64,000 bases of DNA from Lysobacter enzymogenes (GTDB taxonomy: Bacteria > Pseudomonadota > Gammaproteobacteria > Xanthomonadales > Xanthomonadaceae): assembly GCF_017355525.1 (NCBI RefSeq), contig NZ_CP067395.1, forward strand, positions 2,852,001 through 2,916,000, in the 5' to 3' direction. Each line of letters begins with the position of its first letter. The first letter of the stretch is position 1. The notes beneath the pieces are model-generated. The model did not search any database, was not told the DNA's origin, and saw only the letters and a list, made by a program, of their open reading frames with translations. The position numbers and the translations under genes are program-made. Below are positions 1 through 64,000 of this stretch, in pieces.

Positions 1-119
1 AGGCGCTGGCCGAGCCGCGCCAGTTCCGGATCGTCCGGCGGCGCGGCGGCGGCGGCGAACGCGGCCAGCGTCAGCGCCGCGGCGAGGGCGGCGCGCAAAG
101 CGGACTCACGCTGGCTCAC
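1..119 (-). CDS. Envelope protein, N-terminal fragment (cut by window edge)
   Basis: Only the first 39 or so residues are in the window. They read as a signal peptide (a positive start, then an Ala/Leu-rich stretch ending in an alanine run), followed by an acidic, Pro-rich segment. The start is a GTG whose last bases overlap the stop of the upstream lipoprotein gene (GTGA overlap), so the two genes are translationally coupled. In related bacteria a DUF4398 lipoprotein is often followed by an OmpA-family protein. That identity is inferred from context only; no OmpA domain is visible here. Confidence 0.6.
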   Translation of the reverse strand, partial: MSQRESALRAALAAALTLAAFAAAAAPPDDPELARLGQR

Positions 120-493
120 TGGCCACCTCCCTGCAGACGGCGGCGCAGCTCGGACACTTCGGCCCGGCGCTGGTTGAGTTCGGCATTGGTGATCGCCTCC
201 TTGCTGCGGGCGAAGGCGAGGTCGGCCTCGGCCGTGGCGCGCAGCGCCAGGCGCCGGGCATCCTCGTCCTTGCGCTGCGACAACGCGCCCTGGGCGGCGC
301 TGAGCGCGCTGCGGGCGGCGTTGAGGTCCTGCGGCGCATACTGGTCCGCGTCGGCGTCGTCGGCGCGCATGACCGCCTGCTGGGCCGCGGACAGCTCGCC
401 GGTCGGCGGAGGGGTGGAGGCGCAACCGGCCAGGGTCGAAGCGAGAACTGCGGCCAGCAGCGGCAAACGGATTTGTGCGAAGCTTGTAGGCAT
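116..493 (-). CDS. DUF4398-type outer-membrane lipoprotein
   Basis: A 125-residue protein. It has a lipoprotein signal peptide (residues 1-23) and a clear lipobox, LAGC, so Cys24 should be lipidated. The mature part is an Ala/Arg/Glu-rich helical region (SAAQQAV, LNAARSALSAAQ, RAEVSELRRRL) of the kind seen in DUF4398 proteins, likely forming a periplasmic coiled coil. The stop codon overlaps the GTG of the next gene by 4 bp, so the two form an operon. It diverges from pilU. Function is unknown; a structural or peptidoglycan-associated envelope role is inferred. Confidence 0.75.
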   Translation of the reverse strand: MPTSFAQIRLPLLAAVLASTLAGCASTPPPTGELSAAQQAVMRADDADADQYAPQDLNAARSALSAAQGALSQRKDEDARRLALRATAEADLAFARSKEAITNAELNQRRAEVSELRRRLQGGGQ

Positions 494-595
494 TCTGGGG
501 AGCGCTGTGCGGAAGGGAAGACGCGCGGCGGACATTGTCGTCAAGCCGTCAGCCTGCTTGCAACGGCCGACGGCGTCAACAAGGGGTACGAATGC

Positions 596-1711
596 ATGGA
601 CATCGGCTATTTCTTGAAGCTGATGACGGAAAAGAACGCGTCGGACATGTTTTTGACCACCGGCGCACCGGTCTACATCAAGGTCGAGGGGCGCCTGTAC
701 CCGCTCGGCAACACCGGTTTGCCGCCCGGCATGGTCAAGAAGATCGCCTATTCGCTGATGGACGAGGGCCAGGTTCCGCAGTTCGAGCGTGACCTCGAAC
801 TGAACATGGCGCTCGCCCTGCCCGACGCCGGCCGCTTCCGCATCAACGTGTTCAAGCAGCGCGGCGAAGTCGGCATGGTGATCCGCGCGATCCGCAGCGT
901 GATCCCGAGCATCGAGGAGCTGCAGCTGCCGCAGGTGCTCAAGAGCATCATCATGGCCCCGCGCGGGCTGGTGCTGATCGTAGGCTCCACCGGCTCGGGC
1001 AAGTCGACCACGCTGGCGTCGATGATCGACCACCGCAACAGCAACACCGCCGGCCACATCCTCACCATCGAGGATCCGATCGAGTACCTGCACAAGCACA
1101 AGAAGTCGATCGTCAACCAGCGCGAGGTCGGCCTGGACACCCACGCTTTCCACAACGCGCTGAAGAACGCGATGCGCGAAGCGCCGGACGTGATCCTGAT
1201 CGGCGAAATCCTCGACGCCACCACGATGGAGGCGGCGATCGCGTTCGCCGAAACCGGCCATCTGTGCCTGGCGACGCTGCACTCCAACAACGCCGACCAG
1301 ACCCTGGAGCGCATCCTCAACTTCTTCCCCGAGGCCGCGCACAAGAACGTGCTGATGAACCTCGCGCTGAACCTCAAGGCGGTGGTGTCGCAGCGCCTGG
1401 TGGTCGGCACCGACGGGCGCCGCATCCCGGCCGCGGAAGTGCTGATCAACACTCCGCACATCCGCGACCTGATGCGCCGCGGCCAGGTGCACGAGATCAA
1501 GCAGGCGATGGAGGAGTCGCTGGAAGACGGCATGGAGTCGTTCGACCAGTGCCTGTTCCGCCTGTACAAGGAAGGCAGGATCGAGATGGAGGAGGCGCTC
1601 AAGGCGGCCGACTCGCGCGACGGCCTGGCGCTGAAGTTCCGCCTGTCCGAGGGCGGCAGCGGCGAGCACGATCCGTATGCGGACATGTACGACGCGTCGG
1701 CGACGCACTGA
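596..1711 (+). CDS. pilU: Type IV pilus retraction ATPase PilU
   Basis: A 371-residue PilT/PilU-family secretion ATPase that powers pilus retraction (twitching) at the inner-membrane base of the type IV pilus. The Walker A motif GSTGSGKST lies near residue 139, followed by the Asp box (TIEDPIEYLH), a Walker B-like segment (APDVILIGEI) and the His box (ETGHLCLATLHSNNADQ). I chose the ATG at 596 because AAGGGG sits nine bases upstream and the protein then starts MDIGYFLKLM, as PilU proteins do. The residues after Walker B read GEILDATTM, where PilT/PilU proteins commonly have GEIRD. The lack of pilT beside it is normal only if pilT lies elsewhere. A terminator follows. Confidence 0.93.
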   Translation: MDIGYFLKLMTEKNASDMFLTTGAPVYIKVEGRLYPLGNTGLPPGMVKKIAYSLMDEGQVPQFERDLELNMALALPDAGRFRINVFKQRGEVGMVIRAIRSVIPSIEELQLPQVLKSIIMAPRGLVLIVGSTGSGKSTTLASMIDHRNSNTAGHILTIEDPIEYLHKHKKSIVNQREVGLDTHAFHNALKNAMREAPDVILIGEILDATTMEAAIAFAETGHLCLATLHSNNADQTLERILNFFPEAAHKNVLMNLALNLKAVVSQRLVVGTDGRRIPAAEVLINTPHIRDLMRRGQVHEIKQAMEESLEDGMESFDQCLFRLYKEGRIEMEEALKAADSRDGLALKFRLSEGGSGEHDPYADMYDASATH

Positions 1712-1732
1712 CGCTTCGCAGGCTCGAACAGG

Positions 1733-1762
1733 AAAACGGCCGCCTTCGGGCGGCCGTTTTCG
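1733..1762 (+). terminator. Rho-independent terminator after pilU
   Basis: AAAACGGCCGCC and GGCGGCCGTTTT form a 12-bp stem with a TTCG tetraloop, 22 bp after the pilU stop. The stem ends in four T residues, and its A-rich left arm also allows termination of maiA transcripts from the other side. Confidence 0.85.
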
Positions 1763-1841
1763 TTTGCGCGCCGGCTCGGGAGCGAACGCAGAGCGTCGGG
1801 ACCGACGCCGGCGCCTTGGTTCCCGTTCGCGACGCCGCGGC

Positions 1842-2504
1842 TCAGGCCGGCGGACGATCCGGCTGGTTCTCCGGTTTCGCCCGCTCGAACTCCGGCAACG
1901 CCAGACACGCTTCTTCGATCCGCAACAACGTCGGATACGCCTCCAGCGGCACGCCGAAGCGGCGCGCGTTGTACAGCTGAGGAATCAGGCAGCAATCCGC
2001 CAGCCCCGGCGCGTCGCCTTCGCAGAAGGTGCCGGTGGCCGGATGGTCGTACAGCATCGTCTCGACCGCGGCGAAGCCTTCGCCGATCCAGTGCTTGACC
2101 CAGCCGTCGCGCTCGGGCTGCGGCACGTTCCAGGTGCCGTCGAGGTATTGCAGCACGCGCAGGTTGTTCAGCGGATGGATCTCGCAGGCGATGGTCTGGG
2201 CGATCGCGCGCACGCGATGGCGGTCGCGCGCGGTCGCCGGCAACAGGTTCGGGCGCGGCCAGACTTCGTCAAGGTATTCCAGGATCGCGATCGACTGGGT
2301 CAGCGTGCGCGAGCCGTGCTGCAGCACCGGCACCAGCCCCTGCGGGTTGAGCTGGCGATAGGTCGGATCGTGTTGTTCGCCGCCGTTGCGGACCAGGTGA
2401 ACGGGGACGATCTCGTAGTCCAGGCCCTTGAGGTTCAGGCCGATGCGCACGCGGTAGGAGGCGCTGGATCGCCAGTACGAATAAAGACGCAGTTGATCGC
2501 TCAC
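1842..2504 (-). CDS. maiA: Maleylacetoacetate isomerase (zeta-class GST)
   Basis: A 220-residue protein with the zeta-class GST signature near the N-terminus (YWRSSASYRVRI), where the first Ser pair binds glutathione. An N-terminal thioredoxin-like half is followed by an all-helical half. It isomerises maleylacetoacetate to fumarylacetoacetate, the step before the fumarylacetoacetase encoded just upstream on the same strand. Start is GTG. Together with hmgA and hppD 43 kb away it completes the homogentisate route of tyrosine breakdown. A 260-bp gap to the neighbouring hydrolase gene leaves it open whether they share one mRNA. Confidence 0.93.
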   Translation of the reverse strand: MSDQLRLYSYWRSSASYRVRIGLNLKGLDYEIVPVHLVRNGGEQHDPTYRQLNPQGLVPVLQHGSRTLTQSIAILEYLDEVWPRPNLLPATARDRHRVRAIAQTIACEIHPLNNLRVLQYLDGTWNVPQPERDGWVKHWIGEGFAAVETMLYDHPATGTFCEGDAPGLADCCLIPQLYNARRFGVPLEAYPTLLRIEEACLALPEFERAKPENQPDRPPA

Positions 2505-2764
2505 CGGTAGGCCTTGCTGGGAAACCGAATCAGGTTAACGGGGAAGCCGTGTCGACGGGGTTGGCGCCGGGCCGGCTTGCGACACGGGCCACGTTTGCGC
2601 GGCGCAAGTGGCGAACCATAGCCGGGCGCGCCGCGCAGCGGACCGCCGTTCGTCCCGCGCGCCGCGCCGCCAAGCGGATGCGCTGCGCCGAAACGAAAAA
2701 GGGAACGGACGCGCAAGCGCCCGTTCCCCTGTGCGCACGCGGCCGCGACGCAGCGCGGCGGCGC

Positions 2765-3745
2765 TCAAGGCTTTTCGATGCGCTGCTCGATCGCGCCGAA
2801 CAGGCTGGCGCCGGCGGCATCGAACATCTCGATGCGCACCACGTCGCCGTACTTCATGAACGGGGTCAGCGGCTTGCCGTGCTCCAGCGTTTCCACCGTG
2901 CGCTTCTCGGCGAAGCACGACGCGCCGAGCGAAGTGTCTTCGTTGGCGACGGTGCCGGAACCGACGATGGTGCCGGCCGACAGCGGCCGGGTCTTGGCTG
3001 CGTGCGCCACCAGTTCGGCGAAGCTGAATTGCATGTCGATGCCGGCTTCCGGCGCGCCGAACCACTCGCCGTTGATGTGCGTGGTCAGCGGGCGGTGCAC
3101 CTTGCTGTCGATCCAGGCCGGGCCGAGTTCGTCGGGGGTGACGAACACCGGGCTCAACGCCGAACGCGGCTTGGACTGGAGGAAGCCGAAGCCCTTGGCC
3201 AGTTCGTTCGGGATCAGGTTGCGCAGCGAGACGTCGTTGACCAGACCGATCAGCTGGATGTGGCCGGCGGCCTGTTCGGGCGTGGCCGCCATCGGCACGT
3301 CGTCGGTGATCACCACGACTTCGGCTTCCAGGTCGATGCCGTAGGCCTCGTCGGGCACGCGCACCGGATCGCGCGGGCCGTAGAAGCCGGCGCTGACCGC
3401 CTGGTACATCAGCGGGTCGACATAGAAGCTCTCCGGCACTTCGGCGCCGCGCGCGCGGCGCACGCGCGCGACGTGCGGCAGGTAGGCGCTGCCGTCGACG
3501 AATTCGTAAGCGCGCGGCAGCGGCGCGGCCAGGGCGGCGAAGTCGAGGTCGAAGGCGCCGTCGGCGCGGCCTTCGTCGAGCGCGTCGGCCAGCGCGTTGA
3601 GGCGCGGCGCCGCGTTCGACCAGTCCTCCAGCGCGCGCTGCAGGGTGTCGGCGATGCCGGTGGCGCGCACGGCGCGGGTCAGGTCGCGCGAGACGACGAT
3701 CAGCGTGCCGTCGCGGCCGCCTTCCTTCAGGGATCCGAGTTTCAT
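2765..3745 (-). CDS. Fumarylacetoacetate hydrolase family protein
   Basis: A 326-residue FAA-hydrolase-family protein. The N-terminus (MKLGSLKEGGRDGTL) fits the FAA_hydrolase N-terminal domain, and the C-terminal domain carries the acidic metal-binding segment (DLEAEVVVITDDV) and the glycine-rich ending (GTIVGSGTVANED). It hydrolyses fumarylacetoacetate to fumarate and acetoacetate, the last step of tyrosine degradation. The reading frame is open for 60 codons upstream, but that part is Arg/Pro-rich and untypical; the ATG at 3745 gives the family's usual start. It diverges from the M23 peptidase gene. Confidence 0.9.
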   Translation of the reverse strand: MKLGSLKEGGRDGTLIVVSRDLTRAVRATGIADTLQRALEDWSNAAPRLNALADALDEGRADGAFDLDFAALAAPLPRAYEFVDGSAYLPHVARVRRARGAEVPESFYVDPLMYQAVSAGFYGPRDPVRVPDEAYGIDLEAEVVVITDDVPMAATPEQAAGHIQLIGLVNDVSLRNLIPNELAKGFGFLQSKPRSALSPVFVTPDELGPAWIDSKVHRPLTTHINGEWFGAPEAGIDMQFSFAELVAHAAKTRPLSAGTIVGSGTVANEDTSLGASCFAEKRTVETLEHGKPLTPFMKYGDVVRIEMFDAAGASLFGAIEQRIEKP

Positions 3746-4138
3746 CCAGGCCTCGAGTTCGGTGCAGTCGGGTCGATATGGTTTCAATTGTAACGGATTG
3801 ATCGGGCGCGCCGGCGGGGGCCGGGCGCTGCGATCCGGCCGCGATTGTCGCCCGAGCCGGCCCGCCGCCCCAGTCCTGGACGGCTCACCCGCACGCAGCG
3901 CCGCAGCCCATCCCTTTTGAATCAATCACTTGCGTGAATCACGAATTTTTTTCGCGATCGCGTGATGGGTTCGCTCCCACTTTGCCGGTTGTTTGGATCA
4001 AGCGCGGCGTGGTCACGCCCGGGTTCACCGGGGCAGGCCCAGCCGATGCGGCGGACCGCGGTCCGCGCGCAGGTTGAGGGCACGTCCCTCTGCGACCGCG
4101 TGAACCCAACCAGACACGCCCAGACAAGGAGTTTCATC
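3746..4138. other. Divergent intergenic region between FAA hydrolase and M23 peptidase genes
   Basis: A 393-bp region with no convincing gene. It turns locally AT-rich around 3915-3960, with a run of seven T and the palindromes CGTGAATCACG and CGCGATCGCG. This is the likeliest promoter/operator zone. The peptidase ribosome-binding site AAGGAG lies at 4126-4131. Confidence 0.5.
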
Positions 4139-6118
4139 ATGAAATCGCAGTCTTCCGCCTCCCGCATCTTCCTGCGCTCGCTGCCCGCCGCGCTGCTGCT
4201 CGCCCTCGGCGCCGCCGGCGGCGCCCACGCCCAGGCCCTGGCCATCGATGTGGTCAACCCGATCCAGGACGGCAAGGTCGTGCTCGAAGCGCTCGGCCCG
4301 GCCCAGGTCGGCGGCGCCAAGCAGGGCCGCATCTCGCTGCGCATGGCGCTGCGCAACAACGACACGGTGCCGCTGAAGGTGACCCGGGTCGAAATCCTCG
4401 ACCAGCTCGCCTCCAACTACCTGACCCCGGCCGAGATCGCCCCGGGCACCCAGATCGCGTTCCAGAACTGCAATTGCGATTACGACAACCCCGACCCGGA
4501 CGCGCCGAAGGTGCCGTCCTCGTTCCCGATCGTCATCAACGCGCCGTACCCGAGCACGATCAAGGTCGCGGTCTACCTGCAGGGCTACCGCAACCCGGTG
4601 GTGAAGAACCTGCCGCTGGCCGCGTCGAGCAACGACAACGGCCCGCTGCGCTATCCCGGCCGCGCCAGCGACCTGCGTCCGAACGAAGCCTGGCAGACCT
4701 CCAGCAACCACGTCGGCGGCAGCCAGGCGTTCGGCCTGGACACCAGCGTGACCGGCTGGGACGGCGATTCCTGGGACTCGCGCCGCCCCGGCGGCGCCGC
4801 CAACAAGCCCGAGGGCCAGCGCGCCTACGGCCTGCCGCTGTACGCGATGGCCGACGGCATCGTCTGCGAGTCGCTCAACGATCTGCCGGAATGGAAGAAC
4901 TATCCGCGCGTGTCCAAGGAGATCGAACCCGAGCCGGTCGCGCCGAGCACCGGCCAATACTCGGCCGGCGGCAACTTCCTCAAGATCAAGAGCGGCGACG
5001 AAGTGGCGCTGTACGCGCACATGCAGCCCGGCTCGATCCCGGCCGAACTGCTGGTGCCCGGCGCGACGATCAAGCAAGGCCAGTACCTCGGCAAGGTCGG
5101 CTACACCGGCCAGTCCAGCGGCCCGCACGTGCACGTACACGTCAGCCAGGAAACCTCGCCGGGTTCGTGCGAAGGCAACGCGCTGCGTCCGCGGCCGATG
5201 ACCTTCGCCCAGATCCAGAGCCTGACCCGCAGCGAAGCCCACGCGATGGCCACCGCCAACAGCATGGACCCGACCGACTGGACCGCCCTGAGCAACCACT
5301 CCGCGCCGCATCCGTACAGCATGATCTACCCGAGCAGCGCGGCGTTCCCGTTCGACGCGGCGGAGAAGGACGAGAAGACCTTCATCGGCGTGTGGCGCGC
5401 CGGCAACGCGATCGAGGTGCGGGTCAACAAGCCGAGCTGGAGCAGCTTCGTCGCCAAGCGCGACGAATTGGTCGGCGACGGTTTCCGCCTGGAGAACATC
5501 GACACGTTCGTGGAGAACGGCGACCGCCACTTCGTCGGCGTGTTCAAGCGCGGCAGCGGCGCCGGCGCGCTGTACAACGGCGCCAGCTGGGAGCAGTTCA
5601 CCGCGGTGTGGAAGCAGCTCAGCGACGACGGCCAGCGCTTGGTCGACCTGACCACCTACCTCAGCGGCAGCGAGCGCCACTACGTCGGCGTGTTCCGTCC
5701 CGGCAGCGACCACGCCGGCCTGTGGAGCCACACCGGCTACAGCGCCTTCGCCAACCAGCGCGAGATCGCCGAAGGCCTGGGCCTGCGCCTGATCGACATG
5801 GAGAGCTTCGACATCGGCAACGGCCAGCGCCAGTACGTCGGCGTCTACCGCGCCGGCAGCGACAACAGCGAACTGGCGCGTTCGGCCTCGTGGAGCGCGT
5901 TCACCGCCAAGTGGGACGAGTTGTCCGACGCCGGCTATCGCCTGATCGACGTGGACACTTTCGTCGAAGCCGGCGTGCGCAACTACGTCGGCGTGTACCG
6001 CGCCGGCAGCGGCGGGCATGCGCTGGAAGCGGTCAAGGGCTGGCAGGGGCTGTTCCAGTCGGCGGAGAAGTACGCGACCAAGAATCTGCGGCTGGTGGAT
6101 GTGCAGGCGATCGAGTAA
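4139..6118 (+). CDS. Secreted M23 peptidase with five C-terminal BTRD1-like repeats
   Basis: A 659-residue protein. Residues 1-32 are a signal peptide ending AHAQ. An N-terminal beta-rich region precedes an M23-type (lysostaphin/LasA-like) metallopeptidase domain at about residues 230-345, with ALYAHMQPG and the HxH element GPHVHVHVSQE. Residues 415-659 are five repeats of about 50 residues, each starting GVWR/GVFK/GVYR and ending in a conserved RLxDxxTF...RxYV pattern, matching bacterial tandem repeat domain 1. M23 enzymes cut peptidoglycan cross-bridges, so this is probably an exported cell-wall lytic enzyme; the repeats may bind substrate. The ATG at 4139 has AAGGAG upstream. Confidence 0.85.
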   Translation: MKSQSSASRIFLRSLPAALLLALGAAGGAHAQALAIDVVNPIQDGKVVLEALGPAQVGGAKQGRISLRMALRNNDTVPLKVTRVEILDQLASNYLTPAEIAPGTQIAFQNCNCDYDNPDPDAPKVPSSFPIVINAPYPSTIKVAVYLQGYRNPVVKNLPLAASSNDNGPLRYPGRASDLRPNEAWQTSSNHVGGSQAFGLDTSVTGWDGDSWDSRRPGGAANKPEGQRAYGLPLYAMADGIVCESLNDLPEWKNYPRVSKEIEPEPVAPSTGQYSAGGNFLKIKSGDEVALYAHMQPGSIPAELLVPGATIKQGQYLGKVGYTGQSSGPHVHVHVSQETSPGSCEGNALRPRPMTFAQIQSLTRSEAHAMATANSMDPTDWTALSNHSAPHPYSMIYPSSAAFPFDAAEKDEKTFIGVWRAGNAIEVRVNKPSWSSFVAKRDELVGDGFRLENIDTFVENGDRHFVGVFKRGSGAGALYNGASWEQFTAVWKQLSDDGQRLVDLTTYLSGSERHYVGVFRPGSDHAGLWSHTGYSAFANQREIAEGLGLRLIDMESFDIGNGQRQYVGVYRAGSDNSELARSASWSAFTAKWDELSDAGYRLIDVDTFVEAGVRNYVGVYRAGSGGHALEAVKGWQGLFQSAEKYATKNLRLVDVQAIE

Positions 6119-6149
6119 GCCGGTAGCGGCAACGCAAGCCTGAAGCGCG

Positions 6150-6175
6150 AAACGCCGCCCGCGAGGGCGGCGTTT
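6150..6175 (+). terminator. Terminator after the M23 peptidase gene
   Basis: AAACGCCGCCC and GGGCGGCGTTT form an 11-bp stem around a short loop, 32 bp after the stop codon. Confidence 0.7.
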
Positions 6176-6254
6176 CGTTGTGGGACGCCTGCAAGCCCGA
6201 TGCCGTTCGCTGTTGAGGGAGAAACTTCAACCTCGATGTCGCGGGCTGTTGTCG

Positions 6255-6333
6255 GAAGGGCTTCAGCCCCGACGCTTCTGTTCCGGATCGCCGCGGTCCA
6301 AGCGAAAAACGTCGACGCTGAAGCCCCTTCCAC
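6255..6333. repeat. Inverted pair of 'GTCGGGGCTGAAGCCC' repeats
   Basis: A copy of GTCGGGGCTGAAGCCC type lies on the minus strand at 6255-6277 and another, with one base changed (GTCGACGCTGAAGCCCC), on the plus strand at 6311-6333. Related copies occur at 13093-13117 and 40380-40455. They are always intergenic, so they form a second family of small extragenic repeats in this genome. Confidence 0.65.
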
Positions 6334-6369
6334 CAGCACTGTGGACGGCCGCAGCATCGCTACGCACGT

Positions 6370-9198
6370 TCAACGCGTCGCCAGCCGCGGCGCTTCGCCG
6401 CGCTCCAGCGCATCGAGCCGGCGCAGCAGCTCCGCATCGCGATGCAGTTCCTTGCGCAACAACGGCGCCGCGCTGGCGAATTGCGCCCTCGCGGCCTCGC
6501 GGTCGCCGCGCGCCCACAGCGATTCGGCGTACGGCACCCGCGCCTTGGCGGTCAGGATCGGGTTCTCGCCGTTGCGGCGCGCGCTTTGCGCAACCACGTG
6601 CTCCCAGCCGGCGACCGCGCCGGCCCAATCGCCGCGGCGCTGCGCCAGCTCCGCGCGCAGGGCCGGAATCCGCGCCAGCAGCAAGGCGTTGTATTCGCCC
6701 TTGCCGAGGTCGATGGCGTCGAGCCCGGCCGCGGCTTCGTCGAGACGGTCGCGGCTGAGTTGCCATTCGATCCGGCCCAGATCGGCGGTCAGCACGCCGG
6801 GCAGATCGTCGGCGTAGCGTTCGCGCCACACCGCCAGCGCGCGCTCGACCAGCGGCCGCGCCTCGTCGCCGCGGCCCGTACGCGCAAGCAGGCGGCCAAG
6901 GTAGCTTTCGACCCGCAGCACCCGCCGTTCCTGCGGGTCCAGGTGCTCGCGGCGGATCGACAAGGCCTCGCGCCACAGCCGCTCGGCCTCGCCGACGTCG
7001 CCGCGTTCCTCGGCCAGCGTCGCGGAGTTGTTGAGCACCCGCGCGTAATCCAGGCTGCGCGCGCCGGCGACCTTGGCCATGATCGCCAGCGCGGCGCGGT
7101 AGTGGTCGCCGGCGACGCGGTAATCGCCCATGTCCTGCGCCGCGTCGGCGATGTCGACGTGGATGTTGGCGACCATGTCGCTCTGCTCGCCGTACAGGTC
7201 GCGGGCCAGGCCGAGGTTGTCGACCAGCTCGCGCCGGGTTTCGGCGACGCGGCCCTGGCCGAACAGCACTTTCGCCAGATAGAACTGCTGCACCTGCGCG
7301 GCGACGCTGTGCGCGCCCTGCGCGCGCACCAGATCCAGCGCTTCGCGGAACGCGGCTTCGGCGCGGCTGAGTTCGCCGCGGCGGCGGTACAGCTGGCCTA
7401 GATTGCCGAGCATCGCCGCGCGCTCGGACGGCGACTGCTGCATCGCGTGCTTGCGCCGCAGCGCCTGCGATCGCGCGAACGTGGCTTCGGCCAGGTCGTA
7501 GCGGCTGGCGGCCACCTGCGCCAGACCGAGCGCGTCGAAGGCTTCGGCCAGCGCGCGCGCGTCGCCCTGCGCTTGCCGCAGCGCCAGCGCGCGCTGCGCC
7601 GCGGCCACCGCCTGCGCGCCGTACTGGCGTTCGCTGAGCGAACGCGACAGTTCGACCAGCGCTTGCGCGGCGCGGTCGGGCCGCGCCACCGCCGGGTCGA
7701 GGAATTCGCGCGCGGCGCGCTCTAGCATCGCCTCGGCGCGCTGCGGCTGGCCGAGATTGCGGTAGGCGCGGCCGAGCACCGCGCGCAGGCGCGCGCGGAT
7801 CGCCGGGGTTTCGTCGAGCCCGTGTTCGATCCGCGCCGCCGAGGCATCGAGCACTTGCCGCGCACTGACGTCCTGGCGCGCGCGCGCGCCGCGCATGCTC
7901 GGGTCGGCGGCGTCGAACGCCGAGACCAGGAATTCGCTGACTTGCTCGGCCACCGCCGCTTCGCGCTCGGCGCGCGCGCGTTCGGCGCTGACCCGCCAGA
8001 CGAAGCCGCTGGCCAGCGCCAGCACGGTCGCGGTCGCCGCGGCTTCGCGCCAGTGCCGGCGCAGGTAACGGCCGAAGCGGTAATTCCAGGTCGGCGCGCG
8101 CGCCGACACGGTGCGCCGGCTCTGGTAGCGCAGGATGTCCCGGGCCAGCGCTTCGACCGAGGAATAGCGCTGGCGCGGATCCAGCGCGCAGGCGCGCTGG
8201 GCGATCGCGTCGAGGTCGCCGCGCAGCTTGCCGCGCCAGCCGCAGCGCGGCGACGCCAGCGCGCTCGGCGCCGGCACCGGCGCGTCGCGGTCGCCGACGC
8301 CGCGGCCGAGCGCGCGGCAGGCCAGCAACTCGGTCAGCAGCACGCCGAGCGCGAACACGTCGCTGACCACGCTGACCCGCGCGCCGCCGAGCAGTTCCGG
8401 GCTGGCGTAGGCCGGCGTGCAGAAGCCGTGGCCGCGCTCGGCCCCGTCCGGCGCATCGCCCGGGCGCCGGTCCAGCGCCTGGGCGATGCCGAAATCCAGC
8501 AGCACCGGCTCGCCGTCCGCGGCCACCAGCACGTTGGCCGGCTTCAGGTCGCAGTGCACGATCAGCCGCTGGTGCGCGCTCTGCACCGCGCCGCAGATAC
8601 GCTGGAACAGATGCAGGCGCTGCTCCAGGTCGGGCGCGCTGCGCTTGCAGTACTCGTCCAGCGGCTCGCCCTGCACGTACTCCATGACCAGATAAGGCTG
8701 GCCGGCGGGCGTGGTGCCGCCGTCGTACAGGCGGGCGATGTTGGGGTGCTGCAATTCGGCCAGCAACTGCCGCTCCGCCGCCAGGCGCCGGGCGAATTCG
8801 TCCTGCTCGCTGCGGCTGCGGCGCACGCCGTCGCTGCGCAACAGCTTGATCGCGGCCTGCTGGCGGAACAGGCCGTCGGCGCGTTCGGCCACGAACACCG
8901 TGCCCATGCCGCCGCTGGCGACGCGTTCGACCAGCAGCCACGCGCCGAGGCGATCGCCGGCGCGCAGTTCGTCGGCCGCGTCGGCGCCGTCCGCGCCGGT
9001 ATCGCCGGCGATCAAGGCCTGCAACGGCCGCGCCACCGCGCCGAGTTCGTCGGTCTGCGCGCGCAGCAGTTGCAGCGCTTCTTCGATCAGCGCGGGATCG
9101 TCGCTCAACCCGGCCAGCGCATCGCGCCAGCGTTGCGGCGGCAGGTCGCAGGCCGCGTCGAACAAACGCCGCAGTTGCTGCCAATGCTCGGTCTGCAT
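6370..9198 (-). CDS. Membrane Ser/Thr protein kinase with TPR sensor domain
   Basis: A 942-residue protein. The kinase domain spans about residues 85-365: glycine-rich loop (VERVASGGMGTVF), catalytic lysine in AAIKLL, catalytic loop HCDLKPANV, DFGIAQ and the APE-like ASPE. A hydrophobic segment follows at about 385-400 (ATATVLALASGFVW). The rest, from about residue 410, is a long Ala/Arg/Leu-rich TPR array. The catalytic loop has Cys where most eukaryotic-like kinases have Arg (HRD), making it a non-RD kinase, so activation-loop phosphorylation may not control it. The ECF sigma gene 28 bp upstream on the same strand is the likely partner or output. Confidence 0.88.
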   Translation of the reverse strand: MQTEHWQQLRRLFDAACDLPPQRWRDALAGLSDDPALIEEALQLLRAQTDELGAVARPLQALIAGDTGADGADAADELRAGDRLGAWLLVERVASGGMGTVFVAERADGLFRQQAAIKLLRSDGVRRSRSEQDEFARRLAAERQLLAELQHPNIARLYDGGTTPAGQPYLVMEYVQGEPLDEYCKRSAPDLEQRLHLFQRICGAVQSAHQRLIVHCDLKPANVLVAADGEPVLLDFGIAQALDRRPGDAPDGAERGHGFCTPAYASPELLGGARVSVVSDVFALGVLLTELLACRALGRGVGDRDAPVPAPSALASPRCGWRGKLRGDLDAIAQRACALDPRQRYSSVEALARDILRYQSRRTVSARAPTWNYRFGRYLRRHWREAAATATVLALASGFVWRVSAERARAEREAAVAEQVSEFLVSAFDAADPSMRGARARQDVSARQVLDASAARIEHGLDETPAIRARLRAVLGRAYRNLGQPQRAEAMLERAAREFLDPAVARPDRAAQALVELSRSLSERQYGAQAVAAAQRALALRQAQGDARALAEAFDALGLAQVAASRYDLAEATFARSQALRRKHAMQQSPSERAAMLGNLGQLYRRRGELSRAEAAFREALDLVRAQGAHSVAAQVQQFYLAKVLFGQGRVAETRRELVDNLGLARDLYGEQSDMVANIHVDIADAAQDMGDYRVAGDHYRAALAIMAKVAGARSLDYARVLNNSATLAEERGDVGEAERLWREALSIRREHLDPQERRVLRVESYLGRLLARTGRGDEARPLVERALAVWRERYADDLPGVLTADLGRIEWQLSRDRLDEAAAGLDAIDLGKGEYNALLLARIPALRAELAQRRGDWAGAVAGWEHVVAQSARRNGENPILTAKARVPYAESLWARGDREAARAQFASAAPLLRKELHRDAELLRRLDALERGEAPRLATR

Positions 9199-9226
9199 GC
9201 TCTCTCCCGCGCGCCGCGGCGGGCGC

Positions 9227-9778
9227 TCAACTCAGTTGCTGGCTCAGCCAGGCGCGGGCGAAGCGCAGGTCGCGCTCGACGGTCGGCACCGACACCTCAA
9301 GCACGCAAGCGATCTCGCCCTGGGCCATGCCGCCGAAGTACGCCATCTCCACCGCCCGCGCCGCGCGCGGGTCGCGTTCGGACAAACGTTGCAGCGCCTC
9401 GTGCAAGGCCAGCACGTCGAGCCCGTCGGTAGCGCCGCCGTGCAGGTCGGCGTGCGACAGGGTCAGCATCACCGGCGACGCGCCGCGCTTGTCGGCGGCG
9501 CGCGCGCGCGCTTCGTCGACCAGCACCGAACGCATCTTCAGCGCGGCCAGGGCGAAGAAGTGCGCGCGGTCCTGCCAGTCGACCTCGCCGCCGAGCAGCC
9601 GCATCAAGGCTTCGTTGACCAGGGAAGTCGCCTGCAGCGTGCGCTCGCCGCCGCGCGCGCGCAGCCGCGCCGCGGCCATGCCGCGCAGGGTGTCGTAGAC
9701 CTGGACGAACAGGCGGTCGCGCGCGGCCTCGTCGCCCGAGCGCCAGTCGCGCAGCAAACCGGTCAGATCCTCGCCCAT
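9227..9778 (-). CDS. ECF-family RNA polymerase sigma factor
   Basis: A 183-residue sigma factor of the sigma70_ECF type that pairs with Ser/Thr kinases. Region 2 covers about residues 20-95 (TSLVNEALMRLL, HFFALAALKMRSVLVD) and region 4 is the C-terminal helix-turn-helix (MAQGEIACVLEVSVPTVERDLRFARAWL). No anti-sigma factor gene is adjacent. Instead the kinase-TPR gene follows 28 bp downstream, in line with families in which the kinase controls the sigma factor by phosphorylation. The ATG at 9778 is the family-typical start. It diverges from the acetyltransferase gene. Confidence 0.88.
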   Translation of the reverse strand: MGEDLTGLLRDWRSGDEAARDRLFVQVYDTLRGMAAARLRARGGERTLQATSLVNEALMRLLGGEVDWQDRAHFFALAALKMRSVLVDEARARAADKRGASPVMLTLSHADLHGGATDGLDVLALHEALQRLSERDPRAARAVEMAYFGGMAQGEIACVLEVSVPTVERDLRFARAWLSQQLS

Positions 9779-9997
9779 GCGCGTCCCCCGACGCCGTCCG
9801 TCCGCGCCCGGTCGGGCGCGCAGGCGAGCATCTCGCAGTCGCCTGCGCGCGGACGCGACGGCCGGCACGGTTCGGGGTGGATCGATGCGTCCGCTGCGAT
9901 CCGGCGCGCGGCGCGGCAACCGCCGGATCGCGCGTCGCGGCGGCGACGCCGCGGCGATTACAGTGTCGGGCCCGCGCCCGCTGCCCGAATCGACGCC

Positions 9998-10474
9998 ATG
10001 ACCCCGCTGCGCCCGCTCGTCCCCGCCGACCGCGACATCGTGCGCCGCTTCCTGGGCTCGCGCTGGGGCAGCGCCACGATCCTGCTCGACGGCCGCGCGA
10101 TCGACGCCGCCGCCCTGCCCGGCTTCGTCGGCTGCAACGGCGGCGAAGTGGCCGCATTGGCGACCCTGCTCGACGAACGCGGCCACAGCGAGATCGTCAC
10201 GCTCGACGCCACGCCCGCGGGCGCCGGCATCGGCAGCGCGTTGCTCGAACTCGCCGCGCAGCGCGCCCGCGCGCTCGGCCTGAACGCGCTGCTGACCCGC
10301 ACCACCAACGACAATCTCGACGCCTTGCGCTTCTACCAGCGGCGCGGCTTTCGCCTGCACCGGCTGGTGCCGGGCGCGATCGATCTGGAACGCGAAGCCG
10401 ATCCGGCGATTCCGCTGCTCGGCCGCCACGGCATTCCGCTGCGCGACGAAATCAGCCTGATTCGCCCGTTGTAG
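9998..10474 (+). CDS. GNAT-family N-acetyltransferase
   Basis: A 158-residue protein with the GNAT fold: N-terminal LRPLVPADRDIVRRFL, the acetyl-CoA-binding loop motif GAGIGSALLELA (the Q/RxxGxG/A type), and the C-terminal NDNLDALRFYQRRGFRL. It moves an acetyl group from acetyl-CoA to an unknown amine. The stop codon TAG lies inside the first bases of a REP element, so the element has settled exactly at the gene's end. Confidence 0.82.
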   Translation: MTPLRPLVPADRDIVRRFLGSRWGSATILLDGRAIDAAALPGFVGCNGGEVAALATLLDERGHSEIVTLDATPAGAGIGSALLELAAQRARALGLNALLTRTTNDNLDALRFYQRRGFRLHRLVPGAIDLEREADPAIPLLGRHGIPLRDEISLIRPL

Positions 10475-10614
10475 GAGCGGCGCGAGCCGCGACGCGGCCA
10501 ATCCGAACGCCGAGACAACCGGTCATGCGCGATGCTGCCGGCGCGAACGACGGACTGAGGGCGAATTGCGTTGTAGCCGCGATGGCGCGGTCGCGGCTCG
10601 CGCCGCTCCTACAG
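10470..10614. repeat. REP pair, long arrangement (145 bp)
   Basis: A plus-oriented copy (GTAGGAGCGGCGCGAGCCGC) begins at 10470 and a reverse copy ends at 10614. Each copy starts with GTAG and forms the hairpin GCGGC-GCGA-GCCGC. This is the GTAG class of REP, like SMAG elements of Stenotrophomonas. The GTAG ends face outward. Confidence 0.85.
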
Positions 10615-10645
10615 GGGGCTACGGCGGTTTTCGTAGGGCCGGAAA

Positions 10646-10672
10646 ACAAAAAACCCGCCTCGCGGCGGGTTC
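10646..10672 (-). terminator. Terminator after tRNA-Gln
   Basis: On the minus strand AACCCGCC and GGCGGGTT pair around GCGA and are followed by a T-run (GGTTTTTTG), about 45 bp after the tRNA. Confidence 0.85.
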
Positions 10673-10713
10673 TTCGTTGCGCCTGGAACCTTGCGGTTCT
10701 CAGCGATCTTGTT

Positions 10714-10788
10714 TGGCAGCCCCGGATGGATTCGAACCACCGAATGTCTGAGTCAGAGTCAGATGCCTTACCGCTTGGCGACGGGGCT
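10714..10788 (-). tRNA. tRNA-Gln (anticodon CTG)
   Basis: On the minus strand the 75-nt cloverleaf is complete: acceptor AGCCCCG/CGGGGCT, D arm GCC...GGC, anticodon stem TCTGA/TCAGA with loop CTCTGAC (anticodon CTG, reads CAG), T arm GGTGGTTCGAATCCATC and an encoded CCA end with discriminator G. The first pair is A-U. It lies just downstream of rpsI and has its own promoter. Confidence 0.95.
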
Positions 10789-10797
10789 ATAAAACGG

Positions 10798-10826
10798 ATT
10801 CTAGCGCAAAATTCCGCGACTGCAAA
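10798..10826 (-). promoter_or_regulatory. Sigma70 promoter of tRNA-Gln
   Basis: A minus-strand -10 box TAGAAT (10798-10803) sits 17 bp from a -35-like TTTGCA (10821-10826). The expected start falls about 3 bp before the tRNA. Confidence 0.65.
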
Positions 10827-10863
10827 AACAATTTGAAGCCGCGGAACGACCAGCCGGCGAAGC

Positions 10864-11256
10864 TTAGCGCTTCGAGAACTGGGTGGCGCGACGCGCCTTG
10901 TGCAGACCGACCTTCTTGCGCTCGACTTCGCGCGCGTCGCGGGTCATGAAGCCCGCCTTGCGCAGCTCGCCCTTCAGCGATTCGTCGTACTCGACCAGCG
11001 CGCGGGCGATGCCCAGGCGGATCGCACCGGCCTGGCCGGTGATGCCGCCGCCGGCGACGGTGATGGTCAGGTCGAACTTGTCGCTCGACTGGGTCAGCTC
11101 GAGCGGCTGGCGCACGATCATGCGCGCGGTCTCGCGACCGAAGAAGTCTTCGATCGAACGCTGGTTGATGGTGATCTTGCCGTCGCCCTTGCGCAGGAAC
11201 ACGCGAGCGGTGGAAGACTTGCGGCGGCCGGTGCCGTAGTTCTGCTGGATAGCCAT
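10864..11256 (-). CDS. rpsI: 30S ribosomal protein S9
   Basis: A 130-residue protein with the S9 pattern: [15 protein letters not shown] at the N-terminus, [19 protein letters not shown] in the middle, and the basic tail ending [10 protein letters not shown], which reaches the ribosomal P site. It is the second gene of the rplM-rpsI operon, 15 bp after rplM. Confidence 0.98.
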
Positions 11257-11271
11257 ATTCGTGCCTTTACC

Positions 11272-11700
11272 TTAGATGTCCAGCGGCTGCGGCTGCTGGG
11301 CGGCGTGCGGATGCTCGGAGCCCTTGTACACCTTGAGCTTGCGGTACATGGCGCGACCCAGCGGGTTCTTCGGCAGCATGCCCTTCACGGCGATCTCGAT
11401 CACGCGTTCCGGGTGGCGCTCGAGCGCCTGGCCGAGGGTTTCGCTCTTGAGGTTGCCGATGTAGCCGGTGAACCGGTGGTACATCTTGTCCTGCAGCTTG
11501 TTGCCGGTGACCGCGATCTTCTCGGCGTTGATCACCACCAGGTAATCGCCGGTATCGACGTGCGGGGTGTAGACCGGCTTGTGCTTGCCGCGCAGGCGGC
11601 GTGCGAGCTCGGTGCTGAGACGACCGAGGGTCTTGCCGGTCGCGTCGACGATGTACCAGTCGCGCTGGACGGTCTCGTTCTTAGCGGTAAAGGTCTTCAT
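11272..11700 (-). CDS. rplM: 50S ribosomal protein L13
   Basis: A 142-residue protein of standard L13 length. Typical segments are [34 protein letters not shown] and [18 protein letters not shown]. It is the first gene of the operon. The 185 bp upstream separate it from the divergent Fe-S protein gene and should hold the promoter; in E. coli L13 represses its own operon through the leader, which cannot be judged here. Confidence 0.98.
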
Positions 11701-11885
11701 TGAGAGTTCTGCTTTGGGTGCCTGGTCGGGCTGGTTCCGGTCGCGGCCCAGGCGGGCAACCTGCGGCGGAACTTCGCCTCGCGTTGTGGAATACGAAACG
11801 CAAGAGGCGGAATGATAGCGGCCGCCTGGGTCTCGCGCAAGTCGCCGGCTCAGGGCGCCGGACCGGCCATGTTAGCATCCGGCCC

Positions 11886-13085
11886 ATGCCCGCCGCCCCG
11901 TCGCAGCCCGCCCCGCCCGGCCTTGGCCCCTCGCGGCCCGGCCCGGCGGCCGATCCGCTGGCGGCGTTGGCCGACCGCTGCGTTCAATGCGGCCTGTGCC
12001 TGCCCGCCTGCCCCACTTACGGCCGCGAACGGGTCGAAGCCGAATCCCCGCGCGGCCGCATCGCCCTGGCCCGGGCCTGGGCGCTGGACACGATCCCGGC
12101 CACGCCCGCCTCCGACGCCCACCTCGACCACTGCCTCGGCTGCCGCAGCTGCGAGGCGGTGTGCCCGGCCGGGGTCGAATACGGCAGCCTGCTGGTCGCC
12201 GTGCGCGGCCGCCAACGCGAGCGTCGGCCGGCCGGCTGGCGCCAGCGCTGGGTCGAGGGCTTGGCCGCACGGCCGCGCGCGCTCGCGGCCGGACTGGCCG
12301 GGTACCGCGCGCTGTACCCGTTGCTGCCGGCGGCCCTGCGCCCGCTGCCGCGCCCGCCCGGACGCGTGCGCGCCCTGCCGCGCGGCCGCGTCGCGCCGGC
12401 GGGCGGCCGCGCCGCGTTGTTCGTCGGTTGCATCGCCGACCGCTACGAAGCGCCGCTGCGCGCGGCGCTGGCGCGGCTGTGCGGCGCGCTCGGCGTGGAA
12501 CTGGAGATCGCCGCCGGCCAAGGCTGCTGCGGCGCCTTGCACGAGCACGCCGGCAACACCGCGGCCGCGGCGGCGCTGGCCACGCGCAACCGCGCCGCCT
12601 TCGCCGGCTGCGGCACCGTGCTGACTCTCGCCAGCGGCTGCCACGACAGCCTGCGCCGCGCGCTGCCCGACGATGCCCAGGCCGTCGATGCATTGGCCTT
12701 CGTGGCCGAACGCATCGGCGCCCTGCGCTGGCGGCGCACGCCGCAGCGGGTCGCGCTGCATCTGCCCTGCACCCAGCGCAACGTGGTCAAGTCGGTGCCT
12801 GCGCTGCGCCGGTTGCTGGCCGCGGTGCCGGGGCTGGAGGTGGTCGAACTCGACGCGGGTTTCGGCTGTTGCGGGGCGTCGGGTACGCAGATGTTGACCG
12901 AGCCGGAACGCGCGGCGGAGTACCGCGCGCCGTTGCTGGCGCAGTTCGAACGCAGCGGAGCGACTGCGGTGTTGAGCGCGAATGTCGGATGCCGGTTGCA
13001 TCTGGGCAATGGGACGGCGGCGCCGGTGCTGCATCCGCTGGAGTTTTTGGCCGGATGCCTGGACGAAGGCGGCGCGGCGGGCTGA
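11886..13085 (+). CDS. GlcF-like (Fe-S)-binding oxidoreductase subunit
   Basis: A 399-residue protein. Two 4Fe-4S motifs lie near the N-terminus (CVQCGLCLPACP, then CLGCRSCEAVCP). The C-terminal half has two CCG domains (GQGCCGALHEHAG and GFGCCGASG), as in the GlcF subunit of glycolate oxidase and heterodisulfide reductase-like proteins. Such proteins pass electrons from a flavoprotein dehydrogenase to the respiratory chain. No glcD/glcE partner is adjacent, so the substrate is not known. The ATG at 11886 is the last start before the first Cys cluster. Confidence 0.82.
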   Translation: MPAAPSQPAPPGLGPSRPGPAADPLAALADRCVQCGLCLPACPTYGRERVEAESPRGRIALARAWALDTIPATPASDAHLDHCLGCRSCEAVCPAGVEYGSLLVAVRGRQRERRPAGWRQRWVEGLAARPRALAAGLAGYRALYPLLPAALRPLPRPPGRVRALPRGRVAPAGGRAALFVGCIADRYEAPLRAALARLCGALGVELEIAAGQGCCGALHEHAGNTAAAAALATRNRAAFAGCGTVLTLASGCHDSLRRALPDDAQAVDALAFVAERIGALRWRRTPQRVALHLPCTQRNVVKSVPALRRLLAAVPGLEVVELDAGFGCCGASGTQMLTEPERAAEYRAPLLAQFERSGATAVLSANVGCRLHLGNGTAAPVLHPLEFLAGCLDEGGAAG

Positions 13086-13473
13086 GCAGAAGGCGTCGGG
13101 GCTGAAGGCCCTTCCACGAGAGCCGCCGCTCCTGCAAAAGCCGCCGCTCCCGCAAGAATCGCTGCTCCCACAAGAACCTTCCCCAAGAGCGGCCGTCCCC
13201 ACCAGAACGTCATCCCCGCGAAGGCGGGGATCCAGGGCCTCATCGCGACATGACGCTGAAGTCTCTGGATCCCCGCCTTCGCGGGGATGACACCCTGGGG
13301 AATGCGCGGCGAGCCCGGCTCGCCCCAGCACAGTTCGCACCAGACCGTTCGCTACCAGACCGTCCGCCCAGACCGTCCACACTCAGCCCATACGCCCACA
13401 AGCCCGCGCCCCCGGACGATTTGTCCACCCCGCTTAACCGACTTCTACCCCGCCGCCGCCGTAGAATCGGCGC
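13086..13473. other. Repeat-rich intergenic region before coq7
   Basis: 388 bp without a gene. It holds a type-B repeat (GCGTCGGGGCTGAAGGCCC, 13093-13117), a run of degenerate short repeats (several CCGCTCCxGCAA and CTGCTCCCACAAG variants, 13120-13175), and the inverted repeat described separately. The coq7 promoter must lie near 13400-13470, but no clear boxes are seen. Confidence 0.6.
13209..13291. repeat. Perfect 27-bp inverted repeat
   Basis: A 27-bp sequence containing ATCCCCGCGAAGGCGGGGAT at 13209-13235 recurs as its exact reverse complement at 13265-13291, 29 bp apart. Each arm is itself a hairpin (CCCCGC-GAAG-GCGGGG). Repeats of this 'GGATCCCCGCCT' kind are common in proteobacterial intergenic DNA. 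Confidence 0.85.
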
Positions 13474-14115
13474 ATGAACGCCCGTGCCCTCAGCCCCCTG
13501 GATCGCGTGCTCAGCGAAGCGCAGCGCGCCCTCGACACCGTGTTCGGCGCGCCGCTGGCCGAGCGCGCCAACCCGGCCGGCAACACCGCCGAACTGGTGC
13601 TGGAAGCAGGGGAAAAGCGCCATTCCGCCGGGCTGATGCGTATCAACCACGTCGGCGAGGTCTGCGCCCAGGCGCTGTACTGCGGCCAGGCCGCGGTCGC
13701 CCGCGACGAGGCCACCCGCGAACACCTGCTGCACGCGGCGCAGGAAGAAACCGACCATCTGGCCTGGTGCGCCGACCGCCTGCGCGAACTCGACAGCCGC
13801 CCGAGCCTGCTGAACCCGCTGTGGTACGCCGGCAGCTTCGCCATCGGCGCGCTGGCCGGCCTGCGCGGCGACGGCTGGAACCTGGGCTTCGTGGTCGAAA
13901 CCGAGCGCCAGGTCGAGGCGCATATCGACGAGCACCTGGAATCGCTGCCCGAAGGCGACCAGCGCAGCCGCGCGATCCTGCGCACGATGAAGGCCGACGA
14001 GGCCCGCCACGCCGCCAACGCCGAAGCCGCCGGCGCGCGGATCCTGCCGGTGCCGGTGCCGACGATCATGGCGGCGGCGTCGAAGGTGATGAAGGCGGTC
14101 GCGTACCGGCTTTGA
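13474..14115 (+). CDS. coq7: Ubiquinone hydroxylase Coq7
   Basis: A 213-residue di-iron monooxygenase that hydroxylates the ring of 2-polyprenyl-3-methyl-6-methoxy-1,4-benzoquinone, the penultimate step of ubiquinone synthesis, at the membrane. The di-iron ligand motifs are visible: [14 protein letters not shown], the ExxH in QEETDHLAW, a middle Glu in [13 protein letters not shown], and DEARHAANA near the C-terminus. Length is normal. It stands alone between two repeat-rich gaps. Confidence 0.95.
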
Positions 14116-14160
14116 GGCTTGGGGCCGGCCGGGCTTCGAGCTGACGCCGGCGGCCGGGTT

Positions 14161-14245
14161 GCGCGGTCGCGGCTTGCGCCGCTCCTACAGGGCGCGCCCG
14201 AACCGGCCGTACCCACCTGTAGGAGCGGCGCAAGCCGCGACGCGG
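14161..14245. repeat. REP pair, short arrangement (85 bp)
   Basis: A reverse GTAG-REP copy (14161-14190) and a forward copy (14217-14245) face each other with their GTAG ends inward, 26 bp apart. It lies between the convergent coq7 and speD genes. Confidence 0.85.
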
Positions 14246-14351
14246 CCCTGTAACCGCCGAGGAGCCCCGGCCGGGCGAGCCTCCACCCGAGCCGCCCCCG
14301 ATTCGATCCGTAGCCATGCCGGAAGAGCCGCCCCGCCCCAACCCGCCCACG

Positions 14352-14377
14352 AAAAAGGCCGGCTTGCGCCGGCCTTT
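14352..14377 (-). terminator. Terminator after speD
   Basis: On the minus strand AAAGGCCGGC and GCCGGCCTTT pair around a 4-nt loop and are followed by TT, giving five T in a row, 49 bp after the speD stop. Confidence 0.85.
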
Positions 14378-14425
14378 CCGCGATGCCCCGGGCCGCCCGC
14401 AGGCGCCCCGCGCGTCCGCCCGAGC

Positions 14426-15220
14426 TCAGTCGGCCAGATTGCGCCCGTGGTAGAGCTCTTCGATCTCGCGCTTGAGCCGCGCCTCGATCTTCATGCGCTC
14501 CTTGAACGAGAGGTTCTTGGCCTTCTCCTCGAACAGGTAGGTGTCGAGGTCGAATTCCTTCAGGTGCATCTTCGAATGGAAGATGTTTTCCTGATAGACG
14601 TTGACGTCGATCATCTCGTAGCGCGACTTGATGTTCTTGGCCAGGTAGTCCTGGATCGAGTTGATCTTGTGGTCGATGTAGTGCTTGCGGCCCTTGATGT
14701 CGCGGGTGAAGCCGCGCACCCGGTAGTCCATCACCACGATGTCGGACTCGAAGCTCTCGATCAGGTAATTCAGGGCTTTCAGCGGCGAAATCACCCCGCA
14801 GGTGGCGACGTCGATGTCGGCGCGGAAGGTCGCGATGCCGTTGTCCGGATGGGTTTCCGGATAGGTGTGCACGGTGATGTGCGACTTGTCCATGTGCGCG
14901 ACCACGGCGTCGGAGATGATCTCCTTGCCGGCGTCCTTCTTGTCGATCACCGGCTCTTCCGAGATCAGGATCGTGACCGACGCGCCCTGCGGGTCGTAGT
15001 CCTGGCGGGCGATGTTCAGGATATTCGCGCCGATGATTTCCGCCACATCCGTCAGGATCTGGGTGAGGCGGTCGGCGTTATACGCCTCGTCGATGTACTC
15101 GATATACCGTCGGCGCTCGTCTTCGGAGGCCGCGAAGCAGACATCGTAGATATTGAACGAGAGGGCCTTGGTGAGGTTGTTGAAACCCTGCAACCGCAGG
15201 CGCGGCAACGGCTTGACCAC
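14426..15220 (-). CDS. speD: S-adenosylmethionine decarboxylase proenzyme
   Basis: A 264-residue protein of the E. coli type. The self-cleavage site is seen in [13 protein letters not shown]: the chain splits between Lys and Ser, and the Ser becomes the pyruvoyl cofactor. It makes decarboxylated SAM for spermidine synthesis. The catalytic Cys is probably in [10 protein letters not shown]. Start is GTG. The gene diverges from clp, 216 bp away, so the two could share regulatory DNA. Confidence 0.97.
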
Positions 15221-15436
15221 TGTAGGAAGATTCCGGAGGGACGGCGAGGGCCGCGATTATGAGGCAATTAGCCCCGGGGGGAAACGCACGTCGTTTTTGG
15301 GCGCTGTCGGTGACAAAAGCGTGACCGTCGCTGAACTTCCATCACAGGTCCCTATCGGAGCGGGATTTTCGGCGGCAGGATTTGCTCCAGCGGCCGTATC
15401 GCCCTAAGCTCGGTCGAAAACAAAGCCCAAATCCCA

Positions 15437-16126
15437 ATGTCCGCCAACCCGGTAGCTCCCTTGACCGCACTGCGCCGAACCAACAGCCCGTTGTTGCCTG
15501 ACGGCGCAACGATCGAACGTTTCCTGGCCCACTGCCACCGTCGGCGTTATCCGTCCCGCACGGACGTATTCCGCCCCGGCGACCCGGCCAGCACCCTCTA
15601 TTATGTCGTCTCCGGCTCGGTCAGCATCATTACCGAGGAAGAAGACGGCCGCGAACTGGTCCTGGGCTACTTCGGCCCCGGCGAGTTCGTAGGCGAGCTC
15701 GGCCTGTTCATCGAGAGCGACCATCGCGAGGTGATCCTGCGCACGCGCAGCACCTGCGAACTGGCCGAGATCGGGCACGAGCGCCTCTACGACCTGCTGC
15801 TGACCCGGCTGTCGCTGGATGCGCCGAAGCTGCTGTACGCGATCGGCGCGCAGATTTCCCGGCGCCTGCTCGACACCAGCCGCAAGGCCGGCCGCCTGGC
15901 CTTCCTCGACGTGACCGACCGCATCGTGCGCGCCCTGCACGATCTGGCCAAGGAACCCGAGGCCATGAGCCATCCGCAGGGCACCCAGTTGCGGGTGTCG
16001 CGCCAGGAGCTTTCGCGCCTGGTCGGCTGCTCGCGCGAAATGGCCGGCCGCGTGCTGAAGAAGCTGCAGGCCGACGGCAAGCTGCACGCCCGCGGCAAGA
16101 CTGTCGTCCTCTACGGGACCCGCTGA
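15437..16126 (+). CDS. clp: CRP-like global regulator Clp
   Basis: A 229-residue CRP/FNR-family regulator that matches the Clp protein of xanthomonads. The N-terminal cyclic-nucleotide-binding fold (FRPGDPASTLYYVVSGSVSII, YFGPGEFVGELGLF) is followed by a long dimer helix (LDTSRKAGRLAFLDVTDRIVRAL) and the DNA-binding HTH (RVSRQELSRLVGCSREMAGRVLKKL). In Xanthomonas Clp binds cyclic di-GMP and controls extracellular enzymes and virulence; in Lysobacter it governs lytic enzymes and antibiotics. The secreted hydrolases in this window are therefore plausible targets (inference). Confidence 0.95.
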   Translation: MSANPVAPLTALRRTNSPLLPDGATIERFLAHCHRRRYPSRTDVFRPGDPASTLYYVVSGSVSIITEEEDGRELVLGYFGPGEFVGELGLFIESDHREVILRTRSTCELAEIGHERLYDLLLTRLSLDAPKLLYAIGAQISRRLLDTSRKAGRLAFLDVTDRIVRALHDLAKEPEAMSHPQGTQLRVSRQELSRLVGCSREMAGRVLKKLQADGKLHARGKTVVLYGTR

Positions 16127-16132
16127 ACCCCG

Positions 16133-16594
16133 ATGGGACGCGCCGCCCCGTCCGACCAGACCGCGCCCACGGTGCGGCTGGCGGAACTGGGAGATGCCAG
16201 CGATGTGGCCGAGCTGCTGTGCCAGCTCGGCTACCCGTGCACCCGCGACGAGGCCGCCGAGCGCATCCACGCGCTGCGCGAAGACCCGCGCCATTACCTG
16301 TTGCTGGCCGAAATCGACGGCCACGCCTGCGGGCTGATCTCCAGCCACACCCGCTATTCGCTGACCCACGGCGCCGACTTGACCCGGATCACCGCGCTGG
16401 TGGTGGCCCGCTCCTGCTACGGCCAGGGCATCGGCCGCCAGCTGCTGCGCGAGGTCGAACGCCGCGCGCGCCGCGACGGCGTCAGCCGGGTCGAAGTCAC
16501 CAGCAACGTCTCGCGCAGCGACGCGCACGAGTTCTATCGGCGCTGCGGCTATGCCGACGGGTCGTTGAAGTTCGTCAAGACGCTGGGCGATTGA
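16133..16594 (+). CDS. GNAT-family N-acetyltransferase
   Basis: A 153-residue protein starting 6 bp after the clp stop, so probably co-transcribed with clp. The GNAT acetyl-CoA loop is in RSCYGQGIGRQLLREVERRA, preceded by the beta strand LTRITALVVA, with the C-terminal SDAHEFYRRCGYAD. Substrate unknown. Confidence 0.85.
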   Translation: MGRAAPSDQTAPTVRLAELGDASDVAELLCQLGYPCTRDEAAERIHALREDPRHYLLLAEIDGHACGLISSHTRYSLTHGADLTRITALVVARSCYGQGIGRQLLREVERRARRDGVSRVEVTSNVSRSDAHEFYRRCGYADGSLKFVKTLGD

Positions 16595-16613
16595 GCGCTT
16601 AGGGCTGTCTTTT

Positions 16614-16923
16614 TGTAGGAGCGGCGCGAGCCGCGACCGCGACAATCCGAACGCCGGCGCCAACAGCCGCAGCCCGTGTCGGGGCCGGTCTCGAACAGGC
16701 CTCCACTGCATCGGCCGCCCTGATGGCCGCGTCGCGGCTTGCGCCGCTCCTACAGTCGTCTTCGGCTGGATCGGTAGCTGCCTGTAGGAGCGGCGCGAGC
16801 CGCGACCGCGACAATCCGAATACCGGCGCCAATAGCCGAGCCCGCGTCGGGGCCGGTCTCGAACAGACCTCCACTGCATCGGCCGCCCTGATGGCCGCGT
16901 CGCGGCTTGCGCCGCTCCTACAG
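16614..16923. repeat. Four-copy GTAG-REP array with a duplicated 140-bp cassette
   Basis: Copies lie at 16614-16641 (+), 16727-16755 (-), 16783-16810 (+) and 16895-16923 (-). The unique spacers of the first and second pair are nearly the same (both contain ACAATCCGAA, TCGGGGCCGGTCTCGAACAG and CTCCACTGCATCGGCCGCCC), so a whole cassette of about 141 bp has been duplicated in tandem with a 27-bp joint. It fills the gap between the convergent acetyltransferase and HAD genes. Confidence 0.88.
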
Positions 16924-16932
16924 GGGCTTCGG

Positions 16933-17676
16933 TCAGGAACCGACCGGTTCGCCGCCGCGCCCGGGGCAGCCCCAGTTGAGGATCGGCGTGCCGGGCGGCA
17001 GCACGCGTCGGAACATCTCGACCCGGCGCGCTTTCGGGTTCACCACCACCGGCTTGCGCGCGGCTTGCAACAACGGCAGGTCGGCGCTGCTGTCGGAATA
17101 CGCGGTTTCCACCGGCGCGGTGAAGCCGGCTTCGCGCAGCATCGTCATCTTCATGCGCGAATGGCAGTGGCGGCGCGCGCCGAGCGCGCCCAGGCGCGGG
17201 CCGACCAGGGTGCCGACCACGGGCACGTCCTCGTGGGCGACGAAGGCCAGGATCGCGCGCGCCAGTTCCGGCGGCGCGCCGGTGGCGACGACGACCTGGT
17301 CGCCCTGTTCGCGGTGGTGGTGCAGCACGTCCAGGGCGATCGGCAGCAGCCGCGCGCGGATCTGCTCGGTGTGGCCGGCGACGTAGCGGTCGATCGCGGC
17401 GTCGAGCGTGCGCGCGCCGCGCATGCCGATCGTGCCGACCCAGACATAGGCCGAGATGCCGACCCGGCGCGTGCGCAGCCACGCCACCATCGGCCCGGCC
17501 AGCGGGGTGATCGCCAGCGCCAGCGCCATTCGCCACCACGAACGCTGGATCAGCCACGCGAACAGATGGCTGCCCGAATCGCCGTCGTACAGCGTGTGGT
17601 CGAAATCGAACACCACCAACGGCGCGCCTTCGCGCACCGCCGGGAAGCGTCCGGCGCCGGCCGGCCGCAGGCTCAT
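16933..17676 (-). CDS. HAD-superfamily hydrolase (phosphoserine phosphatase-like)
   Basis: A 247-residue HAD-IB-like phosphatase. Motif I is [13 protein letters not shown] (nucleophile and acid/base Asp), motif II is [10 protein letters not shown], and motif III ends with [12 protein letters not shown] hydrophobic segment ([15 protein letters not shown]) lies between I and II. The ATG overlaps the trpC stop by 4 bp, so it is the last gene of the trp operon. Many HAD-IB proteins of this build act on phospholipid or amino-acid phosphates; the substrate is unknown. Confidence 0.85.
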
Positions 17677-18464
17677 GCGGCGAACAGGCGCTGCAGCGCC
17701 GTGCCGGGGTCGCGTTCGCGCATGAAACTCTCGCCGACCAGGAAGGTCTGCACGCCGGCTTCGCGCATGCGCGCGACGTCGCTGGCGGTGGCGATGCCGC
17801 TCTCGGTCACCAGGGTGCGGTCGCGCGGCACCGCGTCGCGCAGGGCCAAAGTCGTGTCCAGCGACACTTCGAAGGTGCGCAGGTTGCGGTTGTTGACGCC
17901 GATCAGCTCGCAATCGGTCTGCAGCGCGCGTTCGAGTTCGTCGATGTCGTGCACTTCCACCAGCACATCCATGCCGAGGTCCATCGCCAGCCCGGCCATT
18001 TCGACCATCGGGCCGTCTTCGAGCGCGGCGACGATCAGCAGGATCGCATCGGCGCCGATCGCGCGCGCTTCGTACACCTGATACGGATCGACGGTGAAGT
18101 CCTTGCGCAGCACCGGCAGCGTGCAGGCTTCGCGCGCTTCGGCCAGGTAGGCGTTGCTGCCCTGGAAGAAGTCGACGTCGGTCAGCACCGACAGGCAGGC
18201 GGCGCCGCCGGTCTGGTAGCTGCGCGCGATCTCGGCCGGGCGGAAATCGGGACGGATCACGCCCTTGGACGGGCTGGCCTTCTTGACCTCGGCGATCACC
18301 GCCGCGGTGCCGGCGGCATGCTTGTCGCGGATCGCCTGCACGAACCCGCGCGCCGGCGCCTGGGCGCGGGCGCGCGCGCGCAGGTCGTCGAGCGAACGCA
18401 CGCGCGAGCGCTGCTGAATCTCCTCGTGCTTGCGCGCGATGATGGTGTTGAGGATGTCGCTCAT
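17673..18464 (-). CDS. trpC: Indole-3-glycerol-phosphate synthase
   Basis: A 263-residue single-domain (non-fused) TrpC. It closes the ring of carboxyphenylaminodeoxyribulose phosphate. Signature segments: [57 protein letters not shown] and [13 protein letters not shown]. Its start overlaps the upstream ABM-domain gene by 4 bp and its stop overlaps the HAD gene by 4 bp, so all three are translationally coupled. Confidence 0.97.
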
Positions 18465-18802
18465 GCCTTGCTCTTGCTCCCGTACGCGCGTTCGACCTTG
18501 GCCACGCGCAATTCGAAATGGTCGTACCAGTGCTCGCGCCCGTAGGCGCGGGTGGCGGCGTGGTCGGCCTGCCGCTTCCAGGCGGCGATGGCCGCCTCGT
18601 CGCGCCAATAGCTTACGGTGATGCCGAAGCCGTCGCTGCCGCGGGCCGACTCCACGCCGAGGAAACCGCGCTGCTGCGCGGCCAGTTCGACCATGCGCTG
18701 CGCGGCTTCGGCGTAGGCGGCGTCGTCGCCCGGGCTGCGCTGGGAGCTGAAGATCACCGCGTAGTAATGCGGTTTGGGCAGGTCGGCGAAGCTGGCGGTC
18801 AT
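18461..18802 (-). CDS. Antibiotic-biosynthesis monooxygenase (ABM) domain protein in the trp operon
   Basis: A 113-residue dimeric alpha/beta-barrel protein. [12 protein letters not shown] and the [19 protein letters not shown] ... HW pattern fit the ABM/EthD-like fold of small heme-degrading or quinol monooxygenases. It lies between trpD (47-bp gap) and trpC (4-bp overlap), so it is co-expressed with tryptophan synthesis. Whether it acts on a pathway intermediate is unknown. Confidence 0.78.
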
Positions 18803-18849
18803 GCTGGCTCCCGGTGCGGTGGGCTGGCGGTTTCGGCGTAACGTTGAGG

Positions 18850-19884
18850 TTATTTTCCCGCGAGTTGCGCGGTCAGCGCGACGAACTCGTCGAGCTTGGC
18901 CCGCGCCGCGCCCGAGGCCAGCGTGCGCCGCGCCAGATCGATGCCTTCGGCGATGCTCTCGACCTTGCCCGCGACGTACAGCGCCGCGCCGGAGTTCAGC
19001 GCGACGATCTCGCGCGGCAGGCCTTCCCGGTTCTCCAGCGCCTGCAGCACCATTTCCCTGGACTCGCCGGCATCGCTGACGCGCAGGTTGCGGCTGGCCG
19101 CCATCGCGATGCCGAAATCCTCCGGGTGTACTTCGTACTCGCGCACCTGGCCGTCGCGCAGTTCGCCGACCAGGCTGCCGGCGCCGAGCGAGAGCTCGTC
19201 CATGCCGTCGCGGCCCCACACCACCAGCGCGCGTTGCGCGCCGAGTTCCTGCAGCACGCGCACCTGGATGCCGACCAGGTCGGAATGGAACACGCCCATC
19301 AGGATGCTCGGCGCGTCGGCGGGGTTGGTCAGCGGGCCGAGGATGTTGAACAGCGTGCGCACGCCCATCTCGCGCCGCACCGGCGCGACGACCTTCATCG
19401 CCGGGTGATGCACCGGCGCGAACATGAAGCCGATGCCGGCGCGTTCGATGCACTGCGCGACCTGTTCGGGTTCCAGTTCGATGCGCGCGCCGAGCGCTTC
19501 GAGCACGTCGGCGCTGCCGGACTTGGACGACACGCTGCGGTTGCCGTGCTTGGCGACCTTGGCGCCGGCCGCGGCGACCACGAACATGCTCGCGGTGGAA
19601 ATGTTGAAGGTGTGCGCACCGTCGCCGCCGGTGCCGACGATGTCGACCAGATGGGTCTTGTCGGCGACCGTCACCGGCCGCGCGAATTCGCGCAACACGG
19701 TCGCCGCGCCGGCGATTTCGCCGACGGTCTCCTTCTTGACCCGCAGCCCGGTGAGGATGGCCGCGGTCATGGTCGGCGAGACTTCCCCGCGCATGATCGT
19801 GCGCATCAGCGCGACCATTTCGTCGTGGAAGATTTCGCGGTGTTCGATGGTGCGCTGGAGCGCTTCTTGCGGGGTCAAAGGCAT
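18850..19884 (-). CDS. trpD: Anthranilate phosphoribosyltransferase
   Basis: A 344-residue protein that joins anthranilate to PRPP. The PRPP-binding glycine loop is [17 protein letters not shown], followed by [21 protein letters not shown] and the anthranilate-side segment [14 protein letters not shown]. It is the usual length of TrpD and is not fused to trpG, which lies 140 bp upstream. Confidence 0.97.
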
Positions 19885-19917
19885 GGTGGTTTGAATCGGA
19901 GAATGGGGAAGGCAGAA

Positions 19918-20001
19918 GCGGGAATGGGGAACTGCGGGGACGCAGGGGCGGGCCGCGACGCGGTCACCCTCGCCATCGCTCCCTCAGTTCCCCAACCCCG
20001 C
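19918..20001. repeat. Inverted repeat in the trpG-trpD gap
   Basis: GCGGGAATGGGGAACTG (19918-19934) pairs with CAGTTCCCCAACCCCGC (19985-20001), 15 of 17 bases matching. It lies inside the trp operon, where an RNA hairpin could tune expression between trpG and trpD. Confidence 0.6.
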
Positions 20002-20024
20002 TTTTCATCTCCCGCTCCACCGCC

Positions 20025-20606
20025 TCAGCGCTCCAGGAAATTGCGCAACAACGCATGGCCGTGCTCGGTCTTGATCGATTCGGGATGGAACTGCACGCCC
20101 TCGACCGGATGCTCGCGATGGCGCAGGCCCATGATTTCCTCGAAGCCGCCGTCTTCGTATTCGGTCCAGGCGGTGACCTCCAGGCTGTCGGGCAAGCTTT
20201 CGCGCTGGACCACCAGCGAGTGGTAGCGCGTGGCCTCGTAGCCGTCGGGCAGGCCGGCGAACACGCCGCGGCCTTGGTGGCGGATCGGCGAGGTCTTGCC
20301 GTGCATGATCCGCTTGGCCCGGATCACCTGGCCGCCGTAGGCCTGGCCGAGGCTCTGGTGGCCCAGGCACACGCCGAGGATCGGGGTGTGCGCGCCGAGG
20401 CGGCGGATCACCTCGAGCGAGACGCCGGCCTGATCGGGCGTGCACGGACCGGGCGAGATCACGATGCGCTGCGGCGCGCGCCGCTCGATCTCGTCCACCG
20501 ACAGCTCGTCGTTGCGGATCACCTCCACCTCGCTGCCGAGCGCTTGCAGGTACTGCACGAGGTTGTAGGTAAAGCTGTCGTAGTTGTCGATCATCAGAAC
20601 GGACAT
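20025..20606 (-). CDS. trpG: Anthranilate synthase glutaminase subunit
   Basis: A 193-residue class-I glutamine amidotransferase. The nucleophile Cys is in [11 protein letters not shown], and the catalytic His-Glu pair in [25 protein letters not shown] marks the N-terminus. It feeds ammonia to TrpE, encoded 4.3 kb upstream in a separate unit. Of the TrpG/PabA family, the position next to trpD favours TrpG, though it may also serve PabB. Confidence 0.95.
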
Positions 20607-20896
20607 GACGCGCCTCGGGTGCGGGTGGTGCCTGGATGGAACGCGGAAGCGCGCCGGCCGGCGGGCCGGCGCGAGAACGGGAACCGCGCGCGCGGACGCG
20701 GCGGCGACCGCCCGCGGCGGTGCGCCGGGCCGGCATTATCGCGTGCGCGGACGCCGCCCGGCGCTATCGGGCGGTGGGGTCGGATGCAGGATCCGCGAGC
20801 GGCGTCGCGCTGGCGGGGACGGTCGGATCGGGCGGCGCGCAGGGCGCGCGGGCCGGACTCAGCGGCCGCGGGGGCTCGGAACGATGGCGGGGTCAC
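20594..20896 (-). CDS. Possible 100-codon ORF between the trp leader and trpG
   Basis: A GTG at 20896 has a good GAGG Shine-Dalgarno site nine bases upstream, inside the SD-containing arm of the trp leader. The frame runs to a TGA that overlaps the trpG start by 13 bp. The product would be Arg/Pro/Ala-rich with no known domain, and codon use is not clearly gene-like, so it may be chance. If real, it would couple the leader to trpG. Confidence 0.25.
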
Positions 20897-21002
20897 GCGA
20901 AAAATCCTCGGAAGACGGCTGCGGGCGGACGGAGGCGCTACGCCACCATCGCCAGCCCAGGCCGGCCTTCGGGGATTTCGTCGGGATCGCGCGGAGGATC
21001 AT
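20859..21002 (-). CDS. Candidate trp leader peptide (47 aa) upstream of trpG
   Basis: A 47-codon ORF beginning MILRAIPTKSPKAG, with Trp-Arg-Trp-Trp at residues 17-20 (codons TGG CGA TGG TGG, 20943-20954). An in-frame stop lies just before its ATG, and no SD is visible. A -10-like TACAGT ends 6 bp upstream, so the transcript could begin at the ATG and be leaderless. It ends inside the next ORF. A matching ORF of the same length precedes trpE. Confidence 0.6.
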   Translation of the reverse strand: MILRAIPTKSPKAGLGWRWWRSASVRPQPSSEDFSRDPAIVPSPRGR

Positions 21003-21015
21003 GGGGCTACTGTAA
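20902..21015 (-). promoter_or_regulatory. trpG-side tryptophan attenuator/leader
   Basis: In transcription order: a -10-like TTACAGT (21009-21015); an arm AAATCCCCGAAGG (20966-20978); the WRWW codons; a hairpin GGTGGCG-TAG-CGCCTCC (20931-20947) whose left arm contains the last two Trp codons; and an arm CTTCCGAGGATTT (20902-20914), which can pair with the first arm in 11 of 13 positions and includes GAGG. Ribosome stalling on Trp codons would mask the first arm and free the second. Confidence 0.65.
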
Positions 21016-21127
21016 CCGCTGGGCGGCGGGGGCGCGAGCCGCGCGGGATCGGCTGTGGCTGAGACAAGTGCGTCGGGCCTGAACGCCCTCGCACAGGCCG
21101 GACCTGCGGGCGGGCCCGCCGCTGCGC

Positions 21128-22486
21128 CTAGCCGCCGGCTTCGCCCAGGCTGACCCGCACCCGCAGCCCCGGCGCGTTGTCGAGCAAGGCGATGTGCCCG
21201 CCGTGGCGGTGCAGGATCGCCCGCACCAGGCTCATGCCCAGGCCGGTGCCGGGCGAGCCGCGATGCTCCTCGAGGCGGGCGAAACGGTCGAACACGCGCT
21301 CGCGGTCGGCGGCGGGGATGCCGGGGCCGCGGTCGTCGATCTGCAGGACGATGGCGTGGCGCTCGCGCTGCACGCTCAAACCCACTTCGGTGTCGGCCGG
21401 CGCGTACTTGATCGCGTTGTCGAGCAGGTTCACCAGCATCTGGAACAACTGGTCGGCATCGCCGCGCACCGCCGCGGCGCCGGGATCGGGCAGGCGCAGG
21501 GTCAGGGCGATGCCGCGTTCGGCGGCGATCGGGGTGTACAGCTCGGCGGCGTCGCGGGCGAGGTCGCTGAGGTCGAGCACCGGTTCGTCGTGCACCGGCG
21601 ATTGCGCTTCGATCCGCGCCAGCCGCAGCAGCGCGCCGAAGGAATGCAGCAGTTGGTCGGTCTCGCCGATCGCGGCGTCGAGCTGGGCGCCGGCTTCGGC
21701 ACCGGGTTCGCGCCGGCGCAGTTCTTCCAAACGGTTGCGCAGGCGGGTCAGCGGCGTGCGCAGGTCGTGGGCGATGTGGTCGGTGGCGTGGCGCACGCCG
21801 TCGAGCAGGTCCTGGATGCGGTCGAGCATGGCGTTGAAGCGCCGCGCCAGCCGGTCGAAGGCGTCGTCGCTGCCGTCCAGGCGCGCGCGCAGCGCCATTT
21901 CGCCGCTGCCGACGCGCCCGGCGGTGTCGTCGAGGTGGCTGAGCCGGTGCGAGACCCAACGCGAGGTCAGCCAGCCGATCAGCGCGCCGAGGGTCGCCGC
22001 GACCAGCAGCGCGGCCAGCGCGGTGCGCAGCATCAGGCCGAGGAAACGGTCCTGGCTGCGGGTGCGGGTGCCGGTCAGCAAGGTGGTGCCGTCGGGCAGT
22101 CGCTGCAGCTGCGCGACCACGCGCAGGTCGCCGTCGGCGCGGTGTTCGGTGAACTCGATCCAGCGCGCGCCGCGGTGATGCAGCGGCAACGCGATGTTGC
22201 CGGCGACCACGCGGCCGTCGGCCGCGGTCAGCGCATACACCGCGTCGGGGTCCTCGTCGGCTTCGATGCGGTCGCGCAGTTCGCCCATCAACGCGGTGCG
22301 GCCGTCGTCGTGGTACATCTCGACCAGGCCGGCGGCGTCGACCCGGACCAGGTCGCGCGCGTCCTGGATCAGCATCGCCGACACCGCGTAGTGCACGCCG
22401 ATGCCGAGCAGCACGAACGCGAGCAGGAACGAAGCGGTGACCGCGAGCGCGAGCCGTGCGCTGGTCGAGCGCGGCATCAGCCTCAT
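21128..22486 (-). CDS. Two-component sensor histidine kinase
   Basis: A 452-residue inner-membrane kinase. TM1 is at about residues 14-35, a periplasmic domain of about 115 residues follows, TM2 is at about 152-172, then a HAMP domain. The phospho-acceptor His is in HIAHDLRTPLTRLRNRLEEL; the ATP domain has the N box NLLDNAIKYAP, DDRGPGIP and GTGLGMSLVRAI. It follows its response regulator gene by about 106 bp. The signal is unknown. Confidence 0.9.
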   Translation of the reverse strand: MRLMPRSTSARLALAVTASFLLAFVLLGIGVHYAVSAMLIQDARDLVRVDAAGLVEMYHDDGRTALMGELRDRIEADEDPDAVYALTAADGRVVAGNIALPLHHRGARWIEFTEHRADGDLRVVAQLQRLPDGTTLLTGTRTRSQDRFLGLMLRTALAALLVAATLGALIGWLTSRWVSHRLSHLDDTAGRVGSGEMALRARLDGSDDAFDRLARRFNAMLDRIQDLLDGVRHATDHIAHDLRTPLTRLRNRLEELRRREPGAEAGAQLDAAIGETDQLLHSFGALLRLARIEAQSPVHDEPVLDLSDLARDAAELYTPIAAERGIALTLRLPDPGAAAVRGDADQLFQMLVNLLDNAIKYAPADTEVGLSVQRERHAIVLQIDDRGPGIPAADRERVFDRFARLEEHRGSPGTGLGMSLVRAILHRHGGHIALLDNAPGLRVRVSLGEAGG

Positions 22487-22592
22487 GCGCGCGCGTCCGC
22501 GCCGGAGCGGGCGGCGCGACCACCGGCGGCGCGCGCTGGCGCCGCACTCGTCATGGCGGCGTCCGCAAGCGCAGCGCTCATCGCGGCTGCGC

Positions 22593-23267
22593 TCACGCGC
22601 CCAACCGGTAGCCGGCGCCGCGCACGGTATGCAGCAGCGGGCGCGGATAGCCCTGGTCGATCTTCTGGCGCAAGCGGCTGATGTGCACGTCGATGACGTT
22701 GGTCTGCGGGTCGAAGTGATAGTCCCACACCGCTTCCAGCAACATGGTCCGGGTGACCACGCGTTCGGCCTGGCGCATCAGGTATTCGAGCAGGCGGAAT
22801 TCGCGCGGTTGCAGTTCGATGCGCTTGTCGCCGCGGCGCGCTTCGCGGCTGAGCAGGTCCAGCTCCAGGTCGGCCACGCGCAGCCGAGTCGGCTCGCTGC
22901 CGCCGGCGCTGCCGCGGCGCAGGATGCTGTCCAGGCGCGCCGACAGTTCGGCGTAGGCGAACGGCTTGACCAGATAGTCGTCGGCGCCGGCGCGCAGGCC
23001 TTCGACGCGGTGGTCGACTTCGCCTAGCGCGGTCAGCAGCAGCACCGGCGTGCGGTTGCCGGCGCCGCGCAGGGTTTGCAGCAGGGTCAGCCCGTCCAGG
23101 CCCGGCAGCATCCGGTCCAGGACGATGGCGTCGTAGCTTTCGGTGGTGGCCAGGAACAGGCCGTCCTTGCCGTTGCCGGCGTGATCGACGCTGTGGCCGT
23201 CTTCGCGCAGGCCCTTGGCGATGAAGCCGGCGGTGTGGGGATCGTCTTCGACGAGCAGGACGCGCAT
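22593..23267 (-). CDS. OmpR-family response regulator
   Basis: A 224-residue regulator. The receiver domain has the acidic pair in LLVEDDP, the phospho-acceptor Asp51 in IVLDRMLPG, and Lys101 in DYLVKPF. The winged-helix DNA-binding domain follows (LQPREFRLLEYLM, TNVIDVHISRLRQKID, VRGAGYRLGA). I chose the ATG at 23267 over one nine codons upstream because the protein then begins at the receiver's first strand and has GGAGG upstream. It forms an operon with the kinase downstream. Confidence 0.92.
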   Translation of the reverse strand: MRVLLVEDDPHTAGFIAKGLREDGHSVDHAGNGKDGLFLATTESYDAIVLDRMLPGLDGLTLLQTLRGAGNRTPVLLLTALGEVDHRVEGLRAGADDYLVKPFAYAELSARLDSILRRGSAGGSEPTRLRVADLELDLLSREARRGDKRIELQPREFRLLEYLMRQAERVVTRTMLLEAVWDYHFDPQTNVIDVHISRLRQKIDQGYPRPLLHTVRGAGYRLGA

Positions 23268-23592
23268 ACCGCCTCCGCGAACGCGACGGTGCATGAATGG
23301 GGCGCCGACAGGATAGCGCGCGGGCCGGTGGGCGAGGCGCGAATGCGGCGGTGGATCGGGGACGGCAGGGCGGGCTGGGGAACTCAGAGCTTTCGTCGGC
23401 CGGCGCCGGGCGCTGCGCGGGAGACCGACCCTGCCGGCTCACGCCGGCAGCGAACCGCTCTGAGAAAGCTGCCTCGCTGGCTTGCGCCGGCGACGAGTCT
23501 CTACAAAAAAGATACCCCGCCGGCTCACGCCGGCGGGGTATCGCACCCACGCCGACGATGCGTGGGGCTCGGGGGAGCAGGCTCGCGAAGGA
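23268..23592. other. Intergenic region with hairpins
   Basis: 325 bp with no gene. It contains the regulator's upstream region, a palindrome CTGCCGGCTCACGCCGGCAG (23434-23453), and the strong terminator of the Asr-like gene, whose GCCGGCTCACGCCGGC core is the same. The shared core suggests a small repeat family. Confidence 0.6.
23505..23542 (-). terminator. Strong terminator after the Asr-like gene
   Basis: On the minus strand GATACCCCGCCGGC and GCCGGCGGGGTATC form a perfect 14-bp stem with a 4-nt loop, followed by six T. Confidence 0.92.
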
Positions 23593-23796
23593 TCAATTCG
23601 AGGCCGGCGCCGCTTCCGCAACCGGGGCGGCCGAGGCGGTCTTGGCCTTCGCGGCCTTGTGGTGCTTCTTGTGCTTGTGCTTGACGGTCTTCGCGGCCGG
23701 AGCGGCGGTCGCGCCGGCGGTCGCCGGAGCGGCGGCGAAGGCGGAACCGGCGAACGCAGTCAGGGCAGCGGCGAGCAGGATGTTGCGAACGTTCAT
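23593..23796 (-). CDS. Small secreted Asr-like (acid-shock) peptide
   Basis: A 67-residue precursor. A signal peptide (NILLAAALTAFAGSAFAA) is followed by an Ala-rich stretch and a basic core KHKHKKHHKAAKAK, then another Ala-rich tail. The build resembles the E. coli acid-shock protein Asr, an intrinsically disordered periplasmic peptide rich in Lys/His. The strong terminator supports high, independent expression. Function in this organism is inferred from composition only. Confidence 0.7.
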   Translation of the reverse strand: MNVRNILLAAALTAFAGSAFAAAPATAGATAAPAAKTVKHKHKKHHKAAKAKTASAAPVAEAAPASN

Positions 23797-24009
23797 GGTG
23801 AGGCTCCTGGGGAATTCGGGTTGGGAGGTCTGAACCGGTGGGGTGGCCCCATCGCGAAGTCAGATTGCGCCCGCCGCCCTGCCCCGGGCCTTTCCGCCGC
23901 ATGAACTTTTTTTAATCTGCGCCGGCCGCGTTTTTGCGACGGCCGGCGCGGACGGATCCGATTCGCGCGCACGGCCGCGACGGCCGGCGCGGTTCGCGGC
24001 GGCGGCCGA

Positions 24010-24561
24010 TCAGCGTCCGAGGACGCCGAGTTGCCGTTGCAGGCTCAGATTGTCTTCCAGGTGCCAGTTTTCCTTGATGCGGCCGTTCTCGACGCGATAG
24101 AGATCGAAGGCCTGGAAATCCACGCGCTGGCCGCGGCCCTGCACTTCGCCGTAGCGGCCGGTGAAGGTTCCGGTGAAATGCAGGCGTAGGGCGACGCGGT
24201 CGCCGGCGGCGACCAGATCGGCGATCTCGACCTTCAGGTCGGGCACGGCGGCGCGAAAACCCGCCGAAGCCTGCAACGGCCCCGGCACGCCCTGGACGCG
24301 GCCGTCGGGCAAGGTGCGGTCGGCGAAATCCGTGGCCAGCGCGGCGTGCGCGTAGGCCGCATCGCCGGTGTTCCAGAACGCGGCGTAGCGGCGCGCGGCG
24401 AGCACGGCGGCGCGCGAGCGGGCGTCGTTGCGGTCGATGAAGTTTCGCTGCGGGAGCGGCAGATTGGCGTCTGCGTCTGCGTCGGTTGCCGGCGCCGCGT
24501 TGGCGGCGGACGCGGCGAGCACGACCGATGCGACGATCAGGGCGAGAGGTTTGGCGAACAT
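24010..24561 (-). CDS. Secreted SnoaL/NTF2-like protein (ester cyclase family)
   Basis: A 183-residue precursor. A signal peptide (FAKPLALIVASVVLAASAANA) leads into an NTF2-like cone fold of about 125 residues: YAAFWNTGDAAYAHAALATDF, VPGPLQASAGFRAAVPDLKVEI, RVALRLHFTGTFTG, DLYRVENGRIKENWHLEDN. The last motif is typical of SnoaL-like polyketide cyclases and related 'ester cyclase' proteins. Substrate unknown; periplasmic or secreted. An alternative start lies 11 codons upstream, but the signal peptide fits the chosen one. Confidence 0.8.
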   Translation of the reverse strand: MFAKPLALIVASVVLAASAANAAPATDADADANLPLPQRNFIDRNDARSRAAVLAARRYAAFWNTGDAAYAHAALATDFADRTLPDGRVQGVPGPLQASAGFRAAVPDLKVEIADLVAAGDRVALRLHFTGTFTGRYGEVQGRGQRVDFQAFDLYRVENGRIKENWHLEDNLSLQRQLGVLGR

Positions 24562-24672
24562 GGCGGCTTCGAAGACGTGCGAAAGGAACCGCATCGTCGC
24601 CGTCGCGTGCCGGCGCGGCATCGGCCCAGGGCGCGAATCAGTTTCCGGTCGCGCTTGAAAATGAAGGCCCGA

Positions 24673-24810
24673 CTGCAGGTGCGGCGCGAGCCGCGACGCG
24701 GTAGACCGTTCGCCGAGGAAATGCGAAGCGCTGCGGCTCGATACGGCCGCAGCGGACAAGCCCGCGCAGCAGTTCGGTTGGCGCGGTCGCGGCTTGCGCC
24801 GCTCCTGCAG
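24673..24810. repeat. REP pair, long arrangement (138 bp)
   Basis: A slightly altered forward copy (CTGCAGGTGCGGCGCGAGCC) at 24673-24701 and a reverse copy ending CTCCTGCAG at 24781-24810. Here GTAG has become GCAG in both halves. It fills most of the 328-bp gap between trpE and the SnoaL-like gene. Confidence 0.82.
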
Positions 24811-24889
24811 TCGCCTTCGGCCGCTTCGGTCGCGTCCTGCAGGATCGACGCGGGCGATCGTTCGCCGGGAAATCGCGACCGCGCGGGCT

Positions 24890-26365
24890 TTACAGCCCGC
24901 GCGCGGCTTCGGCGACAGCGCGGAACAACGCGCGCCCCTTGTTCATCGTCTCCTCCCACTCCTTCTGCGGATCGGAGTCGTAGACGATGCCGGCGCCGGC
25001 CTGCACGTGCAGGCGGCCGTCCTGGATCACCGCGGTGCGGATCGCGATCGCGGTGTCGGCGTCGCCGTGCCAGCCGATGTAGCCGACCGCGCCGGAATAG
25101 ACGTTGCGCTTGACCGGCTCGAATTCGCGGATCACTTCCAGCGCGCGGATCTTCGGCGCGCCGCTGACGGTGCCGGCCGGGAACGTGGCGCGCAACACAT
25201 CGGCGTAGCTCATGCCGTCCTTGAGCCGGCCGGTGACCTCGCTGACGATGTGCATGACGTGGCTGTAGCGTTCGATCACGAACTGCTCGCCGACCTCGAC
25301 CGTGCCGGCCTTGGACACGCGGCCGACGTCGTTGCGGCCGAGGTCGATCAGCATCAGGTGCTCGGCGCGCTCCTTCGGATCGGCCAGCAGCTCGGCTTCC
25401 AGCGCCTGGTCTTCGTCGACGGTCTTGCCGCGCGGACGGGTGCCGGCGATCGGGCGCACGGTGACTTCCTCGCCCTGCAACCGCACCAGGATTTCCGGCG
25501 ACGAGCCGACCACCTGGGTGCCGCCGACATCGAGGAAATACATGTACGGCGACGGGTTCAACGCGCGCAGCGCGCGGTACACGTCGACCGGCCGCGCCTT
25601 GAACGGCACGCTGAGCCGCTGCGACAGCACCACCTGGAAGATGTCGCCGGCGCGGATCAGCTCCTTGGATTTCTCGACCGCGTCGATGAAGCCTTCGCGG
25701 GTGAAACCGGAGACGAAGTCGCCTTCGTCCAGGCCGACCGAATGCAGGTTTTCCGGATAGCCCGGGCCGCTGATGCGCAGGCGGTGCACCAGTTGGTCGA
25801 GGCGGCGGTTGGCGCGCGCGTAGGCCTGCGGCTGGCTCGGGTCGGCGTGGACGATCAGGTACAGCCGGCCCTTGAGGTTGTCGAACACCGCCACTTCCTC
25901 GCTCTCCATGAGCAGGATGTCGGGCGTGCCGAGTTCGTCGGGCTTGGCGCTGCCGGCCAGGCGCTGTTCGATGTACTGGATGCACTCGAAGCCGAACCAG
26001 CCGACCAGGCCGCCGGCGAAACCCGGCAGGCCGTCGATCTTGGGCACTTTGTGCGCGCTGCGCAGGCGCTCGACTTCGGCGAAGGGATCCTCGACTTCGC
26101 GGTGTTCGACCAGTTCGCCGTTCTCGGTGACGAACAAGCTGTGGCCGGCGAAGGCGTACACGCGCTGGGCCGGCAGGCCGATGATCGAGTAGCGGGCGAA
26201 ACGCTCGCCGCCCTCGACCGATTCGAACAGGTAGGTGTGCGGGCCGTCGGCGAGCTTGAGATAGACCGAGAGCGGAGTATCGAGGTCGGACAGGACCTCG
26301 CGCACGACCGGGATGCGGGTGTAGCCGTCAGCGGCCTGCTGCTGGAAAAGTTCGTGCGAAATCAC
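24890..26365 (-). CDS. trpE: Anthranilate synthase component I
   Basis: A 491-residue chorismate-using enzyme. The tryptophan feedback site motif is LFESVEGGERFARYSI near the N-terminus. The catalytic half has ALNPSPYMYFLD, IAGTRPRGKTVDEDQALE and MLIDLGRNDVGRVS, ending with the chorismate-fold AGAGIVYDSDPQKEWEE. Start is GTG at 26365 with GAAGGAA upstream; that SD is part of a leader arm (see leader entry). trpE is 4.3 kb from trpG, so the operon is split, with a two-component system and stress genes between. Confidence 0.97.
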   Translation of the reverse strand: MISHELFQQQAADGYTRIPVVREVLSDLDTPLSVYLKLADGPHTYLFESVEGGERFARYSIIGLPAQRVYAFAGHSLFVTENGELVEHREVEDPFAEVERLRSAHKVPKIDGLPGFAGGLVGWFGFECIQYIEQRLAGSAKPDELGTPDILLMESEEVAVFDNLKGRLYLIVHADPSQPQAYARANRRLDQLVHRLRISGPGYPENLHSVGLDEGDFVSGFTREGFIDAVEKSKELIRAGDIFQVVLSQRLSVPFKARPVDVYRALRALNPSPYMYFLDVGGTQVVGSSPEILVRLQGEEVTVRPIAGTRPRGKTVDEDQALEAELLADPKERAEHLMLIDLGRNDVGRVSKAGTVEVGEQFVIERYSHVMHIVSEVTGRLKDGMSYADVLRATFPAGTVSGAPKIRALEVIREFEPVKRNVYSGAVGYIGWHGDADTAIAIRTAVIQDGRLHVQAGAGIVYDSDPQKEWEETMNKGRALFRAVAEAARGL

Positions 26366-26471
26366 GCGGGCATTCCTTCATGGACGAGTGGGCAGGAGCG
26401 GTGGTGACCGACGGCCACCATCGCCAACCCACGTCGGCGCAGAAGGAATGCGGGTTCGCCCAGGTTTGCAT
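26328..26471 (-). CDS. Candidate trp leader peptide (47 aa) upstream of trpE
   Basis: A 47-codon ORF starting MQTWANPHSFCADVG, with Trp-Arg-Trp-Trp at residues 16-19 (26415-26426) plus one more Trp at residue 4. Its ATG lies 7 bp after a -10-like TAGAGT, and there is no SD, so a leaderless start is plausible. It overlaps the trpE start by about 38 bp. The length, Trp motif and upstream box match the trpG-side leader. Confidence 0.65.
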   Translation of the reverse strand: MQTWANPHSFCADVGWRWWPSVTTAPAHSSMKECPRDFARTFPAAGR

Positions 26472-26485
26472 GGCCGCCACTCTAA
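26366..26485 (-). promoter_or_regulatory. trpE tryptophan leader with SD-sequestering arms
   Basis: In transcription order: -10-like TTAGAGT (26479-26485); arm GCATTCCTTC (26442-26451), 15 bp before the first of the clustered Trp codons; WRWW codons; hairpin GGTGGCC-GTC-GGTCACC (26403-26419) starting within the Trp codons; arm GAAGGAATGC (26370-26379), which holds the trpE SD and is the exact 10-bp complement of the first arm. A ribosome stalled on Trp codons would cover the first arm and expose the SD. No T-run is present, so control of translation rather than transcription is favoured. Confidence 0.7.
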
Positions 26486-26511
26486 CCGGTTTCGCGCGCC
26501 GTGCGCGACCG

Positions 26512-27492
26512 TCAGGACGCCGGGCCGTGCGCGGCGGCGCCGGGCCGAGCGGGCGGCGCGGCCGGGTCGCGCAGCAGCGGGCAGCCGGGCGGCAGGTGCA
26601 TGCGCACCCGCGCCGGTACGCAGTCGATGCGGAAGTGGTGCGACTGCACCGGTTCGCCGTCGAGATTGAGGTTCAGCGGCTGCGGCGATTCGATCTCGAC
26701 CCAGCGCAGCTGCGCGCGCGCGGCGACGCGTTCCAGCGCCGCGTGCTGGCCCTGGGTCACCAGGGTGCCGACGGTGGCGCCGACCGCGCCGGACAGCTCG
26801 GGCACGACGGTCACGTCGAGCAGGCCGTCGTCGATCAGCGCGTCCGGACACAGCCCCTGGCCGCCGCCGGCCTGGCGTCCGTTGCCGATGCCCAGGGCGA
26901 TGAAATCGCCCTCCCATTCGAAGCCTTCGCCGTGCACGCGCGCGCGGATCGGCTCGATCTTGCCGAGCTTGGCGATGCCGGTCAGCAGGTACGCCAGCCC
27001 GCCGAGCATCTTCTTCAGGCCCGCATCGGTCTCCAGCGTCACCTGGGTGCCGAAGCCGCCGCTGGCCAGGTTCGCCGCCCAGTGCAGGCCGTCGGGCGCC
27101 TGCAGGCGCAGCAGGTCGATCGGCTGCGGCGGCTGGCGGTGGATCAGGTCCAGCGCCTGGACCGGATCGACCGGAATCGTCGCGGCGGTGGCGAAGTCGT
27201 TGGCGGTGCCCAGCGGCAACAGGCCGAGGCTCGGCAGCGCGGCGGCGTCTTCGTCGCGGTGGGCGAGCGTGGTCGCCACTTCGCTGAGCGTGCCGTCGCC
27301 GCCGCCGGCGATCACCGTGTCGACGCCGTCGGCGATGGCCTCGGCTACGTAGCGTTCGGCGTCGCCGCTTTCCCAGGTCACGCGCACGTCGAGGGCGACG
27401 CCGCGGTCGCGCAGCGCGGCGACGGCTTCGCGCACCTCGTCGTTGCCGGCGGACTTGCCGTTGAGGATCAGCCGCCAGCGGGGTGGGGTCAT
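26512..27492 (-). CDS. yegS: Lipid kinase YegS-like
   Basis: A 326-residue diacylglycerol kinase-family protein that phosphorylates a membrane lipid (phosphatidylglycerol in E. coli YegS). The nucleotide-binding motif is [15 protein letters not shown], followed by [19 protein letters not shown], and the second domain holds [27 protein letters not shown]. The C-terminal 20 residues are a Pro/Ala tail. It lies directly upstream of the trpE leader in the same direction but 41 bp before the leader ORF, so read-through is possible. Confidence 0.9.
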
Positions 27493-27573
27493 GCGCGCGT
27501 TGCTCCGGGTGTGAGGCGCGGCGAGGCTAGCAGCGCGGCGCGATGGCAGGATGAATGTCTGGATGAGCCAAGT

Positions 27574-27608
27574 CTGTCACACACCTGTAATCGCCGATCC
27601 GGAATATA
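27574..27608 (+). promoter_or_regulatory. Pho box and -10 of a candidate PhoB-activated promoter
   Basis: CTGTCAC (27574-27580), a 4-bp spacer ACAC, and CTGTAAT (27585-27591) match the two direct repeats of a PhoB box, CTGTCAT-N4-CTGTCAT. Eleven bases further on lies AATATA (27603-27608) at the place expected for the -10 box of a PhoB-dependent promoter. It reads into a small terminated transcript rather than a gene. Confidence 0.6.
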
Positions 27609-27614
27609 GGAGGC

Positions 27615-27696
27615 CATATCAGGGACGACGGGCGGAGGCTGGATTGCCTCCAAATCTTCCGGAACGCGGGCCGCAAGGTCCGCGTTCTTTTATTTT
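27615..27696 (+). ncRNA. Candidate 80-nt phosphate-responsive small RNA
   Basis: From the predicted start to the T-tail there is room for two stem-loops: GGAGGC-TGGATT-GCCTCC (27634-27651), and the terminator stem. Between them are the single-stranded bases AAATCTTCC. The first hairpin's right arm carries CCTCC, which could pair with Shine-Dalgarno sites. No ORF of note fits between promoter and terminator. Existence is inferred from signals only. Confidence 0.5.
27662..27696 (+). terminator. Terminator of the candidate small RNA
   Basis: GAACGCGG and CCGCGTTC form an 8-bp stem; inside it CC and GG close a GCAA tetraloop. The tail is TTTTATTTT. It is an unusually clean terminator with no annotated plus-strand gene upstream. 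Confidence 0.88.
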
Positions 27697-27747
27697 GGGC
27701 CGGGGGATTTGCGGCGGGGATTGCGGCGTTCGCCGTAAGCGCGGTGT

Positions 27748-27829
27748 CGCGGTCGCGGCTCGCGCCGCTCCTACAGTCGGATACGTACCGGCCGCAGCCC
27801 CTGTAGGAGCGGCGCAAACCGCGACCGCG
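27748..27829. repeat. REP pair, short arrangement (82 bp)
   Basis: A reverse copy (27748-27776) and a forward copy (27801-27829) with GTAG ends inward, 24 bp apart. The forward copy has one change in its hairpin (GCAAACCGC). Confidence 0.85.
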
Positions 27830-27857
27830 AATCCGCAACGACGACGCAACCCGCCGC

Positions 27858-28331
27858 TCACTGCAAAACTTCGTCCGCAAACACCACCCCGTCCTCATCC
27901 GCGCAGACCCAATCGCCCGGACGGATCGCCACGCCGCCGAACGCCAGCGCGACGTCGCGCTGGCCCTGCCCGCTTTTCTCGGTCTTGCGCGGACACGTGC
28001 CCAACGCCTTGACCCCCAGCGCCATCGCGCCGATCGCCGCGCTGTCGCGGATCGCGCCGAACACGACGACCCCGGCCCAGCCGTTGTCGACCGCCAGCGC
28101 CGCGAGCTGGTCGCCGAGCATCGCCCGGCGCGAGGAACCGCCGCCGTCGATCACCAGCACTCGGCCAGCGCCGGGTTCGGCGACCGCTTCGCGCACCCGC
28201 GAATTGTCTTCGTAGGCCTTGATCGTGCTGACGGTGCCGGCGAACGCGATGCGTCCGCCGTAGTCGCGCAAAGGCAGGTCGAGCACGCGCACGCGCGCGT
28301 CGTGGCGGTCGCACAGATCGCAGGTGTTCAT
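27858..28331 (-). CDS. rraA: RraA-family protein (RNase E regulator / HMG aldolase-like)
   Basis: A 157-residue protein of RraA size. Signature segments: CDLCDRHD near the start, GRIAFAGTVSTIKAYEDNSRV, the GxVLVIDGGGSSRRAMLGDQLA core, and GVVVFGAIRDSAAI. RraA of E. coli binds RNase E and slows mRNA decay; other members are metal-dependent 4-hydroxy-4-methyl-2-oxoglutarate aldolases. The R-D pair in GAIRDS that aldolases use is present, so either role is possible. I chose the ATG at 28331; 13 codons of weak sequence lie upstream. Confidence 0.88.
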   Translation of the reverse strand: MNTCDLCDRHDARVRVLDLPLRDYGGRIAFAGTVSTIKAYEDNSRVREAVAEPGAGRVLVIDGGGSSRRAMLGDQLAALAVDNGWAGVVVFGAIRDSAAIGAMALGVKALGTCPRKTEKSGQGQRDVALAFGGVAIRPGDWVCADEDGVVFADEVLQ

Positions 28332-28410
28332 GGCGGCGCATCCGTCGGAGGGATGCGGCCACCATGCCATGCGCGGCGCGCGGCGCGAAACCGCGGCGCG
28401 CGCGGCCGGC

Positions 28411-29091
28411 TTACTTGCGCGCGGCGGCCACCGCCGCCTTCATCCGCCCGATCGTGTCGGCGTAGTCGGGCGCGTTGAAGATCGCCGAGCCGGCGACGAA
28501 GGTGTCGGCGCCCGCGGCGGCGATCTCGCCGATGTTGTCGGCCTTGACCCCGCCGTCGATCTCCAGCCGCACCGCGCGGCCGCTGCGGTCGATGCGCTCG
28601 CGCACCCGGCGCAGTTTCTCCAGCGCCGAGGGGATGAAGCTCTGGCCGCCGAAGCCGGGGTTGACCGACATCAGCAGCACCATGTCGAGGTCGTCGAGCA
28701 CCCAGTCCAGCACGTCCAGCGAGGTGCCGGGATTGAGCACCAGCCCGGCCTGGCAGCCGTGCGACTTGATCAATTGGATGGTGCGATGCACGTGCGCGCT
28801 GGCTTCGGGGTGGAAGCTGATCGTGGTCGCGCCGGCCTTGGCGAAGTCCGGGACGATGCGGTCGACCGGCTCGACCATCAGGTGCACGTCGATCGGCGCG
28901 GTGACGCCGTGCTTGCGCAGCGCCTCGCAGACCATCGGGCCGATGGTCAGGTTCGGCACGTAATGGTTGTCCATCACGTCGAAATGGACCCAGTCGGCGC
29001 CGGCCTTGATCACGTTGTCGACTTCCTCGCCGAGCCGGGCGAAATCCGCCGAAAGGATGGACGGGGCGATGACGGTGGATTGCGTGGACAT
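28411..29091 (-). CDS. rpe: Ribulose-phosphate 3-epimerase
   Basis: A 226-residue TIM-barrel enzyme interconverting ribulose 5-phosphate and xylulose 5-phosphate in the pentose phosphate pathway. The metal and catalytic residues are in [43 protein letters not shown] and [11 protein letters not shown]. The next genes (J-domain protein, rraA) run the same way, but gaps of 79 and 135 bp leave their co-transcription open. Confidence 0.97.
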
Positions 29092-29226
29092 GGGCGGGAC
29101 CGGCGGGAAAGGCGGCTATTGTCGCCCCTGAGCCGCTTTCCAGGCAAAAAGCGCGGGGTGGCGCAAAGGAGTGGGACGCGGCAGAAGCGCCCGGACGGCC
29201 GCTCGCTGTCTCCCGGCGCCTGTGCG

Positions 29227-29568
29227 CTATTTCCTGCCCTTGCGCAGCTTCTGGATCCGGTCGTAGGCCCGGTTGATGTCGCGGGCCTTGGCCTCGGCGC
29301 GCTGGCGGATGTCGGGCGGATCGTTGGCGTAGCGGTCGGGGTGGTATTGCGAAATCAGCCGGCGGTAGGCCTTGTCGATGTCGGCGTCGCTGGCTTCGCT
29401 GTCCAGGCCGAGCGCGGCGTAGGGGTCGTCGCCGCGCAGCTTGAACCAGTCGGTGTCGAAGGCGTGGCCGATCAGCAGGCCGACGATCGCGCCGAGGAAG
29501 GGGTTGGCGCGCATCAGCGCCGCCCCGGCGAAGAATCCGAGCAATTTGCCGTACCAGCGCTGCTTCAT
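29227..29568 (-). CDS. Small membrane-anchored J-domain protein
   Basis: A 113-residue protein: an N-terminal hydrophobic glycine-rich segment ([26 protein letters not shown]) resembling the membrane end of DjlA, then a full J domain ([33 protein letters not shown]) with the HPD motif that stimulates DnaK. It lacks DjlA's long middle domain, so it is a minimal form, probably recruiting DnaK to the inner membrane. Confidence 0.85.
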
Positions 29569-29839
29569 CGCCACCGCGACCCGCCCCGTGCCGGGCCGCC
29601 GCGGCCCGCTGCCGGGCATCTTAACGGGGCCGGCGGGCCGCGCGAGGGCTCCGGCCGGGCCCGGCGCGGGCCGGACCGCGACGCGGGGCCTGCACGGCGG
29701 GCGCAAGCGGCGTACACTGCCCGGCCCCGTCGCGCGCCCGCGCGCGATTCCGGGCGGCCCGGAAGGCCCAGGCCCACGACCGTTCGGGCGCGCACAGCGC
29801 GGCGGGGAGTCGTGCCTTACGCCATCAGGGGTCCCCACG

Positions 29840-30769
29840 TTGACGACCACGCTGCTGCAATCCGAACTGCCCGGCCTGCCCCTTCGCCACCGCGGCAAGG
29901 TCCGCGATGTCTTCGATCTGCCCGCCGACCGCCTGCCCGCCGGCGCCGCGCCCGGCGGCGACTGCCTGTTGATGGTCGCCACCGACCGCCTCAGCGCGTT
30001 CGACGTGGTGCTGCCCGACCCGATCCCGGGCAAGGGCGAGATGCTGTGCCAGATCAGCAATTTCTGGTTCGGCAAGACCGCGCACATCATTCCCAACCAC
30101 CTCACCGGCATCGACGTCGCCGCGGTGCTGCCGGACGGCGTCGACCCGGCGCTGTACGCCAAGCGCACGGTGGTGACCAAGAAACTCAAGCCGGTGGCGA
30201 TCGAATGCATCGCCCGCGGTTATGTGATCGGCAGCGGCTGGAAGGACTACCAGCGCACCGGCCGGATCAGCGGCATCGCCCTGCCCGGCGGACTGCGCCA
30301 GGCCGAGCAGCTGCCCGAGCCGATCTTCACCCCGTCGACCAAGGCCGCGGTCGGCGACCACGACGAGAACATCGACTTCGACACCGCGGTGCGCACGGTC
30401 GGCGCCGGGCTGGCCGAAGCGGTGCGCGACGCGACCCTGCGCCTGTACCGCTACGCCGCCGACTACGCGGCGCAGCGCGGCATCCTGCTGGCCGACACCA
30501 AGTTCGAGTTCGGCACCGACGCCGACGGCCGCCTCTACGTCATGGACGAGATGCTGACGCCGGATTCCTCGCGCTACTGGCCGGCCGACCTGTACCAGGT
30601 CGGCACCAGCCCGCCGAGCTACGACAAGCAGTTCGTGCGCGATTACCTGGAGACGCTGGACTGGGACAAGACTCCGCCGGGGCCGAATTTGCCGGCGGAA
30701 GTGATCGAACGCACCCGGGCCAAGTACGCCGAGGCCTTGCAGAAGTTGGCGGGGATTTCTGTCGACTGA
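29840..30769 (+). CDS. purC: Phosphoribosylaminoimidazole-succinocarboxamide synthase
   Basis: A 309-residue SAICAR synthase of the long type found in xanthomonads. It adds aspartate to CAIR in purine synthesis. Signatures: [54 protein letters not shown], and [29 protein letters not shown]. There is no ATG before the conserved region, so the start is taken as the TTG at 29840 (TTG ACG ACC ACG), with AGGGG upstream. A rare start codon may hold expression down. Confidence 0.93.
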
Positions 30770-30788
30770 TCGGGGTTCGGTAGATCTA

Positions 30789-30816
30789 CGAAGGGCCGCG
30801 CGAGCGGCCCTTCGTC
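30789..30816 (+). terminator. Terminator after purC
   Basis: CGAAGGGCCGC and GCGGCCCTTCG form an 11-bp stem around a short loop, 20 bp after the stop codon; the downstream T content is low. Confidence 0.7.
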
Positions 30817-30854
30817 GTTTGCGGGTGGGCGAAGTTGCGCCGTGGTGCGGAGTG

Positions 30855-30939
30855 GCGCGGTCGCGGCTTGCGCCGCTCCTACAGGGGGTGGTCGAGGCGG
30901 CCGGAGGCGACTGTAGGAGCGGCGCGAGCCGCGACGCGG
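30855..30939. repeat. REP pair, short arrangement (85 bp)
   Basis: A reverse copy (30855-30884) and a forward copy (30911-30939), GTAG ends inward, 26 bp apart. Apart from this the 375-bp gap between purC and the SMR gene holds the purC terminator and, near 31100, the likely SMR promoter region. Confidence 0.85.
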
Positions 30940-31144
30940 ACCATCGGGGGCCGAGGCAATGCGAAGGCGCGCCGCTGCCGTCCGGCCTGGGCGCGTTCAT
31001 CGCCGCCGCAACGCGAACTGTCGCCTGCTTTACAGACCCCCACGCGGCGGCGGGCGACACTCCGGCCCATCCCGTCAAGCCGGTGCCAGCTCCCGCCCAT
31101 GCGCGCTACCCTGCCGAATCCGTCCTCAGCAGACCCGCATCCGC

Positions 31145-31480
31145 ATGAACATCGGCTACCTGTACCTGGCCGTCGCCATCGCCGCCGAAGTGGTCGCGAC
31201 CAGCGCGCTCAAGGCCTCCGAAGGCTTCACCAAGACCGGCCCGTCGATCGTCGTCGCCGCCGGGTACGGGGTGGCGTTCTACTTCCTGTCGCTGGTGCTC
31301 AAGACCGTCCCGGTCGGGGTCGCCTATGCGCTGTGGTCGGGCGTCGGCATCGTCCTGATCGCGCTGATCGGCTGGCTGTTCATGAAGCAGCACCTCGACG
31401 CCGGCGCGCTCGCCGGGATCGGCCTGATCGTCGCCGGCGTGCTGGTGATCCAGCTATTCTCGAAATCGGCGGCGCACTGA
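31145..31480 (+). CDS. SMR-family multidrug efflux transporter
   Basis: A 111-residue protein with four transmembrane helices. The membrane-embedded Glu that couples drug and proton movement is in [15 protein letters not shown], and the SMR signature [20 protein letters not shown] is present. It works as an antiparallel dimer that exports cationic drugs (EmrE type); guanidinium exporters of the same family are an alternative. Confidence 0.92.
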
Positions 31481-31577
31481 CCTTCGCGCGCCGCAACGCA
31501 CACAGCCGCGCGCCCGCAACGGGCGCGTCAGCCAACCGACGGGCGCTGCGCCCGTCCTCCATCCACGGGAGCCGTCC

Positions 31578-32072
31578 ATGAGCACCCTCGCCCACCCCGC
31601 CGCGACCGACCGCCCGATCGACCGCTGGTTCGCCAGCTATTCCGGCGACCATCGCAACGCCACCAACCAGCGCATCCACGTGTTCGCTGTGCCGGCGATC
31701 CTGTGGAGCGTGATCGCGCTGCTGTGGTGCATTCCCTCGCCCGACGCGATGTTCCGCGCCGGCGTCTGGGCCGCGCTGCCGATGTTCGCGGCGATGCTGT
31801 TCTACTACCGCGCCTCGCGCACGCTCGGGCTCGGCATGCTGGTGCAGTTCGTGCTGTTCTCGCTGCTGACGAACTGGATCGCGCAGCGCTTCGGCATCCG
31901 CACATTGTTGTGGACCGCGGTGACGGTGTTCGTGGTCGCCTGGATCGCGCAGTTCATCGGCCACAAGATCGAAGGCAAGAAGCCGAGCTTCCTGACCGAC
32001 CTGACCTATCTGCTGATCGGCCCGGCCTGGGTGCTGGCCAAGCTGTACCGCAAGCTCGGCTGGTCGTATTAA
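31578..32072 (+). CDS. Mpo1-like (DUF962) membrane protein
   Basis: A 164-residue protein with about four transmembrane helices. It matches the Mpo1/YGL010w family: the N-terminal YSGDHRNATNQRIHVFAVP and the C-terminal FIGHKIEGKKPSFLTDLTYLLIGPAW, each holding the conserved His. The yeast member is an iron-dependent dioxygenase that shortens 2-hydroxy fatty acids; the bacterial role is not known. It converges with the next gene; both stop codons share the bases TTAA. Confidence 0.85.
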   Translation: MSTLAHPAATDRPIDRWFASYSGDHRNATNQRIHVFAVPAILWSVIALLWCIPSPDAMFRAGVWAALPMFAAMLFYYRASRTLGLGMLVQFVLFSLLTNWIAQRFGIRTLLWTAVTVFVVAWIAQFIGHKIEGKKPSFLTDLTYLLIGPAWVLAKLYRKLGWSY

Positions 32073-32521
32073 CCGGCCATCATCGGCGGGCTGAACACGC
32101 CCAGAAACAGCGGAACCGCGAGTATCAGCGCGGTGATCAGCCACCAGGTCAGCGCCGCCGGCGCCGCCACGAGCGCGGCGCGCGGCCACGACAGCGGCCG
32201 GCGTTCGCCGTCGCGCACCGCCATGCGCAAGCCCAGCATCAGCCCCAGCCACGGCAGCGCCGCGACCACCGCCACGTGCGCCGACTCCGGCGCGCGCGCG
32301 CCGACCAACGCCCACAGCAGCGCGGCCGGCAGCATCGACATCAGCGCGATCTGCACCGCGTTCATCGCCGCGCCGTCGCGCAGCGGCGCGCCGAGCGCGC
32401 GCTGCGCCAGACGTTGCGCGACCCAGGCGACCGGCTTGAGCCAGAGCAGGAACAGCAGCACCAGGGTTACGCCGACGGCCAGCGCCGCGAGGACGATTTT
32501 TCCGATCGTGGCGATGTCCAT
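32069..32521 (-). CDS. Hypothetical membrane protein (four TM)
   Basis: A 150-residue protein not recognised as a known family. It has four predicted hydrophobic segments (about residues 8-30, 58-75, 83-100 and 115-142) joined by short Arg-rich loops. Composition is Ala/Leu-rich as in inner-membrane proteins. It resembles its neighbour at 32712 in size and build, and both run the same way, so they may be distant relatives or work together. Confidence 0.7.
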   Translation of the reverse strand: MDIATIGKIVLAALAVGVTLVLLFLLWLKPVAWVAQRLAQRALGAPLRDGAAMNAVQIALMSMLPAALLWALVGARAPESAHVAVVAALPWLGLMLGLRMAVRDGERRPLSWPRAALVAAPAALTWWLITALILAVPLFLGVFSPPMMAG

Positions 32522-32586
32522 GCCTGGTACGTTTCCTTTGAGTGGGCGATAGCGCCGGCCCGTTGAGCGGCATCGTAGTCGGATTG

Positions 32587-32672
32587 GCGCGGTCGCGGCT
32601 CGCGCCGCTCCTACAGTCGCTGCGTCGCGGTTTCGTTTCCGACTGTAGGAGCGGCGCAAGCCGCGACCGCGC
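32587..32672. repeat. REP pair, short arrangement (86 bp)
   Basis: A reverse copy (32587-32616) and a forward copy (32643-32672), GTAG ends inward, 26 bp apart, between two same-strand membrane protein genes. Confidence 0.87.
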
Positions 32673-32711
32673 CAACCAAACCGCCGCGCAACCGCGCGGC
32701 AACGACTCCCC

Positions 32712-33155
32712 TCAACCGCCCGCGACCCATCCCGCGACAATCCGCGCCAGCTTCGCCCGATCCCACAACAACAGCGCCGCCTCGCCCCACACCAACAACG
32801 CCGCCGGCAACGCCGCTCCCAGCGCGCGCGACCACGCCAGCTTGGCCCCGTCCGGACCGGGCAGATACAACCGCACGCCGGTCCCCAGCGCCAACCACAC
32901 CAGCGCCGCGACCGCTACGCCAGAGCCCGTCCCCATGGCCTGCGCGACGATCATCGCCAGCACCGCCAGCATCGCCCACAGCACCGCGGCGAACACCACC
33001 GTCCACAGCGCCGCGCCGAACACCGGCCGCGCGCCGACCGCGCGCGCGACCCGGGCGCGCAGCAGCCACGCCGCCGGCAGCAGGCACACCAGCAAAAACG
33101 CCAGGAACAGCAGTCCCCAGCCCATCGGTCCCGCAGCCTGCATCGCTTGCTTCAC
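32712..33155 (-). CDS. Hypothetical membrane protein (four TM)
   Basis: A 147-residue protein of unknown family. Four hydrophobic segments lie at about residues 11-32, 43-73, 79-92 and 108-135. LARIVAGWVAGG closes the protein. Its gene is divergent from the EamA transporter and upstream of the similar-sized membrane protein at 32069. No functional residue stands out. Confidence 0.7.
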   Translation of the reverse strand: MKQAMQAAGPMGWGLLFLAFLLVCLLPAAWLLRARVARAVGARPVFGAALWTVVFAAVLWAMLAVLAMIVAQAMGTGSGVAVAALVWLALGTGVRLYLPGPDGAKLAWSRALGAALPAALLVWGEAALLLWDRAKLARIVAGWVAGG

Positions 33156-33223
33156 AATAACCGCCCCGTCACGCCGTTCGCGTCCGCCCGCAAGGCGGCC
33201 ACGATAGCCCAGCCGCCTCCGCC

Positions 33224-34108
33224 ATGCCCGCTCGCGATCTGCTCCTGATGCTGCTCGTCGTCCTGTCGTGGGCGATCAACTTCCTGACCTCGGCGCTGGC
33301 GCTGCGCGAGATTCCGCCGTTCCTGTTCACCGGCCTGCGCTTCGCCGCGCTGGCGCTGCCGCTGGCGTTCTTGCTCAAACGCCCCGCGCCGGGCCAGTGG
33401 CCGCGCCTGATCGCGGTATGCCTGTGCATCGGGGTGATGCATTTCGGCCTCAGCTTCAGCGCGCTCAAGGCCGCCGGCGACCTGTCTTCGCCGGCCATAG
33501 TGATGCAGAGCTATGTGCCGATGACGACCTTGCTGGCGTGGTGGCTGCTCGGCGAACGCTTCGCCTGGCGCACCGGCGCGGCGATCGCGGTGAGCTTCTG
33601 CGGCGTGCTGGTGCTCGGCTTCGATCCGATGGTGCTCGACCATCCGCTGGCGGTGGTGCTGATGCTGGTCTCGGCCGCGTTCCTGTCGCTGGGCACGGTG
33701 TTGATGAAAGGGCTGCGCGGGCTGGACATGTTCAGCCAGCAAGGCTGGACCGCGCTGATCGCGGTGCTGCCGCTGCTGTCGATCAGCCTGTGGCTGGAAC
33801 CCGGCGGCATCGCTGCGCTGCCGTCGGTGAGCTGGGTCGCGTGGGCCGGCGTGGCGTATGCCGCGTTCGTGTCCTCGCTGCTCGGGCACGGCCTGTACTA
33901 CGTGCTGGTACAGCGCCATCCGGTCGCGCAGATCACGCCGTGGCTGTTGCTGGCGCCGGTGGTCGCGATCGGCCTCGGCATCGCGTTCTGGGGCGACCGG
34001 CCCGGGCCGAGCCTGTGGATCGGCGGCGCGATGGTGCTCGGCGGCGTGTTGATGATCGCGCTGCGCACCTTGTCCAAGTCGCGCGAGCGCAGGACCGCGG
34101 CCGGCTGA
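33224..34108 (+). CDS. EamA-family (DMT) transporter
   Basis: A 294-residue inner-membrane protein with ten transmembrane helices arranged as two EamA repeats (the first ending around GVLVLGFDP, the second from VLMLVSAAFLSLGTVLMKGL). The signature SWAINFLTSALALREIPPFLF... RFAALALP is that of the RhaT/EamA group, which exports metabolites such as amino-acid derivatives. Substrate unknown. An S8 protease gene lies 276 bp downstream. Confidence 0.88.
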   Translation: MPARDLLLMLLVVLSWAINFLTSALALREIPPFLFTGLRFAALALPLAFLLKRPAPGQWPRLIAVCLCIGVMHFGLSFSALKAAGDLSSPAIVMQSYVPMTTLLAWWLLGERFAWRTGAAIAVSFCGVLVLGFDPMVLDHPLAVVLMLVSAAFLSLGTVLMKGLRGLDMFSQQGWTALIAVLPLLSISLWLEPGGIAALPSVSWVAWAGVAYAAFVSSLLGHGLYYVLVQRHPVAQITPWLLLAPVVAIGLGIAFWGDRPGPSLWIGGAMVLGGVLMIALRTLSKSRERRTAAG

Positions 34109-34384
34109 AGCGCCCGCGCCGCGGCGATTCGCGCCGCGACCTGTAATGAAATGTGCATTCGTGAACTTCGCACGCTGAGGCGTCCGCGCGAAGCGCAAGG
34201 CGTGCGCGCGCTCGGTAGGGCGGCATCGCAACGGTGCCGTTTTTATATCTAGGGACTGCACTCCTCCGCAGCACCCCGACATCGCCGGTCTGTCGCTTGT
34301 GCGTCTTCGCGACGCGCAACAGGGACGTTTTGCGCCTGCGCAGCCGGCATGCGCCCCCGCTCCCAGCCCACGAAAGGACTTTCC

Positions 34385-37273
34385 ATGAGCAAGCAGGACA
34401 AACTCATCCGCAGCGGCATCGCCGCCGCCATCGCCGTCGCCTTGGGCGGCCTGGTCTACAGCAACCACGCGCAGACCGGCGCCGGCGGCGCCTCGGTCGC
34501 CCAGGCCGGCGCCGACGCAAGCGCGGGCGCGGGCGCAGGCGCCGATCCGGCCGCGCAGCAGCGCGCGCGCCGGCAGTGGCTGGCGACGGTGACGCCGCCG
34601 CAGGGCGCGGTCGCCGCGAATTCGCAGAGCATCGCCCGCGCGGTGCGCGACAAGCGCGTGCTGATCCTGCAGTCGGGCCTGTTCGATCCCAACGACCCGC
34701 GCCAGAACGCGCCCAACGCCGGGGTCAGCGTGTCCGAGCAGTACGCCATCGTGCAGTTCCAGGACGGCGCCCGCGACGCCCGCGCCACGCTGGAGAACAC
34801 CGGCGCGCAGATCCTCGGCTACGTCCCCAACAACGCCTACCTGGTGCGCACCGACAACGGCGTCGCCGCGCTGCAGAAGCTCGACGGCGTGCGCTGGGCC
34901 GGCGGCTACCGCTCGGACATGAAGATCGCGCCGGGCCTGTTGCAGCAGGCCGGCGCCGACACCCAGGCCGGTTCCACCACCCTGACCGCGAGCCTGTTCG
35001 ACCGCGAGAACGTGCGTCGCGCCGCCGAGGCGATCCAGGCGCGGCTGCCCGAAGCGAAGCTGCTGAAGGTGTTCAACGACGCGCAGGCGCCGTCGCTGAA
35101 CCTGGAAGTGCCCGGGCGCCTGCTGGCCGAGGCGCTGTCGGCGATCAGCGGCATCGATGCGGTGCAGCAGCTGAGCCTGTACGTGCCGCCGAAGCTGGAG
35201 AACACCGCGACCATCCCGGTGCTGCAAAGCAACTACGCGCCGGCGGCCGGCGCGGCCGAACCCGGCGAGGGCCGCATCGCCGGCGCCACGCCGCTGTGGG
35301 ACCAGGGCATCGTCGGCGCCGGCCAGATCGTCGCCATCTACGACGGCCAGATCGACAACGACGAAGCCTGGTTCGCGTACTGGCGCAATTCCGACAACGA
35401 CGACGCGGTCGCCGCGGTGACGCCGTTCGCGACCTTGGCGCCCGCCGCGGACGGCCAGCCGCTGGCGCTGGGCCCGCTGAGCCCGGCGAACAAGCTGATC
35501 GGCCACTGGGGGCCGGCCGGCGGCGCGTACGCGCCGGATTACCACGGTACCCATGTCGCCGGCATCATCGCCGGCGATCTCGGCGGCGAACACGGCGACA
35601 GCCTGTACTCGCCGTCCAGCAACCGCCGCGCCGAACACGACAGCGCCGACGGCATCGCGCCGAACGCGCAATTGCTCGGGCAGGACCTGAATCTGCCCGA
35701 CCCGCTGCAAAAGCTGCTCGACCAGGCCTACGCGGCCGGCGCGAACGTGCACAACAACAGCTGGGGCGCGGGCAATCCGGGGCTGTACCAGACCAATTCG
35801 CGCGCGGTGGATCTGTCGACTTATCGCAACGATCTGCTGGTGATCAAGTCCGCCGGCAACAACGGAAACAAACAGACAGTCTGTCCGGATCCGGCGGAAT
35901 GGCGCGGCGGCCGCTGCTGGCGCAGCGTCACCGACCCGGGTTCGGCCAAGAACAACCTGACCGTGGCGGCGAGCAAGCACGGCTCCTCGACCGAGATCGA
36001 CGCCTATTCCGCGCGCGGCACCCTCGACGGGCGCTTCAAACCCGACATCGTCGCCCCGGGCACCGACGTGATCTCGGCGCGCTGGCAGCCGCAACCCGGG
36101 ATCGGCGTCGCCGGCTACACGCCGCGCACGATGGCGCTGACCGGCACCTCGATGGCCTCGCCCGGCATCGCCGGCGCGGCGGCGCTGGTGCGCCAGTACT
36201 TCACCGACGGTTTCTATCCGTCCGGCCAGCGCACCGCGGCCGATCGCATCGCGCCGAGTTCGGCCGCGCTCAAGGCGGTGTTGCTCAACGGCACCCGGCC
36301 GATGACCGATCCGGCCAACGCCTCCAGCGCGATCAACAACGGCGCCAACGACTGGCCGACCTCCGGCGGCGGCTGGGGCCGGCCGTGGCTGGATTCGAAC
36401 CTGTGGTTCCAGCGCACCACCCCGGGCGGCAACGACGAGCGCCGCCTGCGCGTGTTCGAACGCGGCAACGCCAACGGACTGGTGACCGACGAAGTGCACG
36501 AGTACACGCTCGATGCGCTGCGCGAAGGGCAGGAACTGCGCGCGACGCTGACCTGGATGGATCCGCCGACCACGCTCGGCGCGGCGGTCGCGTTGGTCAA
36601 CGACCTCGATCTCGAGATCGAAGGCCCCGACGGACGCCTGTATCGCGGCAATCAGCTCGTCGCCGGCCTGTCCAAGGAGTTCTGCACGCGCGAACGCTAC
36701 AACCGCCTGCGCAACACCACCCAGCGCTGCGATCAGGCCGGGCCGGCGAATGCCGACGCGCTCAACAACGTCGAGCAGGTGCGCCTGACCGCGCCGGTCG
36801 CCGGGCGTTACATCCTGCGGATCAAGGGCGGCTTCGTGCCGGGCGCCGGCGCCGACCTCGCCGGCAGCACTCGCCAGGGCTATGCCGTGGTCGTCTCCGG
36901 CGCGTTCGGCCCGGCCGCCGGCAAGGCCCAGTTGGCCGCACCGGGCGGCGTGCGCGTGGCCAACCGCGTCGCGCTGCCGACGCCGAGCGCCACGGTGCAG
37001 TTCAACGCCGTCGCCAACGCCAGCGGCTATCAGCTGTATCGGGTCGACGGCGGCTGCGGCGCCGGCAACGCGGCCAAGCGCTACCGGCTGGTCGCGCACC
37101 AGTCGGGCGGCGCGACGACCTTGACCGATCCGCTGATCGACGACAACGCCGATTACGGCTACGCCGTGCGCGCCATCGGCAGCGACGTCGAAGGTCGCCT
37201 GTCGGCCTGCAAGGCCTCGCTGTCGACCGCCAACGCCGCCGTCGCCGCCGCCGCGCCCGCCGCGGAGTCCTGA
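34385..37273 (+). CDS. Secreted S8 (subtilisin-family) serine protease, copy 1
   Basis: A 962-residue precursor. The N-terminus (RSGIAAAIAVALGGLVYSNHAQ) is a signal or anchor sequence, followed by an Ala/Gly-rich linker and a propeptide-like region (AQILGYVPNNAYLVR). The catalytic triad is Asp in IVAIYDGQIDNDEAW (about residue 319), His in YHGTHVAGIIAGD (about 390) and Ser in GTSMASPGIAGAAAL (about 589), with the oxyanion Asn in VHNNSWGAG. A P-proprotein-like beta domain (TWMDPPTTLGAAVALVNDLDLEIEG) and a fibronectin-like C-terminal module follow. It is tandem with copy 2 and probably a digestive protease. Confidence 0.92.
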   Translation: MSKQDKLIRSGIAAAIAVALGGLVYSNHAQTGAGGASVAQAGADASAGAGAGADPAAQQRARRQWLATVTPPQGAVAANSQSIARAVRDKRVLILQSGLFDPNDPRQNAPNAGVSVSEQYAIVQFQDGARDARATLENTGAQILGYVPNNAYLVRTDNGVAALQKLDGVRWAGGYRSDMKIAPGLLQQAGADTQAGSTTLTASLFDRENVRRAAEAIQARLPEAKLLKVFNDAQAPSLNLEVPGRLLAEALSAISGIDAVQQLSLYVPPKLENTATIPVLQSNYAPAAGAAEPGEGRIAGATPLWDQGIVGAGQIVAIYDGQIDNDEAWFAYWRNSDNDDAVAAVTPFATLAPAADGQPLALGPLSPANKLIGHWGPAGGAYAPDYHGTHVAGIIAGDLGGEHGDSLYSPSSNRRAEHDSADGIAPNAQLLGQDLNLPDPLQKLLDQAYAAGANVHNNSWGAGNPGLYQTNSRAVDLSTYRNDLLVIKSAGNNGNKQTVCPDPAEWRGGRCWRSVTDPGSAKNNLTVAASKHGSSTEIDAYSARGTLDGRFKPDIVAPGTDVISARWQPQPGIGVAGYTPRTMALTGTSMASPGIAGAAALVRQYFTDGFYPSGQRTAADRIAPSSAALKAVLLNGTRPMTDPANASSAINNGANDWPTSGGGWGRPWLDSNLWFQRTTPGGNDERRLRVFERGNANGLVTDEVHEYTLDALREGQELRATLTWMDPPTTLGAAVALVNDLDLEIEGPDGRLYRGNQLVAGLSKEFCTRERYNRLRNTTQRCDQAGPANADALNNVEQVRLTAPVAGRYILRIKGGFVPGAGADLAGSTRQGYAVVVSGAFGPAAGKAQLAAPGGVRVANRVALPTPSATVQFNAVANASGYQLYRVDGGCGAGNAAKRYRLVAHQSGGATTLTDPLIDDNADYGYAVRAIGSDVEGRLSACKASLSTANAAVAAAAPAAES

Positions 37274-37284
37274 TCGCGCCGACG

Positions 37285-37313
37285 CCGAAACGCCCCGTCG
37301 CGGGGCGTTTCGG
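37285..37313 (+). terminator. Hairpin between the two S8 protease genes
   Basis: CCGAAACGCCCC and GGGGCGTTTCGG form a 12-bp stem around GTCGC, 12 bp after the first stop and 35 bp before the second start. It has no long T-run, so it may be a partial terminator that lowers expression of copy 2. Confidence 0.65.
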
Positions 37314-37347
37314 CCGTCGCGCAGCATCCGTCCAACAAGGAAATCCC

Positions 37348-40281
37348 ATGAACAAGCACGACAAACTCATCCGCAGCGGCGTCGCCGCCGCCGTCGCGGT
37401 CGCGCTCGGCGGCCTGGTCTACAGCAACTACGCGCAAACCGGCCGCGCCCAGGGCGGCGCTTCGCACGCCCAGGCCGGCGCGGGCGCCGCGGCGTCCGCC
37501 AACGATCCGGCCGCGCAGCGCGCGCGGCGCCAGTGGCTGGCCAGCGTCACCCCGCCTTCCGGCGTCGCCGCCGCCGATCCGCGCAGCATCGCCAAGGCGC
37601 TGCGCGACAAGCACATGCTGATCCTGCAGGCCGGCCTGTTCGATCCCAACGATCCGCGCCAGAACCTGCCCAACGCCGGCGCGAGCGTGTCCGAGCGCTA
37701 CGCCATCGTGCAGTTCCACGGCGATGCGCGCGATCAGCGCGCGACGCTGGAGAACGCCGGCGCAAAAATCCTCGGCTACGTGCCCAACAACGCCTACCTG
37801 GTCCGCGCCGACCGCGGCATCGCCGGGCTGCGCTCGCTCAACGGCGTGCGCTGGGCCGGCGGCTACCGCTCCGACCTGAAGCTGGCGCCGGAACTGCTCA
37901 AGCGCGCTCAATCGCAGGCCGACCGCGGCGCCGGCCGCTCGCAGCTGGAACTGAGCCTGTTCGACCCCGGCGTGGCGTTGCAGACCGCGCAGACGCTGGC
38001 CGACCGCATCCCCGGCGCCAAGCTGCTGCGCGCGTTCGACGACCAACTGTCGCCGATCCTGCGCATCGAAGTCGGCAACGACACGCTCGCCCAGGCCTTG
38101 TCGGTCGCCAGCCGGATCGACGCGGTCCAGCACATCGCCGACTACGTGCAGCCGCGCGACTTCAACACCGCGACGATCGCGGTGCTGCAAAGCAACCACG
38201 CGCCGCCCGGCGGCGGCGACGAGCCCGGCGAAAGCAACGCGTTGCACGGCGCCACGCCGTTGTGGGCGCAGGGCCTGATCGGCGGCGGCCAGATCATCGG
38301 CGTGCTCGACGGCTTCGGCGGCTTGCTCGACCAGGACGAGGCCTGGTTCGCCTACTACAACGCGCCCGGCGACGAGGATGAGGTCGCGCGGGTCACCCCG
38401 ACCCACAACGTCGCGCCCGCCGCCGACGGCCAGGAGCTCGCGCCCGGCCCGCTGCATCCGAACCACAAGATCGTCGGCTTCTGGAAGCCGGCCTCGGTGG
38501 TCACCATCGGCAACCACGCGACCCACGTCACCGGCATCGTCGCCGGCGATCTCGGCGGCGAGTTCGGCACCTCGCTGTACGCCGCCTCGTCCTCGTTCGA
38601 CGCCGCCCACGACCGCGCCGACGGCAACGCGCCGAACGCGCAGGTGCTGTACCAGTCCGCGCCGCTGGTCAACGAGAATCCCTACGACAAGATCCTGCGC
38701 CAGGCCCACGGCGTCGGCGTGCGCGTGCACAACAACAGCTGGGGCGCGGCGTTCGCCGGCTACAACGCCAATGCGCGCGCGGCCGACATCGCGATGTACC
38801 AGAAGGACGATCTGCTGGTCATGATCGCCGCCGGCAACGACGGCGATTCGCCGGCGCTGTTCGGCTGCCCCGACGGCGAGTTCCGCGGCGGCCGCTGCTG
38901 GCGCAGCGTCGGCGCGCCGGGCACGGCCAAGAACAGCCTCTCGGTCGCCGCGCTCGGCCACGGCGCGTCGACCGACGTCGACAGCTATTCCTCGCGCGGC
39001 ACCCTCGACGGACGCTTCAAGCCCGACATCGCCGCGCCCGGCACCCGCATCGTCTCGGCGCGCAACCAGAACAACGCCGGCGTGCTGACCGCCGGCTACG
39101 CGCCGACCACCGCGCCGCTGACCGGCACCTCGATGGCGACGCCGGCGATCACCGCGTCGGCCGCGCTGGTGCGCCAGTACTTCAGCGACGGCTTCTATCC
39201 CTCCGGCCAGCGCACCGCCGCCGACCGCACCGCGCCGAGCGCGGCCGCGCTCAAGGCGGTGATGCTCAACGGCACCCGTCCGGTCAACGATCCGGCCAAC
39301 GCGTCGAGCGCGATCGCCAACGCCGCCAACGACTGGCCGATCGTCGGCGGCGGCTGGGGCCGGCCGTGGCTGGATTCGAACCTGTGGTTCCAGCGCACGA
39401 CTGCGGGCGGCAACGACGAGCGCCGCCTGCGCCTGTTCGAACGCGACAACCGCGGCGGGCTGCGCACCGACGATCAGCACGAGTACGAGATCGCCGCGGT
39501 GCGCGAAGGCCAGGAATTGCGCATCACCCTGACCTGGATCGACCCGCCGACCACGGTCGGCGCCGCGGTCGCGCTGGTCAACGATCTCGACCTGGAAGTC
39601 GAAGGCCCCGACGGGCGCCTGTATCGCGGCAACCAGCTCGTCGCCGGCCTGTCCAAGGAGTTCTGCACGCGCGAGCGCTACAACCGGCTGCGCAACACCA
39701 CCCGGCGTTGCGATCAGGCCGGGCCGGCGAACGCCGACGCGCTCAACAACGTCGAACAGGTGCGCCTGACCGCGCCGGTCGCCGGGCGTTACATCCTGCG
39801 GGTCAAGGGCGGCTTCGTGCCGGGCGCCGGCGCCGACCTCGCCGGCAGCGACCGTCAGGGTTATGCGCTGGTCGCCGCCGGCGCGTTCGGCCCGCCGGCC
39901 GGGCGCGCCCAGCTCGCCGCACCGGGCGGCGTGCGCGTGGCCAACCGCGTCGCCCTGCCGGCGCCGAGCGCGACCGTGCAGTTCAACGCCGTCGCCAACG
40001 CCAGCGGCTATCAGCTGTATCGCGTCGAAGGCGGCTGCGCCGCCGGCAACGCGGCCAAGCGCTATCGGCTGGTCGCGCACCAGTCGGCGGCGCAAGGCGC
40101 GCGGCCGACCCTGGTCGATGCGGCGATCGACGACAACGCCGACTACGGTTATGCGGTGCGCGCGATCGGCGCGGATGTGGAAGGACGCTTGTCGGCGTGT
40201 GCGGCGTCGGTTTCGAGCGCGAACGCGAACGTGGCAGCCGCAGCGCCCGCGGCGGTCGCCGCGGCCGACGCGGAGTCCTGA
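37348..40281 (+). CDS. Secreted S8 (subtilisin-family) serine protease, copy 2
   Basis: A 977-residue paralogue of copy 1 with the same order of parts. The triad is Asp in IIGVLDGFGGLLDQDEAW (about residue 321), His in NHATHVTGIVAGD (about 393) and Ser in GTSMATPAITASAAL (about 594). Copy 2 differs most around the Asp and His loops, where it has an extra FGG segment and GNHATH in place of DYHGTH, and it is nearly the same in the last 350 residues. This suggests recent duplication with change or gene conversion at the ends, and different substrate preference. AAGGA precedes the start. Confidence 0.92.
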   Translation: MNKHDKLIRSGVAAAVAVALGGLVYSNYAQTGRAQGGASHAQAGAGAAASANDPAAQRARRQWLASVTPPSGVAAADPRSIAKALRDKHMLILQAGLFDPNDPRQNLPNAGASVSERYAIVQFHGDARDQRATLENAGAKILGYVPNNAYLVRADRGIAGLRSLNGVRWAGGYRSDLKLAPELLKRAQSQADRGAGRSQLELSLFDPGVALQTAQTLADRIPGAKLLRAFDDQLSPILRIEVGNDTLAQALSVASRIDAVQHIADYVQPRDFNTATIAVLQSNHAPPGGGDEPGESNALHGATPLWAQGLIGGGQIIGVLDGFGGLLDQDEAWFAYYNAPGDEDEVARVTPTHNVAPAADGQELAPGPLHPNHKIVGFWKPASVVTIGNHATHVTGIVAGDLGGEFGTSLYAASSSFDAAHDRADGNAPNAQVLYQSAPLVNENPYDKILRQAHGVGVRVHNNSWGAAFAGYNANARAADIAMYQKDDLLVMIAAGNDGDSPALFGCPDGEFRGGRCWRSVGAPGTAKNSLSVAALGHGASTDVDSYSSRGTLDGRFKPDIAAPGTRIVSARNQNNAGVLTAGYAPTTAPLTGTSMATPAITASAALVRQYFSDGFYPSGQRTAADRTAPSAAALKAVMLNGTRPVNDPANASSAIANAANDWPIVGGGWGRPWLDSNLWFQRTTAGGNDERRLRLFERDNRGGLRTDDQHEYEIAAVREGQELRITLTWIDPPTTVGAAVALVNDLDLEVEGPDGRLYRGNQLVAGLSKEFCTRERYNRLRNTTRRCDQAGPANADALNNVEQVRLTAPVAGRYILRVKGGFVPGAGADLAGSDRQGYALVAAGAFGPPAGRAQLAAPGGVRVANRVALPAPSATVQFNAVANASGYQLYRVEGGCAAGNAAKRYRLVAHQSAAQGARPTLVDAAIDDNADYGYAVRAIGADVEGRLSACAASVSSANANVAAAAPAAVAAADAES

Positions 40282-40324
40282 GCGACGCCGGCCGGGCGCC
40301 AGGACGCGTCCGGCCGGCGGCGGT

Positions 40325-40352
40325 GCAACGTCCCCAGCGATGGGGACGTTGC
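40325..40352 (+). terminator. Hairpin after the second S8 protease
   Basis: GCAACGTCCCC and GGGGACGTTGC form a perfect 11-bp stem. No T-run follows, so termination may be incomplete or Rho-assisted. Confidence 0.6.
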
Positions 40353-40379
40353 GCGCGCGCGCGACGCTGTGGGGGGGAT

Positions 40380-40455
40380 TTCAGTCCCGACGCTTTCGTT
40401 TCGGCTGCGGCGTAGCGATCGGAACGCAGAGCGTCGGGACTCAAGCCCTTCCCGC
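40380..40455. repeat. Inverted pair of type-B repeats
   Basis: Reverse copy CAGTCCCGACGCTTTCG near 40382 and forward copy CAGAGCGTCGGGACTCAAGC near 40427. Arms match the GTCGGG(G/A)CT family seen at 6255-6333, lying between convergent genes. Confidence 0.6.
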
Positions 40456-40526
40456 ACGCCCCGAAGCGGCGATGCTGGCGTTCCCTGCGCAATCGAAAAT
40501 CGCAGACGCCGAAGTCGCAGCCGCGC

Positions 40527-41393
40527 TCACCCGCGCGGCGGCTCGAACATCTCCGCGCTCGGCAGGAACGGCCGCGGCGCATAGCCGAAGTCGCGCTGGG
40601 CCGGGCCGATGTCGAAGGCCATGTCGCTGCGCATGCGCCGCACCGCGGCTTCGCCGAGGCCGGTGGCGCGGCCGGCGGCCTGCGCGGCCAGCAGGGCGAG
40701 GTTGAACAACGGCGACGGCAGTTCGATCAGCTTCACCGGCGGGCGCAGGCAGGCCAGCGTGCGCGCGACCATGTCGCGATAGCTCAGGGTTTCGCCGCCG
40801 GGCACGGCGTAGGTCTTGGCGAACGTCGCCGGCGCGCCCAGCACGGCGAACGCGGCGTCGGCGAGGTCGTCCACGTGCACCGGCTGGCGCAGGCCGTTGG
40901 CGCCGCGCGGCAGCGGGAAATAGCGCAGGCGCTGGGCCAGTTGGGCGATCCGGGTCAGGGTGGCGTCGCGGCCGGCGCCGTAGATCAGGGTCGGCCGCAG
41001 CACCGTGGCCGCGTCGCTGCGCGGCTGCGCGGCGGCGAACAGGGTCGCCTCGCCTTCGCGCAGTTCGCTGGCGACCCGGCGCTCCTCGGCATCGGCCGAG
41101 CCGCGCTTGGTCTCGGCGCTGGTCGAGCCGAACGCGATCACCCGGCTGGCCTCGACGCCCGAGGCGTCGTACCACTTGGCGAACTTCAGCAAGGGGCCGC
41201 AACTGAAGATCGCGTCCACGTGCTTGGGCAGTTCCGGCATGTTTTCCAGATCGCCGCGCAGCCAATGCAGGCCGGGCCGGTCGGTCTGCTCGCCGCGCGA
41301 CAGCGCGGTGACCCGCCAGCCGTCCTGGTACAGCCGCTGCAACAGCGGCAGGCCGATCTGGCCGCTGCCGCCGAACACCAATGCGTGTTTCAT
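40527..41393 (-). CDS. NAD(P)-binding epimerase/dehydratase-like protein
   Basis: A 288-residue extended-SDR protein. The Rossmann glycine motif is FGGSGQIGLPLL; FGSTSAETKRGS and the following ATVLRPTLIYGAGRD occupy the catalytic region of NAD-dependent epimerases, but the usual YxxxK pair is not clearly present. The C-terminal half is helical. It may be an atypical SDR or a nucleotide-binding reductase with unknown substrate. It is 23 bp downstream of nhaA on the same strand, so it can be co-transcribed. Confidence 0.75.
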   Translation of the reverse strand: MKHALVFGGSGQIGLPLLQRLYQDGWRVTALSRGEQTDRPGLHWLRGDLENMPELPKHVDAIFSCGPLLKFAKWYDASGVEASRVIAFGSTSAETKRGSADAEERRVASELREGEATLFAAAQPRSDAATVLRPTLIYGAGRDATLTRIAQLAQRLRYFPLPRGANGLRQPVHVDDLADAAFAVLGAPATFAKTYAVPGGETLSYRDMVARTLACLRPPVKLIELPSPLFNLALLAAQAAGRATGLGEAAVRRMRSDMAFDIGPAQRDFGYAPRPFLPSAEMFEPPRG

Positions 41394-41415
41394 GCCTTGT
41401 TCTTGATCGCTCGTC

Positions 41416-42648
41416 TCAGCCGTGGGCGCCGCCGCGCGCGGGCAACACCGCGCGCAGCCAGAAGTAACCGATCACTGCCGACAGCAGCGAAGCGCCGAGG
41501 ATGCCGAGCACGGCTTCTTCGTACAAGACCGGGTCCTGGTAGGCCAGCGAGGCGATGAACAGACTCATGGTGAAGCCGATGCCGCACATCAGGCCGAGGC
41601 CGAGCATTGCCCGCAGGTCCATCCCGGCCGGGAACTTGGCCCAGCCCAGCGCGCGCATCAGCAGCGCCGCGCCGACGATGCCGATCGGCTTGCCGACCAC
41701 CAGGCCGATCACCACGCCCATCGGCAGCGCCGCCAGCATGTCCTTCATCTCGATCCCGCCGAGCGACAGGCCGGCGTTGACGAACGCGAACAGCGGCAGG
41801 ATCGCGTAGGCCACCCACGGGTGCAGCGCGTGTTCGAGGGTTTCCAGCGGCGAATGCTCTGTGTCGTCGTCGATATTGTTGCGCTTGTCGACGTGCGGGA
41901 TCAGCAGGCCGGTGGCGACGCCGGCCAGGGTCGCGTGCACGCCGGACTTGAGCACGCACACCCACAGCACCACGCCGAGCGCCAGGTACGGCCCCAGCGA
42001 CTTGACCCCGCGCCGGTTCAGCAGCCACATCAGCGCCAGCGCCACCGCCGCCCAGATCAGCGCGGTCACCGACAGGCCGTGCGAATAGAAGAACGCGATG
42101 ATCAGGATCGCGATCAGGTCGTCGACCACCGCGATCGTCGACAGCAGCAGCTTCATCGCCGCCGGCACCCGCGAGCCCAGCAGCGCCAGCACGCCGAGGG
42201 CGAAGGCGATGTCGGTCGCGGTCGGCACCGCCCAGCCGCGCATCGCCGCGGCGTCGCCGCGGTTGAAGGCGAAGAACAGCAGCGCCGGCACCGCCACGCC
42301 GGCGATCGCGCACACCAACGGCAGCACCAGCTGCGAACGCTCGGCCAATTGCCCGCTGAGCGCCTCGCGCTTGATCTCCAGGGCCACGACCAGGAAGAAG
42401 ATCGCCATCAGCCCGTCGTTGATCCACAGCAGCAAGGGCTTGCTGATGTCGAGCGCGCCGACGCGCACCTGCACCGGGATTTCGCGGAAAGCTTCGTAGG
42501 CCGCTTGCAGCGGCGAATTGGCGGCGATCAGGGCCAGGACCGCGGCGGCGATCAGGACGATGCCGCCGGCGGCTTCGAGGCGGAAGAATTCGCTGAGCGC
42601 GCGCAACGCGCGTCGCGGCATCCGCGGCGTGGTGGTGATTTCGCTCAT
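41416..42648 (-). CDS. nhaA: Na+/H+ antiporter NhaA
   Basis: A 410-residue inner-membrane antiporter with about twelve helices. The ion-binding Asp pair is in STIAVVDDLIAILIIAFFYS, and the assembly helix TDIAFALGVLALLG is present with its Asp. Family-typical N-terminus: FRLEAAGGIVLIAAAVLALIAANSP. It exports Na+ in exchange for protons and helps with salt and alkaline pH. A second cation exchanger gene follows the same way, which suggests an ion-homeostasis cluster. Confidence 0.96.
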   Translation of the reverse strand: MSEITTTPRMPRRALRALSEFFRLEAAGGIVLIAAAVLALIAANSPLQAAYEAFREIPVQVRVGALDISKPLLLWINDGLMAIFFLVVALEIKREALSGQLAERSQLVLPLVCAIAGVAVPALLFFAFNRGDAAAMRGWAVPTATDIAFALGVLALLGSRVPAAMKLLLSTIAVVDDLIAILIIAFFYSHGLSVTALIWAAVALALMWLLNRRGVKSLGPYLALGVVLWVCVLKSGVHATLAGVATGLLIPHVDKRNNIDDDTEHSPLETLEHALHPWVAYAILPLFAFVNAGLSLGGIEMKDMLAALPMGVVIGLVVGKPIGIVGAALLMRALGWAKFPAGMDLRAMLGLGLMCGIGFTMSLFIASLAYQDPVLYEEAVLGILGASLLSAVIGYFWLRAVLPARGGAHG

Positions 42649-42712
42649 CCGGCGATTATAAACAGGCCGCTTGCATGGAATTTGTGGATGCCCGGCCGAA
42701 CGGACCGGGCGC

Positions 42713-43726
42713 TCAGCCCAGCATCGCCAGTTCCAGGCCGATCCAGGCCAGCAGCGCGACCACCAGCACCGCGCCCTCGCGCCGGCTGATGCGCAGGTCG
42801 CCGCGCAGCATCGGGTAGAGCATCAGAGCGAACACCGCCGCGGCCGGCAGCTCGAAGCGCACGAACGAGGCCGGCAGCGGCAGCGTGCGCCACGCGGCCA
42901 TGCCGCCGAGCACGAACAGCAGATTGAACAGGCTCGAACCGATCACGTGGCCGACCACGATCTCGCCCTGGCCGCGCCGCGCCGCGGCGATCGCGGCGGC
43001 GGCCTCGGGCAGCGCGGTGCCGATCGCCACCGGCAGCAGACCGGTCAGCAGCGGCGACAGGCCCAGCGCGGCGCCGACGATCGCCGCATTCGGCGAGCCG
43101 AAGCCGCCGGCCGCGGCCGGCAGCGGCGCGTGCAGGCTCCACAGGCCGTGGCCGCCGACGATCAGATAAGCGCCCAGGTGCAGCAGCACCGCAGCGATCA
43201 GCAGGCGCACGAGGTTGAGGCCGAGGTGGGTCTGGGTCTGGGCGAAGCCGGCGATGGCGTCCTGCACGTCGGGCTTCTCGTGGCGGGTGCGCACGGTCGC
43301 GAACACCACCACGGCCGCGAACACGACCAACATGGCGACGCCCTCGCCGCGGCTCAGCGCGCCGTCCAGGCCCAGGCCGATCGTGCCGAGGGTTCCCAGC
43401 AGCAGCACCAACAGCAGCGGCGCCAGCGCGCGCCAGCGCACCGTCAGCGGCGCGGCCAGCGCCGCCAGGCCGAGGGTCAGGCCGAAGTTGACCACGTTGC
43501 TGCCGACCGCGTTGCCGAGCGCCAGCGCCTGCTGGCCGCGCAGCACCGCCTGCAGATTCACCGCCAGCTCCGGCAGCGAGGTGGCGAAGGCGACCAGCAC
43601 CAGCCCGGCGGCGAACGGCGAGATTCCCAGGCGCTGGGCCAGGCCGGAAGCGCCCTTGACGACCGAGTCGCCGCCCAGGGCCAACACGAACAGGCCCAGC
43701 ACGAACAAGCCGACGGCTTCCAACAT
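42713..43726 (-). CDS. Ca2+/Na+ antiporter (CaCA family)
   Basis: A 337-residue inner-membrane exchanger with ten helices in two inverted repeats. The alpha-repeat motifs are VLVAFATSLPELAVNLQAVLRG and GTALPEAAAAIAAARRGQGEIVVGHVIGSSLFNLL, matching YrbG-type Na+/Ca2+ exchangers. The acidic ion ligands are conserved in the first repeat (SLPE) and in the second (ALPE). It lies 64 bp upstream of nhaA. Confidence 0.9.
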   Translation of the reverse strand: MLEAVGLFVLGLFVLALGGDSVVKGASGLAQRLGISPFAAGLVLVAFATSLPELAVNLQAVLRGQQALALGNAVGSNVVNFGLTLGLAALAAPLTVRWRALAPLLLVLLLGTLGTIGLGLDGALSRGEGVAMLVVFAAVVVFATVRTRHEKPDVQDAIAGFAQTQTHLGLNLVRLLIAAVLLHLGAYLIVGGHGLWSLHAPLPAAAGGFGSPNAAIVGAALGLSPLLTGLLPVAIGTALPEAAAAIAAARRGQGEIVVGHVIGSSLFNLLFVLGGMAAWRTLPLPASFVRFELPAAAVFALMLYPMLRGDLRISRREGAVLVVALLAWIGLELAMLG

Positions 43727-43904
43727 GGCGTTCTTCCCCTAACTGATGGCTCTGGACCTTGCGATGGCGGCGTGCGGGCCGGTGCCCGGCGACCCCGCCG
43801 GCGCGACGCGCGTGCGTACCGCCGCCCTGCCCGCCCGTACCGCCGAGGCCGCACCGCCGCGGCGGTCGGCCGCGACAGCGCCGATTATGCCCAGCCGGAC
43901 CGGC

Positions 43905-44558
43905 TCAGGAGCAGCCTTCGACGTAATCGACCTGCGGCGGGATGCCGACGCGCCAGCGCACCACCTTGCCGCCGCCGTCGGTCTCGAACACCAGCACGCC
44001 GCCGCTGGCGTCGGCGACGCGCAGCACCTTGGCCTTGGGCTCGTACTTGTGCGGCTGGGTTTCGACGCGGCCGGCATAGAGCTTGCCGATCTCGTCGGCG
44101 CTCATGCCCTTCTTGCCGCCGCCCGGCGCGATCTCCTTGTCGTTGCCGACGTCCAGGCGCACGAACTTGCCGTCTTCGACCATGAAGCCGAAGTCGCGCG
44201 GATTGCTGCCCCAGATCGGTTGCAGGTAGTAGCAGCCGCCGGGTTCGTCCGGCTTGCCCTTGAGTTCGCCGCCCCAGGCCTGCTTGGCCTGATCGACGGT
44301 CATGCCGAAGCGCAGGTCGCCGTAGCCGTCGAAGCGGGACATGCCGGCCGCGGCGGAAGGCGGCGTGGACACCGGCGCAGTCGCCGGCGGCACGTTTTCG
44401 GCCGGCTGATCGTCGATCGGCGCGGGATTCACCGGCGGCGCGGCGGACGCGGACTCCTGCGGCGCCGGCGCGGGTTCGCGCTGGCATGCGGCCAGCGCGA
44501 GCAGCGCGGCGGCGAGCAGGCCCAGGCGTGCGGGCAGCGAGTTCGGCGCGAGGAACAT
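43905..44558 (-). CDS. Lipoprotein of unknown function
   Basis: A 217-residue precursor. The signal peptide ends in the lipobox LAAC; a low-complexity Pro/Ala/Ser linker of about 55 residues follows. The folded part has a repeated pattern DGYGDLRFGMTVDQAKQAWGG, with one pair of Cys (GGCYYLQP and the terminal EGCS) that could form a disulfide. The short motif YGDLRFGMTVDQAK occurs in small secreted proteins that carry SmpA/BamE-like folds. An upstream in-frame TTG exists; the ATG at 44558 has GGAG before it. Confidence 0.75.
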   Translation of the reverse strand: MFLAPNSLPARLGLLAAALLALAACQREPAPAPQESASAAPPVNPAPIDDQPAENVPPATAPVSTPPSAAAGMSRFDGYGDLRFGMTVDQAKQAWGGELKGKPDEPGGCYYLQPIWGSNPRDFGFMVEDGKFVRLDVGNDKEIAPGGGKKGMSADEIGKLYAGRVETQPHKYEPKAKVLRVADASGGVLVFETDGGGKVVRWRVGIPPQVDYVEGCS

Positions 44559-44802
44559 GGGCGGACTCCGGCGCAAGAGCGCGTTGCGAATGGCCGGTGC
44601 AGCCTAGCGGTTTTGCGTGAACGCGGCGAGAAGCGGCGTGCGCCGGCGTTCCCTCTCCCGCTTGCGGGGTGAGGGACCGCGCTTGCGAGCCACTGGCTCG
44701 CGCGGGCCCGAACGCCCGAACGCTCTGCGTTCGGGCCGGGGCGTGGCCAGGGTGAGGAGATGAGCGCCGCAGGCGCGAATGCTTCCGACCGCGAAAGCGC
44801 GA
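44559..44802. other. Intergenic region with short palindromes
   Basis: 244 bp. It contains CCCTCTCCCGC/GCGGGGTGAGGG-type inverted bases (44651-44673), GCGAGCCACTGGCTCGC (44687-44703) and CGAACGCTCTGCGTTCG (44716-44732). No gene is seen. Confidence 0.5.
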
Positions 44803-46173
44803 TCAATCGCGCCTGGACGGATCGAAATGCTTCTGCAACCCGGCCCAGCACGCCTGGTAATCGCGCTGGCGGTGCGCCGCGTCGAAGGCCTGCGCCGCCG
44901 GGCGGATCACCGCGCGGGTTTCGAACATGAAGGCCATCGTGTCGACGACGACGTGCGGCTTGCTGAGATCGGCGTGCGAGGCCTTGTCGAAGGTCTCCGC
45001 GTCCGGGCCGTGGCCGGTCATGCAGTTGTGCAGCGACGCGCCGCCCGGAGCGAAACCGCCGGCCTTGGCGTCGTACACGCCATGCACCAGGCCCATGAAC
45101 TCGCTGGCGACGTTGCGGTGGAACCACGGCGGGCGGAAGGTGTGCTGCGCCACCAGCCAGCGCGGCGGGAAGATCACGAAATCGATATTGGCCGTGCCCG
45201 GGGTGTCGCTCGGCGAGGTCAGCACGGTGAAGATCGACGGATCGGGATGGTCGAAGCTGATCGAACCGATGGTGTTGAAGCGGCGCAGATCGTACTTGTA
45301 CGGCGCGAAGTTGCCGTGCCAGGCGACCACGTCCAGCGGCGAATGGCCGATGTCGGCGCGCCACAGGTGGCCCTGGAACTTGGCGATCAGTTCGAACTCG
45401 CCGTCGACATCCTCGTAGGACGCGTGCGGGGTCGAGAAATCGCGCGGATTGGCCAGGCCGTTGGAACCGATCGGGCCGAGGTCGGGCAGGCGCAGCAGCG
45501 CGCCGAAGTTCTCGCACACGTAGCCGCGCGAGGCGCCGTCGAGCAGTTCCACGCGGAAGCGGATGCCGCGCGGGATCACCGCGACTTCCATCGGATCGAC
45601 TTCCAGCGCGCCCAGTTCGGTGCCGATCAGCAACCGCCCCTGCTGCGGCACGATCAGGGTTTCGCCGTCGGCGTTGTAGAAGAAGCGGCCGCGCATCGAG
45701 CGGTTGGCCGCGTACAGGTGGATGCCGCAGCCGTGCTGGCCGGCGGCCGAGCCGTTGCCGGCCATGGTGTACAGGCCGTCGAGGAAATCGACCTCGTCGC
45801 CGTCCTCGGGCAGCGGCAGCGGATCCCAGCGCAGTTGGTCCGGCGACACCGGGCCGTCGCCGAAATCGTTGTGCAGGCGCGGCTGGGCGTACGGCGCGAA
45901 GGTGCCGTGCATCGCCGCCGGACGGATCCGGTACAGCCAGCTGCGGCGGTTTTCCTTGCGCGGCGCGGTGAACGCGGTGCCGCTGAGCTGCTCGGCGTAC
46001 AGCCCGAACGGCGCGCGCTGCGGCGAGTTCTGCCCGTCCGGCAGCGCGCCGGCGACGGCTTCGGTGGCGAATTCGTTGCCGAAGCCGCTCATGTAGCCGC
46101 GCGGCTGCTGGCGCGCAGAGTCGGTGCTGGGCATCGGGATCACGTTGTCGATGTCGTTGGCTGCGGTGCTCAT
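44803..46173 (-). CDS. hmgA: Homogentisate 1,2-dioxygenase
   Basis: A 456-residue Fe(II) ring-cleaving enzyme turning homogentisate into maleylacetoacetate. The iron and active-site region has ARYxxPWFHRN-type bases: [20 protein letters not shown], followed by [15 protein letters not shown]. The N-terminus begins with a variable 30-residue stretch before [14 protein letters not shown], which makes it somewhat longer than the average member. The next enzymes, maiA and the FAA hydrolase, lie at the other end of the window. hppD lies upstream with one gene between. Confidence 0.96.
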
Positions 46174-46299
46174 ACGGACTCGCTATGCGGTTGGACGCCG
46201 CGCGCATCGGCGGCGTGGCGCCGTGCGGCGGCGCCGTTTCGAAATCTTCGCGGCCGCGGCGCCGGCGCGTGAGCCCCGGCGCGGCGCGGCCGCCGCCCT

Positions 46300-46800
46300 T
46301 CAAGCCATCGCGCGGTAACCCGGCGAACGCTGGGTCGACGATTCGATCGCCAAGCCCAGTTCGCCCGCCAGTTCCAGCACCCGCGCGGTGTCCTTGCGCC
46401 AGACCAGCAAGGCGTTCAACTGCTCGCTGAAGCTGTCGTCGAGCAACAGCAAGCGGTAGCCGCCGCCGTGCTGGCCGCGTTCGGCCAGCAACGGGTCGAG
46501 CCAGACGAAATAATCGTCCGGCGAGTACCGGCGCCCGTTGGCGTAGCGCGGGAAATCCGCCAGCGGCTCGGCGAAGAAATCGCTGATCTGCTGGTGCACC
46601 TCGTCGACCTTGTCGCCGACGGCCAGATGGTTGACCAGCTTGAACACGATCGCGTTCTGGATCAGCTCCTCCGGCGACGGGTCGTCCAGCCAGTCCAGGT
46701 CGGGATCGTCGCCGGCGTTCTCGATCGCGGCCGTCAGCGACGCCAGTTCCTCCGCGTCCAGTTCCCGGCAGGTCAACAGGTCGACGAGTTCCTTGAGCAT
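46300..46800 (-). CDS. Conserved protein of unknown function between hmgA and hppD
   Basis: A 166-residue acidic, soluble protein with no signal peptide. It has a helical, Leu/Glu-rich N-terminal half (ELDAEELASLTAAIENAGDDPDLDWLDD), a short proline-rich joint, then FFAEPLADFPRYANGRR and DDYFVWLDPLLAERG, and a C-terminal part rich in Leu and Asp. It lies 26 bp after hppD in the same direction, so it belongs to that operon, but no enzyme motif is visible. It may be a regulatory or stability factor. Confidence 0.7.
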   Translation of the reverse strand: MLKELVDLLTCRELDAEELASLTAAIENAGDDPDLDWLDDPSPEELIQNAIVFKLVNHLAVGDKVDEVHQQISDFFAEPLADFPRYANGRRYSPDDYFVWLDPLLAERGQHGGGYRLLLLDDSFSEQLNALLVWRKDTARVLELAGELGLAIESSTQRSPGYRAMA

Positions 46801-46826
46801 GTCCACGGCCTTGCGATGGGAGGCGC

Positions 46827-47918
46827 TTATAGTACGCCGCGCTTCATCTGGTCGCGTTCGATGCTCTCGAACAGGGCCTGGAAGTTGCCCTCGCCGAAGC
46901 CTTCGTTGCCCTTGCGCTGGATGATCTCGAAGAAGATCGGGCCGATCGCGTTCTGGGTGAAGATCTGCAGCAGCTTGCGCTGGTGGGTTTCCGGGTCGGC
47001 GTCGATCAGGATCTTGTTCCTGGCCAACCGGGCGACGTCTTCCCCGTGATTGGGGACGCGCATGTCGATCACGTCGAAGTAGGTGTCCGGCGTGTCGAGG
47101 AACTCGACGCCCTGCGCGCGCATGGCTTCGACGCTGTCGTAGATGTTGTCGGTGAAGCAGGCGATGTGCTGGATGCCTTCGCCCTTGTACGCATCCAGGT
47201 ATTCGTTGATCTGGCTCTTGGGGTCGTTGGACTCGTTGAGCGGGATGCGCACGATGCCGTCCGGCGCGGTCATCGCCTTCGACACCAGGCCGGTCTTGGC
47301 GCCCTTGATGTCGAAGTACTTGATCTCGCGGAAGTTGAACAGACGCTCGTAGTAGTCCGACCACTTCTGCATGTTGCCGAAGTACAGGTTGTGGGTCAGG
47401 TGGTCGATGAAGGTCAGGCCGAATCCGGTCGGGTTCTGCTCGGCGCCCGGGATCGGCTCGTAGTCGGCGTAGGCGTCGCCCTTGTCGCCGTACTGGTCGA
47501 CCAGGTACAGCATGCAGTCGCCGATGCCCTTGACCACCGGCGCGTCGACGACGCGGGTGTCCGCGCGCTCGCCGACGGCTTCGCCGCCGTTGGCGAGCAC
47601 GGCCTTGAGCACTTCGGCGGCCGGCTTCTTGAAGCGGATCGCGAAGCCGCTGGCGCAGGGGCCGTGGGCTTCGGCGAAGGCCGAGGCGAAGCTGTCGGGG
47701 GTCTCGTTGACCAGGAAGTTGACCCCGCCCTGGCGGTAGACGGTGACCGGGCGCGACTTGTGCTTGAGCACGGCGGTGAAGCCGAGCTTGCGGAAATAGT
47801 CGTGCAGCAGGGCGCCCTGGCCCTTCGGCGCGGCGAATTCGACGAACTCGAAGCCGTCGATGCCGAGCGGATTTTCGAAGGTGGTGACCTGCATGCCGAG
47901 GTTGGGCTGTGCATTCAT
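46827..47918 (-). CDS. hppD: 4-hydroxyphenylpyruvate dioxygenase
   Basis: A 363-residue enzyme turning 4-hydroxyphenylpyruvate into homogentisate. The Fe(II) ligands are His in FIDHLTHNLYFG, His in GIQHIACFTDNIYDSV, and Glu in GEGNFQALFESIE near the end. FEFVEFAAP marks the N-terminal domain. It is divergent from a MarR regulator, with a perfect palindrome between the two starts, and is the first gene of a unit with the unknown protein and perhaps hmgA. Confidence 0.97.
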   Translation of the reverse strand: MNAQPNLGMQVTTFENPLGIDGFEFVEFAAPKGQGALLHDYFRKLGFTAVLKHKSRPVTVYRQGGVNFLVNETPDSFASAFAEAHGPCASGFAIRFKKPAAEVLKAVLANGGEAVGERADTRVVDAPVVKGIGDCMLYLVDQYGDKGDAYADYEPIPGAEQNPTGFGLTFIDHLTHNLYFGNMQKWSDYYERLFNFREIKYFDIKGAKTGLVSKAMTAPDGIVRIPLNESNDPKSQINEYLDAYKGEGIQHIACFTDNIYDSVEAMRAQGVEFLDTPDTYFDVIDMRVPNHGEDVARLARNKILIDADPETHQRKLLQIFTQNAIGPIFFEIIQRKGNEGFGEGNFQALFESIERDQMKRGVL

Positions 47919-47981
47919 GGCATTGTTCTCGGGTGGCGGCCGGGTCCGCTGCGGACGGCCTCAGGGAAAGTGGTCGTTGTA

Positions 47982-47995
47982 GTTTCACATGAAAC
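47982..47995. promoter_or_regulatory. Palindromic operator for the hppD-adjacent MarR regulator
   Basis: GTTTCA-CA-TGAAAC is a palindrome with six-base arms, in a 99-bp divergent gap between hppD and the MarR gene. MarR proteins next to the gene they control usually bind such inverted repeats near their own promoter. The AT-rich flank (CCATAATCAAG) fits a -10 region of the MarR gene. Confidence 0.65.
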
Positions 47996-48017
47996 CATAA
48001 TCAAGACACAGTGCAGC

Positions 48018-48590
48018 ATGAATCGACCGACTTCGCATTCCGGGGCGTCCGCCCCGTCCGACCCGGCCGCGGCTGAATCGCCGTCCGGCCGCCCCGCCGC
48101 CGCGCCCGCCCGCGCCGGCGGCCGCCACGCCGAGCTCGACCTCGACCACTTCCTGCCGTACCGGCTGTCGGTGCTGTCGAACCGGGTCAGCGGCGCGATC
48201 GCGCGGGTTTATTCCGAGCGCTACGCGCTCAGCGTCACCGAATGGCGGGTCATGGCGGTGCTCGGGCGCTTCCCCGGCCTGTCGGCCAACGAGGTGGCCC
48301 AGCGCACGGCGATGGACAAGGTCGCGGTCAGCCGCGCGGTGGCGCGCCTGACCGAAGCCGGCCGGCTGGAGCGCGACACCCACGACGACGACCGCCGCCG
48401 CTCGGTGCTGCGGCTGTCGCCGGACGGCTACAAGATCTACGACGAAGTCGCGCCGATGGCGCTGGCGTTCGAGCAGCGGCTGCTGACCGGGATCGAAACC
48501 GCCGAGCGCGAGGCGCTGTTCCGTTTGCTCGACCGGCTGGACGAGTTGGAGATGCAGGCTGAGGCCGAGATGGCGGCGGAGTCGCGCTGA
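48018..48590 (+). CDS. MarR-family transcriptional regulator (HpdR/HmgR-like)
   Basis: A 190-residue regulator with a 40-residue Pro/Ala/Ser-rich N-terminal extension, then the MarR fold. The dimer helix begins HFLPYRLSVLSNRVSGAIARVY; the winged HTH is YALSVTEWRVMAVLGRFPGLSANEVAQ and MDKVAVSRAVARLTEAGRLERDTHDDDRR. Its position opposite hppD, with an operator between, suggests it senses homogentisate or a related acid and controls tyrosine catabolism. Confidence 0.88.
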   Translation: MNRPTSHSGASAPSDPAAAESPSGRPAAAPARAGGRHAELDLDHFLPYRLSVLSNRVSGAIARVYSERYALSVTEWRVMAVLGRFPGLSANEVAQRTAMDKVAVSRAVARLTEAGRLERDTHDDDRRRSVLRLSPDGYKIYDEVAPMALAFEQRLLTGIETAEREALFRLLDRLDELEMQAEAEMAAESR

Positions 48591-48604
48591 AGTTCGTTCG
48601 CTCC

Positions 48605-48748
48605 CTGTAGGAGCGGCGCAAGCCGCGACTGCGCAAACGCAGCAACGACGAACGCCTCACGCAACGCGACGACGACGCAGCGCTACGGCGCCCAGGCGGT
48701 TTCGTCGTCGTTGCGTTTGCGCGGTCGCGGCTTGCGCCGCTCCTACAG
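48605..48748. repeat. REP pair, long arrangement (144 bp) with extended cruciform
   Basis: Forward copy (48605-48634) and reverse copy (48719-48748). Pairing extends past the REP into the inner part (CTGCGCAAACGCAGCAACGACGA against TCGTCGTTGCGTTTGCGCGG), so the whole cassette can form one long hairpin. Confidence 0.85.
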
Positions 48749-48768
48749 GAGGGCAACCGCGACTGCGC

Positions 48769-48873
48769 TTACTTGCGGCGATTGGCGAGCCAGGAAATCA
48801 GCGCCACCACGCCGGCGGCACCGCCGATCAGCGCGAACAAGACCAGCCAGTGGAAGATCCCGACGCTGCCCAT
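48769..48873 (-). CDS. 34-residue single-span membrane microprotein
   Basis: A short ORF (MGSVGIFHWLVLFALIGGA...) with a single hydrophobic span and a charged end, ANRRK. GGAGCG precedes the ATG. It lies between the POT transporter, whose terminator separates them, and the REP pair. The glycine/alanine-rich helix followed by NRRK looks like a real membrane microprotein, but conservation cannot be checked here. Confidence 0.5.
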   Translation of the reverse strand: MGSVGIFHWLVLFALIGGAAGVVALISWLANRRK

Positions 48874-48913
48874 CCCGCGCGCTCCGTTGCCTTTCGCGCA
48901 CCATCGCACAAAC

Positions 48914-48942
48914 GAAAACGGCGGCCCAGGGCCGCCGTTTCC
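48914..48942 (-). terminator. Terminator after the POT transporter gene
   Basis: On the minus strand GGAAACGGCGGCCC and GGGCCGCCGTTTTC pair as a 12-13 bp stem with a short loop, ending in four T, 20 bp after the stop. Confidence 0.85.
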
Positions 48943-48962
48943 GCATCCGCGTCGCAGCGCGC

Positions 48963-50546
48963 TTACTTCACGCCATGCATCAGCTTCTGCACCAGCGGCG
49001 CGATCAGGAACAGCAGCACGCCGGCGCCGACCAGGACCAGGAAGCCGAAGCCGTAGCCGGTCAGCGCGGTCGAGGTGTCCATGCCCTTCTCGCCGCTGAC
49101 CACGCCGGCGAAGATGCCCGACAGGTTGTTGCCGATGCCGGTCGACAGGAACCAGCCGCCCATGCCGAAGCCGACCAGGCGCACCGGCGCCAGCTTGGTC
49201 ACCATCGACAGGCCGATCGGCGACAGGCACAGCTCGCCGACCGACTGGATGACGTAGACCATGAACAAGGACCAGAACGGAATCTTGCCGGCGGCGGCCG
49301 GGAACGCCGAATCCGGCGACACCGACGGCGCCCACTTCAGCCACGACGGCAGGCTGTCGATGCCCAGCGCCGGCACCACCAGCGGGGTCAGCACCACCAC
49401 CAGCAGCAGGAACGCCAGGCCGTTGAAGATCAGGCCCAGGCCGAACTTGCGCGGGATCGACGGGTTGGCCTTGCGCATCACGATCCAGATCCAGGCGATG
49501 ATCGGCGCCAGGGCGATGATCGCCAGCGAATTGACCGACTGGAACCACGCGTTCGGGAACACGAAGGTTTCGGTCAGCTGGCGGTCGACGATCTTGTCGG
49601 CGAGGAAGGTGAAGGAGCTGCCGGCCTGCTCGAAGAACATCCAGAACAGGATGTTGAAGGTGAAGATGATCAGCATCGCGATGACCATGTCGCGCTGCTT
49701 GGAGCCTTCGCGGAAGCCTTCCACCAGCAACAGGCCGCACAGGCCCAGGAACATCGCCAGCAGGATCCACTGCAGGGTGGCGGCGCCGAGCGCCAGCAGG
49801 AAGTACACGACCGGAATCGCGACCAGCGCGGCCAGGAACACGTACAGCACCTTCTGCTTGCCGGCGCTGTCTTCCGGCGGACGGCCGATGCCTTCGAGCT
49901 GACGGCGGCCGAACCAGAACCAGAACAGGCTGATCAGCATGCCCACGCCGGAGGCCAGGAACACCATCTTGTAGGCCGGCATGACCGAGGTGCCGAACAC
50001 CTGTTCGGCGAGGATGCCGGTCAGGATCGGCGAGATGAAGCCGCCGCAGTTGATGCCCATGTAGAAGATGGTGAAGCCCGAATCGCGGCGTTCGTCGCCG
50101 ACCGCGTAGAGCTTGCCGACCATGGTCGAGATGTTCGGCTTGAACAGGCCGTTGCCGACCACGATCGTGGCCAGGCCGAGCTTGAAGATCTGTTCGTTGG
50201 GAATCGCGATCAGGAACAGGCCGGTGGCCATGATCGCCGCGCCGAGCAGGATCGAGCGCTGATAGCCGAGGATGCGGTCGGCGACGTAGCCGCCGAAGAT
50301 CGCCGCCGCGTACACCAGCGCCAGGTAGGCGCCGTAGACGCGGTTCGCCGGCGCTTCGCCGGACGAGTCGCCGCTGTAGAACTGCGCCACGATGTACAGC
50401 ACCAGCGCCCAGCGAATGCCGTAGAAGGCGAAGCGCTCCCAGAATTCGGTCATGAACAGCATCCACAGCGGCTTGGGATGACCCATGCGCTGCGGGAATT
50501 CGGGAATGGGCGCCTGGCCCTGGGTCGGTATCGCGGCTCCGCTCAT
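48963..50546 (-). CDS. POT-family proton-dependent oligopeptide transporter
   Basis: A 527-residue inner-membrane importer of di- and tripeptides with about 14 helices. The proton-coupling ExxERF motif is in TEFWERFAFYGIRW, the first PTR2 signature is GGYVADRILGYQRSILLG, and the second is FTIFYMGINCGGFISPIL. The start at 50546 has AGGGGA before it; upstream codons are not family-like. It would import peptides released by the secreted proteases in this window (inference). Confidence 0.93.
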   Translation of the reverse strand: MSGAAIPTQGQAPIPEFPQRMGHPKPLWMLFMTEFWERFAFYGIRWALVLYIVAQFYSGDSSGEAPANRVYGAYLALVYAAAIFGGYVADRILGYQRSILLGAAIMATGLFLIAIPNEQIFKLGLATIVVGNGLFKPNISTMVGKLYAVGDERRDSGFTIFYMGINCGGFISPILTGILAEQVFGTSVMPAYKMVFLASGVGMLISLFWFWFGRRQLEGIGRPPEDSAGKQKVLYVFLAALVAIPVVYFLLALGAATLQWILLAMFLGLCGLLLVEGFREGSKQRDMVIAMLIIFTFNILFWMFFEQAGSSFTFLADKIVDRQLTETFVFPNAWFQSVNSLAIIALAPIIAWIWIVMRKANPSIPRKFGLGLIFNGLAFLLLVVVLTPLVVPALGIDSLPSWLKWAPSVSPDSAFPAAAGKIPFWSLFMVYVIQSVGELCLSPIGLSMVTKLAPVRLVGFGMGGWFLSTGIGNNLSGIFAGVVSGEKGMDTSTALTGYGFGFLVLVGAGVLLFLIAPLVQKLMHGVK

Positions 50547-50953
50547 GCGGTGTCCCCTGTCGTGTGGAAACTGAATGAAAATCCCACGCCGACGGCACGG
50601 GCCGGGGAGATTTACCGGCACAGGCCGGCCCCGTCAAACATTCGTGAAGGCATGCAATGCGTGCTGCGGCGCAACATTTATCCCCGTAAGCGCCTGAACG
50701 GGGGAGGTTTTTGCGCGTCAATACGGCGAAAGTCGGGCTATGGGGCGGCTTCTTGCCGCCAACGGGTGACAACTGTCATTAAAAGCCGCGCGAGGGAAGG
50801 CAGGCCCGGTTCGCCTGGCGGGGCGGATTGGCTCTTGTGGGCGGGCCTGCGGGGCTAAGGCGTTTGTTTGCGCGGCTGCGGCGGTTCGCGCTCGATGCCG
50901 GCAGGCCGGATGGGCCGATTTCATGCCGCTTCGCCGGTGGGGCGGTCCCGGCT
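50547..50953. other. Intergenic region between the POT transporter and kynA
   Basis: 407 bp without a gene. It is less GC-rich near 50640-50690 (GCATGCAATGCGTGC palindrome, AACATTTATCC), the likely transporter promoter zone. The kynA 3' side shows only small GC-rich stem-loops. Confidence 0.5.
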
Positions 50954-51826
50954 TCAGGTTCCGTAGTCCCCAGTTGGACCGATCGTGGTGCGCACCGAAA
51001 ACAACTCCGGAAAGAACGTCAGCTCCAGCGCCTGCTTGAGGAAGCCGACCCCGCTCGAGCCGCCGGTGCCGCGCTTGAAGCCGATGATCCGCATCACCGT
51101 GCGCATGTGGCGGAAGCGCCACAGCTGGAACTGGGTTTCCAGGTCGACCAGATCCTCGCACAGCGCGTACTCGCGCCAGTAGCGGTCGGTGTTCTCGTAG
51201 ATGCGTTCGAACACCGGTTGCAGCTCTGCGTCGGCCACGTGCGGCCGGCGCCAGTCGCGCTGCAGATGCTCGGCCGGCACGGCATGGCCGAAACGCGCGA
51301 GGTACATCAGGAATTCGTCGTACAGGCTCGGCGCGGCCAGCGCGCGCTCCAGCGTGGTCTGGCCCTGCGGATCGTGGGCGAACACCTTGAGCATCGCCTC
51401 GTTCTTGTTGCCGAGCATGAACTCGATGGTGCGGTACTGCAGCGACTGGAACCCCGACGACGGGCCCAGGGTTTCGCGGAAGCCCATGTACTCCGACGGG
51501 GTCAGCGTTTCCAGCACCGACCACTGTTCGGTCAGCTGGCGCAGCACCTGCTTGCAGCGCGCCAGCACCTTCTGGCATTGCCAGACCTGATCGCTGCGCA
51601 GGTGCACGAGCGCGGCGCTGAGCTCGTGGATGATCAGCTTCATCCACAGCTCCGACACCTGATGCTGGACGATGAACAGCATCTCGTCGTGGTGGCCCGG
51701 CTGCGACAGCGGGCGCTGCGCCGACAGCAGCTTGTCCAGTTGCAGGTAGCCGCCGTAGGTGATGCGCCCGTGCAGGTCGGTATGGATACCGCTTTCCAGT
51801 TCGCGCTGGTTCTTCTCTACGGACAT
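50954..51826 (-). CDS. kynA: Tryptophan 2,3-dioxygenase
   Basis: A 290-residue heme enzyme that opens tryptophan to N-formylkynurenine, the first step of the kynurenine route. Signatures: [60 protein letters not shown] (active site), [12 protein letters not shown] and [13 protein letters not shown]. The heme His lies in WRFRHMRTV. The frame is open upstream, but those codons are Arg/Ala-rich, and [11 protein letters not shown] is the likely start. Confidence 0.96.
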
Positions 51827-52110
51827 CGTCGGCGGGGCTCGCAGCAGGGGCGCAAAGCGTAGCGCATCCGGACGCGCGCCGGCGCCGCTCCGGCGACCGC
51901 GGCGGATGCGTGCGCCGCGCCCCTCGTCGCGGCGCGTCCCGGCTCGCGCACCCGCTCGCCAAGCCCGATTCGCGCACCCCATCCGCGCGGGCCGCGACGG
52001 CGGTCACGCGGTCGCGGCGTGTGCGACCGCCGCAGGCGAAAATAGCCGCGCCTGCCCGCCACCGCGCGCAGCGGCGCGCGACCGCCGGCAGGCTCACTCA
52101 AGGGGAATGC

Positions 52111-55100
52111 ATGCACTCACTCGCTAGCCGCGCTCTCGCGGCCGGTATCGCTTTGGCCCTGTCCGGCGCCGTCCAGGCCGAAATCGTCGTCAGTCAGATC
52201 CACACCGGCGCCGGCTCGTTCTCGAACTCGCCGTATCGCAACAACTACATCGAATTGCACAACACCGGCGATACGTCGGTATCGCTGGGCGGCTGGTCGC
52301 TGCAGTTCAATCCCTCGACCAGCGCCGCCAACTGGCAGCGCTCCGCCCTGAGCGGCAGCATTCCGGCCGGCGGTTATTTCCTGATCGCCACCGGCAGTCC
52401 CACCGGCGGACTGGCGCCGTTGCCGACGCCGGACCTGCAACTCGGCTTCAACCTGCAGCCCGCCAACGGCCGCATCGCCGTCGTCAGCGACAACCGCACG
52501 CTCAGCGGCCAGTGCCCGACCGGCACGCGCGACCGGGTGATCTGGGGCGCGGCCGCGCGCTGCAACGCGGCCGCGGCGCTGGCCTCGCCGCTGCGCAACG
52601 AAGCGCTGCTGCGCGGCAAGGACGGCTGCGACGACAGCGGCATCGACTCTGCCGATTTCGCAGTCGGCGCGCCCGCTCCGCGCAATTTGCGCTCGCCGGC
52701 GAAGGTGTGCGGCGGGCAGGCGCAGGTCGTGCTGAGCGTGGCCGACATCGCCCAGGCCGAAGGCGACAGCGACCGCACCGCGTTCGCGTTCGTCCTCAAG
52801 CTCAACCGGCCCGCGCCGGCCGGCGGCGTGGTCTGGCGCGCCTACACCAATGCCGGCAGCGCGGCCGCGGGCCAGGACTTCGAAGCGCTCGCGCCGATCA
52901 CCGGCACCATCGCCGAGGGCGCGACCAGCGCGACGGTCACGGTGAAGGTGATCGGCGACCGCGTCGTCGAAGCCGACGAAACCTTCGAGCTGCACGTGGA
53001 AGCGGTCACGCCGGGCGTGATCACCGACGCCGACGGCGTGCTCAAGGCCAAGGCCACGATCCTCAACGACGATTTCCCGTTCGTTCCGATCGGCGCGGTG
53101 CAAGGCAGCGACGCGCAGTCGCCGTTGCTGGGCCAGCTGGTGTCGGTGCAAGGCACGGTCACCGCGGTCGCCGCCGACGGTTTGTTCGTGCAGAACAGCG
53201 CCGCCGAAGCCGACAACTCCCCCGACACCTCCGACGCGCTGTTCGTGTCGACCGGCCAGGCCGGCGATCCGAGCCTGGTCGGCCAGCGCGTGAGCGTGTC
53301 CGGCACCGTGTTCGAGCACGCGCCGGATCCGGCCACGCCGGCGTCCACGCTGACCGCGATCGGCGGCTCGCCGCGGATCGACAAACTCGGCGCCGGTACT
53401 TTGCCGGCGATGCAACCGCTGCTGTATCCGGCCTACGACGCCGCGCGGCAACTGCGCCGACTCGAAAGCATGCGCGTGCGCCTGACCGACGAACTGCGCG
53501 TGGTCGGCCCGACCGGCGGCCGCATCGTCGCGGGCCAGGACACGACGGTCAGCGACGCGACGTTCCACGTGACGTTCGCATCGCTCGACCCGTCCCGGCA
53601 GACGCGTCCGCAACGCGAACCCGGCCTGCGCGTGCGTCCGCAGGATCCCGGCGATTCGGCCAATGCGCCGCTGCTGCCGGTGTGGGACGGCAATCCGGAA
53701 GTGATCGCGATCGACAGCTCCGGCTCCGGCTCGGGCCCCTTGCAGGTCGCCAGCGAAGCGCGGCTGCGCGATGCGGGCGGCGTGCTGAGCCTGCGCAACG
53801 GCCGCTACACGCTGCTGATGAGCAGCGACGGCAAGCCGTTCGTCGTCGCGCCCGGCGTGGCGCCGCGCAGCGCCGACGACGACCGCGACGGCGGCCCGAC
53901 CGCCGCGCCGCTGCCGCCGCTGCCGGCCGACCGCGCGGTCAGCGTCGCTTACTACGACCTGGAGCGTCTGTTCGACGTGCAGGACGATGCGCGCTACGCC
54001 GACGAGGTGCCGACCGCGGCCGCGTTCGAACGCAATCTGCGCAAGGCCGCGCTCGGCATCCTCGACTCGCTCGGCGCGCCGGACGTGGTGGCGCTCGGCG
54101 GCGTGGAAGGCAACGCCTTGCAGGCGCTGTCGATGCGCATCGACGCGCTCGCCAGCGAGGCGCACAAGCCGCTGCCGAACTATCAGTACTCGCTGGTCGA
54201 AGGCAACGACCCGCGCGGGATCAGGACCGCGTTCTTGTTCAAGACCGCGACGGCGCAGGGCGGCGGCTTCCAGCGCATCGGCAACGCGAACATCCAGCCG
54301 ATCGGCGCCTACGCGACGTGGGAAGGCCCGGGCCCGTTGTACCGGCATCCGCCGCTGGCGATGGACGCGACCGTGCATCTGGCCGACGGCAGCGCCGCAC
54401 CGCTGAACCTGGTGCTGGTCGGCATGGACGGCCGCGCCGACAGCGAAACCGGCACCGCCGGCGTCAACGCCGAAGGCGTGCGCATGCGCCGGCAGCGTCA
54501 GGCCGAGTTCCTCGCCGGTTATCTCAACCAGCGCCAGAACCAGGCCGTCGACGGAGTCAAGCCGCCGCTGCTGGTGCTCGGCGATTTCGACAACTTCGCC
54601 TTCAGCGACGGCTATGTCGATACGGTCGACGCGATCGCCGGAACGCCGGGCGACGACAGGGCGACGTCGGTGCCCGACGGCCAGGACTGGGTGCAACCCG
54701 ACCTGATCCAGGCCGACAGCCTGATCGAAGCGCAACGCCGTTATTCCTCGGTCGAGCAAGGCAGTACGCAAAGCACCCGCCATGCGCTGCTGAGCGAGGA
54801 GTTCGTGCTCGCCAGCGAACAGCTGCGCGTGCAGCGCGCGCGCATCAACGCCGATTTCCCGGCGTTCCTGCACGACGACGCGAGCACGCCGGCGCGCGCG
54901 GCCAGCAGCGATCCCTTGCGCATCGCGTGGGTGCCGCGGGTGCGCGCGGACCTGCGGGCGCGCATCGAGCCCGACGGCGCCGCCTCGGTGCCGCTGGGCG
55001 AGCGCCTGCGTTATCGCGCCTGGCTGCGCAACAACGGCCCCGGCAGCGCCAACGCGGTCGGCGTGGCTTTCGCCACGATCGTTCCCGACGGCGACCTGCA

Positions 55101-55374
55101 CGTCGTGCCGCCTTCGCCGCAATGGACCTGCGCGGCGCCGGCGGCGAGCGGGAACGCGACCACGGTGACCTGCAGCGCGGCGCAGTTGCCCGTCGGCGCG
55201 AACGAGCTGTTCCAGGTCGACGCCGCGACCGTGCCGGCGATGGTCGGCGCCTCGGCGCCGCTGGCGGTGTCGGCGACGGCGCAGTCGTACGACCCGACGC
55301 CGGACGACGGCCGTGCGATCGAATACCTGCAAGTGACGCCGCCGGTGGATCCCGGCTCTGCGCCGACGCCCTGA
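52111..55374 (+). CDS. ExeM/NucH-like secreted protein, copy 1 (catalytically degenerate)
   Basis: A 1087-residue precursor with a signal peptide ([16 protein letters not shown]). Domain order: lamin-tail domain ([20 protein letters not shown]), Calx-beta repeat ([15 protein letters not shown]), an OB-like region ([19 protein letters not shown]), an endonuclease/exonuclease/phosphatase (EEP) domain, and a DUF11-like C-terminal domain. The EEP domain has lost key residues of copy 2: GDFN is GDFD, VVHQRS is VLVGMDG, LDHTL is TRHAL, and SDHDP is SSDPL. It is probably not a nuclease. AAGGGGA precedes the ATG. Confidence 0.88.
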
Positions 55375-55398
55375 CCGCCACCCGGGCCCGCCCGGCCG

Positions 55399-55427
55399 CA
55401 CCGCCCCGGCCTCGCGCCGGGGCGGTG
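55399..55427 (+). terminator. Hairpin after ExeM/NucH-like copy 1
   Basis: CACCGCCCCGGC and GCCGGGGCGGTG form a 12-bp stem around TCGC, 24 bp after the stop. It has only a weak T tail. Confidence 0.6.
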
Positions 55428-55597
55428 TTCGCGGCGCAGCGCGGCGCTTGCGCGCGGCGCCCATTCAGCTGCGTAAAGCGCTGAAAATCACGGCAATTTC
55501 GCCAAGGTCATCACATTGCAATCCCGCCCCGGCACAGTTGGGGCACAATCGTCTACCTGCCGAAGGGGTTCGGCGGGTACTCATAATGGGGAGCAAC

Positions 55598-58500
55598 ATG
55601 GACAAGTTACGGGGCCGCCTGCTGGCGGCATCGGTGCTGGCGTTCGCCGTCGCCGGTTCGGCGCAGGCGCAGGTCGTCATCAGCCAGGCGTACGGGGGCG
55701 GCGGCAACGTCGGCGCTCCGCTGAAGAGCGACTTCATCGAGTTGCACAACAACGGCTCGACCGCGGTCGACCTCAACGGTTGGAGCGTCCAGTACAACTC
55801 TGCTTCCGGCACCGGCCTGTGGCAGAAGACCAACCTCACCGGCAGCATCGCGCCCGGCGGCTACTACCTGGTCAAGCAGGCCGACGGCACCGGCGGCGGC
55901 GCCGCGCTGCCGACACCGGACGTTACCGGCACTATCGCGATGGGCGCCGGCGGCTTCCGCATCGCCCTGATCAACAACGCCACCCTGGTCACCGGCGCGT
56001 GTCCGCTGTCCGCGTCGGTCGTCGACTTCCTCGGCGCGGCGTCTTCCGGCGCCAACGGCTGCTCGGAAACCGCGCCCGCAGCGGCTCCCAGCAATACGAT
56101 CGCGGTGCTCCGCAACGGCGCCGGCTGCACCGACACCAACAACAACAGCGCCGACTTCGCCACCGGCGAGCCGGCGCCGCGCAACAGCGCCACGGCCGCG
56201 AACGTCTGCGGCGGCGGCCCGACCCAGCCGACCCTGAGCGTCGCCGACATCTCCAACGCCGAAGGCAACAGCGGCGTCACCGCGTTCGTCTTCACCCTGA
56301 GCCTGAACCAGCCGGCCGGCGCCGGCGGCGTGGCCTGGACCGCGTCGACCGTCGACGGCACCGCCACCGCGGGCAGCGACTACACCGCGCTGACCAACCT
56401 CACCGGCACGATCCCGGCCGGCCAGAGCAGCGCCACGGTCACGGTGAGCGTCAACGGCGACACCGTCACCGAGCCGAACGAAACCTTCAAGCTGCGCGTG
56501 CAGGTCGTCAGCGGCGCGCTGCCGGCCACGCCGATCGAAGCCACCGCCACCATCGTCGACGACGACTTCCCGGTGGTCGCGATCCACGACATCCAGGGCA
56601 ACGGCGCGCGTTCGCCGCTGGAAGGCCAGACCGTCACCACCGAGGGCGTGGTCACCGCGCGCAAGAGCAACGGCTTCTTCATCCAGACCACCGACGCCGA
56701 AGCCGACGCCGACCCGCTGACCTCCGAGGGCGTCTACGTCTTCACCAGCACCGCGCCGACCGCGGCCGCCACCGTCGGCAACCGCGTGCGCGTCAGCGGC
56801 ACCGTCGTCGAATACATCCCGACCCAGGATCCGGGCCAGCTGCCGCTGACCGAGATGACCTTCGCCAGCTACCAGCAGATCGGCACCGCGCCGCTGCCGG
56901 TGCCGGTGGTGCTGCCGGTGGTGCAGCCGACCGCGCCGCTGGACGCGCTGGAACCGTACGAAGGCATGCGCGTGGCGATCCAGAGCTTCAAGGTGACCGC
57001 GCCGAACACCGGCAATTCGGTCAACGAGACCAACGCCACCGGCAGCACCCGCAACTTCTTCTTCGGCGTCATCGGCGACGTGCCGCGTCCGTTCCGCGAA
57101 GCCGGCATCCAGCCCGGCGACAACCCGCCGGCCGGCAGCATTCCGCCGATTCCGCGCTGGGACGGCAACCCGGAACTGATGCAGATCGACACCGCCGCGG
57201 CCGGCGCGACCAAGTTCGAAACCTCGGCCGGCGCGACCATCACCGGGCTGGTCGGTCCGCTGGACTACGGCTTCCGCCGCTACACCTTGCTGATCGAGCC
57301 GGGCGCCGCGGTCAACGTGACGGCGGGGCCGGCGCCGCATGCGGGCGTGGAGACGGTCGATCCGAACGCGGTGTCGGTGGCCGGCTACAACATGCAGCGC
57401 TTCTTCAACGCGGTGAAAGACTCCAGCGTGCAGGACGAGCCGGTGCTGACCGCCGACGCCTACGCGCGGCGCAAGCAGAAGGCCTCGCTCGGCATCCGCG
57501 ATTACCTGAAGACCCCCGACATCCTCGGCGCGGTCGAGATCGAAAACCTGGTCACGCTGCAGGACCTGGCCGCGAAGATCAACGCCGACGCGGTCGCCGC
57601 CGGCCAGCCCGATCCGAAGTACGTCGCCTACCTGGTCGAAGGCAACGACCCGGGCGGCATCGACGTGGGCTATCTGGTCAAGACCGCCGAAGTGCTGCCC
57701 GGCAAGCCGCGGGTGGAAGTGCTGGCGGTGACCCAGATCGGCAAGGACACCACCTGGGTCCAGCCCGACGGCAACAGCGCCAAGCTCAACGACCGTCCGC
57801 CGCTAGCGCTGGACGCGGTGGTCCACTACGCCGACGGCCGCGACTTCCCGGTCAACGTAGTGGTGGTGCACCAGCGTTCGCTCGGCAGCGCCGAACTGGC
57901 CGGCGGCGACGGCCCGCGCGTGCGCCTGAAGCGCCAGCGCCAGGCCGAGTTCCTCGCCACCTACCTCAACGGTCGCCAGACCCAGGACCCGGCGACCCGC
58001 CTGATCGTGCTCGGCGACTTCAACGCGTTCGAGTTCAACGACGGCCTGACCGACGTGATGGGCACCGTGATCGGCGAGCCGAGCCCGGACGACGCCACCG
58101 CCGTGCCCGGCGACGGCGCCGACCTGGTCGAGCCGAACCTGATCAACCTGGCCAGCCTGATCGACCCGATGGAGCGCTACTCGTACACCTTCGACGGCCA
58201 CGCCCAGAGCCTGGACCACACCCTGGTGAACGAGGAAATGGTGGTCAACACCAGCTCGATCCGCCTGACCCATCCGCGCATCAACGCCGACTACCCGGAA
58301 ACCAACCGCAACGACGCGAACTCGCCCTCGCGCCTGTCCGACCACGACCCGATGGTGACCTACCTGGTGCCGCGCGAGATCGCCGACCTCGGCGTGACCG
58401 CGGCCGCCAACGCCGCCTCGGTCGAAGTCGGCCAGAGCCTGGGCTACACCGCGACCGCGACCAACCACGGCCCCGGCCGCGCGGACGCGGTCGGCGTGGG

Positions 58501-59095
58501 CTTCGCGCTCGACGCCGAACTGCCGTCGCTGAGCGCGACCCAGCCGGCCGGCTGGACCTGCGATGCGCCGCAGATCGCCGCCGGCAAGACCTCGCTGGCC
58601 TGCCGCAGCGCCAGCCTGGCCAACGGCGACAGCGCCAGCTTCGCGCTGAGCGCCAACGCCACCGCCGACCTCGCCGGCAAAACGGTGAAGCTGGCCGTGG
58701 CCGGCAGCACTGCGGCCTTGGACAAGGTGGCGGGGAACGACACGGCTGAGGCGAGTGTGGCGGTGACGGCGGCGAGCAATGCCACGCCGATCTTCAACGG
58801 CCAGCCTTTGATCATCGACGGCGCAGCCGGAGAGTCCAAGATGTTCCGCCTGGAAGTCCCGCAAGGCCTGCGCGCCTTCCGTGTGGCGACCCAAGGCGGC
58901 AGCGGCGACGTTTCTCTGTACCTCAAGCGCGGTTCGCTGGCGAACGCGGGCAACTACGACCAGCGCTCGATTCGCACCGGCAACAGCGAGACGGTTACTG
59001 CGATCGCGCCGGCCGCGGGCACTTGGTACATCACGGTGTCGGGCGGTGCGGCCGCCTTCGCCAAGGTCGCGGTGCTCACCACGTTCGTGCCCTAA
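55598..59095 (+). CDS. ExeM/NucH-family secreted endonuclease, copy 2 (complete active site)
   Basis: A 1165-residue precursor. Signal peptide 1-24; lamin-tail domain to about 150; Calx-beta about 211-315; OB-like region about 325-420; EEP nuclease about 592-925; DUF11-like to about 1050; and a PPC-type C-terminal domain (about 1075-1165) that the other two copies lack. The active-site set is whole: GYNMQRFF, GAVEIEN, VVVHQRS, VLGDFNAFEF, LDHTLVNEE and LSDHDPM. It should degrade extracellular DNA, for example in biofilm or from prey. The start at 55598 has GGGGAG five bases before it. Confidence 0.92.
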   Translation: MDKLRGRLLAASVLAFAVAGSAQAQVVISQAYGGGGNVGAPLKSDFIELHNNGSTAVDLNGWSVQYNSASGTGLWQKTNLTGSIAPGGYYLVKQADGTGGGAALPTPDVTGTIAMGAGGFRIALINNATLVTGACPLSASVVDFLGAASSGANGCSETAPAAAPSNTIAVLRNGAGCTDTNNNSADFATGEPAPRNSATAANVCGGGPTQPTLSVADISNAEGNSGVTAFVFTLSLNQPAGAGGVAWTASTVDGTATAGSDYTALTNLTGTIPAGQSSATVTVSVNGDTVTEPNETFKLRVQVVSGALPATPIEATATIVDDDFPVVAIHDIQGNGARSPLEGQTVTTEGVVTARKSNGFFIQTTDAEADADPLTSEGVYVFTSTAPTAAATVGNRVRVSGTVVEYIPTQDPGQLPLTEMTFASYQQIGTAPLPVPVVLPVVQPTAPLDALEPYEGMRVAIQSFKVTAPNTGNSVNETNATGSTRNFFFGVIGDVPRPFREAGIQPGDNPPAGSIPPIPRWDGNPELMQIDTAAAGATKFETSAGATITGLVGPLDYGFRRYTLLIEPGAAVNVTAGPAPHAGVETVDPNAVSVAGYNMQRFFNAVKDSSVQDEPVLTADAYARRKQKASLGIRDYLKTPDILGAVEIENLVTLQDLAAKINADAVAAGQPDPKYVAYLVEGNDPGGIDVGYLVKTAEVLPGKPRVEVLAVTQIGKDTTWVQPDGNSAKLNDRPPLALDAVVHYADGRDFPVNVVVVHQRSLGSAELAGGDGPRVRLKRQRQAEFLATYLNGRQTQDPATRLIVLGDFNAFEFNDGLTDVMGTVIGEPSPDDATAVPGDGADLVEPNLINLASLIDPMERYSYTFDGHAQSLDHTLVNEEMVVNTSSIRLTHPRINADYPETNRNDANSPSRLSDHDPMVTYLVPREIADLGVTAAANAASVEVGQSLGYTATATNHGPGRADAVGVGFALDAELPSLSATQPAGWTCDAPQIAAGKTSLACRSASLANGDSASFALSANATADLAGKTVKLAVAGSTAALDKVAGNDTAEASVAVTAASNATPIFNGQPLIIDGAAGESKMFRLEVPQGLRAFRVATQGGSGDVSLYLKRGSLANAGNYDQRSIRTGNSETVTAIAPAAGTWYITVSGGAAAFAKVAVLTTFVP

Positions 59096-59122
59096 GACCT
59101 AGCTAGCTGCACTCTGTAGTCC

Positions 59123-59153
59123 AAGACCCCGGCTCCGGCCGGGGTCTTTTTTT
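59123..59153 (+). terminator. Strong terminator after copy 2
   Basis: AAGACCCCGGC and GCCGGGGTCTT pair around TCCG and are followed by seven T. It isolates copy 3 from copy 2. Confidence 0.95.
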
Positions 59154-59247
59154 GCCCGCCCCCCGCCGCCATCGCCGAATCTGCGATCTGCGTCATGCAA
59201 AATCGGCGCGCCGCCTTACGTATCGGCGGCTTACCCAAGGGAGCACC

Positions 59248-62200
59248 ATGAACAAGTCAGGGAGCCGCCTGCTGGCGGCAGCGCTGGCCTTCGCCGCGGC
59301 CGGCACGGCCCAGGCGGGGGTCGTCATCAGTCAGGTCTACGGCGCCGGCGGCAATGCCGGCTCGACCTACAAGAACGATTTCATCGAGTTGCACAACAAC
59401 GGCGACGCCGCCGTCAGCCTCGATGGCTGGTCGATCCAGTACAACCTCGCGCCGAGCGCCGCCGCCTGGCAGCGCACCGCGCTGTCGGGATCGATCGCGC
59501 CGGGCGGCTATTACCTGATCCAGCAGGCCAGCGGCGGCAGCGGCGGCCTGTCGGCGCTGCCGGCGGCCGACGCCACCGGCACGATCGCGTTGCAGGCCAG
59601 CGGCGGCAAGGTGCTGCTGGTCGACCACGCCGGCGCGCTCAGCGGCGCCTGCCCGGCGCCGCGCATCGACGCGCTCGGCATCAGCAATTCGGCGACCTGC
59701 TCGGAAACCCGTCCGCTGCCCGTCACCCTGACCGCCACCACCGCCGCGGTGCGCAAGGACGGCGGCTGCAACGACAGCGACGACAACAGCGCCGATTTCG
59801 AAGCCGCGCTGCCGGTGCCGCGCAACTCGGCCTCGCCCGCGCGCCTGTGCAGCGGCGGCCTGCCGCAGTTGCGCATGGACGACACCGCGCTCGACGAAGG
59901 CAACAGCGGCACCCGTCCGGCCACGATCCGGATCGCGCTCGACCGCCCGGCCGGCGCCGGCGGAGTGAGCTTCGCCTACGCCACCCGCGACGGCAGCGCC
60001 AACGCCGGCAGCGACTACGCGCAGACCTCCGGCACCGCCAGCATCGCCGCCGGCCAGAGCGAAACCAGCGTGACCGTCGCGGTCGTCGGCGACACCACGC
60101 CGGAACCGAACGAAACCTTCTTCCTCGACCTGTCCAACCTCAGCGGCGCCGCCGGCGCCGACCTCAGCGCGCGGGTGACGATCAACAACGACGACATGGA
60201 GATCACCGCGATCGAAGCCGTGCAAGGCACCGGCGCGATCTCGCCGTTGAACGGCAGGCCGGTGACCGTGCAGGGCGTGGTCACCGCGCGCCGCGCCGAC
60301 GGCTTCTTCATCCAGACGCCGTACAGCGGCGGCGAGCAGCCCGGCCCCGGATCCAGCGGCCTGTACGTCGCGGTCGGCTTCGCCCCGCCGGCCAGCGCCA
60401 GCCTCGGCAACCTGGTGCGGGTCAGCGGCACCGTGGTCGAGTACGCGCCCGCGACCGGTCCGAACCAGGCCACGCGGACCCAGATCGGCGGCTCGCCCGG
60501 CATCACCCTGGTGGACACCGGCCTAGCCCTGCCCGAACCGGTGCAGGATCCGGCGGCGCTGAGCGCCGGCGCGCTCGAACGCTACGAAGGCATGCGCTTC
60601 CTTGCGTCGTCGGTCTCCATCATCGCGTCGGCCGACGGCATCGTCGACGAAGCGCAGGCGCGCGCGCGCCCGACCGGGCTGATGTACGCGACCGGCAACG
60701 GCGCGCGGCCGCAACGCACCCCCGGCATCCGTCCCGGCGATCCGCTGCCGCCGGGCGGCGACGTCCAGTACGCCGACGATTACCCGGGCGTGCTCATCGT
60801 CGACTCGAGTTCGACGATCCACTCCAAGGACCGCAATCTGCCCCGCGGAACGATGATGGTCGGGCTCGCCGGCGTGGTCGATTACAGCGATCGTCACTAC
60901 GTGCTGCTGACCGACTCGGAAGACACGCCCGACTATCAGTACCCGGTACTGGAAGACGGCGCCATCGCGCCGGTCGCGGCCACCCAGCCCGATCTCACCG
61001 ACGGCGCGGGCATCGCCATCGCCTCCTATCCGGCCCTGCGCCTGTTCGATGCCGCCGATTCGCCGAGCGCGGTCGAGCCGGTGCTGACCCAGGCCGCGTT
61101 CGACCGCCGCATCGGCAAGCTCGCGCTCGCCGTGCGCAACTACCTCAAGCTGCCCGACGTGATCGGCTTCACCGACATGGAGAACCTCGCCACGCTGCAG
61201 ACCCTCGCCGCGCGCGTCAACGCCGACACCGTCGCCGCCGGCCAGCCCGATCCGCGCTACGCCGCGCATCTGCTCGAAGGCAACGACGCGCTCGGCCTCG
61301 ACGTCGGCTATCTGGTCAAGACCGCCGAGGTGCTGCCCGGCAAGCCGCGGATCGAAGTGCTGCAGGTCGCGCAGATCGGCAAGGACACGACGTTCGTCGG
61401 CGCCGACGGCAACACCGCGCGGCTCAACGAGCGGCCGCCGCTGGTGCTCGACGCGGTCGCGCACTACGCCGACGGTCTGGATTACCCGTTCAGCACAGTG
61501 CTGGTAAGCCAGTTCCCGGACGCGGGCATCGTCGCCAACGATCTGGCCGGGCAGCAGGTGCGGCTCAAGCGCCAGCGCCAGGCCGAGTTCCTGGCCGGCT
61601 ACGTCAACCAACGCCAGAGCAACGAACCCAACACCCGGCTGATGGTGTTCGGCGATTTCAACGCGCCGGAGTTCAACGACGGCTACGCCGACGTGCTCGG
61701 CGTCGTCGCGGGCGTTCCCAGCGCCGACGAAACCACCGGCGTGCCGGGCGACGGCGCCGACCTGGTGCAGCCGGATCTGGTCAACCTGACCGGCCTGATT
61801 CCGCAACAGTTGCGTTACTCGTCGTATCGCGAAGGCATCTCGCACCAGCTCGAGCACATGCTGGTCAACGAGGCGATGGTCGGCGCGACCTCGTCGATCC
61901 AGATCCAGCGCGCGTGGCTCAATGCGGGCTTCCCGGAGTACTTCCGCGAGCGGGCGGATTCGCCGGCGCGCGAATCGCTGCGCGATCCGTTGGTGGCGTA
62001 TGTGGTGCCGCCGACGCGCGCGGACGTCGCGGTCAGCGTCGTCCATCCCAGCACCGCTTCGCCGCGCGGCGACTACAGCTACACCGTCACCGTGACCAAT
62101 CGCGGCCCGCAGCGCGCGCGCAACGTCGGCGTCGGCTTCGCCATCGACGCGCCATCGTTCGCCTCCTCGATCTTTCCGGTGCCCGCCGGCTGGACCTGCG

Positions 62201-62472
62201 AGGATCCGCTCGCGGGCGACACCAAGAACGCCTTCTCGTGCAGCGCTGCGGCGATGCAGGTCGGCGCGAGCGCGACGTTCACCATCACCGGACCGGCCGC
62301 GCTGATTCCGGATTTCGTCATCCGCGGCGTCACCCTGGCAGTCACCGCCACGGCCACCTCGATCGACACCGACGCGAGCAACAACAGCGTCCAGGCCGAG
62401 ATCAAACCGGCGCGGGATCTGACGCCGCCCGAGCCGTGCGCCATTTCCGAACCGTGCGAGGTTTTGCTGTAA
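59248..62472 (+). CDS. ExeM/NucH-like secreted protein, copy 3 (catalytically degenerate)
   Basis: A 1074-residue precursor. The signal peptide is LLAAALAFAAAGTAQA; lamin-tail, Calx-beta (QLRMDDTALDEGNSG), OB-like, EEP and DUF11-like domains follow in the same order as in copy 2. In the EEP domain GDFN is kept, but GYNMQ is SYPAL, AVEIEN is FTDMEN, VVHQRS is VLVSQFP, LDHTL is LEHML and SDHDP is SLRDP, so the catalytic His and several metal ligands are gone. AAGGGAG precedes the ATG. A non-enzymatic role such as binding DNA or cells is inferred. Confidence 0.88.
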   Translation: MNKSGSRLLAAALAFAAAGTAQAGVVISQVYGAGGNAGSTYKNDFIELHNNGDAAVSLDGWSIQYNLAPSAAAWQRTALSGSIAPGGYYLIQQASGGSGGLSALPAADATGTIALQASGGKVLLVDHAGALSGACPAPRIDALGISNSATCSETRPLPVTLTATTAAVRKDGGCNDSDDNSADFEAALPVPRNSASPARLCSGGLPQLRMDDTALDEGNSGTRPATIRIALDRPAGAGGVSFAYATRDGSANAGSDYAQTSGTASIAAGQSETSVTVAVVGDTTPEPNETFFLDLSNLSGAAGADLSARVTINNDDMEITAIEAVQGTGAISPLNGRPVTVQGVVTARRADGFFIQTPYSGGEQPGPGSSGLYVAVGFAPPASASLGNLVRVSGTVVEYAPATGPNQATRTQIGGSPGITLVDTGLALPEPVQDPAALSAGALERYEGMRFLASSVSIIASADGIVDEAQARARPTGLMYATGNGARPQRTPGIRPGDPLPPGGDVQYADDYPGVLIVDSSSTIHSKDRNLPRGTMMVGLAGVVDYSDRHYVLLTDSEDTPDYQYPVLEDGAIAPVAATQPDLTDGAGIAIASYPALRLFDAADSPSAVEPVLTQAAFDRRIGKLALAVRNYLKLPDVIGFTDMENLATLQTLAARVNADTVAAGQPDPRYAAHLLEGNDALGLDVGYLVKTAEVLPGKPRIEVLQVAQIGKDTTFVGADGNTARLNERPPLVLDAVAHYADGLDYPFSTVLVSQFPDAGIVANDLAGQQVRLKRQRQAEFLAGYVNQRQSNEPNTRLMVFGDFNAPEFNDGYADVLGVVAGVPSADETTGVPGDGADLVQPDLVNLTGLIPQQLRYSSYREGISHQLEHMLVNEAMVGATSSIQIQRAWLNAGFPEYFRERADSPARESLRDPLVAYVVPPTRADVAVSVVHPSTASPRGDYSYTVTVTNRGPQRARNVGVGFAIDAPSFASSIFPVPAGWTCEDPLAGDTKNAFSCSAAAMQVGASATFTITGPAALIPDFVIRGVTLAVTATATSIDTDASNNSVQAEIKPARDLTPPEPCAISEPCEVLL

Positions 62473-63185
62473 GCCCGATCCGAATCCGCCGCGCTGCGCA
62501 CGGATGCGCATCGCGCCGGTTCGCAGTCACGGCGGCGATGCCGTAACGTCGCCGCCGCGGCGATCGTCCGACCCGCGAACTCCGGCCCCGCGCCGGAGTT
62601 CGCGTTTCCACGCTCGACACATTTGCCGAAGCAGGCGATTCGAAAGCGCGCCGCGCGATGAATGCGCGGTGCGGCAAGCGCAAACCGCGCCGGCCATCGC
62701 GGCCTGCCGCGCGCGTGCGGCGCTTGTCATCGATACCCATAGCCACCGCAGTCGCCGATCCGGCACATGCGCACGCGAGCTTCAGCGCTCAGTCCGATGC
62801 GGTACGGTTCACGACGGCGCATTCACGCAACGCCCGCATGCCGCGGCTAACTGCCGGGCCGGCATGAAAAAACTCCGCCGCGCCCGGGATTTCGCGCTCG
62901 GCTCGTCTGCGGGCCGATTCGCGCGAACTGCGACGCCTAGCGTTTTTTCTTTCGCAATGCATGCCGCACCGCGCAACGTCGCTTAACCCCGCTTTCGGTA
63001 TCATCCGCGCCAGACGCAGCGCCCCCGGTTCATCTCGGGGGCGCCGCGGCTTTAGCCCGGCCCGGAACCTCCGTCGCTTTGCGACGGTCTCCGGACCCAG
63101 CCGTCTGAAGCTGACCAGCGCGCCCGGCACTGGATCCGGGACCGGAACGATTCGGACCTCATCCCCACCTGAGGACCTTCTCCCG
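62473..63185. other. Long intergenic region before the dehydrogenase E1 gene
   Basis: 713 bp with no supported gene. A terminator-like hairpin CGAACTCCGG/CCGGAGTTCG lies at 62577-62602. From 62985 on it looks like an untranslated leader: a possible -10 TATCAT (62999-63004), then GCGCCCCCGG...TCGGGGGCGC (63017-63043), CCTCCGTCGC-TTTG-CGACGG, and CCGG...CCGG stems. This suggests a structured 5' UTR of about 175 nt, but no known riboswitch consensus is recognised. Confidence 0.5.
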
Positions 63186-64000
63186 ATGACCGTCGCCGCG
63201 ACGTTCGAAATCGAATACCTCCAATACCTCGGCGCCGACGGCAAACCCGTCGCCGAGATTCCGGCCGCGTTCAAGGACGCCAGCACCCTGCTGCCGCTGT
63301 TCAAGCAGATGCTGTTCGTGCGCACCTTCGACAGCAAGGCCATCGCCCTGCAGCGCACCGGCAAGCTCGGCACGTATGCCGCGTGCCTGGGCCACGAAGC
63401 CACCCACGTCGGCATCGGCGCGTCGATGAAACCTGATGACGTGTTCGCGCCGAGCTACCGCGAATACGGCGCCCAGTTCATGCGCGGCGTGCAGCCGCGC
63501 GAAGTGCTGATGTACTGGGGCGGCGACGAGCGCGGCAACGACTTCGCCGGTCCGCGCAAGGACTTCGCCTGGTCGGTGCCGATCTCGACCCAATGCCTGC
63601 ACGCCGCAGGCGCCGCACTGGCGTTCAAGCTGCGCAAGGAACAAAACCTCGCCGTGGCCTGCTGCGGCGACGGCGGTTCGTCCAAGACCGACTTCTACGC
63701 CGCGCTCAATTCCGCCGGCGCTTACCAGCTGCCGCTGATCCTGTGCGTGATCAACAACGGCTGGGCGATCTCGGTGCCGCGCAAGGCCCAGACCGGCGCC
63801 AAGACCTTGGCGCAGAAGGGCATCGCCGGCGGCCTGCACTGCCTGCAGGTCGACGGCAACGATCTGATCGCGGTGCTCGAAGGCATGCGCCGCGCCGCCG
63901 AGCTCGCGCGCAACGGCGACGGCGGCAGCGTGATCGAATTCATGACCTACCGCCTGCACGACCACACCACCGCCGACGACGCGCGCCGCTACCGCGACGA
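63186..64000 (+). CDS. pdhA: Thiamine-dependent dehydrogenase E1 alpha subunit (cut by window edge)
   Basis: The first 271 residues of about 360. The thiamine diphosphate motif is CCGDGGSSKTDFYAALNSAGA ending INNGWAISVP, split by about 27 residues from GDG to NN as usual. LGHEATHVGIGASM and APSYREYGAQFMRG precede it. The sequence fits the PDH/BCKDH E1 alpha group; xanthomonads often carry it beside an E1 beta and E2. Whether pyruvate or branched 2-oxo acids are the substrate cannot be decided from this part. GAGG lies upstream of the ATG. Confidence 0.88.
   Translation, partial: MTVAATFEIEYLQYLGADGKPVAEIPAAFKDASTLLPLFKQMLFVRTFDSKAIALQRTGKLGTYAACLGHEATHVGIGASMKPDDVFAPSYREYGAQFMRGVQPREVLMYWGGDERGNDFAGPRKDFAWSVPISTQCLHAAGAALAFKLRKEQNLAVACCGDGGSSKTDFYAALNSAGAYQLPLILCVINNGWAISVPRKAQTGAKTLAQKGIAGGLHCLQVDGNDLIAVLEGMRRAAELARNGDGGSVIEFMTYRLHDHTTADDARRYRD

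Follow-up and report, generated by a model that had tools for sequence, protein, structure and literature searches.

The trpE gene of Lysobacter enzymogenes, in the 64,000-nucleotide stretch of DNA analysed here (termed the window), is preceded by a short open reading frame with clustered tryptophan codons, which runs across the trpE ribosome-binding site and start codon and closes inside trpE. This Trp leader is a real and widespread element of the family Xanthomonadaceae, and its distribution includes Lysobacter, Xanthomonas, Stenotrophomonas and their kin. It is likely to be a ribosome-mediated translational attenuator. An earlier note on this DNA, made from the sequence alone, had pointed to a leader at this place; the overlap with its fixed stop in trpE and the codon pair CGA-UGG are new points.

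The trpE gene (anthranilate synthase component I) is located at positions 24890..26365 on the minus strand, has a GTG start at 26365 and displays the Pfam domains PF04715 (Anth_synt_I_N) and PF00425 (Chorismate_bind). A gene for a YegS-like lipid kinase lies upstream, with its end at 26512, and the leader open reading frame sits between the two genes. The leader (MQTWANPHSFCADVGWRWWPSVTTAPAHSSMKECPRDFARTFPAAGR; 26328..26471, minus strand) has 47 codons, begins with an ATG at 26471 and has no Shine-Dalgarno (SD) sequence in front of it. Its length and its codons TGG CGA TGG TGG are as the earlier note had them, but it does not simply precede trpE, as the note had it: it overlaps trpE by 38 nt, out of frame, across the trpE SD and start codon. 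The leader stop codon, a TGA at 26328..26330 (minus strand), is at nt positions 36–38 of trpE and is made up from trpE codon 12 (GCT) and codon 13 (GAC).

The Trp core TGG CGA TGG TGG is found at 26415..26426 (minus strand) and encompasses leader codons 16–19. The first arm, GCATTCCTTC (26442..26451, minus strand), ends 15 nt before the first core Trp codon. It is the exact complement of the SD arm GAAGGAATGC (26370..26379, minus strand), which is the trpE ribosome-binding site. Both arms and the spacing agree exactly with the earlier note. The leader has an extra Trp codon close to its start, codon 4 (26462–26460, minus strand); all 19 distinct leaders from the genus of the window (L001–L020) have a Trp there, as does one of the 94 other leaders.

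Across the genome the TGGCGNTGGTGG string is no commoner than background, with 69 matches (40 forward, 29 reverse) vs 65 for the reversed control pattern. As the string by itself is not significant, its position and conservation carry the weight. A motif-only search with TGGTGGCGATGG in 143 class-level genomes was uninformative about trpE. An Rfam cmscan of the window shows one tRNA only at the gathering score, elsewhere than the leader, and the leader region searched against Rfam with E-values up to 10 gives one chance match on the opposite strand (16 bits vs a gathering score of 70).

For comparison, 250 trpE upstream regions were gathered: 50 from relatives, 80 from the best named records of a longer list, and 120 more from the same family, the last being part of 151 genomes with a match. 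Removal of nine duplicates left 241 distinct loci. A leader was called as a peptide with two Trp codons within three codons, and the DNA motif was not used. Seven open reading frames were relabelled by hand after inspection of their sequences. Four (L138, L178, L214 and L216) are long leaders whose Trp codons are fewer or spaced out, and three are short leaders with one Trp each (L022, L055 and L059). A separate group was made of fifteen Trp open reading frames that have no promoter-like box, most of them from other families. The 241 loci thus fall into 117 long-leader, 9 short-leader and 100 leaderless loci, the last of which may still include some degenerate short leaders, together with the 15 set apart.

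Leaders with Trp codons are widespread among relatives, conservation being a point on which the earlier note had staked its reading. A Trp-pair leader precedes trpE in 113 of the 241 distinct loci (117 with the four labelled by hand), the Trp pair being the search criterion, so that its presence in called leaders is no independent result. Within the family, 52 genus codes were sampled, and long leaders occur in 30 of them. Among the 113, the core is WRWW in 76, WW in 19 and WRW in 18, and the start codon is ATG in 72 and GTG in 41. In the N-terminal part of the leader, changes by codon position are 0.36, 0.34 and 0.30. There is no excess at the third position, and thus no sign of coding constraint beyond the Trp, start and stop codons.

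The place where the leader closes is fixed. Of the 117 long-leader loci, 110 have a stop codon at trpE nt positions 36–38. None of the 9 short-leader loci and none of the 15 set apart has one there, and it is seen in 3 of the 100 leaderless loci. Within the family alone the counts for long-leader, short-leader, leaderless and set-apart loci are 88/94, 0/4, 1/48 and 0/1, respectively. The leader itself terminates there in 109 of 117 (105 of 113, plus the four labelled by hand). In L028 the stop is present at this position, but the leader closes earlier. The seven long leaders without the fixed stop end at −7, −1, +2, +11 (three of them) and +20 from the alignment anchor. By eye, several of the TrpE frames seem to begin upstream of the anchor, and so these seven may overlap trpE as well.

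The stop is built from a trpE codon 12 that ends in T and a codon 13 that starts with GA or AA. GCT is the codon 12 of 105 of the 117 long-leader loci, vs 2 of 100 leaderless loci, and makes up 2.1% of 815 Ala codons at codons 15–120 of the same genes. In five further long-leader loci, where the Ala has changed, codon 12 is ACT, TCT or AGT. A third-base T is found at codon 12 in 94% of the 117 loci; the next-highest of 117 trpE codons shows 51%, and the median is 3.4%. In four genus codes with both kinds of loci, the stop is present in 11 of 11 long-leader loci vs 0 of 8 others. A TrpE tree (116 residues, poorly resolved) gives three supported independent pairs, and the stop follows the leader in 2.9 of the three on average, which is not significant.

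Other arrangements of a Trp open reading frame are seen as well. In the short-leader genomes, e.g. Lysobacter xinjiangensis and L. lacus, it closes soon after the Trp codons and the fixed stop is absent from trpE (L051, L058, L156, L163, L196, L022, L055 and L059). Seven Marinobacter loci (L107, L109, L114, L116, L121, L124 and L126) have conserved RWWRWRTG leaders in the classical layout, ending 49–124 nt before trpE. In two loci from other families of the class (L277 and L285), Trp-pair leaders run into trpE and end at +44 and +32 from the anchor; the overlap may thus have arisen more than once or predate the family.

A promoter-like sequence stands directly before the leader. In the window this is the −10-like box TAGAGT (26479..26484, minus strand), a predicted promoter element 7 nt 5′ of the leader ATG. 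Of the 113 leaders, 106 have a TANANT hexamer 6–7 nt ahead of their start codon (59 at 6 nt, 47 at 7 nt), vs a mean of 0.16 and a maximum of 2 in base shuffles, a result that is partly selected for because leader starts with a −10-like hexamer 5–10 nt upstream were preferred in calling. The position is nevertheless sharp, with nearly all boxes at 6 or 7 nt though 5–10 nt was allowed. No clear −35 consensus is seen upstream of the leaders. An SD-like motif precedes the leader start in 0 of 113 leaders, and precedes the anchored trpE start in 87 of 105 leaders with the standard stop. The usual spacing between a −10 box and the transcription start is 6–8 nt, and transcription would thus begin at the leader start codon. 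The leader mRNA is probably leaderless, with the transcript starting at or next to the leader ATG. The predicted promoter sits just 5′ of the leader start and not downstream of the WRWW codons, the position that would have spoken against the switch of the earlier note.

The leader RNA of the window has a predicted folding energy of −63.5 kcal/mol (z = −3.8; none of 200 shuffles reaches this energy). The free RNA is predicted to form a single long hairpin: the SD is paired with the first arm, and an inner hairpin has the Trp codons as its 5′ arm, much as the earlier note had drawn it. Over the 113 leaders, the mean predicted pairing of the Trp core in free RNA is 0.88. The trpE SD has a predicted unpaired probability of 0.10 in 96 leaders vs 0.38 in codon-shuffled sequences, with 94 of the 96 lower (Wilcoxon p = 4e-17); for the 19 leaderless loci tested it is 0.37, and for the six short-leader loci 0.35. 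These tests leave out 17 of the 113 leaders, 3 of the 9 short-leader loci and 81 of the 100 leaderless loci, nearly all because no SD is recognised near the anchor. The main partner of the SD is 5′ of the Trp codons in 93 of the 96 leaders. Thus the SD is predicted to be hidden by the long leaders. In the six short-leader loci the SD is predicted to be hidden no better than in leaderless loci, and short leaders may therefore regulate differently.

The arms that pair with the SD vary by lineage. The Lysobacter enzymogenes window has GCATTCCTTC, Pseudoxanthomonas has GCTTTCC, and many Xanthomonas and Stenotrophomonas leaders pair the SD via CTTTCTTCCG or TCCTTC; many of the latter also have a second helix, GACGAC/GTCGTC, at the start codon. 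A consensus fold of the whole alignment (47 sequences) gives six pairs, none with changes on both sides. The single-column approach failed because the arms use different registers. When arms and SD sequences are swapped, the own partner is clearly favoured in the Xanthomonas/Stenotrophomonas and Pseudoxanthomonas groups, but not in the Lysobacter group, and codon shuffles of the arm give p < 0.05 in just 5 of 19 representatives. The covariation evidence for arm pairing is therefore mixed. Of the checks proposed in the earlier note, folding gave a result beyond chance and pair-by-pair covariation a weak or mixed one. Its proposal of a translational switch is partly supported: control of SD access by the Trp codons is the best-supported reading, but the exact 10-bp arms are specific to the lineage.

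A simple ribosome-scan model was used to follow the SD as a ribosome moves along the leader. The footprint was taken as −15 to +14 around the P site, with the RNA on either side free to pair. In the free RNA the mean SD openness is 0.10. Placing the first core Trp codon in the A site raises the modelled mean to 0.39, which falls to 0.29 and 0.24 two and three codons further on and to 0.13 five codons on. The Trp codons therefore sit at the boundary between open and closed states. For the window's own sequence, this footprint, the larger of those assumed, gives an openness of 0.38 at the first core Trp codon and 0.00 at later scored positions; a smaller footprint gives 0.05 at the first core Trp codon. 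Because the footprint changes the outcome, the opening step is model-dependent for this sequence. The suggestion that a starved ribosome frees the SD is thus in line with the modelled mean over the leaders, but for the window the model shows it clearly only at the first core Trp codon and when the larger footprint is assumed.

All 113 leaders have CGA between their Trp codons (26423–26421, minus strand, in the window), and CGA is 1.1% of the 1125 Arg codons in the same trpE genes. To look beyond the family, a further 68 trpE loci of the class, taken as Gammaproteobacteria (L263–L330), were scanned with a neutral rule, i.e. a Trp pair at −95 to −40. Here CGA directly precedes a Trp codon in 16 of 17 leaders (the exception, L276, has CGC), vs 1 of 8 control open reading frames. 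For 18 leaders picked by eye, CGA is 4.7% of the Arg codons in trpE. Marinobacter and Microbulbifer leaders also carry CGA before Trp.

Candidate causes of the conservation of CGA are a slow codon pair, an internal AUG, or RNA pairing. The A of CGA is predicted to be paired, with a U as partner, in 99 of 113 leaders and is unpaired in 14; RNA pairing may explain CGA in part. As the codon is invariant, there is no compensated variant of the pair. The internal AUG was considered as the start of a second open reading frame (ORF B), which begins with the ATG formed by CGA-TGG and, in 93 of 117 loci, closes with a TGA that overlaps the start of trpE, a count in which one row, L216, is placed at the wrong site. 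ORF B is open to the trpE start in 87 of 105 leaders, vs 89.3 expected from codon shuffles. The base after the trpE start is A in 99 of 117 long-leader loci and also in 65 of 99 leaderless loci. ORF B was therefore rejected as a selected reading frame, and stop-start coupling by an internal frame of this kind shows no openness beyond chance. In L304, from another family of the class, the ATG in CGATGG is apparently in frame with trpE (by eye), such that the leader could be read as an N-terminal extension of TrpE. As to the slow codon pair, Curran is said to have described inefficient inosine-adenosine decoding in 1995. An inosine-adenosine pair in the P site is the leading candidate, and would slow the following Trp codon.

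The proposed process is as follows. The transcript would begin at the leader ATG or beside it, and the leader would be translated as a leaderless open reading frame. When charged tRNA-Trp is ample, the ribosome would clear the WRWW codons, and the first arm would re-emerge behind it and pair with the trpE SD. The same ribosome would then sweep over the trpE SD and start codon and end 38 nt inside trpE, such that trpE initiation would be low. When Trp is short, the ribosome would halt with a Trp codon in the A site, thus breaking the Trp-core hairpin and keeping the first arm off the SD, and a second ribosome could start trpE. Rho-dependent polarity may come as a secondary effect. The overlap most likely serves to occlude the trpE start, and to avoid stop-start coupling, when Trp is plentiful.

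A more specific form of this proposal is offered tentatively, and we hold it to be somewhat less likely than not. One leaderless Trp-sensing ribosome would be both sensor and occluder, and selection would keep the frame free of stops as far as the trpE ribosome-binding site and beyond it, up to a fixed trpE codon where it closes. Trp sufficiency would then refold the SD hairpin and also drive ribosomes across the start site. The CGA codon would tune the sensitivity to Trp: through an inefficient inosine-adenosine pair in the P site, decoding of the Trp codon that follows would perhaps depend unusually strongly on charged tRNA-Trp.

Leaders with Trp codons are best known from transcription attenuators, and this familiarity favours a different reading, in which the leader controls premature termination, whether intrinsic or by Rho, in the manner of E. 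coli trpL or tnaC. Nine of 113 leaders do show at least five T in 8 nt downstream of the Trp core. T-runs are nevertheless rare, since these nine are all, and no intrinsic terminator-like site is present at positions 26000–26800 of the window, which upholds the earlier observation that a T-run is absent. Further, the SD is inside the predicted hairpin and is better sequestered than in controls, and a frame open through the trpE start is not needed for intrinsic termination. A study on toiL-topAI indicates that translational closure can feed Rho termination (PMC12121999). On balance, transcription attenuation as the primary mode is unlikely.

Two other explanations bear on the stop inside trpE. 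One is positive translational coupling, in which ribosomes that end at trpE nt positions 36–38 slide back and restart at the trpE start, the leader feeding ribosomes to the gene. The phage MS2 coat and lysis genes are a precedent for backward re-initiation over such distances, and a stop held 35 nt past the start in 110 of 117 loci is what such coupling could use. Under such coupling, however, scarce Trp would bring less TrpE, which is the opposite of what a biosynthetic gene requires. It also gives no role to the Trp codons or to the predicted SD-sequestering fold, and seven long leaders without the fixed stop close elsewhere. We regard it as improbable. Still less credence is given to the other, in which the fixed stop is a mere by-product of the TrpE N-terminal sequence and shared ancestry. 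Ala followed by Asp, Asn or Glu at codons 12–13 is indeed common in the family, and the TrpE tree yields just three supported independent pairs. Against this are the rare GCT at codon 12 and its replacement by other codons ending in T where Ala has changed, the near absence of GCT there in leaderless loci, the standing of its third-base T as an outlier, and the segregation of the stop with long leaders within the four mixed genera. Translational attenuation by the Trp leader is the reading that is retained.

A homologue of the Trp repressor (PF01371) is present in the window's genome (G000:C1:171315-171563), as in 38 of the 41 genomes searched, and two layers of Trp control are thus possible.

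If the translational reading is correct, a Trp attenuator that acts on translation without a terminator would be present in a large family of Proteobacteria, with plant pathogens and Stenotrophomonas among its members. Since there is no terminator, terminator searches and Rfam would miss attenuators of this kind. Leaderless initiation, codon-specific stalling and gene overlap would be joined in one switch, and an odd rare codon inside trpE would be explained. The CGA-UGG pair offers a directly testable idea on how the sensitivity of leader codons is tuned.

In E. coli, trpL is a short leader with Trp codons upstream of trpE; a stalling ribosome is the sensor and the Trp codons are in the 5′ arm of a hairpin. 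The leader described here likewise has clustered Trp codons before trpE in the 5′ arm of a predicted hairpin, and ribosome stalling is the proposed sensor. Unlike trpL, it has its trpE SD inside the predicted fold and is probably leaderless at its start. It also lacks two defining features of the E. coli type of trp attenuator: no U-run terminator was found, and the leader is not closed before trpE. No report of a trpE leader in Xanthomonadaceae was found among the titles and abstract beginnings of the open-licence literature. Older comparative predictions may hold one, and those reportedly made by Vitreschak in 2004 could include such a leader.

Among other systems, E. coli toiL-topAI has SD-hiding logic in common with the trpE leader, and Rho termination there follows translational repression (PMC12121999). 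toiL differs in that it senses ribosome-targeting antibiotics and not an amino acid, and its upstream open reading frame has its own SD (PMC12121999). The actinobacterial LEU element and cys leader peptides have regulatory codons and no obvious terminator, and the base stem of LEU pairs with the leuA SD box (PMC1262725). There the run of Leu codons itself pairs with the SD, a pseudoknot is predicted, and the authors cite experiments in which mutations of the Leu codons did not fit attenuation (PMC1262725). The likeness to LEU is a loose one, i.e. a leader peptide, no terminator and SD-hiding logic. In the trpE leader a separate arm 5′ of the Trp codons, and not the codon run, is predicted to pair with the SD.

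Closer parallels come from mycobacterial leaderless Cys open reading frames. Canestrari et al. in 2020 reportedly described SD sequestration that is relieved by a stalled ribosome in these loci. No mycobacterial Cys locus is known to us in which the leader stop keeps to a single codon of the downstream gene throughout a family. The amino acid, the phylum and the gene also differ, and no homology is implied. The speed of elongation on polycysteine leaderless short open reading frames decides the translation of the downstream genes (PMC9031893). The trpE leader is similarly a short open reading frame, probably leaderless, with clustered codons of the pathway's own amino acid, and a predicted structure hides the ribosome-binding site of the downstream gene. 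On the best reading of this analogy, the mycobacterial Cys open reading frames, and not E. coli trpL, would be the closest working likeness of the Xanthomonadaceae trpE leader.
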